In this document: positions 1 through 37,224 of the stretch, piece after piece | Numbering within the stretch: position 1 is the first letter of the stretch | Layout: each line of letters starts with the position of its first letter | From: Clostridia bacterium | Lineage (GTDB): Bacteria > Bacillota > Clostridia > Oscillospirales > CAG-272 | Direction of reading: 5' to 3' | Length of the DNA stretch: 37,224 nucleotides | Assembly (NCBI GenBank): GCA_017463665.1 | Contig: JAFTOT010000084.1 | Coordinates: 1 to 37,224 of the forward strand | Translations under genes and position numbers: made by a program | The notes under the pieces: generated by a model | Databases searched by the model: none | Seen by the model: only the letters and a program-made list of their open reading frames with translations | Told to the model about the DNA's origin: nothing

Positions 1-344
1 AAATTCTCGATGCGGCGCATGCCCTCGATCTCGGGTACGACGGTCTCGGGCGGCACAGCCGACGCGGACGCGGTCGTGATCGGAACCGCCGTGTCGGGCG
101 GCAGCGTTGTTTCGATCGGCGCGGGCGTTTCAATGGGTGTGAGCGTCTCGGGCGGCACAAAGACTACCGTTGCCCGCGGCGTGCTGTCCGCGCCGGAGGC
201 AGTAGTCACGGGTACATCCGCGCTGCCGAAATGCCGTGCGCCAAGCATGGCAAAAAGCGCCACGGCGATCACCGCTATGGCGCAGATGCATGCGATCAGG
301 ATATTTCCCGTATTTCTTTTTCTTTTGTATCTTCTTTTCGGCAT
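1..344 (-). CDS. membrane-anchored protein with Thr/Pro-rich linker, C-terminus beyond window
   Basis: The protein starts with ATG at 344 and runs off the left edge of the window, so only about 114 N-terminal residues are visible. They show a short, very basic cytoplasmic stretch (MPKRRYKRKRNTG), one hydrophobic segment at about residues 15-33, then a low-complexity linker rich in Pro, Thr, Glu and Ser with repeated PPET/PIET-like units. This is the plan of a single-pass anchored extracellular protein whose catalytic or binding domain lies outside the window. It is read just after divIC with a 9-nt gap and is probably in the same transcript. No function can be assigned; a cell-wall hydrolase or carboxypeptidase is only a guess from the architecture. 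Confidence 0.7.
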   Translation of the reverse strand, partial: MPKRRYKRKRNTGNILIACICAIAVIAVALFAMLGARHFGSADVPVTTASGADSTPRATVVFVPPETLTPIETPAPIETTLPPDTAVPITTASASAVPPETVVPEIEGMRRIEN

Positions 345-353
345 TTTGAATCC

Positions 354-650
354 TTAGTCCTCAAAATCGCTGAAATAAATGATCTCCCCGGGCAGGCAGT
401 AGCCGAGAGCGCGGCGCGCCACCCGCTTGACATACTCGTCATTGAACGGTGCGGCGATCTCCTCGCGCAGACGCTCATTTTCCTCTTTCGCGGCGGCGAC
501 CGCTTTTTCGAGCTGCTCGCTCTTTTCGTGCATTTCGTTATACCGCATCCACAGTGCGCCCGTCAGCGCAAAGCCGAGCACCAAAACGATCACCAAAGCA
601 ATGCGCGCCGACGCAGGCGCCGTTTTTCGATTCGATTTTGCCACGCGCAT
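354..650 (-). CDS. divIC: FtsB/DivIC-family septum formation initiator
   Basis: This is a small bitopic division protein of about 98 residues. A basic cytoplasmic N-terminus (MRVAKSNRK) is followed by one transmembrane helix (about residues 16-34) and a coiled-coil segment (NEMHEKSEQLEKAVAAAKEE), then the FtsB/DivIC-type C-terminal sequence (YVKRVARRALGYCLPGEIIYF). Family members bridge FtsL and FtsQ/DivIB in the divisome. I chose the ATG at 650, preceded closely by GGGGGTG; an in-frame TTG at 701 would add 17 residues but has no ribosome site. The position after yabP and yabQ is the standard Firmicutes location and supports DivIC rather than FtsL. Confidence 0.85.
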   Translation of the reverse strand: MRVAKSNRKTAPASARIALVIVLVLGFALTGALWMRYNEMHEKSEQLEKAVAAAKEENERLREEIAAPFNDEYVKRVARRALGYCLPGEIIYFSDFED

Positions 651-708
651 CACCCCCGATCGAAGTAATAGTGAATAGTGAAGAAGTATGGAGTCCCGCA
701 AAACGGCA

Positions 709-1293
709 TCAGCCGTTTTTGCAATAGCCGCTTTTCTGCATGCGCTTTTGTCTGCGGCGGCGCAGCGCGGCAGCTTTCTTTTTCAGCTTATATTCATTAT
801 ACCGCGCAAAAGTGCGGCTGACAATAGGCAATCCCGAAATTCGTACAATGATTTTTTTGGAAAATGCAAAAAAATACCGAAACGGCAGCAGACTCAGCCG
901 TAAAAGCCCGCGAATCGCGCGTTTGCAGAGCGCCGTCAGATAGGAGCAAATGCCGATGAACAGCCTGCCCACCGTGTGATAATAGAGCAAGAAGCCGCAA
1001 AGCGCACCGAACAGCACATACGCGCGCATGCGTCCGTCCCCCGTGAGAAAGAAAAACACGCACATGCAGACGGTCGCCACGGCGAAAAACAAAAGATCGG
1101 TCAGCGTGACAAACACGTAGGAAAACCACGCGCCCCGCCGCCGCTTCTGCCCTTTGCCCACAAAGGGAGAGCGCACATCCACGCCGAGCAGCACACGGAC
1201 AAAGCGGATCACGTCATACACCGCGCCGAGCAGCGCCCCCATCGGCACAGACAGCGCCGCCGAGAGCGCCGCCATAGACATGGATACTTCCAT
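709..1293 (-). CDS. yabQ: YabQ-like spore cortex biosynthesis membrane protein
   Basis: A 194-residue protein with three or so hydrophobic segments (about residues 5-30, 57-82 and 88-108) and a strongly basic C-terminus ending in KKKAAALRRRRQKR. The N-terminal region (GALLGAVYDVIRFVRVLLG) and later GALCGFLLYYHTVGRLFIG match the YabQ family, which is needed for spore cortex formation and localises to the forespore outer membrane. The ATG directly abuts the yabP stop codon, so the two are translationally coupled. The basic tail is longer than I would expect from Bacillus YabQ. Assignment rests on both sequence pattern and gene order. Confidence 0.82.
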   Translation of the reverse strand: MEVSMSMAALSAALSVPMGALLGAVYDVIRFVRVLLGVDVRSPFVGKGQKRRRGAWFSYVFVTLTDLLFFAVATVCMCVFFFLTGDGRMRAYVLFGALCGFLLYYHTVGRLFIGICSYLTALCKRAIRGLLRLSLLPFRYFFAFSKKIIVRISGLPIVSRTFARYNEYKLKKKAAALRRRRQKRMQKSGYCKNG

Positions 1294-1554
1294 TTACGTA
1301 CCCGAACGCGCAAAGAGCCCCTTTTTTGCAGAGGTTTTCGCCGCGTAATACACGCCGTCGATCCTGCCCGCCACGAGCAGGTCGCCGCTCTCCGAGGACA
1401 TGTTTAAGATCCGCAGATCGCCGCCCTCGATCTCCACCTTGCCAAGCGGCGTCGTCACCGCCACAAAGTCGCTGTCAAATGTCAGAACCTCGCTCACCGC
1501 GCTCATCACCACCCGCTCGCGGTTGATGACCTCAATATTTGCACCCTTGTCCAT
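1294..1554 (-). CDS. yabP: YabP-family sporulation protein
   Basis: An 86-residue YabP/YqfC-family protein. Visible family features are NRERVVMSAVSEVLTFDSD near the N-terminus and the GKVEIEGGDLRILNMSSESGDL core, which match the single-domain sporulation family whose founding member is a cortex assembly factor regulated in the mother cell. I placed the start at ATG 1554 (MDKGANIEV) because GGAGGT lies 6 nt upstream; an ATG at 1560 directly overlaps that ribosome site. The stop abuts yabQ. Upstream, the gap to rqcP is filled by a hairpin array, so yabP may be expressed partly independently of the upstream genes. Confidence 0.87.
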   Translation of the reverse strand: MDKGANIEVINRERVVMSAVSEVLTFDSDFVAVTTPLGKVEIEGGDLRILNMSSESGDLLVAGRIDGVYYAAKTSAKKGLFARSGT

Positions 1555-1621
1555 ACGCATACCTCCGTTTTCTACTAAGATATGCAGGAGAAAAGCGGGA
1601 AATGAATGTTTCGGGGCGCAA

Positions 1622-1812
1622 ATGATTTGCGCCTGCTGCGCATGATTTGACGGCGATGCCGTCATGATTTGGAGCCGGCGCTCCATGATTTGAATTGCGA
1701 TCCCCTATGCCCCGCAGGGCAAATCATGGCGAAGCCAAATCATGAGCACGCAGTGCTCAAATCATGCGATCCCAAGGATCGCAATTCATCGTTTAGCGGC
1801 AGAGCCGCTAAA
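1622..1812. repeat. micro-hairpin array A (ATGATTT / AAATCAT spacers)
   Basis: A string of eight short palindromes separated by 7-nt spacers. Reading plus strand, spacers ATGATTT occur at 1622, 1642, 1664 and 1685; after the centre GAATTGCGATCCCC (1692-1705) they become AAATCAT at 1721, 1737 and 1759, then AATTCAT at 1783. Hairpins are stem GCGC (1629-1641), GACGGC with loop GAT (1649-1663), GGAGC (1671-1684), GCCC (1709-1720), GGC loop GAA (1728-1736), GAGCAC loop GCA (1744-1758), GCGATCC loop CAA (1766-1782) and TTTAGCGGC loop AGA (1792-1812). It begins 3 nt past the rqcP stop codon and lies between two minus-strand genes. The same units in the same order recur, inverted, at 7662-7844. Confidence 0.92.
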
Positions 1813-1815
1813 CAC

Positions 1816-2055
1816 TCAAACAACTTCGTACATCTCGGCGGCATCGGCTTTTTTGGTGCTTTCTTTTACGTCGGTGACGCGGACGCGGAGCGTCTTTTCG
1901 CCGAAGGTGATCTCGATGATGTCGCCGACTTTGACATCGTAGGATGCCTTGACGACACGTCCGTTGACGCTGATGTGCGCCGCGTCACACGCATCATTTG
2001 CCACAGTGCGGCGCTTGATCAGGCGCGACACCTTTAAAAATTTATCAATACGCAT
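1816..2055 (-). CDS. rqcP: S4-domain RNA-binding protein RqcP (YabO/HslR family)
   Basis: A 79-residue protein made almost entirely of one S4 RNA-binding domain (MRIDKFLKVSRLIKRRTVAN, then AHISVNGRVVKASYDVKVGD). The family (YabO, renamed RqcP) binds stalled 50S subunits and supports C-terminal alanine tailing with RqcH in ribosome quality control. AAGGAG sits 6 nt before the ATG. The position between mazG/hup and yabP matches yabO in other Firmicutes. An upstream hairpin at 2078-2100 could reduce read-through from hup. Confidence 0.9.
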   Translation of the reverse strand: MRIDKFLKVSRLIKRRTVANDACDAAHISVNGRVVKASYDVKVGDIIEITFGEKTLRVRVTDVKESTKKADAAEMYEVV

Positions 2056-2073
2056 ATACTCTCCTTATAAAGC

Positions 2074-2102
2074 AAAAGTCGGCTCAAAAAGCGAGCCGAC
2101 CT
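2074..2102 (-). terminator. hairpin between hup and rqcP
   Basis: On the minus strand, stem GTCGGCTC pairs with GAGCCGAC (8 bp, 7-nt loop), followed by a U-rich stretch (TTTTGCTTT). It lies 18 nt past the hup stop and 23 nt before the rqcP start, so it is a likely intrinsic terminator or attenuator that lets abundant hup mRNA end here. Confidence 0.7.
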
Positions 2103-2117
2103 TGATGCTGAAAATAC

Positions 2118-2393
2118 TTACTTGTTTACAGAATCCTTGAAAGCCTTGCCTGCGGTGAATGCAGGGTACTTGGAAGCTGCGATCTTGATGGTTTCGCCGG
2201 TCTTGGGGTTTCTGCCCTCTCTTGCACCTCTGGTCTTGGTCTCGAAGGTACCAAAGCCAACGAGCTGAACCTTCTCACCCTTTGCCAGTGCGCCCTCAAC
2301 AGTGTTTACAAATGCGGTCAGAGCAGCCTCTGCGTCCTTTTTTTTCAGACCGGACTCGCCGGCGATCGCTTCAATCAGTTCTGTCTTGTTCAT
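2118..2393 (-). CDS. hup: HU-family DNA-binding protein
   Basis: A 91-residue nucleoid protein with the full HU fold: N-terminal helices (MNKTELIEAIAGESGLKKKD), the VQLVGFGTFETKTRGAREGR strand region and the DNA-binding arm around GRNPKTGETIKIAASKYPAF with the intercalating Pro. HU bends and compacts DNA and assists repair and replication. The gene appears to have its own promoter (2460-2488) and a likely downstream terminator, as expected for a highly expressed protein. Base composition is less GC-rich than the neighbours, consistent with codon optimisation for high expression. Length and motifs are normal. Confidence 0.97.
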   Translation of the reverse strand: MNKTELIEAIAGESGLKKKDAEAALTAFVNTVEGALAKGEKVQLVGFGTFETKTRGAREGRNPKTGETIKIAASKYPAFTAGKAFKDSVNK

Positions 2394-2423
2394 GGTAGAT
2401 TGATCCTTTCAATTCAAAGAATT

Positions 2424-2442
2424 GTTTGCCCCGTCGGCAAAC
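2424..2442. promoter_or_regulatory. hairpin in hup 5' leader
   Basis: Stem GTTTGCC (2424-2430) pairs with GGCAAAC (2436-2442) around a 5-nt loop. It falls between the predicted promoter and the hup start, so it lies in the mRNA leader. It could be a stabilising 5' stem or a control element; nothing in the sequence decides between them. Confidence 0.5.
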
Positions 2443-2459
2443 TTTTACTATCATGTAAC

Positions 2460-2488
2460 ATTTTAGCACGCCCATACGCACAATGCAA
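2460..2488 (-). promoter_or_regulatory. SigA-type promoter for hup
   Basis: On the minus strand, TTGCAT (plus 2483-2488) and TAAAAT (plus 2460-2465) are separated by exactly 17 nt, close to the TTGACA/TATAAT consensus. The site is about 67 nt upstream of the hup start. Confidence 0.65.
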
Positions 2489-2539
2489 GAGTTTTTTCAA
2501 AAAAACGGTGTCCGTTTCCCGTTTTTTTAGGCATTTTCA

Positions 2540-3340
2540 CTACTTTTGTTCTTCTTTCACCGCGTCCCAGTACGCATCCAACTGAGACAGCGACAGATCT
2601 TCCATATTCTTGCCGTCGGCGGTGACGCGCGCCTCCACTTTCGCAAAGCGTGCGATGAATTTATCGGTCGCATGCGTGAGCGCTTCCTCGGCGGAGATGC
2701 CGTACTTGCGCGCGGTGTTGACCACGGCAAAGAGCAGGTCGCCCAGCTCCTCGGCGCGCGTTGCATCGTCTGCTTCGAGCAGCTCCTGCGTCTCCTCGGT
2801 GATCTTTTTCGCCGCGTCCTCGGCGGTGGCAAAATCAAAGCCGACCTTCGCCGCCTTTTTGCCGACCTTTTCGGCGCGCATCAGCGCAGGCAGGGGCTTC
2901 GGCACGCTCTCGAGCGTCTGCGTAACGGTGTCGCGGTGCTTTTCCTTCGCCTTGAGCTTATCCCAGTTGACCAGAACCTCGTCGGAGGTATCGGCAACCG
3001 TGTCGGCAAAGACATGGGGATGGCGGTAGATCAGCTTCTGCACCACGCCCGTGGTGACATCCTCCATGGTAAAGCCCTTTTCTTCCTCTTCGATCTGCGC
3101 GTGGAACACCACCTGCATCAGCACGTCGCCGAGCTCTTCGCAGAGCAGCGTCTTGTCATCCGTGTCGATCGCCTCGACTGCCTCATAGGTCTCGTCGATG
3201 AAGTTCTGGCGGATGCTCTTATGTGTCTGCTCCATGTCCCACGGGCATCCCCCGGGTGCACGCAGGATCGCCATCACATCGCAGAGGTCGCCGAAATCGT
3301 ATCTTTCCTTATTTAATAATGCCTTTTTCTTGTCGGTCAT
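2540..3340 (-). CDS. mazG: MazG nucleoside triphosphate pyrophosphohydrolase
   Basis: A 266-residue protein with two tandem MazG halves. The first contains GGCPWDMEQTHKSIRQNFIDE followed by EAVEAIDTDDKTLLCEELGD, giving the metal-binding Glu/Asp set (about E50, E54, E68, E69, D72). The second contains EETQELLEADDATRAEELGD. MazG hydrolyses (d)NTPs to monophosphates and is used to clear aberrant nucleotides. Bacillus YabN carries an extra N-terminal tetrapyrrole-methylase domain, which is absent here. I chose ATG 3340, with AAAGGAAA upstream; upstream ATG codons lack ribosome sites. It lies between the flippase and hup, the conserved position. Confidence 0.93.
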   Translation of the reverse strand: MTDKKKALLNKERYDFGDLCDVMAILRAPGGCPWDMEQTHKSIRQNFIDETYEAVEAIDTDDKTLLCEELGDVLMQVVFHAQIEEEEKGFTMEDVTTGVVQKLIYRHPHVFADTVADTSDEVLVNWDKLKAKEKHRDTVTQTLESVPKPLPALMRAEKVGKKAAKVGFDFATAEDAAKKITEETQELLEADDATRAEELGDLLFAVVNTARKYGISAEEALTHATDKFIARFAKVEARVTADGKNMEDLSLSQLDAYWDAVKEEQK

Positions 3341-3378
3341 GGTTTTTGTTTTCCTTTTATCATAAGTCATTGAAACAC

Positions 3379-3455
3379 TGTAGGGGCGGATAGTATCCGC
3401 CCGTTTTGCAAAACATTGCTGTTTCACAGGCGGGCGGATGATATCCGCCCCTACA
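3379..3455. repeat. GTAGGGG-bounded inverted-repeat element G1
   Basis: Ends TGTAGGGGCGGATA (3379-3392) and TATCCGCCCCTACA (3442-3455) are perfect inverted repeats of 14 bp. Each end also forms its own small hairpin (GGGCGGAT against ATCCGCCC). The 77-bp unit sits in the gap between the flippase and mazG. It is one of at least six elements in the window with GTAGGGG ends. Confidence 0.85.
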
Positions 3456-3471
3456 TTTTACAGTTCTGCCG

Positions 3472-5205
3472 TTATTTCACCAAATGCATCTTGCCGAGCA
3501 GACGGTAGATGGTCTGCCCCTTGGGGATGAAGTCGAAATCCTCTTTTTCGAGCGCGCCCGTGAGCAGCAGGACGACGAAATAGACGACGGCTGCTGCCGC
3601 GATGGCAAGCGCGGTGGTGATGAAATGCGAGGAGAGCAGCCGATCGCAGAGCGCATAGACGCCCACGGCGGTCAGACCGCAGAGCGCGGACGCGATCAGC
3701 GGCTTTAAGAATACCCTGCGCACACTGGGACGGAAGTTTGCATACCGTGCGCAGAAATAGAAATTGAACAGCACGACGATGACATAGCAGATGCCCGTGG
3801 AAACGGGCGCGCCGTAAATGCCGATATTCGGGTTGCCGATGAGCACATAGCTTGCAACGATCTTTGCTGCGGCGCCCACCAGCATGGAGACCAACGGCAG
3901 GTACGGGCGCTTATGCGCCTGCAAGACCGCGTTGGTAATGGCAAGCATGCTGACGAGGAAGGACGAGATCGCCAAAATGGAAAGCAGCGGCGCGGCAAGG
4001 GACGCGCTGGTGCCCTCCTGCCCGATGTAGTGCATATACACGGTGTCGCTGAGCAGCTCACTGCCCGCGGCGGTGTATTTCTGCAGCAGGTTGGTGCTGC
4101 CGTAGATCATGGTGAGGATGGGCTCGGAGAGCACCGCCATACCGACCGTACACGGCATCGACAGGATCGCCGCAGTCTTGAGCGACGAGGTCATTACATG
4201 ATGCGCGCGCTTCTCCTCTTTCTGCACGAGCAGCGCACTGATCATCGGCACGAGTGAGTAGCCGATGGGGTAGACCAAAACGGGGATAAGATTGAACATC
4301 GGCACGGCAAGCGTAGTGTAGTTGCCGTAGATCGCCGACGCGCCCGACGCGCTGAAGCCGATCGACTGCAGTCTGCGCGAGATGACGGTAAGGTCGATGA
4401 GGTTTGCCAGCGACATCACCGAGGACGAAAGCGTGACGGGAACCGCCATGACAACAAGTTCGCGCAGCAGCGACTTTGCGGACTCGGTGGGCATGGTATA
4501 GCTGTCGGGCAGCGCATACTCGGCGTTGACTTTGCTCGTGTTGTAAAGCAGCTTTGTCACCCAGATAAACGCCATGCCGCAGAATACGCCAACCGTGAGA
4601 CCGAAGATCGTCCACGCGGCGGTGACATATGTTTCGTGTCCCTCGTTTGTGGACCAGATGGCAAGCAGGATACCGATCAGCAGCTTGCCGAGCGATTCGA
4701 GCAGCTGGGAGATCGCGGTGGGCCACATGACCTGATGCCCTTGGAAATAGCCGCGAAAAGCACTGGTCAGGCAGACGAAGAACAGCGTCGGCGCGATCGC
4801 CATGATGCAATACTTCGACTGCGGCAGCTCGGCTACGGTGTTGGCAAAGAAGTCCGCGCCGAAGAACATGGCGAGCATACCCGCCGAGCCGATGATAAAG
4901 AACAGCCAGAACGCGATGCGGATGATCTTTTTGACCTGATTAAAATTGCCCGCCGCGCGGCTGCGGGAGACCATGTAGGAGATTGCCACGGGGAGTCCCG
5001 CCGTGGAGATCATAAAGAACGCGGTATAGATGGTATACGCCGCGTTGAAATAGCCCATGCCCTCGTCGCCGAGGTAGCCGTGCAGCGGAATTTTAAAGAG
5101 CAGACCGATGATCTTGACCAGAATGTTGGAGACGGTCAGGATCAGAACGCCGTTGACAAACAGCTTGGTACTGGTCTTTTGTCCTGTGGATGTCTTGTTA
5201 CTCAA
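3472..5205 (-). CDS. SpoVB/YabM-like MOP-superfamily flippase
   Basis: A 577-residue polytopic membrane protein of the MATE/MOP (Wzx, MurJ, SpoVB) superfamily. The N-terminus (LFVNGVLILTVSNILVKIIGLLFKIPL) and GYFNAAYTIYTAFFMISTAGLPVAISYMVSR are typical of the SpoVB/YabM polysaccharide exporter group, and about 14 hydrophobic segments follow. Family members move lipid-linked cell-wall or spore cortex precursors across the membrane. The start is a TTG with AAGGAGT 7 nt upstream. The gene lies 6 nt after the nucleoside kinase gene and upstream of mazG, as yabM does in Bacillus. SpoVB and YabM cannot be told apart from sequence alone. Confidence 0.9.
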   Translation of the reverse strand: MSNKTSTGQKTSTKLFVNGVLILTVSNILVKIIGLLFKIPLHGYLGDEGMGYFNAAYTIYTAFFMISTAGLPVAISYMVSRSRAAGNFNQVKKIIRIAFWLFFIIGSAGMLAMFFGADFFANTVAELPQSKYCIMAIAPTLFFVCLTSAFRGYFQGHQVMWPTAISQLLESLGKLLIGILLAIWSTNEGHETYVTAAWTIFGLTVGVFCGMAFIWVTKLLYNTSKVNAEYALPDSYTMPTESAKSLLRELVVMAVPVTLSSSVMSLANLIDLTVISRRLQSIGFSASGASAIYGNYTTLAVPMFNLIPVLVYPIGYSLVPMISALLVQKEEKRAHHVMTSSLKTAAILSMPCTVGMAVLSEPILTMIYGSTNLLQKYTAAGSELLSDTVYMHYIGQEGTSASLAAPLLSILAISSFLVSMLAITNAVLQAHKRPYLPLVSMLVGAAAKIVASYVLIGNPNIGIYGAPVSTGICYVIVVLFNFYFCARYANFRPSVRRVFLKPLIASALCGLTAVGVYALCDRLLSSHFITTALAIAAAAVVYFVVLLLTGALEKEDFDFIPKGQTIYRLLGKMHLVK

Positions 5206-5211
5206 AGCTTT

Positions 5212-6123
5212 TTACTCCTTTTCCCCGATGAATTCCCGGAACACAGAGCCCGTGGGGACATATTTTGCGTCGATGGTCGGAACATGCTGCAGATCATCGC
5301 GCAATGCATTTGCGTCATGCAAAAAGGCGCTGCTTGGCGGCAATGTATCCAACAGCGCAAGCACATACGGCTTGATCACGCTGACCTCATAAGGCAGCAG
5401 CGAGTCGATGCGGCGATGCACACCGCAAAGATTCGGATAAATGTGTTTTTCCTCGTTGGCAACCACGCCGCCCCAAAGGGAATAGGTGAACTCGGCGGAT
5501 GCCCCGCGCGTGCGCGCATCGCGCACCAGTCGGCGCATGAAGCGGAGCTGCCGCGGCTCGAACACTGTACCGCCGCAGTCGAGCGGCTGCTCCACCGAGA
5601 TGAACAGCGAGGTAAAGCTGTGTGCCGCGAGATACTTTGTCAGCTCGGGGTAGACCGCCTGAATGCCCTCAAACAGGAAGACATCGCCGTCTGTCACCGT
5701 GATCTCTTCCATCGCGGCACGCTTGCCCGACTTGAAATCAAACTTCGGCAAGAGCACCTTGCCCCTCACCTCGATCTGTTCGACAACCTCGCCGAACAGA
5801 GCAAGATCAATGGTGCTCGGCGAATCGTAATCAAGCGGCTCGCCGCGCTCTTTGGCGCGCCGCTGCAGCTCGTCACGGTCAAAATAAAAATCGTCGATCG
5901 AAATGGTGTGCAGCGCCTTGCCGCGTTTCAAAAATTCATCGTCCAGAATGCGCGCCGTGGTCGTTTTGCCCGAGCAGGTCGGACCCGCCAGCGTGATGAT
6001 GCTGCCGCCCGCCTCGGCGATGTCACATGCCGCCTTCACAGAGGCGCGATACTCCGCCTCGCAAGCGTTCACATACGAAACGATCTCCTCTTCGGAGGAA
6101 AAATGCAGTTTTGCTTGTTTCAA
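5212..6123 (-). CDS. uridine kinase-like P-loop nucleoside kinase
   Basis: A 303-residue protein of the phosphoribulokinase/uridine kinase P-loop superfamily. The Walker A motif is GPTCSGKTT (residues 47-55), followed by TISIDDFYFDRDELQ, a substrate/magnesium motif typical of uridine kinases, and DGDVFLFEGIQAVYPEL, the Walker B-like strand. The C-terminal 100 residues are not typical of Udk, and the exact phosphate acceptor is unclear. The start is TTG at 6123 with AAAGGG upstream. The stop lies 6 nt before the flippase start, and hemZ ends 21 nt upstream, so the three are almost certainly cotranscribed. Confidence 0.82.
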   Translation of the reverse strand: MKQAKLHFSSEEEIVSYVNACEAEYRASVKAACDIAEAGGSIITLAGPTCSGKTTTARILDDEFLKRGKALHTISIDDFYFDRDELQRRAKERGEPLDYDSPSTIDLALFGEVVEQIEVRGKVLLPKFDFKSGKRAAMEEITVTDGDVFLFEGIQAVYPELTKYLAAHSFTSLFISVEQPLDCGGTVFEPRQLRFMRRLVRDARTRGASAEFTYSLWGGVVANEEKHIYPNLCGVHRRIDSLLPYEVSVIKPYVLALLDTLPPSSAFLHDANALRDDLQHVPTIDAKYVPTGSVFREFIGEKE

Positions 6124-6144
6124 ACCAATGCCCTTTCGCAGCTT

Positions 6145-7656
6145 TTATTTCTGATCGAAAAATTCAAGCACCTTCTCTTTGTAAGAAGGGATGCCCTCCT
6201 CGGGTGCACCGCGGAGGATCTTTTCGATATCTCTTACATATTCGTATGGATATTTGGGCGAAAATATGCGTTTCATGCGCAAACCGCCCTCAAGCGACGG
6301 ATCACGCTCGACGAGCTTTGTCACCGCGCCCGCGCCCGCGCCGAAGATCGAATGCAGTTCTTCCATCATATAAATATTATACATGCACTCGCTGCCGACC
6401 TTGGCATAGCCGACGTTTTCAAGATTGCCGACCGCGTTTTTCTGGCGGTACATATAGTACGGCTTATACTCCGCGTTGGAAAGCATGAGCTGCGAATACT
6501 GGATGCACTTTGCCGCCATGGGCACATCGGGCACAAAGGGATCGCCGTCGGGGCGCGAGAGCGCCGCCGCACGCTTGAAGCAGAAGGTATGTACCGTGAT
6601 GTTGGTGGGGTTCAGCGCCACGATGCGTTCGAGCGAAGACGAAAACTTCTTGAAGCTGTCGCCCGGCAGTCCCACGATCAGGTCGGTATTGATATCGCGG
6701 ATGCCCGACTTCTCGGCGAGTGCATATGCACGGAAGAAGTCGTCCGCGTTGTGTCTGCGTCCGATGTTTTCCAGCACATCGTCGGCGAGCGTCTGCGGGT
6801 TGACGCTGACGCGCGTCACGCCGTACTCTTTGGCAATGCGCAGTTTCTCCGCCGTGATGGTGTCCGGTCTGCCCGCCTCGAGCGTGAACTCATCGAGCGC
6901 CGACACATCCGTGCACGCTGCAACCGTCGAAAGCAGTTTCCTTAGCTGCCGCGCGCTGAGCGTAGTGGGCGTACCGCCGCCGATATAGACGGTGACGACG
7001 CGCTTGCCGAGCGCCTTGATCGTGGCAAACACATTTTTGATGTCGCGCAGGAGCAGCACAAGATAATCGTCCAGCATGGCAAGCATCTTCTGCGATGCCG
7101 AAACGAACGAGCAGTATGCGCAGCGCGTGGGGCAGAACGGGATCGAGATGTACACACTGCAACCGTCTTTGTCCATGCCCTTGGTCAGCTTCAGTTCATT
7201 CTGCGCGACCGCAGTGGCAAGAAACGCCTTTTTCGGATTGAGAAAATACTCGGTGGCGAGCAGTTTGCGCGTTTTCATCACACCGTAGCCGTCCTCGAGG
7301 TACTGTGCCGCGACCTTGGCAGGGCGCACGCCCGTGAGCAGACCCCACGGCGAGATATAACCGAAAAATTCCTTCGCCGCAAGCGTCATCGCATGTCCCG
7401 ACGCCATCTTGCGCACGCGATCCTTCGGGAAGATCTCCGAAAAGGGCACAAAGCACTCCGCCGCGCACTTCTTGTCGCCCAGACGAATGGTTGCATGCGA
7501 ATAAATGCCGTCCTCACGATCGACAACGACAAAATCCACGACCGGCACATCCGCGCGTTCCACCTCATTCTCCCCGAACTTCGCCCCCGGGAAGTAAATG
7601 AGACACAGCGTCTGCGCATAGTATCTGTTTAAATTTCCTTGTATGTTTAAAATCAT
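6145..7656 (-). CDS. hemZ: HemZ-like coproporphyrinogen III dehydrogenase (radical SAM)
   Basis: A 503-residue oxygen-independent coproporphyrinogen oxidase homologue. After an N-terminal HemZ-specific domain (WGLLTGVRPAKVAAQYLEDG) comes the radical SAM cluster motif CPTRCAYCSF (C175, C179, C182), then VYIGGGTPTTLSARQL, EAGRPDTIT and the HemZ signature YRQKNAVGNLENVGYAK. The family is annotated as oxidatively decarboxylating coproporphyrinogen III, although the substrate is not proven for all HemZ members. I chose ATG 7656, which matches the family N-terminus, although no ribosome site is visible: hairpin array B starts 5 nt upstream. Confidence 0.92.
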   Translation of the reverse strand: MILNIQGNLNRYYAQTLCLIYFPGAKFGENEVERADVPVVDFVVVDREDGIYSHATIRLGDKKCAAECFVPFSEIFPKDRVRKMASGHAMTLAAKEFFGYISPWGLLTGVRPAKVAAQYLEDGYGVMKTRKLLATEYFLNPKKAFLATAVAQNELKLTKGMDKDGCSVYISIPFCPTRCAYCSFVSASQKMLAMLDDYLVLLLRDIKNVFATIKALGKRVVTVYIGGGTPTTLSARQLRKLLSTVAACTDVSALDEFTLEAGRPDTITAEKLRIAKEYGVTRVSVNPQTLADDVLENIGRRHNADDFFRAYALAEKSGIRDINTDLIVGLPGDSFKKFSSSLERIVALNPTNITVHTFCFKRAAALSRPDGDPFVPDVPMAAKCIQYSQLMLSNAEYKPYYMYRQKNAVGNLENVGYAKVGSECMYNIYMMEELHSIFGAGAGAVTKLVERDPSLEGGLRMKRIFSPKYPYEYVRDIEKILRGAPEEGIPSYKEKVLEFFDQK

Positions 7657-7661
7657 ATGTA

Positions 7662-7844
7662 GCACTTCGTGCAATGAATTGCGATCCTGCGGATCGCATG
7701 ATTTGAGCACTGCGTGCTCATGATTTGCCTACGGCATGATTTGCGCTGCGGCGCATTGGGGATCGCAATTCAAATCATGGAGTGCAAAACACTCCAAATC
7801 ATGACGGCATAGCCGTCAAATCATGCGCGATACGCGCAAATCAT
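7662..7844. repeat. micro-hairpin array B (inverted copy of array A)
   Basis: Nine hairpin units with the same words as array A in reverse order. Plus strand: GCAC loop TTC (7662-7672), GCGATCC loop TGC (7681-7697), GAGCAC loop TGC (7705-7719), GCC loop TAC (7727-7735), GCGC (7743-7754), centre GGGGATCGCAATTC (7758-7771), GGAGTG (7779-7795), GACGGC loop ATA (7803-7817) and GCGCG loop ATA (7825-7837). Spacers are ATGATTT at 7698, 7720 and 7736, then AAATCAT at 7772, 7796, 7818 and 7838. The array starts 4 nt after the dtd stop and ends 5 nt before the hemZ ATG, filling the whole intercistronic gap. Confidence 0.93.
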
Positions 7845-7848
7845 TGTC

Positions 7849-8301
7849 TTATTTCTTCCAGATTTTTGAATCCATCAAAATGGTGACGGGGCCGTCGGCG
7901 GCGAGGGCGATCTGCATATCCGCGCCGAATACGCCTCTTTCGACGGGGACGCCCGCCGCTGCGAGCTGCTCGCAAAAGCGCTCATAGAGCGGCTCGGCGA
8001 TCGCAGGCGCCGCCGCACCCGTGAAGGACGGGCGGTTGCCGTGCGAAACATCGGCGCCGAGCGTGAAATTGGAGACGACCAGCGCACTGCCGCCGATGTC
8101 GGTGACCGACAGGTTCATCTTATCGTTCGCATCGGTGAAGATGCGGAGCTTTGCCACTTTTGCCGCCAGAATGTCGGCATCCTCGACGCCGTCTCCGTCC
8201 ACCACGCCGCAAAGCACAAACAATCCCTTGCCGCACTTGCCTGCGGGGACACCGTCCGCCACGACCGAGGCAGACGCGGCTCTCTGAATCACTGCAATCA
8301 T
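7849..8301 (-). CDS. dtd: D-aminoacyl-tRNA deacylase
   Basis: A 150-residue Dtd protein, the usual length. Motifs present: MIAVIQRAASASV at the N-terminus, the catalytic-side motif VSNFTLGADVSHGNRPSF (family SQFTL...GxRPSF) and ADGPVTI (family NxGPVT, the cross-subunit Gly-cisPro motif). The enzyme hydrolyses D-amino acids and glycine mischarged on tRNA. Its ATG overlaps the relA stop by 4 nt, giving translational coupling; relA-dtd is a widespread Firmicutes pair. Confidence 0.96.
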   Translation of the reverse strand: MIAVIQRAASASVVADGVPAGKCGKGLFVLCGVVDGDGVEDADILAAKVAKLRIFTDANDKMNLSVTDIGGSALVVSNFTLGADVSHGNRPSFTGAAAPAIAEPLYERFCEQLAAAGVPVERGVFGADMQIALAADGPVTILMDSKIWKK

Positions 8302-10505
8302 TTTCCGATACCTCTCGTGACCGAGATGACACTCGGTATATTTTTCAGCTTCGACACGATCGAGTTGTAATGTCCGATATTCTTACAGCCAACCGTGAGA
8401 TTGACAAGCATATTGTCCTCGCCGCGCTTCTGCGTGTTGATCTGGAGCAACGAGATCTTCATATCGGCAAGCGCCGCCGTGATCTCGGCAAGCAGCGTGA
8501 TCGAGTTTTCGGCATAGATGATGATGAGCGATTCGTACACATCGTTTGCACTGTCCTCTGCCGCGCCGTACTCCCAATGCGCATTGATAAAGCGGTCGCG
8601 CGAATCGGGGTTCTCCTGTCCGCGCAGGACGTTGGGGCAATCGATCTTGTGGATCGACACGCCGTAGCCGCGCGTGATAAAGCCGATGATGCTGTCGCCG
8701 GGCAGGGGGTTACAGCAGTGCGCAAACTTGGTCACGCAGCCTTCCTCGCCATCCACGATCACGCCGCCCGTCATCTTCACGCGGCGCTTGGAGACCGTCT
8801 TGACCTCCTCGAGGGCAAGCGGCGTCGAAAGCACGGGCTCCTTGACCACGCGATCAAACTCGTCGCGCAGCTTGGAGGCGATCTTGGAAAGCGGCATACC
8901 GCCGTAGCCGAGCATGTTGTAGAGATCGTCCACCGTCTGCATGCCCACGCGGGCGGCGATGTTGGTAACGATCTCGTTTCGCTGTTCGATGGTGTACGGT
9001 CTGCCGTAGCGGTGCATCTCGCGGTCGATATCCGCCTTGCCGAGCGCGATATTCTCGGTGCGCTTCTCCTTTTTAAACCAACTGCGGATCTTGCTGCGGG
9101 CATCGCCCGTCTTGACGATGCTCAGCCAGTCGCGGCTGGGACCTTTCGACGAGGACGAGGTGAGGATCTCGACGATGTCGCCCGTCTGCGGCGCGCGGTC
9201 GATCGGCACGATCATGCCGTTGATCTTGGCGCCGACCATTTTGTTGCCGACTGCCGAGTGGATCGCATAAGCAAAGTCGATGCAGGTCGAGCCCTGCGCC
9301 AGCACGATAACGTCGCCCTTGGGCGTAAAGACAAAGGTCTCATCGCGGAAGATGTCGATCTTGAACGCATCGAGAAATTCGTCGGGATCGCGGGTGTCGT
9401 CCTCGATCTCGAAGAGACGCGAGACCCACTTGAGCTTTTCGTCGATGCTCTCGTCGGATGTCTCGCCCGACTTGTACTTCCAGTGCGCGGCGATACCGAA
9501 CTCGGCAACGCGGTGCATCTCAAAGGTGCGGATCTGCACCTCAAAGGGGATACCCGAACTACTCATAACGCTGGTGTGCAGCGAACGGTACATGTTGGGC
9601 TTGGGCATGGAGATATAGTCCTTAAAACGACCGGGGATCGAACGGAACATCTCGTGGATGATACCGAGCGCGGTATAGCACTCCAGCTCCGTATCCACGA
9701 TGATGCGCAGCGCGTAAAAGTCGTAGATCTGATCAAAGCTCTTGTTGTGATTGTACATCTTATTGTAGAGCGAATAGATCGACTTGACACGGCCCGTCAG
9801 CTCAAAGTGGATGCCGTTTTCGCGCAGGCGCTTATCGATGCTCGCCTTTGCCTCGTCGAGCAGGGTGCGCGACTCGCCGTACTTTTCATTGATGCGGGTC
9901 TTGACCTCCTCGTAGCCGATGGGATCTAGGTAGGAAAGGCTGAGATTCTCCAGCTCCTGCTTAATGAGGCTGATACCGAGACGGTGCGCGAGCGGCGCGT
10001 AGATATACATGGTCTCCAGCGCAATGGAACGCTGGCGATCCTCTTTTTTCGCCGAGAGGGTGCGCATGTTGTGCAGACGGTCGCACAGCTTAATGAAGAT
10101 GACGCGGATGTCCTTCGACATGGCAAGCAGCATCTTGCGGATATTCTCGATATTCGCCTCCTGCTTATCCTCCACGTCGATCAGCACAAGCTTGGTCAGA
10201 CCGTCCACGAGCAGCGCAACATCCGCGCCGAATCTTTCGCGCACGATGCCGAGATTCGTCTTGTCGGAGCAGTCCTCCACCGTGTCGTGCAGCAGCGCCG
10301 CGCAGACGGAATCGGTATCGAGTCCGAGCTCGACAACGATGGTCGCCACCGCGAGCGGATGCGAGATATAGGGCTCGCCGCTCAGCCGCTTCTGCCCTGC
10401 GTGCAGCTCGTCGGCGTAAGCGTATGCCGCGTCGATCTTTTCTCTGTTATAGTTTCTGCCGCTTGCATCGAGCGCGGCATAAAAAGTTTGTAATGCAGTG
10501 TCCAT
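8298..10505 (-). CDS. relA: bifunctional (p)ppGpp synthetase/hydrolase RelA/SpoT
   Basis: A 735-residue long RSH enzyme with all usual domains. The hydrolase HD domain has ISHPLAVAT (H49) and LLHDTVED (H73, D74) with intact residues, so hydrolysis is expected. The synthetase domain has RFKDYISMPKPNMYRSLHTS. Then follow a TGS domain (FTPKGDVIVLAQGSTCIDFA), the helical/zinc-finger region (CVTKFAHCCNPLPGDSIIG with its CC pair) and a C-terminal ACT domain (AENSITLLAEITAALADMKI). It makes and degrades the stringent-response alarmone. GAGGAAAT precedes the ATG. It lies between recJ (33 nt) and dtd (overlap). Confidence 0.97.
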   Translation of the reverse strand: MDTALQTFYAALDASGRNYNREKIDAAYAYADELHAGQKRLSGEPYISHPLAVATIVVELGLDTDSVCAALLHDTVEDCSDKTNLGIVRERFGADVALLVDGLTKLVLIDVEDKQEANIENIRKMLLAMSKDIRVIFIKLCDRLHNMRTLSAKKEDRQRSIALETMYIYAPLAHRLGISLIKQELENLSLSYLDPIGYEEVKTRINEKYGESRTLLDEAKASIDKRLRENGIHFELTGRVKSIYSLYNKMYNHNKSFDQIYDFYALRIIVDTELECYTALGIIHEMFRSIPGRFKDYISMPKPNMYRSLHTSVMSSSGIPFEVQIRTFEMHRVAEFGIAAHWKYKSGETSDESIDEKLKWVSRLFEIEDDTRDPDEFLDAFKIDIFRDETFVFTPKGDVIVLAQGSTCIDFAYAIHSAVGNKMVGAKINGMIVPIDRAPQTGDIVEILTSSSSKGPSRDWLSIVKTGDARSKIRSWFKKEKRTENIALGKADIDREMHRYGRPYTIEQRNEIVTNIAARVGMQTVDDLYNMLGYGGMPLSKIASKLRDEFDRVVKEPVLSTPLALEEVKTVSKRRVKMTGGVIVDGEEGCVTKFAHCCNPLPGDSIIGFITRGYGVSIHKIDCPNVLRGQENPDSRDRFINAHWEYGAAEDSANDVYESLIIIYAENSITLLAEITAALADMKISLLQINTQKRGEDNMLVNLTVGCKNIGHYNSIVSKLKNIPSVISVTRGIGK

Positions 10506-10538
10506 ATATTTCCTCTTGCTTTTTAGTGGATGGGCGAC

Positions 10539-12677
10539 TTACGAACGCGCCTGTGCGCGGAGACGGCGAAGGATCGCCGACTTTTCAAGGTCGGTGCGCT
10601 TGGTCTGGTAATGCACCTTAAAGCTGTACTTCTCGGGCGCAAGCTCCTCGATGCCGACCAGATTCATCTCAAAGAGCACGTTTAACACCACGCGCAGCTT
10701 GATATACCCCATCGCGCCGATCTGCTCGTCGCGCTGCAGCATCTCGCGCAGGGTGAATTCCTCCTCGCCGAAGCGAACGCGGCGGCGGATGAAGTTGTAT
10801 ACGATGCCGAAATCGTCGCGCGAGGGGATCACATCCTCGTCCGCCGCGATCAGCGCACCGCCGTGGATCTCCCCATAACGTTTCTGCTGTGCCGCATACC
10901 GCTCGGCATCCTTTTCACACAGGCGGATATCGCGCACGATGAGCTGCGCGGTCTTCTGCCCGCCGAACTCGTTGATGTCCACCGTGGCAAACAGGTTTAC
11001 CACGTCGCCGACGTACACGCCCGCGTCCTTCGGGGAGCGGGAGAAATACATCGCGGTGAGCTCCGGCATGCCATCCCTTGCAAGCAGGAGCTTCGTGTGC
11101 TTGCCGAAGCTGATCGACTGCACATCCACCACCTGCATATCCCGCAGAATAAACGCGGGAACGGGGTTGGAAACCCCGTACGGCTCGAGCAGACGGAGCT
11201 CCTCGGCATTTGCAAGCGTGACTTCCTCGCCCGCGATCTCAAAATCGGCGTCGAGCGTGGGCACAAGCTCCTCATGCGAGAAATTCTCACGCGCGTAGGC
11301 ATTGATCTTTTCGCGGAAGGCACCGATGTTCTCGCGGCGCACGCTCAGTCCTGCGGCAAGCTCATGACCGCCGAATTTTTCGAGCAGATCGCTGCAGTGT
11401 ACCAGCGCATCCACGAGGTTGAGTCCCTTGACCGAGCGTCCGCTGCCCTTGCCGATGTCGATGTTGCCGTCGCTCTGCGCGCCGTCAAAGGAAATGAGGA
11501 TGGAGGGCAGACCGTATTTTTCGGTGATGCGCGAGGCGACGATACCGATGACGCCGTGGTGCCAGTTGTCGGCTTCGAGCACGATGACGGGATCGTTGGC
11601 AAAATCGTGGCTCGCCTCGATGCGGGCATATGCCTCGAGCGCAATGCGGTTTTCCTCGGTCTGGCGCTCGCGGTTGATGTCGCAAAGCCGCGCGGCAAGC
11701 TCGTCGGCTTTCTCACGCGACTCGGTGAGGAACAGCTCGACTGCAAGGCTCGCGGAGCTGATGCGTCCCGCCGCATTGATGCGGGGCGCGAGCGTGTAGC
11801 CGACAAAGCCCGAGGTGACCTTGGGCGCGCGGGCACTCCTTGCGCCGTCGGGCTTCTTGGTCACGGCTTCGCACAGGGCGACAAGCCCCATGCGCTCGGC
11901 TTTTTCGATTTTATGCAGACCGTAAGCAACGATCAGGCGGTTTTCGTCCTTGATCGGCATGACATCGGCGATGGTGCCGATGGCGACCAGATCCGCATAG
12001 GTATCGCAGATGCGGCGCACCGCCTCCTGCTCGGGAATGTGATTATGTTTCGCCTCAAAGGCGCAAAGCAGCTTGAACACGACGCCGACGCCCGCAAGCT
12101 CCTTAAACGGGTAGGCGCAATCGGGGCGGCGGGGATTGACCACCGCAGCGGCGCCCGGCAGGTCGCCGTGGCACTCGTGATGGTCGGTGACGACCACGGC
12201 GGTGCCGCGCGAAAGCGCGTGCGCGACTTCGTTGTTGGCGGTGATGCCCGTGTCTACCGTGACGATAAGGTTTGCGCCCTCATCGATGAGATGATCGACC
12301 GAGCTCTCGCTCATGCCGTAGCCCTCGCCCATGCGGTTGGGGATGTAGTAGCTGACATCCGCGCCCAGCGCGGAAAGGTAGAGGTACAGGATGCTGACCG
12401 AAGTGACGCCGTCCACGTCGTAGTCGCCGTAGATCACGATCTTCTCTCGGTCGGCAAGCGCCTTTTCAATGCGGTTGACCGCCTTATCCATGTCGAGGAG
12501 CAGCATAGGCGAGTGCAGGAGCTCCTCCTCCATGCCTAAGAAGCGGGATGCCGCCTCCTTGGTCGCATAGCCGCGATTCTGCAGCAGACCCGCTGTCAGC
12601 GTGCCGATACCGAGCGACGCGGCAAGTGCCTCCGTCGCGCTGTCCCGCACGCCGAGCACATTCCATTTTTTTTGCAT
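10539..12677 (-). CDS. recJ: single-stranded-DNA-specific exonuclease RecJ
   Basis: A 712-residue DHH/DHHA1 exonuclease. Motifs: VIYGDYDVDGVTS (D85, D87), VDTGITANNE, VVVTDHHECHG (DHH 165-167), PFKELAGVGVVFKL, VAIGTIADVMP, PRINAAGRISSASL and the DHHA1-side motif GHELAAGLSV. A C-terminal extension (about the last 150 residues) follows the OB domain, as in other Firmicutes. RecJ degrades 5' single strands in recombination and mismatch repair. I use ATG 12677, with GGAG 9 nt upstream, in preference to an in-frame TTG 15 nt upstream that overlaps the ribosome site. The order recJ-relA-dtd is common in Firmicutes. Confidence 0.95.
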   Translation of the reverse strand: MQKKWNVLGVRDSATEALAASLGIGTLTAGLLQNRGYATKEAASRFLGMEEELLHSPMLLLDMDKAVNRIEKALADREKIVIYGDYDVDGVTSVSILYLYLSALGADVSYYIPNRMGEGYGMSESSVDHLIDEGANLIVTVDTGITANNEVAHALSRGTAVVVTDHHECHGDLPGAAAVVNPRRPDCAYPFKELAGVGVVFKLLCAFEAKHNHIPEQEAVRRICDTYADLVAIGTIADVMPIKDENRLIVAYGLHKIEKAERMGLVALCEAVTKKPDGARSARAPKVTSGFVGYTLAPRINAAGRISSASLAVELFLTESREKADELAARLCDINRERQTEENRIALEAYARIEASHDFANDPVIVLEADNWHHGVIGIVASRITEKYGLPSILISFDGAQSDGNIDIGKGSGRSVKGLNLVDALVHCSDLLEKFGGHELAAGLSVRRENIGAFREKINAYARENFSHEELVPTLDADFEIAGEEVTLANAEELRLLEPYGVSNPVPAFILRDMQVVDVQSISFGKHTKLLLARDGMPELTAMYFSRSPKDAGVYVGDVVNLFATVDINEFGGQKTAQLIVRDIRLCEKDAERYAAQQKRYGEIHGGALIAADEDVIPSRDDFGIVYNFIRRRVRFGEEEFTLREMLQRDEQIGAMGYIKLRVVLNVLFEMNLVGIEELAPEKYSFKVHYQTKRTDLEKSAILRRLRAQARS

Positions 12678-12780
12678 TTCATCTATCTCCAATTTTTTAA
12701 TAATAAACGAGAGTAACGTGACACTGACGCAGTCACGAGGGCAAAGAAAGGGAAAATATCAAAAACAACATCGTGGTACT

Positions 12781-12916
12781 TTGTAACATCTAAAAATTTA
12801 CAAAGCGAATCCGCGAGATCCGATGGCTTCGCCATCGCCCTACGGGTTTCGACTGCGCCTACGGCTACGCCGGGGATGACGCGCGGAGGGAGCAGACGAA
12901 GTTTGAGTTGTTACAC
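12781..12916. mobile_element. MITE-like element D, copy 1
   Basis: Ends TTGTAACATCTAAAA (12781) and, inverted, GTAACAACTCAAACTT (right end at 12915) form an imperfect terminal inverted repeat. The roughly 135-bp interior has no ORF and contains a strong hairpin of stem GATGGC with loop TTC. A second copy lies at 32910-33043, nearly identical over about 48 nt of the interior. No clear target duplication is seen. It lies between recJ and the FAD dehydrogenase gene. Confidence 0.8.
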
Positions 12917-12919
12917 TAT

Positions 12920-12976
12920 TGTAGGGGCGGCTATCAGCCGCCCGAAAAGCATAGGCGCGTGTTGTACACACGGGGA
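12920..12976. repeat. GTAGGGG element G2, apparently truncated
   Basis: Begins with TGTAGGGGCGG and a hairpin of stem GGGCGGCT, loop ATC, then continues CCCGAAAAGCATAGGCGCG. That interior string recurs in G4 (32155) and, diverged, in G6 (33167). No matching CCCCTAC right end is visible, so this looks like a left-hand fragment inserted next to MITE copy 1. Confidence 0.7.
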
Positions 12977-13009
12977 TAACAACAATTTTTCAAAAGTTTT
13001 TGAGGGGTT

Positions 13010-13035
13010 TGGGGGACTTTTTTCAAAAAGTCCCC
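13010..13035 (-). terminator. strong hairpin downstream of FAD dehydrogenase gene
   Basis: A 12-bp perfect stem (GGGGGACTTTTT) with a 2-nt centre, 16 nt beyond the minus-strand stop at 13051. No clean U-tract follows the full stem, but the A/T-rich inner arm may serve. It is the probable terminator of the cdaA-cdaR-FAD operon. The sequence beside it (AAAAGTTTTTGAGGGG) resembles that beside the hairpin at 21431. Confidence 0.65.
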
Positions 13036-13050
13036 CAAAAAACGTCTCCG

Positions 13051-14643
13051 TCAAGCAAACGGTTTATACTTTGCGATGATCGCTTCGGCGATGCGTACGC
13101 CGTCCACGGCGGCGGAGGTAATGCCGCCTGCATATCCGGCGCCTTCGCCGCCGGGGTAAATGTCGCTCTCGCCGATCATAGTGAGGTCATCCGTGCGCTG
13201 TATGCGCAAGGGCGCGCTGGTGCGCGTCTCCACGCCCGAGAGCAGAGCGTGCGGCGCGTCAAAGCCGTGAATTTTTCTGCCGAAATCGACAAGTCCCGCC
13301 GCCAGCGTGTCGCCGAGCTCCCTCGGGAACAGCGCGCGCAGATTTGCACCGCGCACCTTGCCGCTGCGGTAGGTCGGCTCCACGGCGCCGAGCGCCGTGC
13401 AACCGCGATCCGCGAGAAAATCGCCCACAGTGGAGACAGGCGCGCAGTAATCGCCGCCGCCCGCCGTAAATGCCGCACGCTCCAGCTTGCGCTGGAACTC
13501 GATCGCGGCACGGGGCGTGTCGCCGTAGTCACTGCGGTAGACCGAAACGCAGACCGCGCTGTTGGAGTTGCGTCCGTCACGCGCATAGGCGCTCATGCCG
13601 TTGACGCAGAGACCGCCGTGCTCGGACGCGCCCGCGACGACCTCGCCGCCGGGGCACATGCAGAAGGTATAGACGCCGCGCGCTTTCGTGTTGTAAGAGA
13701 GATTATATTCGGCGTAGGGCAGAGCCTTGTGCCCTGCAAAGTCGCCGTAGAGCGCGCGGTCGATGTCCCTTTTTAAATGTTCTATGCGCATGCCGACCGA
13801 AAAATCCTTCGGCGTGATCTCACAGCCGCGGTCGAGCAGCATCGAATAGGTATCTCTGGCGCTGTGCCCGATGGCGAGCACGGTCGCCGATGCCGCCACC
13901 TCGCCGCGCGAGGTCACAAGGCGGCGCACGCCGCCCTGCACACTGCCGAGATCGAGCAACGTGGTGCGATAGAGGATCTCGCCGCCGCATTCGGTGATGC
14001 GGCGCGCAATGTTTGCCACGACACCGCGCAGAATGTCCGTGCCGATGTGCGGCTTTGCCATGGTCAGGATCTCGGCGGGAGCGCCGAGCGCGTGCAGCTT
14101 TTCGAGCACATACGCACAGCGGCTGTCGCTGATGCGCGTGACGAGCTTTCCGTCCGAGAAGGTGCCCGCGCCGCCCGCGCCGAACTGAATGTTGCAGTCG
14201 GCATCCAGCGTACCGTCCGCGACAAAGCGCTCGACCGTGCGCACGCGGTTTTCGACATCGTCACCGCGCTCGAGCAGCAGCGGGCGATAGCCGTTTTCAG
14301 CGAGCAGGAGCGCGGCGAACATACCGCACGGCCCCATGCCGACAACGACCGGACGCGCCGCCATCGCGGCACTGCCGCGGACAAGGCGCAGCGGCTCTGC
14401 GCTAAGGCGCGAGAGCCGCAGTTTCTGCTCGGTCTCTTTTTTCAGCGTGCCCGCAGTGGCAAAGCGCACCGCGTAGACCAGCCGAATGTCCTTTTTATCC
14501 CGCGCATCCACGCTGCGGCGGTACAGGGAAAGCTTTTCCGCACGCACGCCTGCACGGCGCAGCTTCTTTGCGGCGGTCGCCACCGCCTCCTCGGCGGGAG
14601 CGTCGAGGGGCAGCGGGATGCCGCTGATCACATATTCCGTCAT
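13051..14643 (-). CDS. FAD-dependent dehydrogenase (COG2509-like)
   Basis: A 530-residue flavoprotein of the uncharacterised NAD(P)/FAD dehydrogenase family found widely in Firmicutes. A small N-terminal domain (about 90 residues) is followed by the dinucleotide-binding motif VVVGMGPCGMFAALLLAENG, then LLERGDDVENRVRTVERF, NIQFGAGGAGTFSDGKLVTR (family signature) and a C-terminal FAD motif near YPGGEGAGYAGGITSAAVDG. The physiological substrate of the family is unknown. The ATG overlaps the cdaR stop by 4 nt, so it is coupled to c-di-AMP genes; whether that has meaning is unclear. Confidence 0.88.
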   Translation of the reverse strand: MTEYVISGIPLPLDAPAEEAVATAAKKLRRAGVRAEKLSLYRRSVDARDKKDIRLVYAVRFATAGTLKKETEQKLRLSRLSAEPLRLVRGSAAMAARPVVVGMGPCGMFAALLLAENGYRPLLLERGDDVENRVRTVERFVADGTLDADCNIQFGAGGAGTFSDGKLVTRISDSRCAYVLEKLHALGAPAEILTMAKPHIGTDILRGVVANIARRITECGGEILYRTTLLDLGSVQGGVRRLVTSRGEVAASATVLAIGHSARDTYSMLLDRGCEITPKDFSVGMRIEHLKRDIDRALYGDFAGHKALPYAEYNLSYNTKARGVYTFCMCPGGEVVAGASEHGGLCVNGMSAYARDGRNSNSAVCVSVYRSDYGDTPRAAIEFQRKLERAAFTAGGGDYCAPVSTVGDFLADRGCTALGAVEPTYRSGKVRGANLRALFPRELGDTLAAGLVDFGRKIHGFDAPHALLSGVETRTSAPLRIQRTDDLTMIGESDIYPGGEGAGYAGGITSAAVDGVRIAEAIIAKYKPFA

Positions 14644-15890
14644 TGTTCGATATTCACCATTGCCGTGTATTCGCCGAGGGCATAGACGCGGTCGGCATAC
14701 TCTGCGGGCACCTGCACCGTCAGAGGTACCTGCACGATGCCGCGCACGCCTGTGTAATTGAGCTCACCGGAGAGCGTAAAATCCTCGGCTTGCAGTTTAT
14801 CCGCGATGTCGCTCGGCGCGCGCAGCGTGATGTTGATGCTGTCGGCGATGAGCGTATACTCGAGGTCGTTGGGGTTTTTCAGCTCGATCCGGCTGACCGA
14901 AACACTCTTTTTGACCGTGCCTTTGTGTCGGATCGAGATGGACGCGGTCTTGGTGCCGCTCACATTTTCCACGCCCTCGGGCAGCGTGATCGACACGATA
15001 CGCGTGGTGTTGTTGTCGCTAAGCTTAGTCTCGTCGAGCGTCGCCACGGTAAGCGACTCCACATCGGTCAGATACTTGGGGTCGGCGCGCACCGTGATCG
15101 TTTTCGGCACGACGGTGATCTCCGCGTTGTCCGCGTTCAGATATCCGTATTTGGTATCCACCGTGATGGGCAGATCGCGCTCCACGTAGACCGGAATGGT
15201 CACGCCGACCGAGCTCTGCGAGATGGTGAGATAGGGGTTGTCGATGGCGGTGCCCGCCTCGGTCACGACCTTCAGCTCGCCGCGCGCGGTGAGGCTGGTG
15301 GTCACGGTGCCGAGATCCAGTTCCACCACCGCTGTCTGCGCCGCCTCGATCACCGAAGCGGGGCCGCTGACCGTGACTACGCTTACATCGGGCGTGAGTG
15401 CGCCGAGTGTGATCGACTGGTCATACTGTACCGAGGTGATATTGACCTTGACGGGGATGGTCTTGGTCAAGATCTCATCCACATAGACCTCCACGGAGGT
15501 GGGATACACGCTCTGGAGCATGCAACCCTCGGGCGTGGTGACAGAGACGCTGAGCTGGTGTCTGCCCGGCTCGGTGATGCTGCCGACATCTACGCTTGCG
15601 ACGATGTCCTCGAGCGAATAGGAGATCACATCGCTCTTTTTGCCCGTGATGGTAATATCGGCGAGATTGCCGTAGCCGCTGATCACGGTCAGATGGTTGT
15701 TATCCGACAGCAGCGCTGTGTTTTCCACGGCGATGCTCACACCCGAAAAAGTTCGCTGATGGTCGGGGCTGTCGTTTGACATGACGTACAGCCATACCAC
15801 GAGCGCGACAAATACACTGAGGATACGCGGGATCAGATCGGTGACGCGCAGGCGCGTGCCGACGGTCTCTTTGCTCTCTGCTTTAGCCAT
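14640..15890 (-). CDS. cdaR: CdaR-like YbbR-domain protein
   Basis: A 416-residue protein with one N-terminal transmembrane helix (about residues 20-37, LIPRILSVFVALVVWLYVMS) and an extracellular region of several YbbR repeats, each with the pattern of a VxVxGP turn and a VxVD strand (for example VSVVTVSGPASVIEA and VSVDVGSI). CdaR binds the diadenylate cyclase CdaA in the membrane and modulates c-di-AMP synthesis. I use ATG 15890 with AAGGGAG upstream; it overlaps the cdaA stop by 8 nt. In many Firmicutes glmM follows, but here a FAD dehydrogenase does. Confidence 0.92.
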   Translation of the reverse strand: MAKAESKETVGTRLRVTDLIPRILSVFVALVVWLYVMSNDSPDHQRTFSGVSIAVENTALLSDNNHLTVISGYGNLADITITGKKSDVISYSLEDIVASVDVGSITEPGRHQLSVSVTTPEGCMLQSVYPTSVEVYVDEILTKTIPVKVNITSVQYDQSITLGALTPDVSVVTVSGPASVIEAAQTAVVELDLGTVTTSLTARGELKVVTEAGTAIDNPYLTISQSSVGVTIPVYVERDLPITVDTKYGYLNADNAEITVVPKTITVRADPKYLTDVESLTVATLDETKLSDNNTTRIVSITLPEGVENVSGTKTASISIRHKGTVKKSVSVSRIELKNPNDLEYTLIADSINITLRAPSDIADKLQAEDFTLSGELNYTGVRGIVQVPLTVQVPAEYADRVYALGEYTAMVNIEQ

Positions 15891-16764
15891 CGGTCTTCTC
15901 TCCCTTCTTTTTGCCTTTCTTTGCGAATTTCGGCATCCGCTTTGTCTGCACATCGCCGAGCAGGATATCGGTCAACTGTTTGCGCAGTGTGGAATAGTTC
16001 TGTCCGCCGAGCAGCTCACCGTCGATCGCCAGTGAGATCTCGCCCGTCTCCTCCGAGACGATGACGACGATCGCGTCGCTGACCTCGCTCATGCCGACAC
16101 CCGCGCGATGGCGCGTGCCCTTGTCCTTGCTGAGCTGCGAGTTTTGCGTCAGCGGCAGAAAGCATCCCGCCGCCGCAATGCGGTAGTCCGAAACGATGAC
16201 AGCGCCGTCGTGCAGCGACGCTTTGTTGAAGAAAATGTTTTTGAGCAGGCTCTGCGAAACGATCGCGTCAATCTGCACACCCGTTTTCATAATGTCGCCG
16301 AGCTTTGTCGAGCGCTCGATGACCATCAGCGCACCCGTGCGATCACGCGACATATCGCTCGCCGCGATGCAGATGTTGTCGATCACAGCGGTATGCGCCG
16401 CGATCTCCTTAGGCTCGCCAAGGTTCTTGATCGAGCGCAGCGGGTCGGCACCCACTTTTTCCAGCGCGGCGCGCAGCTCGGGCTGGAAAAGGATCATCAG
16501 CGCAATGAGTCCGACCTGGAAGAAGTTGTCGAGCAGAAAGCTGATCGCATGCATTTCCAGCAGCGCGGCGACCGTATACAGCACCACAAGCAGTCCGAGA
16601 CCGAGTGCGAGCTTGCCCGCGCGCCGATCACGGATGAAGCGGTAGACATAATAGAGCAGGATGGAAAGCACCGCGATATCAATAAAATCGACAAACGTCA
16701 TCGACATGATCTGTGCGCCGATGTTGTCGAAAAAGGTTTTCAGATAGGCAAGGATCGTCTGCAC
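15883..16764 (-). CDS. cdaA: diadenylate cyclase CdaA
   Basis: A 293-residue membrane diadenylate cyclase. Three N-terminal transmembrane helices (about residues 24-43, 50-70 and 74-95) precede the DAC domain, with the active-site DGA motif in LHDGAVIVSD (186-188) and the RHR motif in GTRHRAGVG (218-220). It makes cyclic di-AMP from two ATP, controlling potassium/osmolyte transport and wall homeostasis. The start is GTG 16764, chosen because GGAGGTG lies 6 nt upstream; an in-frame ATG at 16914 would add 50 unlikely residues. First gene of the operon with cdaR and the FAD dehydrogenase. Confidence 0.96.
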   Translation of the reverse strand: MQTILAYLKTFFDNIGAQIMSMTFVDFIDIAVLSILLYYVYRFIRDRRAGKLALGLGLLVVLYTVAALLEMHAISFLLDNFFQVGLIALMILFQPELRAALEKVGADPLRSIKNLGEPKEIAAHTAVIDNICIAASDMSRDRTGALMVIERSTKLGDIMKTGVQIDAIVSQSLLKNIFFNKASLHDGAVIVSDYRIAAAGCFLPLTQNSQLSKDKGTRHRAGVGMSEVSDAIVVIVSEETGEISLAIDGELLGGQNYSTLRKQLTDILLGDVQTKRMPKFAKKGKKKGEKTDG

Positions 16765-16848
16765 GAAAGCACCTCCACATGGTATTCTGCCGAAATATTT
16801 TTCCGCAAGAACGCGCGCGACGCGCGCGCGTATATTTATGCAAATTAT

Positions 16849-16877
16849 AGTATAGCATATTTGACGCGCACATACAA
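16849..16877 (-). promoter_or_regulatory. candidate promoter of cdaA operon
   Basis: On the minus strand TTGTAT (plus 16872-16877) and TATACT (plus 16849-16854) are 17 nt apart, about 85 nt upstream of the cdaA GTG. A TATAAT overlaps at 16844-16849. The region downstream has a run of alternating CG (GCGCGCGCG near 16812-16830). Confidence 0.5.
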
Positions 16878-16929
16878 GCGCATTTTTTGCTTTTCGCACA
16901 AATTTCACATACAATATTTTTCAAAAAAT

Positions 16930-16959
16930 GTGGCATATGGGAAAAATTCATGCTATACT
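16930..16959 (+). promoter_or_regulatory. candidate promoter of hydrolase-murF-ddl operon
   Basis: TATACT at 16954-16959 with a weak -35 (GTGGCA, 16930-16935, 18-nt spacing). It lies 31 nt before the hydrolase ATG and is divergent from the cdaA promoter. Confidence 0.5.
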
Positions 16960-16990
16960 GTAGGGTGAGTAATTATGTTCGGAGGTCGGC

Positions 16991-17758
16991 ATGGCGGAAA
17001 ACTACGGCGGAAAGATTGCATATTCGAGATACGGCAGCGGCGAAAAGCTGCTGGTGATCCTGCACGGCTGGGGCTGCAACAAGGAGATGTTTGCCCCCAT
17101 TGCCGAGCATCTGGCAAAACGCTATACCGTGGTGGTGCCCGACATGCCCGGCTGCGGCGAGAGCCCCGAGCCGCCCCGTCCCTTTTCGGTCGGCGACTAT
17201 GCCGAGCTGTATGCGGAATTTATAAAAAGTTTCGGTTTTGACTCGGTCTCGCTCATGGGACATTCCTACGGCGGACGCATCATTATCAAGCTGTTTTCGA
17301 TGGGAAGTCTCCCCTTTACGATCGAGCGCGTCTGCCTTGTGGATGCAGCAGGCATCCGACCCAAAAAGAGTCTCGGACAAAAGCTGTCGCTCCTTTGCTA
17401 CAAAGGCGGCAGAAAGATTTTGTCGCTCCCGCCGCTCCGAAAGCTTTTCCCGAATGCTGTGGAAAACTGGCGCAAAAAGCGCGGCTCCGCCGACTTCAAC
17501 GCGGCAAGCGAAGTGATGAAAAAAACGCTGGTGCTCGCGGTCAACGAAGACCTGACGAATTGTTTAAAAAATATCACTGCCCCCACCCTGCTCTTCTGGG
17601 GGGACAAGGACGACGCAACGCCGCTTTCGGATGCGAAGATCATGGAGAAAAAGATCCCCGACGCAGGACTCGTCGTGCTCACGGGCGGCAGTCACTTTTC
17701 CTTCCTCGAAAACACCCCCTACTTCCTCCGCGTCGCCGACGCATTTTTTGAGAATTAA
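16991..17758 (+). CDS. alpha/beta hydrolase
   Basis: A 255-residue alpha/beta-fold hydrolase with a complete apparent triad: nucleophile Ser92 in GHSYGG, an acid in WGDKDD (D205-D208) and His235 in GGSHFSF; the oxyanion motif is LHGWG (24-28). There is no signal peptide, so it is cytoplasmic. Substrate cannot be read from sequence. Its ATG follows a GGAGG-type site. It is the first gene of a plus-strand cluster leading to the MurF-like ligase and ddl. The pairing suggests, but does not prove, a link to wall precursor metabolism. Confidence 0.9.
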   Translation: MAENYGGKIAYSRYGSGEKLLVILHGWGCNKEMFAPIAEHLAKRYTVVVPDMPGCGESPEPPRPFSVGDYAELYAEFIKSFGFDSVSLMGHSYGGRIIIKLFSMGSLPFTIERVCLVDAAGIRPKKSLGQKLSLLCYKGGRKILSLPPLRKLFPNAVENWRKKRGSADFNAASEVMKKTLVLAVNEDLTNCLKNITAPTLLFWGDKDDATPLSDAKIMEKKIPDAGLVVLTGGSHFSFLENTPYFLRVADAFFEN

Positions 17759-17770
17759 AGGAAACTACCG

Positions 17771-18637
17771 ATGAAAGAGATCAAAAGCACCATTCACGCC
17801 AAAGATACCCCTATATCCGTGATCAGCAATGTCGGCAAGGACGATTACATTTCACTTACGGATATCGCGCGATACAAAAATCCGGAAGAACCGAATGTCG
17901 TTGTTGCAAATTGGATGCGGATCCGCAGCACGATCGAATTCCTTGGGTTATGGGAGCAATTCAACAATCCCGATTTTAAACCCCTCGAATTCGAGGGGTT
18001 TAAAATCGAATCCGGTGCAAATGCATTTACTTTATCCCCGCAAAAATGGATAAAATCGACGGGCGCCATCGGTATCGTTTCCAAGTCCGGGCGCTACGGC
18101 GGCGGCACCTTTGCGCACAAGGATATCGCCTTTGAATTTGCCTCTTGGGTATCGCCCGAGTTCAAGCTGTATGTCATTCAGGACTATCAGCGCCTGAAGC
18201 AAAGCGAAGCCTTTCGGAATTCGTTGGATTGGAGCGTCAAGCGGCTGCTGTCCAAAGCGAACTACCGTATACATACCGATGCAGTCAAAACGAATCTGAT
18301 CCCCCAAAATCTCTCCAAACAGCAAATCGGCTTCATCTACGCGGAGGAAGCCGATGTTCTCAACGTAGCATTGTTCGGCAAAACCGCCGCCGAGTGGCGC
18401 ACGGAAAATCCGAAAACCAAAGGGAACATGCGCGACTATGCCACGATCGAACAACTGCTCGTTCTGAGCAATTTGGAAAACCACAACGCACGGTTTATAG
18501 AAGAAGGCATCGAGCAAAGGGAACGGCTGCTGCGTCTGCGTGACATTGCCGTTGCGCAACTGCAACTTTTGACCGATAACAAAAGTGTTCGGCAGCTCGG
18601 CGAGTTAGAACAAAAGCATTTGACCGAAAAATCATAA
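17771..18637 (+). CDS. KilA-N domain protein
   Basis: A 288-residue KilA-N family protein. The N-terminal DNA-binding domain covers about residues 20-140 (DYISLTDIARYKN, then GGTFAHKDIAFEFASWVSPE). The C-terminal part has the family pattern RLLSKANYRIHTDAVKTNLI, YAEEADVLNVALFGKTAAEW and TKGNMRDYATIEQLLVLSNL. KilA-N proteins occur in phages and mobile DNA and as scattered chromosomal genes; their role is mostly unknown. It sits 12 nt after the hydrolase stop and 14 nt before the ligase start, with its own AAAGGAAA site. Base composition is clearly less GC-rich than both neighbours, suggesting transfer. A 38-bp perfect DNA palindrome lies in codons 67-80. Confidence 0.93.
   Translation: MKEIKSTIHAKDTPISVISNVGKDDYISLTDIARYKNPEEPNVVVANWMRIRSTIEFLGLWEQFNNPDFKPLEFEGFKIESGANAFTLSPQKWIKSTGAIGIVSKSGRYGGGTFAHKDIAFEFASWVSPEFKLYVIQDYQRLKQSEAFRNSLDWSVKRLLSKANYRIHTDAVKTNLIPQNLSKQQIGFIYAEEADVLNVALFGKTAAEWRTENPKTKGNMRDYATIEQLLVLSNLENHNARFIEEGIEQRERLLRLRDIAVAQLQLLTDNKSVRQLGELEQKHLTEKS
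17971..18008. repeat. 38-bp perfect palindrome inside KilA-N gene
   Basis: The left half CGATTTTAAACCCCTCGAA is followed immediately by its exact reverse complement, with no loop. The centre falls between codons Glu73 and Phe74, so the two arms encode related peptides (DFKPLE and FEGFKI). In mRNA it would form a stem of about 17 bp. Confidence 0.98.
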
Positions 18638-18651
18638 AAAAGAGGTAACCT

Positions 18652-20211
18652 ATGGAAATTTCCGCACAGATTCTTGCACTGGTTTGTCTTGCGTTTTTTG
18701 CCGCACTGTGCGTGCGATACTTCACACACATGTTTCAGCTCAATTCCTATACCGAAAAGGTGCAGCTCTCCTGGATGCAGAAAAATCTTCTGCGCCTTGT
18801 GCCCTGCATCCTCCTTTTCGTGTTCGCGATCGTCTGCGCGTTTGTGAAAGCAAGAAGCTTTACCTACGCCTATCTGCTGTTCGCGCTCGTTGCGCTGCTC
18901 CTTTCGCTGCTCTACTATCCGCGAAAGGCGAAAAAACCGCTTGCCTACACCGCACGTGTCAAGCGGCTGCTGATCACCTACGCGCTGCTGACTTTGCTTG
19001 TCGGCGCGCTCGCCGTTCTGCTCGGCGGCACGGGCACCTTTGTGCTGCTCGGACTTGCGGCGGCAGCAACGCCCCTTACCCTCCTGCTTGCCAATATCTG
19101 CAATGCGCCGATCGAAAAGGCGGTGCGTAACTACTACATCCGCGATGCCAAAAAGATGCTCGCCTCGCATAAGCGCCTGCGCATCATCGGCATCACCGGC
19201 TCGTTCGGCAAGACCTCGGTAAAATACTACCTCACTGCCCTGCTCGGTGCAAAATACAACGTACTGATGACGCCCGAGAGCTACAACACGCCGATGGGCG
19301 TGGTAAAGACCATCCGCTCCTCGCTCCGCGCGACGCACGACATCTTCGTGTGCGAAATGGGCGCAAAATACGTCGGCGATATTCAGGAGCTCTGCGACAT
19401 CGTGCACCCCGAAAACGGCATCGTGACCTCGATCGGTCAGCAGCACCTCGAGAGCTTCGGCAGTGTCGAAAACATTATCAAGACAAAATACGAGCTTGCG
19501 GACGCGCTCCCGAAAAGCGGCAAGCTGTACATCAATATTTCGAGCGACACCGTGAACAAAAACCGCCCGTCCCGCGCGGCGGTGACCTACGGTCTCTTCC
19601 CCGACGCCGACTATTATGCGTCCGACATCTCGGTGTCGAGTGCGGGTACGACCTTCACCCTCTGCCACGGCGAGGAGAAACAGCAGTACACCACGCGGCT
19701 CATCGGCGAGTCGAACGTAGTCAACATCGTGGGCGCGATCGCGGCGGCAAGCGATGCCTACGGCATCCCGCTTTGCGAGCTGAAAGGCGCCGTGGCATCG
19801 CTCAAATGCGTGCCGCACCGCATGGAACTGCTCGACCGCGGCAATATGATCATCATTGACGATGCGTTCAACTCCAACCCCGCGGGCGCGGCGGCGGCAC
19901 TGCGCACGGTGGCGCTGTTCGACGCGGTCAAGATCATCATCACCCCCGGCATGATCGAGCTTGGCGCAAAGTCGGACGCGCTCAACGCCGAGCTTGGCAA
20001 AAACGCGGCATCCGTCTGCGACTGGATCGTGGCGGTGGGCGAAAAGCAGGCGAAACCGATCGTAAAAGGCGCGAAAGACGCAGGCTTTGACAAGAATCGC
20101 ATCCACGTAGCAAAGACCTTCAACGAGGCGATGGACTTCGTCCGCGCGATCGACCCCGCAGGCAAGAAAAAAGTCATTCTGCTCGAAAACGACCTGCCCG
20201 ATAATTTTTAA
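18652..20211 (+). CDS. membrane-anchored MurF-like Mur ligase
   Basis: A 519-residue protein with five predicted transmembrane segments in the first 150 residues (about 5-24, 48-66, 69-90, 105-125 and 127-149) followed by Mur ligase central and C-terminal domains: ATP-binding GITGSFGKTSVK (180-191), FVCEMGAKYVGDI, IGQQHLESFGS, GESNVVNIVGAIAAA and IIDDAFNSNPAG (MurF-type DDxxNxNP). MurF adds D-Ala-D-Ala to UDP-MurNAc-tripeptide. The usual MurF N-terminal substrate domain is missing, replaced by membrane helices. Directly followed by ddl (27 nt), which makes the dipeptide, supporting MurF activity. The ribosome site is AAGAGGT. Confidence 0.88.
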   Translation: MEISAQILALVCLAFFAALCVRYFTHMFQLNSYTEKVQLSWMQKNLLRLVPCILLFVFAIVCAFVKARSFTYAYLLFALVALLLSLLYYPRKAKKPLAYTARVKRLLITYALLTLLVGALAVLLGGTGTFVLLGLAAAATPLTLLLANICNAPIEKAVRNYYIRDAKKMLASHKRLRIIGITGSFGKTSVKYYLTALLGAKYNVLMTPESYNTPMGVVKTIRSSLRATHDIFVCEMGAKYVGDIQELCDIVHPENGIVTSIGQQHLESFGSVENIIKTKYELADALPKSGKLYINISSDTVNKNRPSRAAVTYGLFPDADYYASDISVSSAGTTFTLCHGEEKQQYTTRLIGESNVVNIVGAIAAASDAYGIPLCELKGAVASLKCVPHRMELLDRGNMIIIDDAFNSNPAGAAAALRTVALFDAVKIIITPGMIELGAKSDALNAELGKNAASVCDWIVAVGEKQAKPIVKGAKDAGFDKNRIHVAKTFNEAMDFVRAIDPAGKKKVILLENDLPDNF

Positions 20212-20238
20212 AAAATCAACCAAACGAGGTAATACCAT

Positions 20239-21420
20239 ATGAAAATTCAACTCGGCGTACTCTACGGCGGCAACTCCACCGAGCATGAGATCTCGGTGAT
20301 CTCGGCGGTGCAGGCGATGCTCTCGCTCGACCGCGAAAAATATGACGTGGTACCGCTCTACATCACAAAAGACAGCCGCTTTTTCACAGGCGAAGCGCTG
20401 TTCACCATCGAAAACTACAAGGACATCCCCGCGCTGCTGAAGCAGTGCACCGAGGTGATCCTCGTCAAGGAAAACGACATTGCGGGCATCTACAAATTCC
20501 CGCCGAAGGCGTTTGGCAAGAACCGCATCGGGCACATCGACATCGCATTTCCGATCGTGCACGGCACGAACACCGAAGACGGCGTACTGGCGGGCTACAT
20601 AGAAATGCTCGGTCTGCCCTACGTCGGCTGCGACGTGGCATCGAGCGCACTCGGCATGGATAAATTCGCCATGAAAGCGATCTTCCGTGCGTACGGCATC
20701 CCCGTGCTCGAAAGCAAGCTGTACACGACGAAGGATCACGAGGACGCAGACGCGCTGCTCGACCGCGTCGAGGATGCGTTCACCTATCCCGTGATCGTAA
20801 AGCCCGTCAACCTCGGTTCCTCCATCGGCATTTCGGTGGCGGCGGATCGTGACGCACTGCGAAAGTCGCTCGACACCGCGTTCTCCTTTGCCGAAGTGGT
20901 ACTGGTCGAGCGTGCGATCACGAATCTGCGCGAGATCAACTGCTCGGTGCTCGGCGACCGCTTTAACGCCGAAGCATCCGAGTGCGAGGAGCCGATGGCG
21001 GCGGACGAGATCCTCTCCTTTGAGGACAAATACATCGCGGGTGCCAAGGACGGCGGCGCAAAGGGCATGGCAAGCGTCAAGCGCAAGATCCCCGCGCCCA
21101 TCTCCGACGAGCAGCGCACCGAGATCCGCGAAATGGCTGTCAAGGCGTTCAAGGCGCTCGGCTGCTCAGGCGTTGCGCGCATCGACTTTATGATCGACGG
21201 CGACGAAAACAAGCTCTACTTAAACGAGATCAACACCATTCCGGGTTCCCTCTCCTTCTATCTGTGGGAACCGCTCGGCGTGAAGTACACCGACCTGCTC
21301 GACCGCATGATCGAGCTCGGCATGAAGCGCCACCGCGCACGCAAGAACCTCACCTTCTCCTTTGAGAGCAATGTCCTCTCGGGCATCCACCTCGGCGGCA
21401 CCAAGGGCAGCAAAATGTAA
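20239..21420 (+). CDS. ddl: D-alanine--D-alanine ligase
   Basis: A 393-residue ATP-grasp ligase. N-terminal VLYGGNSTEHEISVISA, FPIVHGTNTEDG (canonical Ddl has HGxxGEDG, so the loop differs), ATP-grasp motifs YPVIVKPVNLGSSIGIS and the metal-binding LYLNEINTIPGS. The omega-loop region reads FEDKYIAGAKDGGAKGMASV before RKIPAPIS; Tyr in DKY is retained, and the loop is longer than in E. coli DdlB. It joins two D-Ala for the wall precursor and lies directly after the MurF-like gene. D-Ala-D-Lac activity cannot be excluded from sequence but nothing else in the window suggests a van cluster. Confidence 0.93.
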   Translation: MKIQLGVLYGGNSTEHEISVISAVQAMLSLDREKYDVVPLYITKDSRFFTGEALFTIENYKDIPALLKQCTEVILVKENDIAGIYKFPPKAFGKNRIGHIDIAFPIVHGTNTEDGVLAGYIEMLGLPYVGCDVASSALGMDKFAMKAIFRAYGIPVLESKLYTTKDHEDADALLDRVEDAFTYPVIVKPVNLGSSIGISVAADRDALRKSLDTAFSFAEVVLVERAITNLREINCSVLGDRFNAEASECEEPMAADEILSFEDKYIAGAKDGGAKGMASVKRKIPAPISDEQRTEIREMAVKAFKALGCSGVARIDFMIDGDENKLYLNEINTIPGSLSFYLWEPLGVKYTDLLDRMIELGMKRHRARKNLTFSFESNVLSGIHLGGTKGSKM

Positions 21421-21430
21421 GAAGCAATGC

Positions 21431-21487
21431 GGGGAAACCTTTTGTGTACAAAAGGTTTCCCCGCCCCTTTCCAAAAAACTTTTAAAG
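21431..21487 (+). terminator. long hairpin after ddl (element H2)
   Basis: A 15-bp perfect stem (GGGGAAACCTTTTGT, 2-nt centre) spans 21431-21462, 10 nt after the ddl stop. It is followed by CGCCCCTTTCCAAAAAACTTTT, a stretch which reversed resembles the sequence beside the hairpin at 13010. It is likely a transcription end for ddl, although the lipoprotein gene starts only 36 nt later. Confidence 0.55.
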
Positions 21488-21497
21488 GAAGTGCGCT

Positions 21498-22328
21498 ATG
21501 AAAAAATTTTCTTTGCTCCTTGGTCTGCTGGCGCTGCTGCTTTGTGGTTGTGTGGTAAAGCCGCCGGCGGTAACCACAGATACACAGCCAACCGAAACGA
21601 CCAACATCCCCGAAACCACCGCAGAGACAGACATACCGCGCTATACGGTCGCGATGAACCGGGAAACGCTGGACAAATTTTTAGAAAGCATCCAGAAAAA
21701 GGCGCTGGCAGGTGAGAGCTATCCGCAGGTATATGACATCGTCGCCGAGGAAGACAGCGAGATCATACTGCGGATACACTGCATCCAAAGCGACGGCTTT
21801 GCCGACAATGTCCTCACGCAGGTGACCTATCACGACACGACCTATGCTGTGAAGATCGCCGCGTTTGCAGGTGTCTCTTTAGACATCCTGTATACACCCG
21901 ACCTGCTCATCTTCGGAGAGCACGGCGGCAGTGGGCCGGGTGAACGGTTCTGCCTTTTCTACGACGGCGGCATGTGCGGTTACGACGGCAAAGAATTACT
22001 GCTCGACGGTGTCAACGACGAAGTGGTGAAAGCGCTGCGCGCACCGGCGCTGGACTTCACCGTAAAAGACGGCGTATTGCACTATGCAAAGTACTATGAC
22101 CACGGCGTTTACCAAGCCATTCCGCTTATCCTCGAGTATGCCGACAGACCCGATGCGCTCTACAGCGAGGAAGGCATTCTCTCCTTTGCGGACGGCAAGC
22201 TGACAATGACGGTCGAAAAGTCTACGACGATGGAAGAATTCTTTGCCGAGCGGTACTATGCGGATTACAACGTCACAAACTTTGCCGACCTCATGCAAGC
22301 ATTAAAAGATAGTCTGAAACCGAATTGA
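21498..22328 (+). CDS. lipoprotein of unknown function
   Basis: A 276-residue predicted lipoprotein: MKKFSLLLGLLALLLCGC gives a signal peptide with lipobox L-C-G-Cys18. A Thr/Pro-rich linker (about residues 22-45) then leads to a globular domain without a motif I recognise. It would be anchored to the outer face of the membrane. AAAGGAAG precedes the ATG. A strong terminator follows 10 nt after the stop, so it is either the last gene of the ddl operon or monocistronic. The repeated tyrosine/acidic pattern gives no function. Confidence 0.85.
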   Translation: MKKFSLLLGLLALLLCGCVVKPPAVTTDTQPTETTNIPETTAETDIPRYTVAMNRETLDKFLESIQKKALAGESYPQVYDIVAEEDSEIILRIHCIQSDGFADNVLTQVTYHDTTYAVKIAAFAGVSLDILYTPDLLIFGEHGGSGPGERFCLFYDGGMCGYDGKELLLDGVNDEVVKALRAPALDFTVKDGVLHYAKYYDHGVYQAIPLILEYADRPDALYSEEGILSFADGKLTMTVEKSTTMEEFFAERYYADYNVTNFADLMQALKDSLKPN

Positions 22329-22338
22329 AGCCATGTAG

Positions 22339-22373
22339 AAGCAAGCCTCGGCGAATTTCGCCGAGGCTTGCTT
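22339..22373 (+). terminator. 16-bp stem terminator after lipoprotein gene
   Basis: AAGCAAGCCTCGGCGA pairs exactly with the downstream arm around loop ATT, starting 11 nt past the stop. The tail is short on U (TTGGTTATT), but stem strength and position argue for termination. Confidence 0.75.
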
Positions 22374-22402
22374 TGGTTATTGAGCAGTAGCGACAAATCA
22401 AC

Positions 22403-22474
22403 TGTAGGGCGCGACGTCCTCGACGCGCCGTTTTACTACGGTTCATGCGGCGCGTCGGGACGTCGCGCCCTACA
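22403..22474. repeat. GTAGGGC-ended hairpin element G3
   Basis: Ends TGTAGGGCGCGACGTCC (22403-22419) and its exact complement (22458-22474) give a 17-bp stem that continues, after one bulged T, through CGACGCGCCG for 27 paired bases in all, closed by a 17-nt loop. The 72-bp unit has no coding content. Confidence 0.9.
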
Positions 22475-22597
22475 ATGTGACTGTACAGCCTTCGCTCACA
22501 TGACCGCGCCTCCCCCCTTGCCGACGCTCCACGTTTTTCCATATACAAAATTGCATTTATTTTTCAAAAACTATCGACTACGGGCGGTGGTTTATGA

Positions 22598-22619
22598 TAT
22601 ACTTACTATATATAAGTAT
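22598..22619 (+). promoter_or_regulatory. candidate promoter and inverted repeat before rluA-type gene
   Basis: TATACT (22598-22603) with a weak -35 TCGACT 18 nt upstream (22574-22579). The -10 overlaps an inverted repeat, ATACTTA and TAAGTAT separated by 7 nt (22599-22619), a possible operator. Confidence 0.4.
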
Positions 22620-22642
22620 ATGTATAGTGAAAAAGTGTGCCT

Positions 22643-23554
22643 ATGGATTTTATCGCGGACAGAGAATATGACGGAAAACGGCTGAAGGATTTTCTTTTCA
22701 GGCGGCTTTTTCTGTCACGGGCGATCGTCACCGACCTGAAGCATCGGGACGGCATCGCCGTCGGCGGCGAGAGCGTCACCGTGCGGCACATCCTCGCGGC
22801 AGGCGACATCGTTTCCCTCGCGATCGAGGACACGGACGCCGACTGCGATCCGTCGCTCGAAGGACGTGATCTGCCGCTCGACATTCTCTATGAGGACGAG
22901 CACATCCTCGCCGTGAACAAACCGCCCTACATGCCGACGCACCTCTCGCACGGGCACCGCGCCGACACGCTGGCAAACGCGCTGAAAGCCGAATTCGACC
23001 GCCGCGGCGTTCCCTTTGTGATGCGGGCGGTGAACCGCCTCGACTGCGACACCAGCGGCATCGTGCTGATCGCGAAAAACCGCTATGCTGCCGACCGCTT
23101 TGCCAAAACGAATCCCGAGCTGCACTACAAAAAGCTCTACACCGCCATCTGCCAGGGCGAAGTGCCGCCCGAGGGCGAGATCACGGGATACATCCGCCGT
23201 CTCGGCGACAGCATCATCACCCGCGCCGTCTTTGCCACGGGTAAGGAAAGCGAGTTTGCGCACACGCGCTTTGCCCGTTTGGAGACCGTGGGAGACATCT
23301 CGGTGGTACGCTGCGAACCGATCACAGGGCGCACGCATCAGCTCCGCGTGCATCTCGCATCCATCGGGCATCCCATCGTCGGCGACGATCTGTACGGCGG
23401 CGGCTTCGCCCTGCAAAGACAGGCACTGCACGCCGGGATCCTCGCCTTTGACCACCCGTTTACGAAAGCGCACATCGAGCTGCATGCACCGCTGCCGCAG
23501 GACATGGCAGACTTCCTCTCTGCCAAAAGAAAGGGACATACCCATGAAAGCTAA
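22643..23554 (+). CDS. RluA-family 23S/tRNA pseudouridine synthase
   Basis: A 303-residue protein with an N-terminal S4-like segment (about residues 8-60; GKRLKDFLFRRLFLSRAIVT and DGIAVGGESV) and an RluA catalytic domain: LDILYEDEHILAVNKPPYMP, VNRLDCDTSGIVL (catalytic Asp134) and EPITGRTHQLRVHLASIGHP with IVGDDLYGG. It isomerises uridines in rRNA or tRNA; the site cannot be predicted. The start is either ATG 22643 or GTG 22637; the ribosome site is poor, and I chose ATG. The 3' end overlaps the DUF3810 gene by 11 nt. Confidence 0.92.
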   Translation: MDFIADREYDGKRLKDFLFRRLFLSRAIVTDLKHRDGIAVGGESVTVRHILAAGDIVSLAIEDTDADCDPSLEGRDLPLDILYEDEHILAVNKPPYMPTHLSHGHRADTLANALKAEFDRRGVPFVMRAVNRLDCDTSGIVLIAKNRYAADRFAKTNPELHYKKLYTAICQGEVPPEGEITGYIRRLGDSIITRAVFATGKESEFAHTRFARLETVGDISVVRCEPITGRTHQLRVHLASIGHPIVGDDLYGGGFALQRQALHAGILAFDHPFTKAHIELHAPLPQDMADFLSAKRKGHTHES

Positions 23555-24650
23555 AGAATTTTGCAAAAAGAATATTCCGATCGGTGCACGCGTGATCTTC
23601 GCAGTCGGCGTGCTGTGCGGCATCCTCAAGCTGATCGCCGTGTTTTCCACCCCCTTTGCCGACTTTTTCAACCGCCATATCGCATCGGTCTTTCGCGCGA
23701 TCGCGGCGCACATCACTGCGGTGCTCCCCTTTTCGCTCGCGGAAACGGCGATCCTCTGCGCTGTTCCCTTTGCCATTCTGTATTTTGTCTGGTGCATCAT
23801 AGTGGCGGCAAAGCGCGACACGCTCACGCGCCAGATCTTCCGGCTGCTCGCCGTGATCGTGGCGCTCGCGTCTTCGTTTGTGCTCACCTTCGGCATTGCC
23901 TATGACACAACGCCCCTGGAGGACAAGATGGAGCTGGAAGTGACCGATCCGTCCGCAGAGGATCTCTACCGCGCCGCCGCCGACACGCTGATCGAGCTGA
24001 ATCGACTGGAGCGCAGCATCACGCGCGGCAAAAACGGCACCGCGCCCATGCCCTATTCCTTTGACGACATGGTGGAAAAGCTGAACGATGCCTATGACAC
24101 CCTCTACGGGCAGTACAAATTTCTCTCGCCCCTGCACACAAAGGTCAAGCGCATCGCCCTCTCAAAGCCCATGACCTACACACATATTTCGGGCGTGTAT
24201 ACCTTCTGGTCGGGCGAGGCAAACGTCAACATCAACTACCCCGACTACATCATCGTCTACACCACGGCGCACGAAATGGCGCACCAGCGCGGCATCGCCC
24301 CCGAGGATGAGGCAAACTTTGTTGCCTTTCTCGTCTGCGCCGCGTCCGACGATCCCTATATCCGCTACTGCGGCTACGCCAACCTGCTCGAATACCTGAC
24401 GAGCGCCTTGTATGAAGCCGATCCCGAAATGTACACCGAGCAGCTTCTGCCCTTCTACAACGAGGGACTGCGCAGGGAATACGCCGCGTACGCCGCGATG
24501 TTTGAACCCTACCGCGACAATGTCGCCTCCGATGTATCGGGCGCGGTCAACGACGCGTATCTCAAGGCACAGGGACAGACAGAGGGCACCAAGAGCTACG
24601 GTCTTGTAGTCGATCTTGCCGTGGCATATCTCAAAAACAGCCAAAACTGA
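23544..24650 (+). CDS. DUF3810-type membrane zinc metalloprotease
   Basis: A 368-residue protein with three hydrophobic segments in the first 120 residues (about 14-34, 68-88 and 100-120) and a C-terminal domain with HExxH (TTAHEMAHQRG, H243, E244, H247) followed by EDEANFVAFLVC, which could give the third metal ligand. This is the DUF3810 pattern. The domain should face outside. Substrate unknown. AAAGGGAC precedes the ATG 23544, which lies inside the end of the pseudouridine synthase gene, so the two are translationally coupled. Upstream in-frame codons to 23085 overlap the RluA gene and are not used. Confidence 0.88.
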   Translation: MKAKEFCKKNIPIGARVIFAVGVLCGILKLIAVFSTPFADFFNRHIASVFRAIAAHITAVLPFSLAETAILCAVPFAILYFVWCIIVAAKRDTLTRQIFRLLAVIVALASSFVLTFGIAYDTTPLEDKMELEVTDPSAEDLYRAAADTLIELNRLERSITRGKNGTAPMPYSFDDMVEKLNDAYDTLYGQYKFLSPLHTKVKRIALSKPMTYTHISGVYTFWSGEANVNINYPDYIIVYTTAHEMAHQRGIAPEDEANFVAFLVCAASDDPYIRYCGYANLLEYLTSALYEADPEMYTEQLLPFYNEGLRREYAAYAAMFEPYRDNVASDVSGAVNDAYLKAQGQTEGTKSYGLVVDLAVAYLKNSQN

Positions 24651-24675
24651 GTGCCCAACAGAAAGGAGCAGCAAC

Positions 24676-25752
24676 ATGCGAAACCATATGTTTTTCAAAA
24701 AAGCGCTTTGCGTGCTTCTGTCCTGCCTGCTCTTTTTGCTCGGCGCATCCGCCGCCGACCGTGCCTCGCTCTTTCTCGGCGACAGTGCATGGGAGGAGGA
24801 CTCACTGCTCCCCTTCATCGAAGCGGAGGGTAAGCAGCTTGTCCCCGTTTCGGCATTCGGCGCGTTTTCGGGTATCACCGTCACCCTCTCCGAGACGCTT
24901 GGCTCTCTGCTGCTTGCGGGTGCGGACGGATACCTCTCCTACAACCTGAACTTCGGCACCTGCCTCGATGATGGCGGCAGCGTGACCGATGTCGAGATCT
25001 ACCGCTACGGCGGTGAGCTGTACCTCGCCCCCGAGCCGATCTGCGAAAAATTCGGTCTGCGCTTTGAAACAGAGTATGCCTCCGACGGCTATCTTGCCGC
25101 CAGACTCACCGACGGCAGCGAAACGCTCAGCTTCAAAGAGCTGCTCTCGATGTACCGCGAGAGCGGCGAAGAACCGCTGCCCTATCTGTACAATCCGACG
25201 GGCCGGACGGTGGGCGGCACCATCATGCACCCGATCCTGCTGATTCCCGCGGTCGCCAACGTCGGCAACCTGCTCCCCCTGCTGGACGGGCATCCGACCA
25301 CCTTTGCCATTGCGCCGCAGGACATCAAAAAATACGTAAGCGTGATCCCCGGCATCTACGCGGCGGGGCACACCGTCGCCTACTACATGGACGCAGCCGA
25401 CTTTGACGAGCCGCAAGCCTTCCTTGCCGAAATGGAGAGCGCAAACGAATATCTTTTCGCCCTGCTCGGCAAGACGGTGCGCATCTATATCTCCACCGAG
25501 GCATATAAAAGCATCCCGCCCCTCGACGGCTATTTTGCAAAATCCTGCCGCATGAATCTGGTCGCCGACGACCTGCGAAACGACCGCATGGTCAACATGA
25601 CGCTGTATCAGTCGCCGCTCTTCGGCATTTACAACTTCTCACTGACGAGTGACCGCGAAACGCGGCTCTTTTACGACGAATTCTTCCGAAAATTCGACGA
25701 GGCGGACGGTCTCTGTTCCATGACGGTCACCGAGTCGAGTTCGGTTCAATAA
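24676..25752 (+). CDS. secreted protein with CuAO-N-like and degenerate NodB-like regions
   Basis: A 358-residue protein with an N-terminal signal peptide (FFKKALCVLLSCLLFLLGASA). Residues about 30-140 resemble the copper-amine-oxidase N-terminal-like domain (LVPVSAFGAFSGITV, EIYRYGGELYLAPEPICEKF), which often serves as a wall-attached module. The later part (HPTTFAIAPQDIKKYVSVIP, GIYAAGHTVAYYMD) follows the polysaccharide deacetylase/NodB layout, but the usual metal-binding His/Asp set is not evident, so it may be inactive. AAAGGAG precedes the ATG by 8 nt. It precedes walR by 25 nt, so it may share its transcript. Confidence 0.7.
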   Translation: MRNHMFFKKALCVLLSCLLFLLGASAADRASLFLGDSAWEEDSLLPFIEAEGKQLVPVSAFGAFSGITVTLSETLGSLLLAGADGYLSYNLNFGTCLDDGGSVTDVEIYRYGGELYLAPEPICEKFGLRFETEYASDGYLAARLTDGSETLSFKELLSMYRESGEEPLPYLYNPTGRTVGGTIMHPILLIPAVANVGNLLPLLDGHPTTFAIAPQDIKKYVSVIPGIYAAGHTVAYYMDAADFDEPQAFLAEMESANEYLFALLGKTVRIYISTEAYKSIPPLDGYFAKSCRMNLVADDLRNDRMVNMTLYQSPLFGIYNFSLTSDRETRLFYDEFFRKFDEADGLCSMTVTESSSVQ

Positions 25753-25777
25753 AAGCATCCGAAAGGAGTTTTTCTAA

Positions 25778-26485
25778 ATGGAAAATCAGCCCAAAAAGAT
25801 CCTTCTTGTGGAGGATGAAAAAAGCATTTCGGACATTCTCGCCTTCAATCTGCGCAAAGCGGGCTTTGCGCCCGATTGTGCCTATGACGGAGAAGAGGGA
25901 CTGCGCAAAGCGCTGAGCGCAACCTACGACATCGTTCTGCTCGACATCATGCTGCCGAAGCTCGACGGCTTCAAGGTGCTCGAGGGCATCCGCACGCGCA
26001 GCGACGTGCCCGTTATCATGGTGACCGCGCGCGACGATGAAAAAGATAAGATCGCGGGGCTCGAAAACGGCGCCGACGACTATATTACAAAGCCCTTTTC
26101 GGTCAATGAGCTGATCGCGCGCATCCGCGCCAACATCCGCCGCAGCCGCGACGAGATCATCCAGACCGCAGCCGTCGCGGGCGGCGAGGTGCTCACGGTG
26201 CGTGGTCTTTCGATCGATCGCGGACGCTATGTTGCCCGCCGCGACGGCGAGGAGCTGGAGCTCTCCAAGAAGGAATACGACCTCTTGCTGTTCCTCATGG
26301 AAAACGTGGGCAAACCCTTCTCCCGCGAGGATCTGCTCGGCAAGGTCTGGGGCTATGACAGCTTCCTCGGCGATGTCAACACCGTGGAGGTCACGGTCTC
26401 CCGCCTGCGCAAAAAGCTGGAAAAAGACCCCTCTAACCCCGAGTACCTGATCACCAAGCGCGGCGTGGGATATTACATCCAGTAA
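25778..26485 (+). CDS. walR: OmpR-family response regulator, WalR-like
   Basis: A 235-residue response regulator: receiver domain with acidic pocket (VEDE), phospho-acceptor Asp56 (VLLDIMLPKLDG), MVTARDDEKDK and KPFS lysine, then an OmpR/PhoB winged helix with LSKKEYDLLLFLMENVGKPF, WGYDSFLGDVNTVEVTVSRL and RGVGYYI. The order with a HAMP/PAS histidine kinase and YycH/YycI-type proteins identifies it as the essential WalR regulator of peptidoglycan hydrolases. GAAAGGAG precedes the ATG. The gap to walK (170 nt) is structured. Confidence 0.92.
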   Translation: MENQPKKILLVEDEKSISDILAFNLRKAGFAPDCAYDGEEGLRKALSATYDIVLLDIMLPKLDGFKVLEGIRTRSDVPVIMVTARDDEKDKIAGLENGADDYITKPFSVNELIARIRANIRRSRDEIIQTAAVAGGEVLTVRGLSIDRGRYVARRDGEELELSKKEYDLLLFLMENVGKPFSREDLLGKVWGYDSFLGDVNTVEVTVSRLRKKLEKDPSNPEYLITKRGVGYYIQ

Positions 26486-26492
26486 AATGTCA

Positions 26493-26621
26493 CTTCAAAA
26501 CCAAGGTTTTGAAGCGGAGGGACTCGTACACTCGCGTCCGGCTCAACCGACGGCGAGTCCGTAAGGAGTTTTAAAGATAGCTAAAGCGCAGCTTTAGGTT
26601 GCACCTGTCCGTCTTTAAAAC
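26493..26621. repeat. hairpin cluster between walR and walK (array E)
   Basis: Four nested or serial stems: CTTCAAAACC against GGTTTTGAAG (26493-26514), GGACTCG against CGAGTCC (26520-26560), and GTTTTAAAGA against TCTTTAAAAC (26568-26621) enclosing CTAAAGC with loop GCA (26581-26597). It starts 8 nt after the walR stop. There is no clear T-run, so it is not an obvious terminator. The small stem with a 3-nt loop resembles units of arrays A-C. Confidence 0.75.
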
Positions 26622-26655
26622 GAGATTTTATTCTGAAAATCAAAGGATCGACACT

Positions 26656-28425
26656 ATGCACAGAGGTCTCTATTTTAAGATCATCCTGATCCTTGTCGTG
26701 TTCATCCTCATCGTAATGAGCGTGGTCGGCGCGGTGCTGATCGCCAACGTGCTGGATTTTTACAACGACGAGTTTTCAAATTGCATGGCGCAGAACTTCG
26801 GCGGAGACGGGCAGCTGCGCGTCTACCTCGAAAACGCCATGGAAAATGCCGATATGAGCGCCGCAGCGCAAAGTCAAAAGGCGATCCTCGCCTCGTACAG
26901 CTCGCGCCTCGGCATCGATGACTACCGCAGCTATTATATTCTCGACGCGAACGGCAGCTTCCTTGCGGGCAGCGACGCACAGGGCGGCTCGATCGCCAAA
27001 ACGCCCAACCTCGTCGCCGCCATCGGCGGAGAGGTCGGCAGCGCGCAGAATCAGGGACTCGGCTACGCCGATTATGCCCTGCCGCTCTCCAAGGGGGACA
27101 GCGCCTGCATCATCTATATCCGCGATACACAGGAGGAGCTGCAGGAGGTCACCTGGATGCTCTTTTCCATCATTTTGCAGGCACTTTTGGTCGGACTTGT
27201 GATCGCGTTTATCCTCTCGTTCTTCCTCGCCCGCGCCATTTCGCTCCCCCTGTCTAAGCTGACCGAGGGCGTACAGCGCGTGGCAAAGGGCAACTTTGCC
27301 GAAAAGATCAACGTGCAATCGAACGACGAGATCGGCGTTTTGACCGAGAACTTCAACCGCATGAGCAGCATGATCGAGGAAAACCTCGACGAGATCAGCG
27401 GCGAGCGCGAAAACCTCGCAACCGTGCTTTCCTGCCTGAAAGACGCGGTCATCACCTTCGGTGACGACGGCAAGCCCCTGCAGATCAACGACGCGGCAAA
27501 AAAGCTGTTCTCCGCCGCCGATCTGGACGGACTTTCGCTCGACTATATTTTCAGCCTGCTGCACTATGAAAAGAGCGACATCGACATTGACCTCGACGAT
27601 GCGGCAAACGTGCCCGCCGTGCAGTACAACGGGCGGGTATATGAGCTGTATTTCGGCAATATCCGCTACCGCAACGCGGAAAAAATGCGCGAGGGCATCA
27701 TCGTGGTCATCCACGATGTCACGCAGAGCTATGAGCTCGACCGCAGCCGCCGCGAATTTGTGGCGAACGCCTCGCACGAGCTGCGCACGCCGCTGACCAC
27801 CATCAAAATGGTGCTGGAATCGCTGGCGGGCGATGAGACCATCACGGCAAACGAGATGACCAAGAGCTTCCTTTCGATGGCGGAGACCGAAAGCTCCCGC
27901 ATGGAAGCGCTGATCAAAAATCTGCTCACCCTCTCTCAGCTCGACAGCCGCACCATGCAGCTGAACATAAAGCCGATCAACATCACCGATTCGCTTACGT
28001 CCATCGCCAAAACGCTCGCCTACACCGCCGAAAAGAAGGGGCAGACGCTCGCCTTTGACGGCGTGTATGCGCCGATGACCGTAAACGGCGACAAGATCCG
28101 CCTCGAGCAGATCATCATCAATATCGTTTCCAACGCGATCAAATACACCGGCGAGGGCGGCAAGATCCGTCTGCGCCTGCGCGATGCCGGCGAGAACGTC
28201 GAGATCATCGTCGCCGACACCGGCATGGGCATCCCGAAAGAGGATCTGCCCCGCCTGTTTGAGCGCTTCTACCGCGTGGAAAAGGCACGCAGCAGCGACA
28301 AGGGCGGCACAGGTCTCGGCCTTGCCATCGCCAAGGAATTCGCACTTGCCCACGGCGGCGACATCCACGTGGCAAGCGAACTCGGCAAAGGAACCGTGTT
28401 TACGATCGTTTTACCCAAGGGGTAA
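26656..28425 (+). CDS. walK: sensor histidine kinase, WalK-like
   Basis: A 589-residue membrane kinase: transmembrane helix 1 (about 8-31), extracytoplasmic sensor region (32-165), helix 2 (168-192), HAMP (193-245), PAS (about 256-350), HisKA with phospho-acceptor His374 (VANASHELRTPL) and HATPase_c with N-box (IIINIVSNAIKYT), G1 (DTGMGIP) and G2 (GGTGLGLAIAK). This is the standard WalK layout. It would phosphorylate WalR and control cell-wall turnover. The start at ATG 26656 has AAAGGAT upstream. It is followed by the YycH-like gene 28 nt later. Confidence 0.93.
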   Translation: MHRGLYFKIILILVVFILIVMSVVGAVLIANVLDFYNDEFSNCMAQNFGGDGQLRVYLENAMENADMSAAAQSQKAILASYSSRLGIDDYRSYYILDANGSFLAGSDAQGGSIAKTPNLVAAIGGEVGSAQNQGLGYADYALPLSKGDSACIIYIRDTQEELQEVTWMLFSIILQALLVGLVIAFILSFFLARAISLPLSKLTEGVQRVAKGNFAEKINVQSNDEIGVLTENFNRMSSMIEENLDEISGERENLATVLSCLKDAVITFGDDGKPLQINDAAKKLFSAADLDGLSLDYIFSLLHYEKSDIDIDLDDAANVPAVQYNGRVYELYFGNIRYRNAEKMREGIIVVIHDVTQSYELDRSRREFVANASHELRTPLTTIKMVLESLAGDETITANEMTKSFLSMAETESSRMEALIKNLLTLSQLDSRTMQLNIKPINITDSLTSIAKTLAYTAEKKGQTLAFDGVYAPMTVNGDKIRLEQIIINIVSNAIKYTGEGGKIRLRLRDAGENVEIIVADTGMGIPKEDLPRLFERFYRVEKARSSDKGGTGLGLAIAKEFALAHGGDIHVASELGKGTVFTIVLPKG

Positions 28426-28453
28426 AAAATGTTTCACAGAAAGGGGGGATCAC

Positions 28454-29821
28454 ATGGAAAAGATCATGCACCGTGCGTGCGAGCGCGTCAAAACCATTCT
28501 GATCACACTGCTGACCGTATCCATGCTGGTCCTCGCAGTGATCTATATCGGCGGTGCGCGGTTCTCGGGGGAAAGCACCGCGATCAAGACCGCTTCTCTG
28601 CCCGAGGGCGCGGTCGCGCTCGGCGAAGATGCGCCGACCAAGCTGCCGATCTATCAAAAAGACCTGCTCCCCGTCTCCTTCGCGGGCATCCGCTACGGGG
28701 GAAAGGGCGGCGGTGCCTACGGCACCGAGCAGGCAGCGGCGGCACTCTTTGACTTTGCCGCAGAGCCCATCCACCTATGCCTTGCGCAGGGGGCATCGCT
28801 CACCGCCGTATCGGCGGCGGACTATGCCGCGGCAGCCGAAAGCAATTTTATCTGCCTGAACTTTCTCACGTCCCTGCCCTATCAGATGCTCTACGCGCTG
28901 ACGGGCGAGCTCGGCGCCGCCGCAGGCAGCGACACGGCAATCAGCGCCGACAGAGTGCTGCTCTCCTTTACCGCAAACGGCAAGGCGACGCTGTATCTCT
29001 CGGACGGCACATCCTTTTACGCGGCGGACGGCGACATCACCGTAAAGCCCTCCGAGCTTGCCGCCATGGCAAACGACTCCCGTCTTTCGGGTTTTACCGT
29101 GTCGGAAAACGGCATTGCCCTCTCCTCCGCCACGCCCTACGCGCCCAAGATCTCGCTGGAGCTCCCGTCACTGGATGCCGCGCAGTATGCCGAAGTGCTC
29201 ACCCTGCTCGGCTACAAGTCTGAAACGGGTATTTCTGCGGCATCCGCTGCCGACGACGGCTTTACGGGTACGGCGGTCGCACCGCACGGCACCGTACATG
29301 TCGGCAACCGCGAGCTGCATTATACGGCGGCACGCGACAGCGGTATTGCGATCTCGGGCTTTCTCGACACCGCAAAAAGCGAGCTGGACATCGACATGTA
29401 CGATATCCTTGGGGCAAGCATTTCGCTCGCGGAGCAGCTGCGCGCCATCGCGCCCGAGGCGCTCGGCGGCGAAGGCAAGCTGTTTCTCGGCGGCTTTTAC
29501 CGAGAGGAAGATACCTTTACCGTGCTGCTCGGTCTGCATACAAACGGTATGGAGATCAGCGGCAGCACCTACCCCTATTTTGCAAAGATCAAGGTGCAAA
29601 ACGGCATGTTCGTCAGCCTGCAGTTCCGCTTTGCCAAGCTGACGAAAAACAGCTACACGAGCGCGCTGTTCCCCTCGCTGTGGCAGTACAACTACGCGGC
29701 AAACAGCGCCGCAGTCCGCACGCTGCGCCTGTATTACCGCGCGGACGAGCTGCCCGCCAAGAATCTCGACGCCGTCTGGTATTTCACGGGCGATGTAACA
29801 AGCGAGGAGGTGGCAGAGTGA
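28454..29821 (+). CDS. yycH: YycH-like WalK regulator
   Basis: A 455-residue protein with one N-terminal transmembrane helix (about residues 13-34, TILITLLTVSMLVLAVIYIG) and a large extracytoplasmic part rich in beta structure. Similarity to YycH is weak by eye; length, membrane topology and position after walK and before the YycI-like gene carry the call. YycH with YycI modulates WalK through the membrane. AAGGGGGG precedes the ATG. The stop overlaps the next start (GTGA). Confidence 0.75.
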   Translation: MEKIMHRACERVKTILITLLTVSMLVLAVIYIGGARFSGESTAIKTASLPEGAVALGEDAPTKLPIYQKDLLPVSFAGIRYGGKGGGAYGTEQAAAALFDFAAEPIHLCLAQGASLTAVSAADYAAAAESNFICLNFLTSLPYQMLYALTGELGAAAGSDTAISADRVLLSFTANGKATLYLSDGTSFYAADGDITVKPSELAAMANDSRLSGFTVSENGIALSSATPYAPKISLELPSLDAAQYAEVLTLLGYKSETGISAASAADDGFTGTAVAPHGTVHVGNRELHYTAARDSGIAISGFLDTAKSELDIDMYDILGASISLAEQLRAIAPEALGGEGKLFLGGFYREEDTFTVLLGLHTNGMEISGSTYPYFAKIKVQNGMFVSLQFRFAKLTKNSYTSALFPSLWQYNYAANSAAVRTLRLYYRADELPAKNLDAVWYFTGDVTSEEVAE

Positions 29822-30681
29822 ACTGGAAACAGGTCAAAAGCCTTCTTCTGCTTCTGCTGAGCGCGGTCAACATCCTGCTCTTTGCCTTCGTGTACAACTA
29901 CTACAGAACCGGCAACTACACCGACGAGGACACGGCGCGGCGTACAGTGGATATCCTGCGCAAAAGTGATATCGCCGTCTCCGAGGAGCTGCTCACGGCG
30001 CGCAACGACTCTGTGGATATCCTGCACGCCGACTATGACCGCGAGGACTACCTCTGCTATGCCGCAGCACTGCTTCTCGGCAAAGAGGCGGAGGGCATTT
30101 ATCTTCTTCCCGACGGCATCCGTGCCGAAACCGCAGAGGGTAAAGTCCTCTCGCTCGGCTACGACTTTTCGCTCCGCTATGTTGCACCCGACGCGGATGC
30201 AGGGCGGCCGGAGGCCGCACGGCAAAGTGCAAAGGCGCCTGCGCAGGACGAAATCTGCGAGGCTGAGCGCAGCGCACTGGAAGTGCTGCTCTCTCTGCCC
30301 GAGGGCGCTCTGCAAAATGCCCCCTGCACGCATGCAGACGGCTATACCTTCATCACGGTGGAGCAGACCGAGGGCGGCATCCCGCTCTACGGCATGCAAT
30401 GCTGCTTTGGCTTTTCGGGCGACACGCTCGTCTACGCCGAGGGCAAATACTGCTTCGGTGTTCCATCGCAAAAAACAAGCGAACCTCTTTTAAATCGCAT
30501 CAATATACTGTTTAGTGAAAAAGAACGCGGCAAGACCGGTCACATCACGGACATTGCGCTCTGCTACACCCTGTACGAGGACGCGCAAAACGGTTCCCTG
30601 CTCTATGTGCCCGCCTATGCGCTGACCTATGCGGACGGCGAGACCGTTGCCGTCTCTGCCATCAGCGGCAAAGCCTATTGA
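29818..30681 (+). CDS. yycI: YycI-like WalK regulator
   Basis: A 287-residue protein beginning at GTG 29818 with GAGGAGGTG upstream, overlapping the yycH stop by 4 nt. The N-terminus MNWKQVKSLLLLLLSAVNIL and a following FAFVYNYY form the single transmembrane helix as in YycI; the remainder is extracytoplasmic. C-terminal residues LYVPAYALTYADGETVAVSAISGKAY resemble the YycI/PepSY-like fold end. Function with YycH is inferred from family and context. The stop is 62 nt before murA. Confidence 0.78.
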   Translation: MNWKQVKSLLLLLLSAVNILLFAFVYNYYRTGNYTDEDTARRTVDILRKSDIAVSEELLTARNDSVDILHADYDREDYLCYAAALLLGKEAEGIYLLPDGIRAETAEGKVLSLGYDFSLRYVAPDADAGRPEAARQSAKAPAQDEICEAERSALEVLLSLPEGALQNAPCTHADGYTFITVEQTEGGIPLYGMQCCFGFSGDTLVYAEGKYCFGVPSQKTSEPLLNRINILFSEKERGKTGHITDIALCYTLYEDAQNGSLLYVPAYALTYADGETVAVSAISGKAY

Positions 30682-30742
30682 CGCGGCACAATTCAAAAAA
30701 TGCAGACTTATTACCGGAAAAAGCAGAAAGGAAAACGGCTTT

Positions 30743-31996
30743 ATGGATAAAATCGTGATCAACGGCGGCACGCCTTTGAACGGAACTGTGGAGATCAGCG
30801 GTGCAAAGAACGCGGCACTGCCCATTTTGATGGGCACGATCCTCATCGGCGATCGCTGCGTGATTGAAAACGTCCCCGAGATACTTGACGTGGATCTCAC
30901 CCTCGAGATCTTAGAGAAAATGGGCGCAAAGGTTCGCCGCGACCACAACACGGTCGAGGTGGATACCAAAGATGTGCGCCCCGGCATCTCCCCCTATGAG
31001 CTGGTCAGCCGCATGCGCGGCTCGACCTATCTGATCGGCGCGGAGCTCGGCAGATTCAAATACACCAAGGTCGGCATGACCGGCGGCTGCAACTTCGGCA
31101 TTCGCCCCATCGATCAGCATATCAAGGGCTTTGAAGCGCTGGGCGCGACTGTCTCCACCCTCGGCGGCTATGTGGAAGCCAGCGCCGACGAGCTCGTCGG
31201 CAGCGAGGTCTACTTCGACATGGTTTCGGTCGGCGCCACGGTCAATGTCATTCTCGCCAGCGTCTTTGCCAAGGGAACCACCGTCCTTGAAAACGCCGCG
31301 CGCGAGCCGCACATCGTTGACCTTGCCAACTTCCTCAACGCCTGCGGTGCGAGCATCACGGGTGCAGGTACCGATACCATCAAGATCCGTGGCGTCCAGT
31401 CCTTACACGGCTCGTCCTACGCCATCATCCCCGACATGATCGAGGCGGGCACCTTTATGTTCGCCGCCGCGGCGACGGGCGGTCACGTCAAGGTCAACAA
31501 CGTCATCCCGAAGCATCTGGATTCCATCTCGGCAAAGCTCTCGGAAATGGGCGTATATATCGAGGAGCTTGACGACGCGATCATCGTCAAGCGCGAGGGC
31601 GACATGAAGTCCATCAACGTCAAAACGCGTCCCTACCCCGGCTTCCCCACCGATATGCAGCCGCAAATGACCGCGCTTCTCTGTTTTGCCAAGGGCGACG
31701 GCAGAGTGACCGAGGACGTGTGGGACAACCGATTCCGTTACATTGAGGAGCTGCGCAAGACGGGTGCGCAGATCGACATCGCGGGCAAGACCGCCTTGGT
31801 ACACGGCGGCGGTGCGCTGGTCGGTGCGCCGATGCGCTCGGTAGACCTGCGCGCGGGCGCGGCAATGGTCATCATGGGGCTTGCCGTAAGCGGCAGAACC
31901 GAGATCATAGACATCCATACCATCGAGCGCGGCTACGACAACATCGTCAAAAAACTCCGCAACCTCGGCGCCGACATACGAAAAGTGTCGTTTTAG
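30743..31996 (+). CDS. murA: UDP-N-acetylglucosamine 1-carboxyvinyltransferase MurA
   Basis: A 417-residue EPSP-synthase-fold enzyme that starts wall precursor synthesis by adding enolpyruvate to UDP-GlcNAc. Motifs: SGAKNAALPIL (K22, N23), the active-site loop GMTGGCNFGIRPIDQHIKG with Cys116, which is the fosfomycin target in other MurA proteins, and FPTDMQPQMTALLCFAKGDG plus RIVD-like IHTIERGYDNIVKKLRNLGA. AAAGGAAA precedes the ATG 30743. It ends the walR-walK-yycH-yycI series on the same strand, unlike Bacillus where yycJ follows. Confidence 0.96.
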   Translation: MDKIVINGGTPLNGTVEISGAKNAALPILMGTILIGDRCVIENVPEILDVDLTLEILEKMGAKVRRDHNTVEVDTKDVRPGISPYELVSRMRGSTYLIGAELGRFKYTKVGMTGGCNFGIRPIDQHIKGFEALGATVSTLGGYVEASADELVGSEVYFDMVSVGATVNVILASVFAKGTTVLENAAREPHIVDLANFLNACGASITGAGTDTIKIRGVQSLHGSSYAIIPDMIEAGTFMFAAAATGGHVKVNNVIPKHLDSISAKLSEMGVYIEELDDAIIVKREGDMKSINVKTRPYPGFPTDMQPQMTALLCFAKGDGRVTEDVWDNRFRYIEELRKTGAQIDIAGKTALVHGGGALVGAPMRSVDLRAGAAMVIMGLAVSGRTEIIDIHTIERGYDNIVKKLRNLGADIRKVSF

Positions 31997-32085
31997 TTTA
32001 CGCGCAAAGCGCGTAAACAGCGATATAAATCCCTTGCGGCACGGGGGATTTATGTCATATCGCAAGCGCGCAGCGCGTATATCGC
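31996..32085. repeat. hairpin cluster after murA (array F)
   Basis: It begins at the last base of the murA stop codon. A 10-bp stem GTTTACGCGC with loop AAA (31996-32018) is followed by GCGATAT (32020-32026) pairing with ATATCGC (32057-32063) around an inner AAATCCC/GGGATTT stem, then a GCGCGC/GCGCGT unit. There is no T-run here; the intrinsic terminator comes later at 32122. Confidence 0.75.
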
Positions 32086-32121
32086 CTGATCTGTTTCACC
32101 CGATCCTATCTGTTACATACC

Positions 32122-32148
32122 AAAAAACCGCCAATTCGGCGGTTTTTT
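32122..32148 (+). terminator. intrinsic terminator of walRK-murA operon
   Basis: AAAAAACCGCC and CGGCGGTTTTTT arms with an AATT centre give a GC stem flanked by A6/T6, a textbook bidirectional intrinsic terminator, 126 nt after the murA stop. Confidence 0.93.
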
Positions 32149-32154
32149 CATTTA

Positions 32155-32235
32155 TGTAGGGGAATAGCGACCTACGGTCGCATTACGTTCCGCCTCCCGA
32201 AAAGCATCGGCGCGATGTTGTAAACGGCGGACATG
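32155..32235. repeat. GTAGGGG element G4, truncated
   Basis: Starts TGTAGGGGAATAGCGACC with a small GCGACC-TAC-GGTCGC stem, then CCCGAAAAGCATCGGCGCG and ATGTTGTAAACGGCGG, the interior shared with G2 and G6. No CCCCTAC right end is found before the next gene, so it seems a partial copy. Confidence 0.7.
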
Positions 32236-32258
32236 CGAAACCGTTATTTTGCTATAGT

Positions 32259-32516
32259 CTATTTTCGACGCTTGTATGCCCGATACGGCAAGGTGATTAC
32301 TTTCCACAAGACATATAAAACCGTGCAAACAAGCCGCACCGGAAACAACACAAATCTGCATTTGTATCTATAATATTCTTCGCGATCTATAACGATCACC
32401 GGCTTAAACTCGCCGCAGCCTTCACACAACGTAAAATCATCGGTGATAATATATTTTTCGGGCGGATCATTTGTTCCGTTCATCTCATTCCAACAGTCCA
32501 GACAAAATTCTGCCAT
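32259..32516 (-). CDS. small zinc-ribbon membrane protein
   Basis: An 85-residue protein. Two CxxC pairs (FCLDCWNEMNG and LCEGCGEFKP) form a probable zinc ribbon; the C-terminal part (FVLFPVRLVCTVLYVLWKVI) is one hydrophobic segment with a basic tail (YRAYKRRK). GAGGGTG lies about 6 nt before the ATG. It is preceded by a near-perfect SigA promoter and an SOS-box-like site, so induction by DNA damage is possible. Function unknown. Clearly lower in GC than murA and asnS, and probably acquired with the adjoining XRE gene. Confidence 0.8.
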   Translation of the reverse strand: MAEFCLDCWNEMNGTNDPPEKYIITDDFTLCEGCGEFKPVIVIDREEYYRYKCRFVLFPVRLVCTVLYVLWKVITLPYRAYKRRK

Positions 32517-32544
32517 TGCGACACCCTCTCATATTTTTGATACA

Positions 32545-32597
32545 CGAACGTTTGTTGGTATATTCCCCATTATAATCCTCTATACTGATTTTGTCAA
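32545..32597 (-). promoter_or_regulatory. consensus promoter with LexA-box-like operator
   Basis: On the minus strand, TTGACA (plus 32592-32597) and TATAAT (plus 32569-32574) are both exact consensus with 17-nt spacing. Downstream of the -10, CCAACAAACGTTCG (plus 32545-32558) matches the Bacillus-type SOS box CGAACRNRYGTTYG at all but the second base. The box would overlap the start of the transcript of the zinc-ribbon gene, a good place for repression. Confidence 0.7.
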
Positions 32598-32618
32598 GAA
32601 CGATTGTAGGTGATGAGG

Positions 32619-32843
32619 ATGCAAAATATTTTAGCAAGCCGCTTAAAAGAATGCAGAAAAGAGAAAGGGCTCACGCAGTGTCAGGTTGCAATTTATTGCG
32701 ACATTACCGAAAAAGCCTATCAAAATTACGAACTGATGACACGCGAACCGAAGCTGGAGATCCTGGTTCGGATCGCAGATTTTTTCGATGTCTCCCTCGA
32801 TTACCTCACCGGCAGAACAGACGAAAAGCATGTTTCCAAATAA
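32619..32843 (+). CDS. XRE-family HTH regulator
   Basis: A 74-residue single-domain Cro/C1-type repressor: LASRLKECRKEKGLTQCQVA, IYCDITEKAYQNYELMTREP and LVRIADFFDVSLDYLTGRTD make up the five-helix HTH domain. I chose ATG 32619, with AGGTG 6 nt upstream; GTG 32610 and ATG 32613 are alternatives. It is divergent from the zinc-ribbon gene, sharing a 102-nt region, so it may regulate it. A terminator follows 10 nt after the stop. No partner toxin is visible beside it. Confidence 0.93.
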   Translation: MQNILASRLKECRKEKGLTQCQVAIYCDITEKAYQNYELMTREPKLEILVRIADFFDVSLDYLTGRTDEKHVSK

Positions 32844-32852
32844 TATCCACAT

Positions 32853-32892
32853 AAAAACATCCGCAAAGTTTTTTCCCTGCGGATGTTTTTTA
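32853..32892 (+). terminator. intrinsic terminator of XRE gene
   Basis: Stem ACATCCGCA (32857-32865) pairs with TGCGGATGT (32878-32886), preceded by A5 and followed by T5. Good intrinsic terminator. Confidence 0.92.
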
Positions 32893-32909
32893 ATTTATAG
32901 AGTAGTATG

Positions 32910-33043
32910 TTGTAACATCTAAAAGTTTACAAAGTGAATCCGCGAGATCCGATGGCTTCGCCATCGCCCTACGGGTTTCGACTTCGCTGCGCTCCGCCGG
33001 GGATGACGCGCGGAGGAAGCATATAAAGTTTTAGTTGTTACAA
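32910..33043. mobile_element. MITE-like element D, copy 2
   Basis: Ends TTGTAACATCTAAAAG (32910) and, inverted, TTGTAACAACTAAAAC (right end 33043) give a terminal inverted repeat with few mismatches. The interior matches copy 1 at 12781 over about 48 nt and again over GCCGGGGATGACGCGCGGAG, while the stretch between differs. 134 bp, no ORF. A right-hand GTAGGGG element follows after 1 nt. Confidence 0.82.
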
Positions 33044-33044
33044 A

Positions 33045-33119
33045 GTAGGGGAGGCGTTCGCCCGCCGTAGCAACATCGCACGGCGGCGGAAACGGACAGT
33101 CGAGGACGCCTGTCCCTAC
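33045..33119. repeat. GTAGGGG element G5
   Basis: Left GTAGGGGAGGCG and right CGCCTGTCCCTAC ends, inverted with one gap and few mismatches. The interior contains, on the minus strand, GTGCGATGTTGCTACGGCGGG, shared in diverged form with G6. It directly abuts MITE copy 2, as G2 abuts copy 1. Confidence 0.75.
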
Positions 33120-33166
33120 GATTTGTGCGTACCCGTAACGATGCGCGTTATGGCACTTGCCCCACC

Positions 33167-33240
33167 GTAGGGGAGGGGTCTCCCCTCCCGAAAGCTCCGG
33201 TGCGATGTTGTTACGGCGGGAGGCGAAACGCCTCCCCTAC
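33167..33240. repeat. GTAGGGG element G6
   Basis: Ends GTAGGGGAGG and CCTCCCCTAC are perfect inverted repeats. Inside are GGGAGGGGTCTCCCCTCCC, a hairpin, and GGTGCGATGTTGTTACGGCG, the family interior. Length 74 bp. Another CCCCTAC end fragment follows at about 33251-33258. Confidence 0.82.
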
Positions 33241-33320
33241 AATGTTGCCGTCCCCTACCGTGGTTGTGTGGTCGTGTCAATAACGCATAAACGATCCTCT
33301 CTCTTTTCACCCAAAAGCAA

Positions 33321-33399
33321 AAGCACCAAGCTCATTTTGATATGCACCCCAAAAGTTAGACACTTTTGGAGGTGCATATCATTTTTGAACTTGGTGCTT
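33321..33399 (-). terminator. large inverted repeat after aminotransferase gene, IS3-like end inside
   Basis: AAGCACCAAG (33321-33330) pairs with CTTGGTGCTT (33390-33399), and inside GATATGCACC plus CAAAAGT pair with ACTTTTG plus GGTGCATATC with one bulge and loop TAGAC. On the minus strand the stem is followed by TTTTGCTTTTGGG, so it can serve as terminator for the gene ending at 33414. The core TGTCTAACTTTTGGGG resembles ends of IS3-family elements. Confidence 0.7.
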
Positions 33400-33413
33400 C
33401 TTTTCGCTTATTT

Positions 33414-34697
33414 TCAGTTTTCGCCTTCGAGGAGCTTTTCGAGGGAAGCGAGGCGGACGCAGGTGGAGAGTGCCTGGATGCAGACTTCGAGCTCGTGGAG
33501 AGCCGAGAAGGTGGGGGCAAGGCGCAGATTTGCGTCGCGGGGATCCTTACCGTAGGGGTAGGTTGCGCCCGCGCCGGTGAGCACGCCGCCTGCCTCTTTC
33601 ATCAGGTTCCAAACGCGCTTTGCGCAGCCGTCCATGACGGTGAGGCTGATGAAATAGCCGCCGTTGGGGCGCGTCCAGCTTGCGATGCCGAGACCGCCGA
33701 GCTCTGCTTCGAGCGTTTCAAATACGAGGTCGAACTTGGGGCGAATGATCTCCGCATGGCGCTCCATGTGGTGACGGACATTTTCCGCGTCACCGAGGAA
33801 ACGTACCTGACGGAGCTGGTTGATCTTATCCGAGCCGATGGTCTGCACATTGACGAGCTTCTTCGCCTGTGCCATGTTGTTGTCGCTGAGTGCCATTACG
33901 GCGATACCCGCGCCGGGGAAAGTGATCTTGGAGGTCGATGCAAAATACATCACGCGATCCTCGGTGCCGTAGCGCTTTGCAAGCTCAAAGATATCGGCGA
34001 GCTTTTCCTCGGTGTAGAGATCGTGAATGAAATATGCGTTATCCCAGATGATGCGGAAGTCGGGCGCTGCGCACTCCATCTTCGCAAGGCGGCGAACCGA
34101 CTCGCGCGAATAGGTGTAACCCGTGGGATTGGAGTACTTGGGCACGCAGATCAGACCGTGCACCTCGGGATCCTTCGCCAGTTCCTCGATCTTGTCCATA
34201 TCGGGCTGACCGTTGTCGAGGTATTCCACCGTGATCATCTCGATGCCGAGGTTTTCGAGCATGGAGAAGTGGCGGTCATAGCCGGGAGCGGGGCAGATGA
34301 ACTTGACCTTGTCATACTTGCACCACGGAACATTCACGCCGGGAGCACCGTGCAGCATGAGGCGCGTGAGCGCATCATAGATCATGTTCAGGCTGGAGTT
34401 GCCGCCCACGAAAATGTTCTTCGCGGGGATTTCGAGCAGATCCGAGAAGAGCTTCTTTGCTTCGGGGATACCGTCAAGCATGCCGTAGTTACGGTAATCG
34501 ACGCCGCCCTCACCGATATAGTCGCGCTCGCCCGTGAGGACATTGAACATATCGTTGGAAAGGTCAAGCTGCTCGCCGATCGGCTTGCCGCGCGAAAGAT
34601 CGAGCGAAAGCTTCAGCTTGCAGAGACAGTCAAATTCGATTTGCGCGCGCTTGAATTGCTCGCGCTTTTCTTCAAGAGAAAGTTCAGAGTATTTCAT
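33414..34697 (-). CDS. PLP-dependent aminotransferase, AspT (MocR-like class I) family
   Basis: A 427-residue fold-type I aminotransferase. PLP-binding Lys257 in FASTSKITFPGAG, WDNAYFIHDL (D219, Y222), VPKYSNPTGYTYS (Asn190) and an N-terminal DLSRGKP with YRNYGMLDG. The pattern is that of the aspartate aminotransferase Ic/AspT group seen in actinobacteria and Clostridia, which makes aspartate from oxaloacetate and glutamate; substrate is inferred. ATG 34697 has AAGGAGC 6 nt upstream; the in-frame extension to 34844 overlaps hairpin array C and is rejected. It follows asnS, an aspartate-family link. Confidence 0.88.
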   Translation of the reverse strand: MKYSELSLEEKREQFKRAQIEFDCLCKLKLSLDLSRGKPIGEQLDLSNDMFNVLTGERDYIGEGGVDYRNYGMLDGIPEAKKLFSDLLEIPAKNIFVGGNSSLNMIYDALTRLMLHGAPGVNVPWCKYDKVKFICPAPGYDRHFSMLENLGIEMITVEYLDNGQPDMDKIEELAKDPEVHGLICVPKYSNPTGYTYSRESVRRLAKMECAAPDFRIIWDNAYFIHDLYTEEKLADIFELAKRYGTEDRVMYFASTSKITFPGAGIAVMALSDNNMAQAKKLVNVQTIGSDKINQLRQVRFLGDAENVRHHMERHAEIIRPKFDLVFETLEAELGGLGIASWTRPNGGYFISLTVMDGCAKRVWNLMKEAGGVLTGAGATYPYGKDPRDANLRLAPTFSALHELEVCIQALSTCVRLASLEKLLEGEN

Positions 34698-34717
34698 TTT
34701 TGCTCCTTGTAAGGCAA

Positions 34718-34863
34718 GTCGCTTTGCGACATTGCAGTGAAATATTTTGCGAAACGCAAAATGTGAAATATTGCACTTCGTGCAATATGAAATGCACACT
34801 TCGCGTGCGTGAAATTTGCCGCAAGCGGCAAGTTTAGGAAACAAAATCGCTTTGCGATTTTGT
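34718..34863. repeat. micro-hairpin array C (RTGAAAT spacers)
   Basis: Plus strand: GTCGC loop TTT (34718-34730), ATTTTGCG loop AAA (34744-34762), spacer GTGAAAT, ATTGCAC loop TTC (34770-34786), spacer ATGAAAT, GCAC-based unit (34794-34808), spacer GTGAAAT, TTGCCGC centre AA (34816-34831), GTTT loop AGG (34832-34842) and ACAAAATCGC loop TTT (34841-34863). It begins 5 nt after the asnS stop and ends 20 nt before the aminotransferase ATG. Same design as arrays A and B but different spacer and stems. Confidence 0.85.
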
Positions 34864-34868
34864 AATCT

Positions 34869-36263
34869 TTAGAATTCAGCCGAGCCGGTGGTTCTCGGGA
34901 AGGCTTCTACATCGCGGATGTTGGAAACGCCGGTGATGTACATAACGAGGCGTTCAAAGCCGAGACCGAAGCCCGCATGCTTGGTACCGCCGAAGCGGCG
35001 CAGCTCCAGATACCACTTGTAGTCCTCTTCCTTCAGACCGCAGCGATCCATAGCGGCAAGCAGGTAGTCCCTGCGCTCCTCACGCTGGGAACCGCCGATC
35101 AGCTCACCGACGCCGGGAACCAGCATATCCATAGCGGCAACGGTCTTGTCGTCGTCGTTGAGGCGCATGTAGAACGCCTTGATCTCCTTGGGATAGTCGG
35201 TGACGAATACGGGCTTGCCGAAGATCTTTTCGGTGAGGTAACGCTCGTGCTCGGTCTGCATGTCGATGCCCCAGGATACGGGGTATTCAAACTTGTTGCC
35301 GCTCTCCTCGAGCAGTTTGATCGCCTCGGTGTAGGTCACTCTTGCAAAATCATTGTTCACAAGGTTGTTGAGACGCTCCAGCAGCGTGGTATCCACGCGC
35401 TGGTTGAAGAACTCGAGCTCCTGCGAGCAGGTCGCCATCACGTGGCGAACGATATACTTGATCATATCCTCGGCGATGTTCATATCATCTGCGAGGTCGG
35501 CAAATGCCATCTCGGGCTCCATCATCCAGAACTCAGCCGCGTGGCGCTGCGTGTTGGAGCGCTCTGCGCGGAAAGTGGGACCGAAGGTATAGATATTGCC
35601 GAACGCCATGGCGAAGCTCTCGCCGTTGAGCTGACCGGAAACGGTCAGGCTCGTCTTCTTGCCGAAGAAGTCCTGCGTGTAATCGACCTTGCCGTCCTCG
35701 GTCATGGGCAGGTTATCGGGATCGAGCGTGGTCACGCGGAACATTTCGCCCGCGCCCTCTGCATCGGAAGTGGTGATGATGGGGGTGTTGACGTACACAA
35801 AGCCGCGCTCGTTAAAAAACTTGTGAATAGCAAACGCGCACTCGCTGCGTACGCGGAACACTGCGTTGTACAGGTTTGCGCGGGGACGCAGATGCGCGAT
35901 GGTGCGCAAGAACTCGGGCGAATGTCTCTTCTTCTGGAGCGGATAATCGGGCGTGGAAGTACCCTCGACCTCGATCGTCTCCGCTTTCAGCTCGAAAGGC
36001 TGCTTTGCCTCGGGGGTAAGAACAAGCGTACCCGTAACAACAAATGCCGCGCCGATATTCTGCTTTGCGATCTCGTTGTAATTGTCGATCTTATCAGCCT
36101 CGAAAACGACCTGCAAATTGCCGAAAGCGCTGCCGTCGTTCAGTTCTATAAAGCCAAATGCGTTGCTGGCGCGAATCGAACGTGCCCAGCCGCATACGGT
36201 GATCTGCTTGTCGGCAAAGTCGCTCGCCGACAGATAAATGCTTTTAATAGATACTCGCTGCAT
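34869..36263 (-). CDS. asnS: asparagine--tRNA ligase
   Basis: A 464-residue class IIb synthetase. An N-terminal OB-fold anticodon domain ([20 protein letters not shown]) is followed by motif 1 region ([20 protein letters not shown]), motif 2 ([20 protein letters not shown]) and motif 3 ([20 protein letters not shown]). The ending [16 protein letters not shown] is typical of AsnRS rather than AspRS. It charges tRNA-Asn with asparagine. ATG 36263 has AGAGGT 7 nt upstream. Its promoter lies at 36300-36328. It is followed by hairpin array C and the AspT-type aminotransferase. Confidence 0.97.
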
Positions 36264-36299
36264 AATTATGACCTCTTTTAATGAAATTACTATTCTTTT

Positions 36300-36328
36300 A
36301 TTATATACTGTCAAAACCAGAAATGCAA
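36300..36328 (-). promoter_or_regulatory. promoter of asnS
   Basis: On the minus strand TTGCAT (plus 36323-36328) and exact TATAAT (plus 36300-36305) are 17 nt apart, 37 nt upstream of the asnS start and just past the nth stop. Confidence 0.7.
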
Positions 36329-36329
36329 A

Positions 36330-36974
36330 CTATTTTTTGTTTTTTGTATGTTTGCAAAAAGAATTCAGCGGACATTCGCCGCATTTTGGTGCTCTTGCCG
36401 TGCAAATGTCCCGTCCGAACAGCACAAGGCGATGGCAAAAGTCGGATTGAATGGGTTTTTCGATGCACGCATCGAGAATTCTTTCGATCTTCTGCGGGTT
36501 CTTTTCGCTCTCGGGGTAAAAGCCGAGTCTGCCGCAGATGCGGATGCAGTGCGTGTCGGTGACGATGTTCGGCTGCCCGAACACATCGCCGAGCATGAGG
36601 TTTGCGATCTTGCGTCCCACGCCGGGGAGTGCCAACAGCTCGTCCATGGTGCGGGGCACCTCGCCGCCGTAGTCGCGCACAAGGATCGTCGCCGTCTCCT
36701 TGATGCTCTTTGCCTTGGTCTTGTACAGCCCGCAGGGGTGCACTGCCGCTTCGAGCTGCGAAAGGTCGGCTTCCGCGACCGCTTTGAGCGTGGGGAATTT
36801 TGCGAACAGCTCTTTCGAGACAATATTCACGCGCGCATCGGTGCACTGCGCGCTCAGCCGCGCCATGATCAGCAGCTTCCACGCCTCGCCCTCATATTCA
36901 AGCGAGCACACAGCATCCGGATACAGCGCCTCCAGCGCGTCCGCGCTCCGCTTGCCAAGTTCCTTTTTGGTCAT
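36330..36974 (-). CDS. nth: endonuclease III
   Basis: A 214-residue base-excision repair glycosylase/AP lyase. The helix-hairpin-helix LPGVGRKIANLMLGD carries catalytic Lys122, and Asp140 is in VTDTHCIRI. The 4Fe-4S motif C-x6-C-x2-C-x5-C is intact (C191, C198, C201, C207). It removes oxidised pyrimidines. ATG 36974 has AAAGGAG 8 nt upstream; the open frame to 37217 runs through an inverted-repeat element and is not coding. Full length for the family. Confidence 0.97.
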   Translation of the reverse strand: MTKKELGKRSADALEALYPDAVCSLEYEGEAWKLLIMARLSAQCTDARVNIVSKELFAKFPTLKAVAEADLSQLEAAVHPCGLYKTKAKSIKETATILVRDYGGEVPRTMDELLALPGVGRKIANLMLGDVFGQPNIVTDTHCIRICGRLGFYPESEKNPQKIERILDACIEKPIQSDFCHRLVLFGRDICTARAPKCGECPLNSFCKHTKNKK

Positions 36975-36995
36975 GGCGGTCTCCTTTCTTATCAA

Positions 36996-37187
36996 GCCTT
37001 CCCCTCGAGGGGAAGGTGCCGATGCAATCGGCGGATGAGGTGTAGGATGCGACGTAGTTCGCATCCGTCTCTGTAGAAAAGTTACTTTAATTAAGTACGG
37101 GGAAACGCCGCTGCGGCGGCTACACCTCATCAGCGGTTTACCGCAATGCGACCGCAGGTCGCTATGCTTCCACCTCGAGGGGAAGCC
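36996..37187. mobile_element. ~190-bp inverted-repeat element upstream of nth
   Basis: The left end (CCTTCCCCTCGAGGGGAAGG, then GCGGATGAGGTGTAG) and the right end (CTACACCTCATCAGCGG, then CTTCCACCTCGAGGGGAAG) are inverted copies. Each tip is itself a CCCCTCGAGGGG-type hairpin. The centre (37045-37119) has a GATGCGA/TTCGCATC hairpin and CGCCGC/GCGGCG; no ORF. Its left end lies 21 nt upstream of the nth ATG, so any nth promoter is within or beyond it. Confidence 0.8.
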
Positions 37188-37224
37188 AAAAAGATACTGT
37201 TGCTTGCAAATTGCCACAGGCTTG

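Follow-up and report, generated by a model that had tools for sequence, protein, structure and literature searches.

The window analysed here, a 37,224-nucleotide stretch of DNA from a Clostridia bacterium (contig JAFTOT010000084.1, positions 1 to 37,224), carries two arrays of short hairpins joined by seven-nucleotide spacers, both lying within runs of minus-strand genes. Array A is flanked by a gene for an S4-domain (Hsp15-like) protein (1816..2055, minus strand), named from weak family scores and its translation, which is upstream on the transcribed strand, and by a yabP-like sporulation gene (1294..1560, minus strand) downstream on the same strand. Array B (7662..7844, minus strand) is the array A element in opposite orientation and lies between hemZ and the D-aminoacyl-tRNA deacylase gene dtd (7849..8301, minus strand), which is upstream on the same strand. 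Read on the plus strand, array A follows a terminal-repeat-like sequence, AATGAATGTTTC (1601..1612), and opens with a left half (1622..1691) made up of spacer s1, hairpin h1 (1629-1641), s2, h2 (1649-1663), s3, h3 (1671-1684) and s4 (1685-1691). The centre C, GAATTGCGATCC (1692..1703, with CC directly after it), is followed by hairpin h4, GCCC cgca GGGC (1709..1720). The right half (1721..1789) comprises s1', h5 (1728-1736), s2', h6 (1744-1758), s3', h7 (1766-1782) and s4' (1783-1789). An outer hairpin h8, GTTTAGCGGC aga GCCGCTAAAC (1791..1813), recognised from covariation and position, lies 2 nt past the stop codon (1816-1818) of the minus-strand upstream gene; in array B, the last spacer lies 4 nt beyond the dtd stop codon (7849-7851, minus strand). 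A further segment of array A, E (GGATCGCAATTC, 1776..1787), is capable of a 12-bp pairing with C over its full length, its first seven nucleotides being also the 3' arm of h7. The order s1 h1 s2 h2 s3 h3 s4, C, h4, s1' h5 s2' h6 s3' h7 s4', usually with h8, is found in every intact copy printed.

A preliminary description of this DNA had claimed that the spacer changes to its complement across the centre of array A and that array B repeats the change about an inverted centre, and both statements hold to the base. ATGATTT occurs in the left half of array A at 1622-1628, 1642-1648, 1664-1670 and 1685-1691, and in the right half it is replaced by AAATCAT (1721-1727, 1737-1743 and 1759-1765) and AATTCAT (1783-1789). 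In array B, ATGAATT (7674-7680) and three copies of ATGATTT (7698-7704, 7720-7726 and 7736-7742) precede the centre GGATCGCAATTC (7760..7771), which is C on the minus strand and is predicted in the plus-strand fold to pair with 7676-7687; AAATCAT follows at 7772-7778, 7796-7802, 7818-7824 and 7838-7844. Seven of the eight ATGATTT words in the window fall inside the two arrays, where base composition predicts about one per strand for the whole window. The arrays are mutually inverted copies, with complementarity of 92% over 112 nt and 91% over 54 nt. The RTGA within the RTGAWTT spacers is also an overlapping start and stop codon; judged from the sequence, a translational role seems unlikely, because the hairpin lengths keep no frame.

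Searching the bacterium's own 1.77-Mb genome with the 200-nt element gave 52 BLAST matches, which reduce to about 40 places when split matches and antisense matches are combined. The element is about 170-200 nt long, non-coding, intergenic and dispersed, and many copies at unrelated loci share 88-93% identity with array A. A pattern of three spaced CATGAWTTG words returns 31+31 matches in the same genome, as compared with none in all 394 sampled genomes for the backward-read control. The pattern is present in 27 of these 394 genomes of the order and in 22 of 169 genera. Its distribution is uneven, with 62 matches in the own genome, 39 in G062, 19 in G008 and none in many close relatives, and the carriers are genome bins of Clostridia, Oscillospiraceae and Christensenella-like bacteria, for the most part from the gut of ruminants. 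The same spacer word thus recurs in many families of the order, where the stems differ, and a second word, RTGAAGY/RCTTCAY, is also used in the own genome. Matches in cyanobacteria, Nitrosomonas and a gammaproteobacterium look like chance tandem repeats and were set aside. A phage or plasmid origin was rejected as well, since phage and plasmid records contain no match to the element; some IMG/VR contigs carry genuine arrays, which may be host DNA. Searches against Rfam 15 gave chance-level array matches only, none above the gathering threshold of any family, and no prior description of the element was found in the open-access literature.

The switch is a property of the family as well. Among the 113 arrays of six or more spacers that were retrieved from the own and other genomes, 87 have exactly one change of orientation, a fraction of 0.770 against 0.040 when orientations are shuffled; the other copies therefore do not show the random spacer orientation that the preliminary description had named as the contrary outcome. 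Arrays lacking a single switch mostly look like tandem elements (such as L053 and L116), stray adjacent words, or tandem repeats that arose by chance in taxa unrelated to the carriers. The clean single-switch arrays divide into 78 with the usual order, ATGAWTT to AAWTCAT, and nine in which AAWTCAT comes first. Since these nine occur in reverse order, the conserved feature is the complementarity of the halves, not the order of the two words. Reverse-order arrays include L088, L124, L134, L100 and L102; in three of them the innermost helix reaches into the centre with a different sequence, AATTCATTCCGGGCAG pairing with CTGCCCGGAATGAATT in L124 and ATTCATTCCTGC with GCAGGAATGAAT in L134, and similarly in L088. 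A conserved central helix, ATTAAGG...CCTTAAT, was sought in the symmetric elements of other genera and fitted no better than swapped partners.

Pairing was assessed in an alignment of 37 copies. Pairing in the hairpins amounts to 89.2%, and 146 double-changed cells stand against 48.1 after shuffling; covariation among the copies backs the hairpins of both halves of array A; h4 is 98% paired. The helix between C and E (C:E), whose arms are separated by about 70-80 nt, is 97.7% paired, with 27 double-changed cells against 8.8 shuffled, a count reached in none of 500 shuffles. As h7 and C:E share the first seven nucleotides of E (columns 169-175), the two helices are mutually exclusive, and both covary. 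In columns 84/160/173, which bear on both helices, G/G/C is found in 13 copies and A/A/T in nine, and most copies keep both options. It is well supported, then, that the element maintains two mutually exclusive helices, h7 and C:E, each held by compensatory change. The two-state structure that had been proposed for these arrays survives to this extent: a structural conflict exists, and the supported pair is h7 versus C:E, not hairpins versus a rod of paired spacers. In several copies one hairpin is swapped for a mirror-like non-hairpin word, CTCGC..CGCTCC or its complement GGAGCG..GCGAG, in place of h3 (L020, L022, L024, L027, L029 and L033) or at the h5 position (L035 and L204).

The spacers present a different picture. 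In the rod, in which each left spacer pairs with a right one, they are 94.8% paired, as compared with 94.1% in shuffles, and at the variable W the mismatches from the outermost to the innermost pair number 26, 10, 5 and 0 of 37. Register within one element is no better than shuffled (589/2000), and register-specific covariation in the rod was looked for and not found; the spacer word does, nevertheless, change together across the whole element, in both halves (cross-element shuffles 0/2000). The fit of the innermost rod pair loses significance when copies from the own genus are left out (22/30 against 19 expected). The variable base of the outermost right spacer, by comparison, matches centre C in 37 of 37 copies (AU 30, UA 7, mismatches 0). 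Spacers vary little, their variants are mostly without compensation in the rod partner, and column entropy is 0.125 bits in spacers and 0.573 bits in stems. Hairpins, in short, are conserved as pairs and spacers as letters. Pairing from spacer to spacer, as first suggested for the two halves, is not supported by compensatory change, as the 589 of 2000 shuffles and the outermost pair, mismatched in 26 of 37 copies, attest.

Folding of the arrays on both strands, with and without constraints, had been recommended at the outset, and hairpins alone prove far worse than the alternatives. In ViennaRNA, RNA from either strand has a mean minimum free energy of -89 kcal/mol over the 37 copies. With all rod spacers enforced, the means for the two RNA strands are -83.4 and -82.3 kcal/mol; with C:E enforced they are -77.6 and -80.8, and with both forbidden -53.3 and -54.7. 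DNA parameters return the same order. Loss of both spacer-to-spacer and C:E pairing therefore costs roughly 25-35 kcal/mol relative to the minimum, whichever strand is folded and whether RNA or DNA parameters are used, and none of the 37 copies comes within 3 kcal of its optimum without them. Single-array fold z-scores range from -4.7 to -7.8. By these models the element needs the rod or C:E for a stable computed fold; the two differ by about 1-6 kcal/mol on average, and the models do not choose between them because they ignore coaxial stacking and pseudoknots. The contrast originally drawn between many small hairpins and one long rod falls away, as in the rod the hairpins persist, projecting as side arms from flush four-way junctions. 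Internal mismatches show a weak G.T excess in hairpins (23 versus 10) that is reversed in C:E (3 versus 7), and assignment of a strand from G.T versus A.C mismatches was not decisive.

A word kept as letters invites comparison with protein-binding sites. DNA transposons carry inverted subterminal binding-site arrays, in which short words are oppositely oriented in the two halves. The arrays described here resemble these in having short words inverted between halves, a likeness of form only, and depart from them in that each gap is a covarying hairpin. It is possible, if rather unlikely, that the arrays are inverted binding sites in double-stranded DNA, with a putative transposase, nucleoid protein or replication protein binding the 7-mer, and with hairpins that merely space the sites and fold incidentally; such an account is compatible with mobility and denies a role to the fold. 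A nearly invariant word that changes element-wide and not register by register is what it would lead one to expect, and the resemblance of the word to the start of the terminal repeat described below, together with the existence of other word families (RTGAAGY), is in keeping with it. It leaves unexplained, however, the flush covarying hairpin in nearly every gap and the conserved C:E helix. Spacing, moreover, varies from 16 to 24 nt, and the arrays of opposite order do not fit a simple model of inward-facing binding sites.

A purely mutational origin seems improbable. Here, template switching at quasi-palindromes would correct stems and homogenise spacers without any selection for the fold, as might be read from loops that occur as GGC gaa GCC and, in the opposite orientation, as GGC ttc GCC, and from whole stems that turn over between orthologues (L018 versus L061). 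Such a process does not, however, account for an h1-h8 order and a spacer word that stay constant over about 40 unrelated loci, for covariation of C:E across its long separation, or for the recurrence of one word in many families of the order while the stems differ.

Comparison with the sister species G005 bears on mobility. Of 17 sites compared, five share the element, one has a different family (at the L044 site, a family-1 array in G005 stands opposite a family-2 array, with the RTGAAGY word, in the own genome) and 11 are without the element, having no array or other sequence, in some cases hairpin arrays of another type. Array B is present in G005 as the same copy at the same site (L057). 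At the site of array A, G005 has AATGATTG TTTG CGCG CAAACACTT, that is, two terminal stubs with the core absent, and keeps AATGATTGTTTG where array A has its left terminal sequence; because both stubs remain, this may be a loss instead of an empty site. The five shared copies diverge as orthologues, and a tree of copies mixes the two species.

The terminal repeat AATGAWWGTTTA, from which the left end of array A differs by one mismatch, has 45 matches in the own genome, as compared with one for the backward-read control. It flanks about ten family-1 copies and also bounds, with TAAACWWTCATT, several elements of 140-275 bp whose palindromic cores are unrelated (L245, L267, L254, L270 and L032:86-233 in the own genome), which suggests that family 1 represents one core type in a larger group with common ends. 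Both ends are recognised in one family-1 copy, L028 (at most two mismatches in all), and one end in about nine others, several of them cut by contig ends; most older family-1 copies retain only TAAAC on one side. In elements with terminal inverted repeats, the left flank mostly ends in TA and the right flank rarely begins with TA. These flanks hinted at an IS630-type mover, a candidate that was dropped when DDE_3 (PF13358) gave no match in six genomes of the genus, which are 53-84% complete. The Y1 transposase profile (PF01797) likewise has no match in the own genome, 84% complete, while control genomes do match; searches with these two profiles thus found no transposase for the element.

Contigs break within near-identical copies, a sign of recent spread. 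An insert of about 95 nt inside h4, CAATTATACAAG...TTGTATCCGCCtttGGCGGATACAA...GTCGCGGTAATCATG, is common to three unrelated loci (L031, L032 and L036), and the variant copy was therefore multiplied. An element of the RTGAAGY/RCTTCAY type is nested in a family-1 copy, where it replaces the third spacer. Nesting, the common insert and the near-identical copies at contig ends point to copying.

The elements are unevenly placed with respect to genes. Within 35 nt of 90 elements there are 41 gene 3' ends and 10 gene 5' ends, as called by a simple codon model that was trained on this window and is rough for other species. Divergent gene pairs are rare (five of 41), and none of the elements in a previous round of gene calling fell within a called gene. 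Such placement could suggest a host RNA structure at mRNA 3' ends or between operon genes, similar to REP/BIME or ERIC sequences, an explanation that we consider doubtful. The block would shield upstream mRNA from 3' exonucleases or limit readthrough, possibly with a co-transcriptional switch between h7 with the rod and C:E. The preponderance of 3' ends, the stop codons 2-4 nt from arrays A and B, the rarity of divergent pairs and the location of both arrays in minus-strand gene runs would agree with it, as would the competition of two covarying helices for one arm, the small energy gap between rod and C:E, and a terminator-hairpin-like sequence between the element and the next gene at L009, L010, L012 and L014. 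Both orientations relative to the upstream gene occur, however, A and B being transcribed oppositely; the G.T excess among internal mismatches is weak in hairpins and reversed in C:E; most of the matching sister-species sites are without a copy; and the 3'-end counts depend on the simple codon model. The position just behind stop codons is most simply explained by tolerance, and the ends of mRNAs may be affected as a by-product.

Among known repeats, the closest parallels are the bacterial MITEs, which include ERIC/RU-1, RU-2/YPAL, Correia/NEMIS and RUP (PMC2229807). Like these, the element is within 100-300 bp, non-coding, intergenic, dispersed and strongly folding, has no transposase of its own and, on at least some copies, has a candidate terminal inverted repeat. 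It is short and multi-copy, at about 40 places in 1.77 Mb, and is present or absent at orthologous sites, with one of the 11 vacant sites in G005 retaining stubs. It departs from other bacterial MITEs in its core, a row of flush hairpins, seven or eight in number, linked by a 7-nt word that is inverted about the centre, in the existence of several word families, and in a terminal repeat common to elements with an unrelated core. REP/BIME sequences with RAYT (PMC3733652) are also intergenic palindromes, often near stops, with a conserved short word at the hairpin foot; they are loose single or paired palindromes, unlike the fixed eight-hairpin order and central switch found here. Membership in that group was rejected, as no GTAG or CGTC foot stands beside a hairpin in the 37-copy alignment and the Y1 profile has no match in the own genome, 84% complete. 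The pneumococcal BOX (boxA-boxBn-boxC; PMC3049150) is likewise an interspersed repeat of modular build with several stems; it can be transcribed and has no clear target duplication or mover. BOX, however, repeats one module in tandem and in one direction, whereas the hairpins of the present element all differ from one another, its linker is the sole repeated part, and its direction flips in the middle.

Taken together, the arrays probably behave like an undescribed family of small, mobile palindromic elements, and we lean towards a non-coding, dispersed, strand-symmetric MITE-like element. Counting against this reading are the negative transposase searches, the single family-1 copy with both ends recognised, flanks that seldom show TA on both sides, the stubs at the array A site of G005, the five copies that diverge as orthologues, the lack of phage or plasmid matches, and the arrays of opposite order. 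On this reading a single recognition word, RTGAWTT, would be repeated in inverted orientation in the two halves; the word resembles the beginning of AATGAWWGTTTA, the terminal repeat at the ends of some copies. When single-stranded, as lagging-strand DNA, an excision intermediate or mRNA, the element is expected to fold up as a compact ladder with hairpins at its sides, which either the paired spacers or the C:E helix would hold together. Strand symmetry would make both orientations equivalent, which suits insertion either way, and fold and word most likely serve the element's own copying or cutting by a putative enzyme. A broader claim is speculative and, in our estimate, unlikely: that a new class of element extends across this order of gut Clostridia, with lineage-specific words (RTGAWTT, RTGAAGY) each read by its own putative copying enzyme and with C:E opening and closing the hairpin ladder. 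If the MITE-like reading is true, gut Clostridia harbour a family of palindromic elements in which the sequence itself reveals both fold and spelling, offering a clean test of selection on a recognition word versus pairing between halves, and a handle on the moving enzyme. In this assembly the arrays coincide with contig ends, and they sit at gene 3' ends, so that in a poorly cultured group they may influence both assembly and the ends of mRNAs.

Other repeats occur nearby. The second array family, in which spacer RTGAAGY changes to RCTTCAY at the centre, is represented by L037 (G000:C84, about 687-930) and by L044 and L045. Another hairpin-array family in G005 has the order CCCTCATC, hairpin, CCTTCCCC..GGGGAAGG, centre, and then the reverse complement order, ending in GATGAGGG; its members L212, L211 and L203 occupy sites orthologous to L004, L017 and L033. 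A Gut-1 RNA match in Rfam lies at 34735-34820 of the window (plus strand), barely over the gathering score. A further interspersed repeat has two copies, at 12773-12915 and 32902-33042 (identities of 93% and 88% over 86 and 52 nt), and a small palindrome family of GTAGGGGCGG..CCGCCCCTAC inverted repeats is found at 3379-3455 and 12920-12944.
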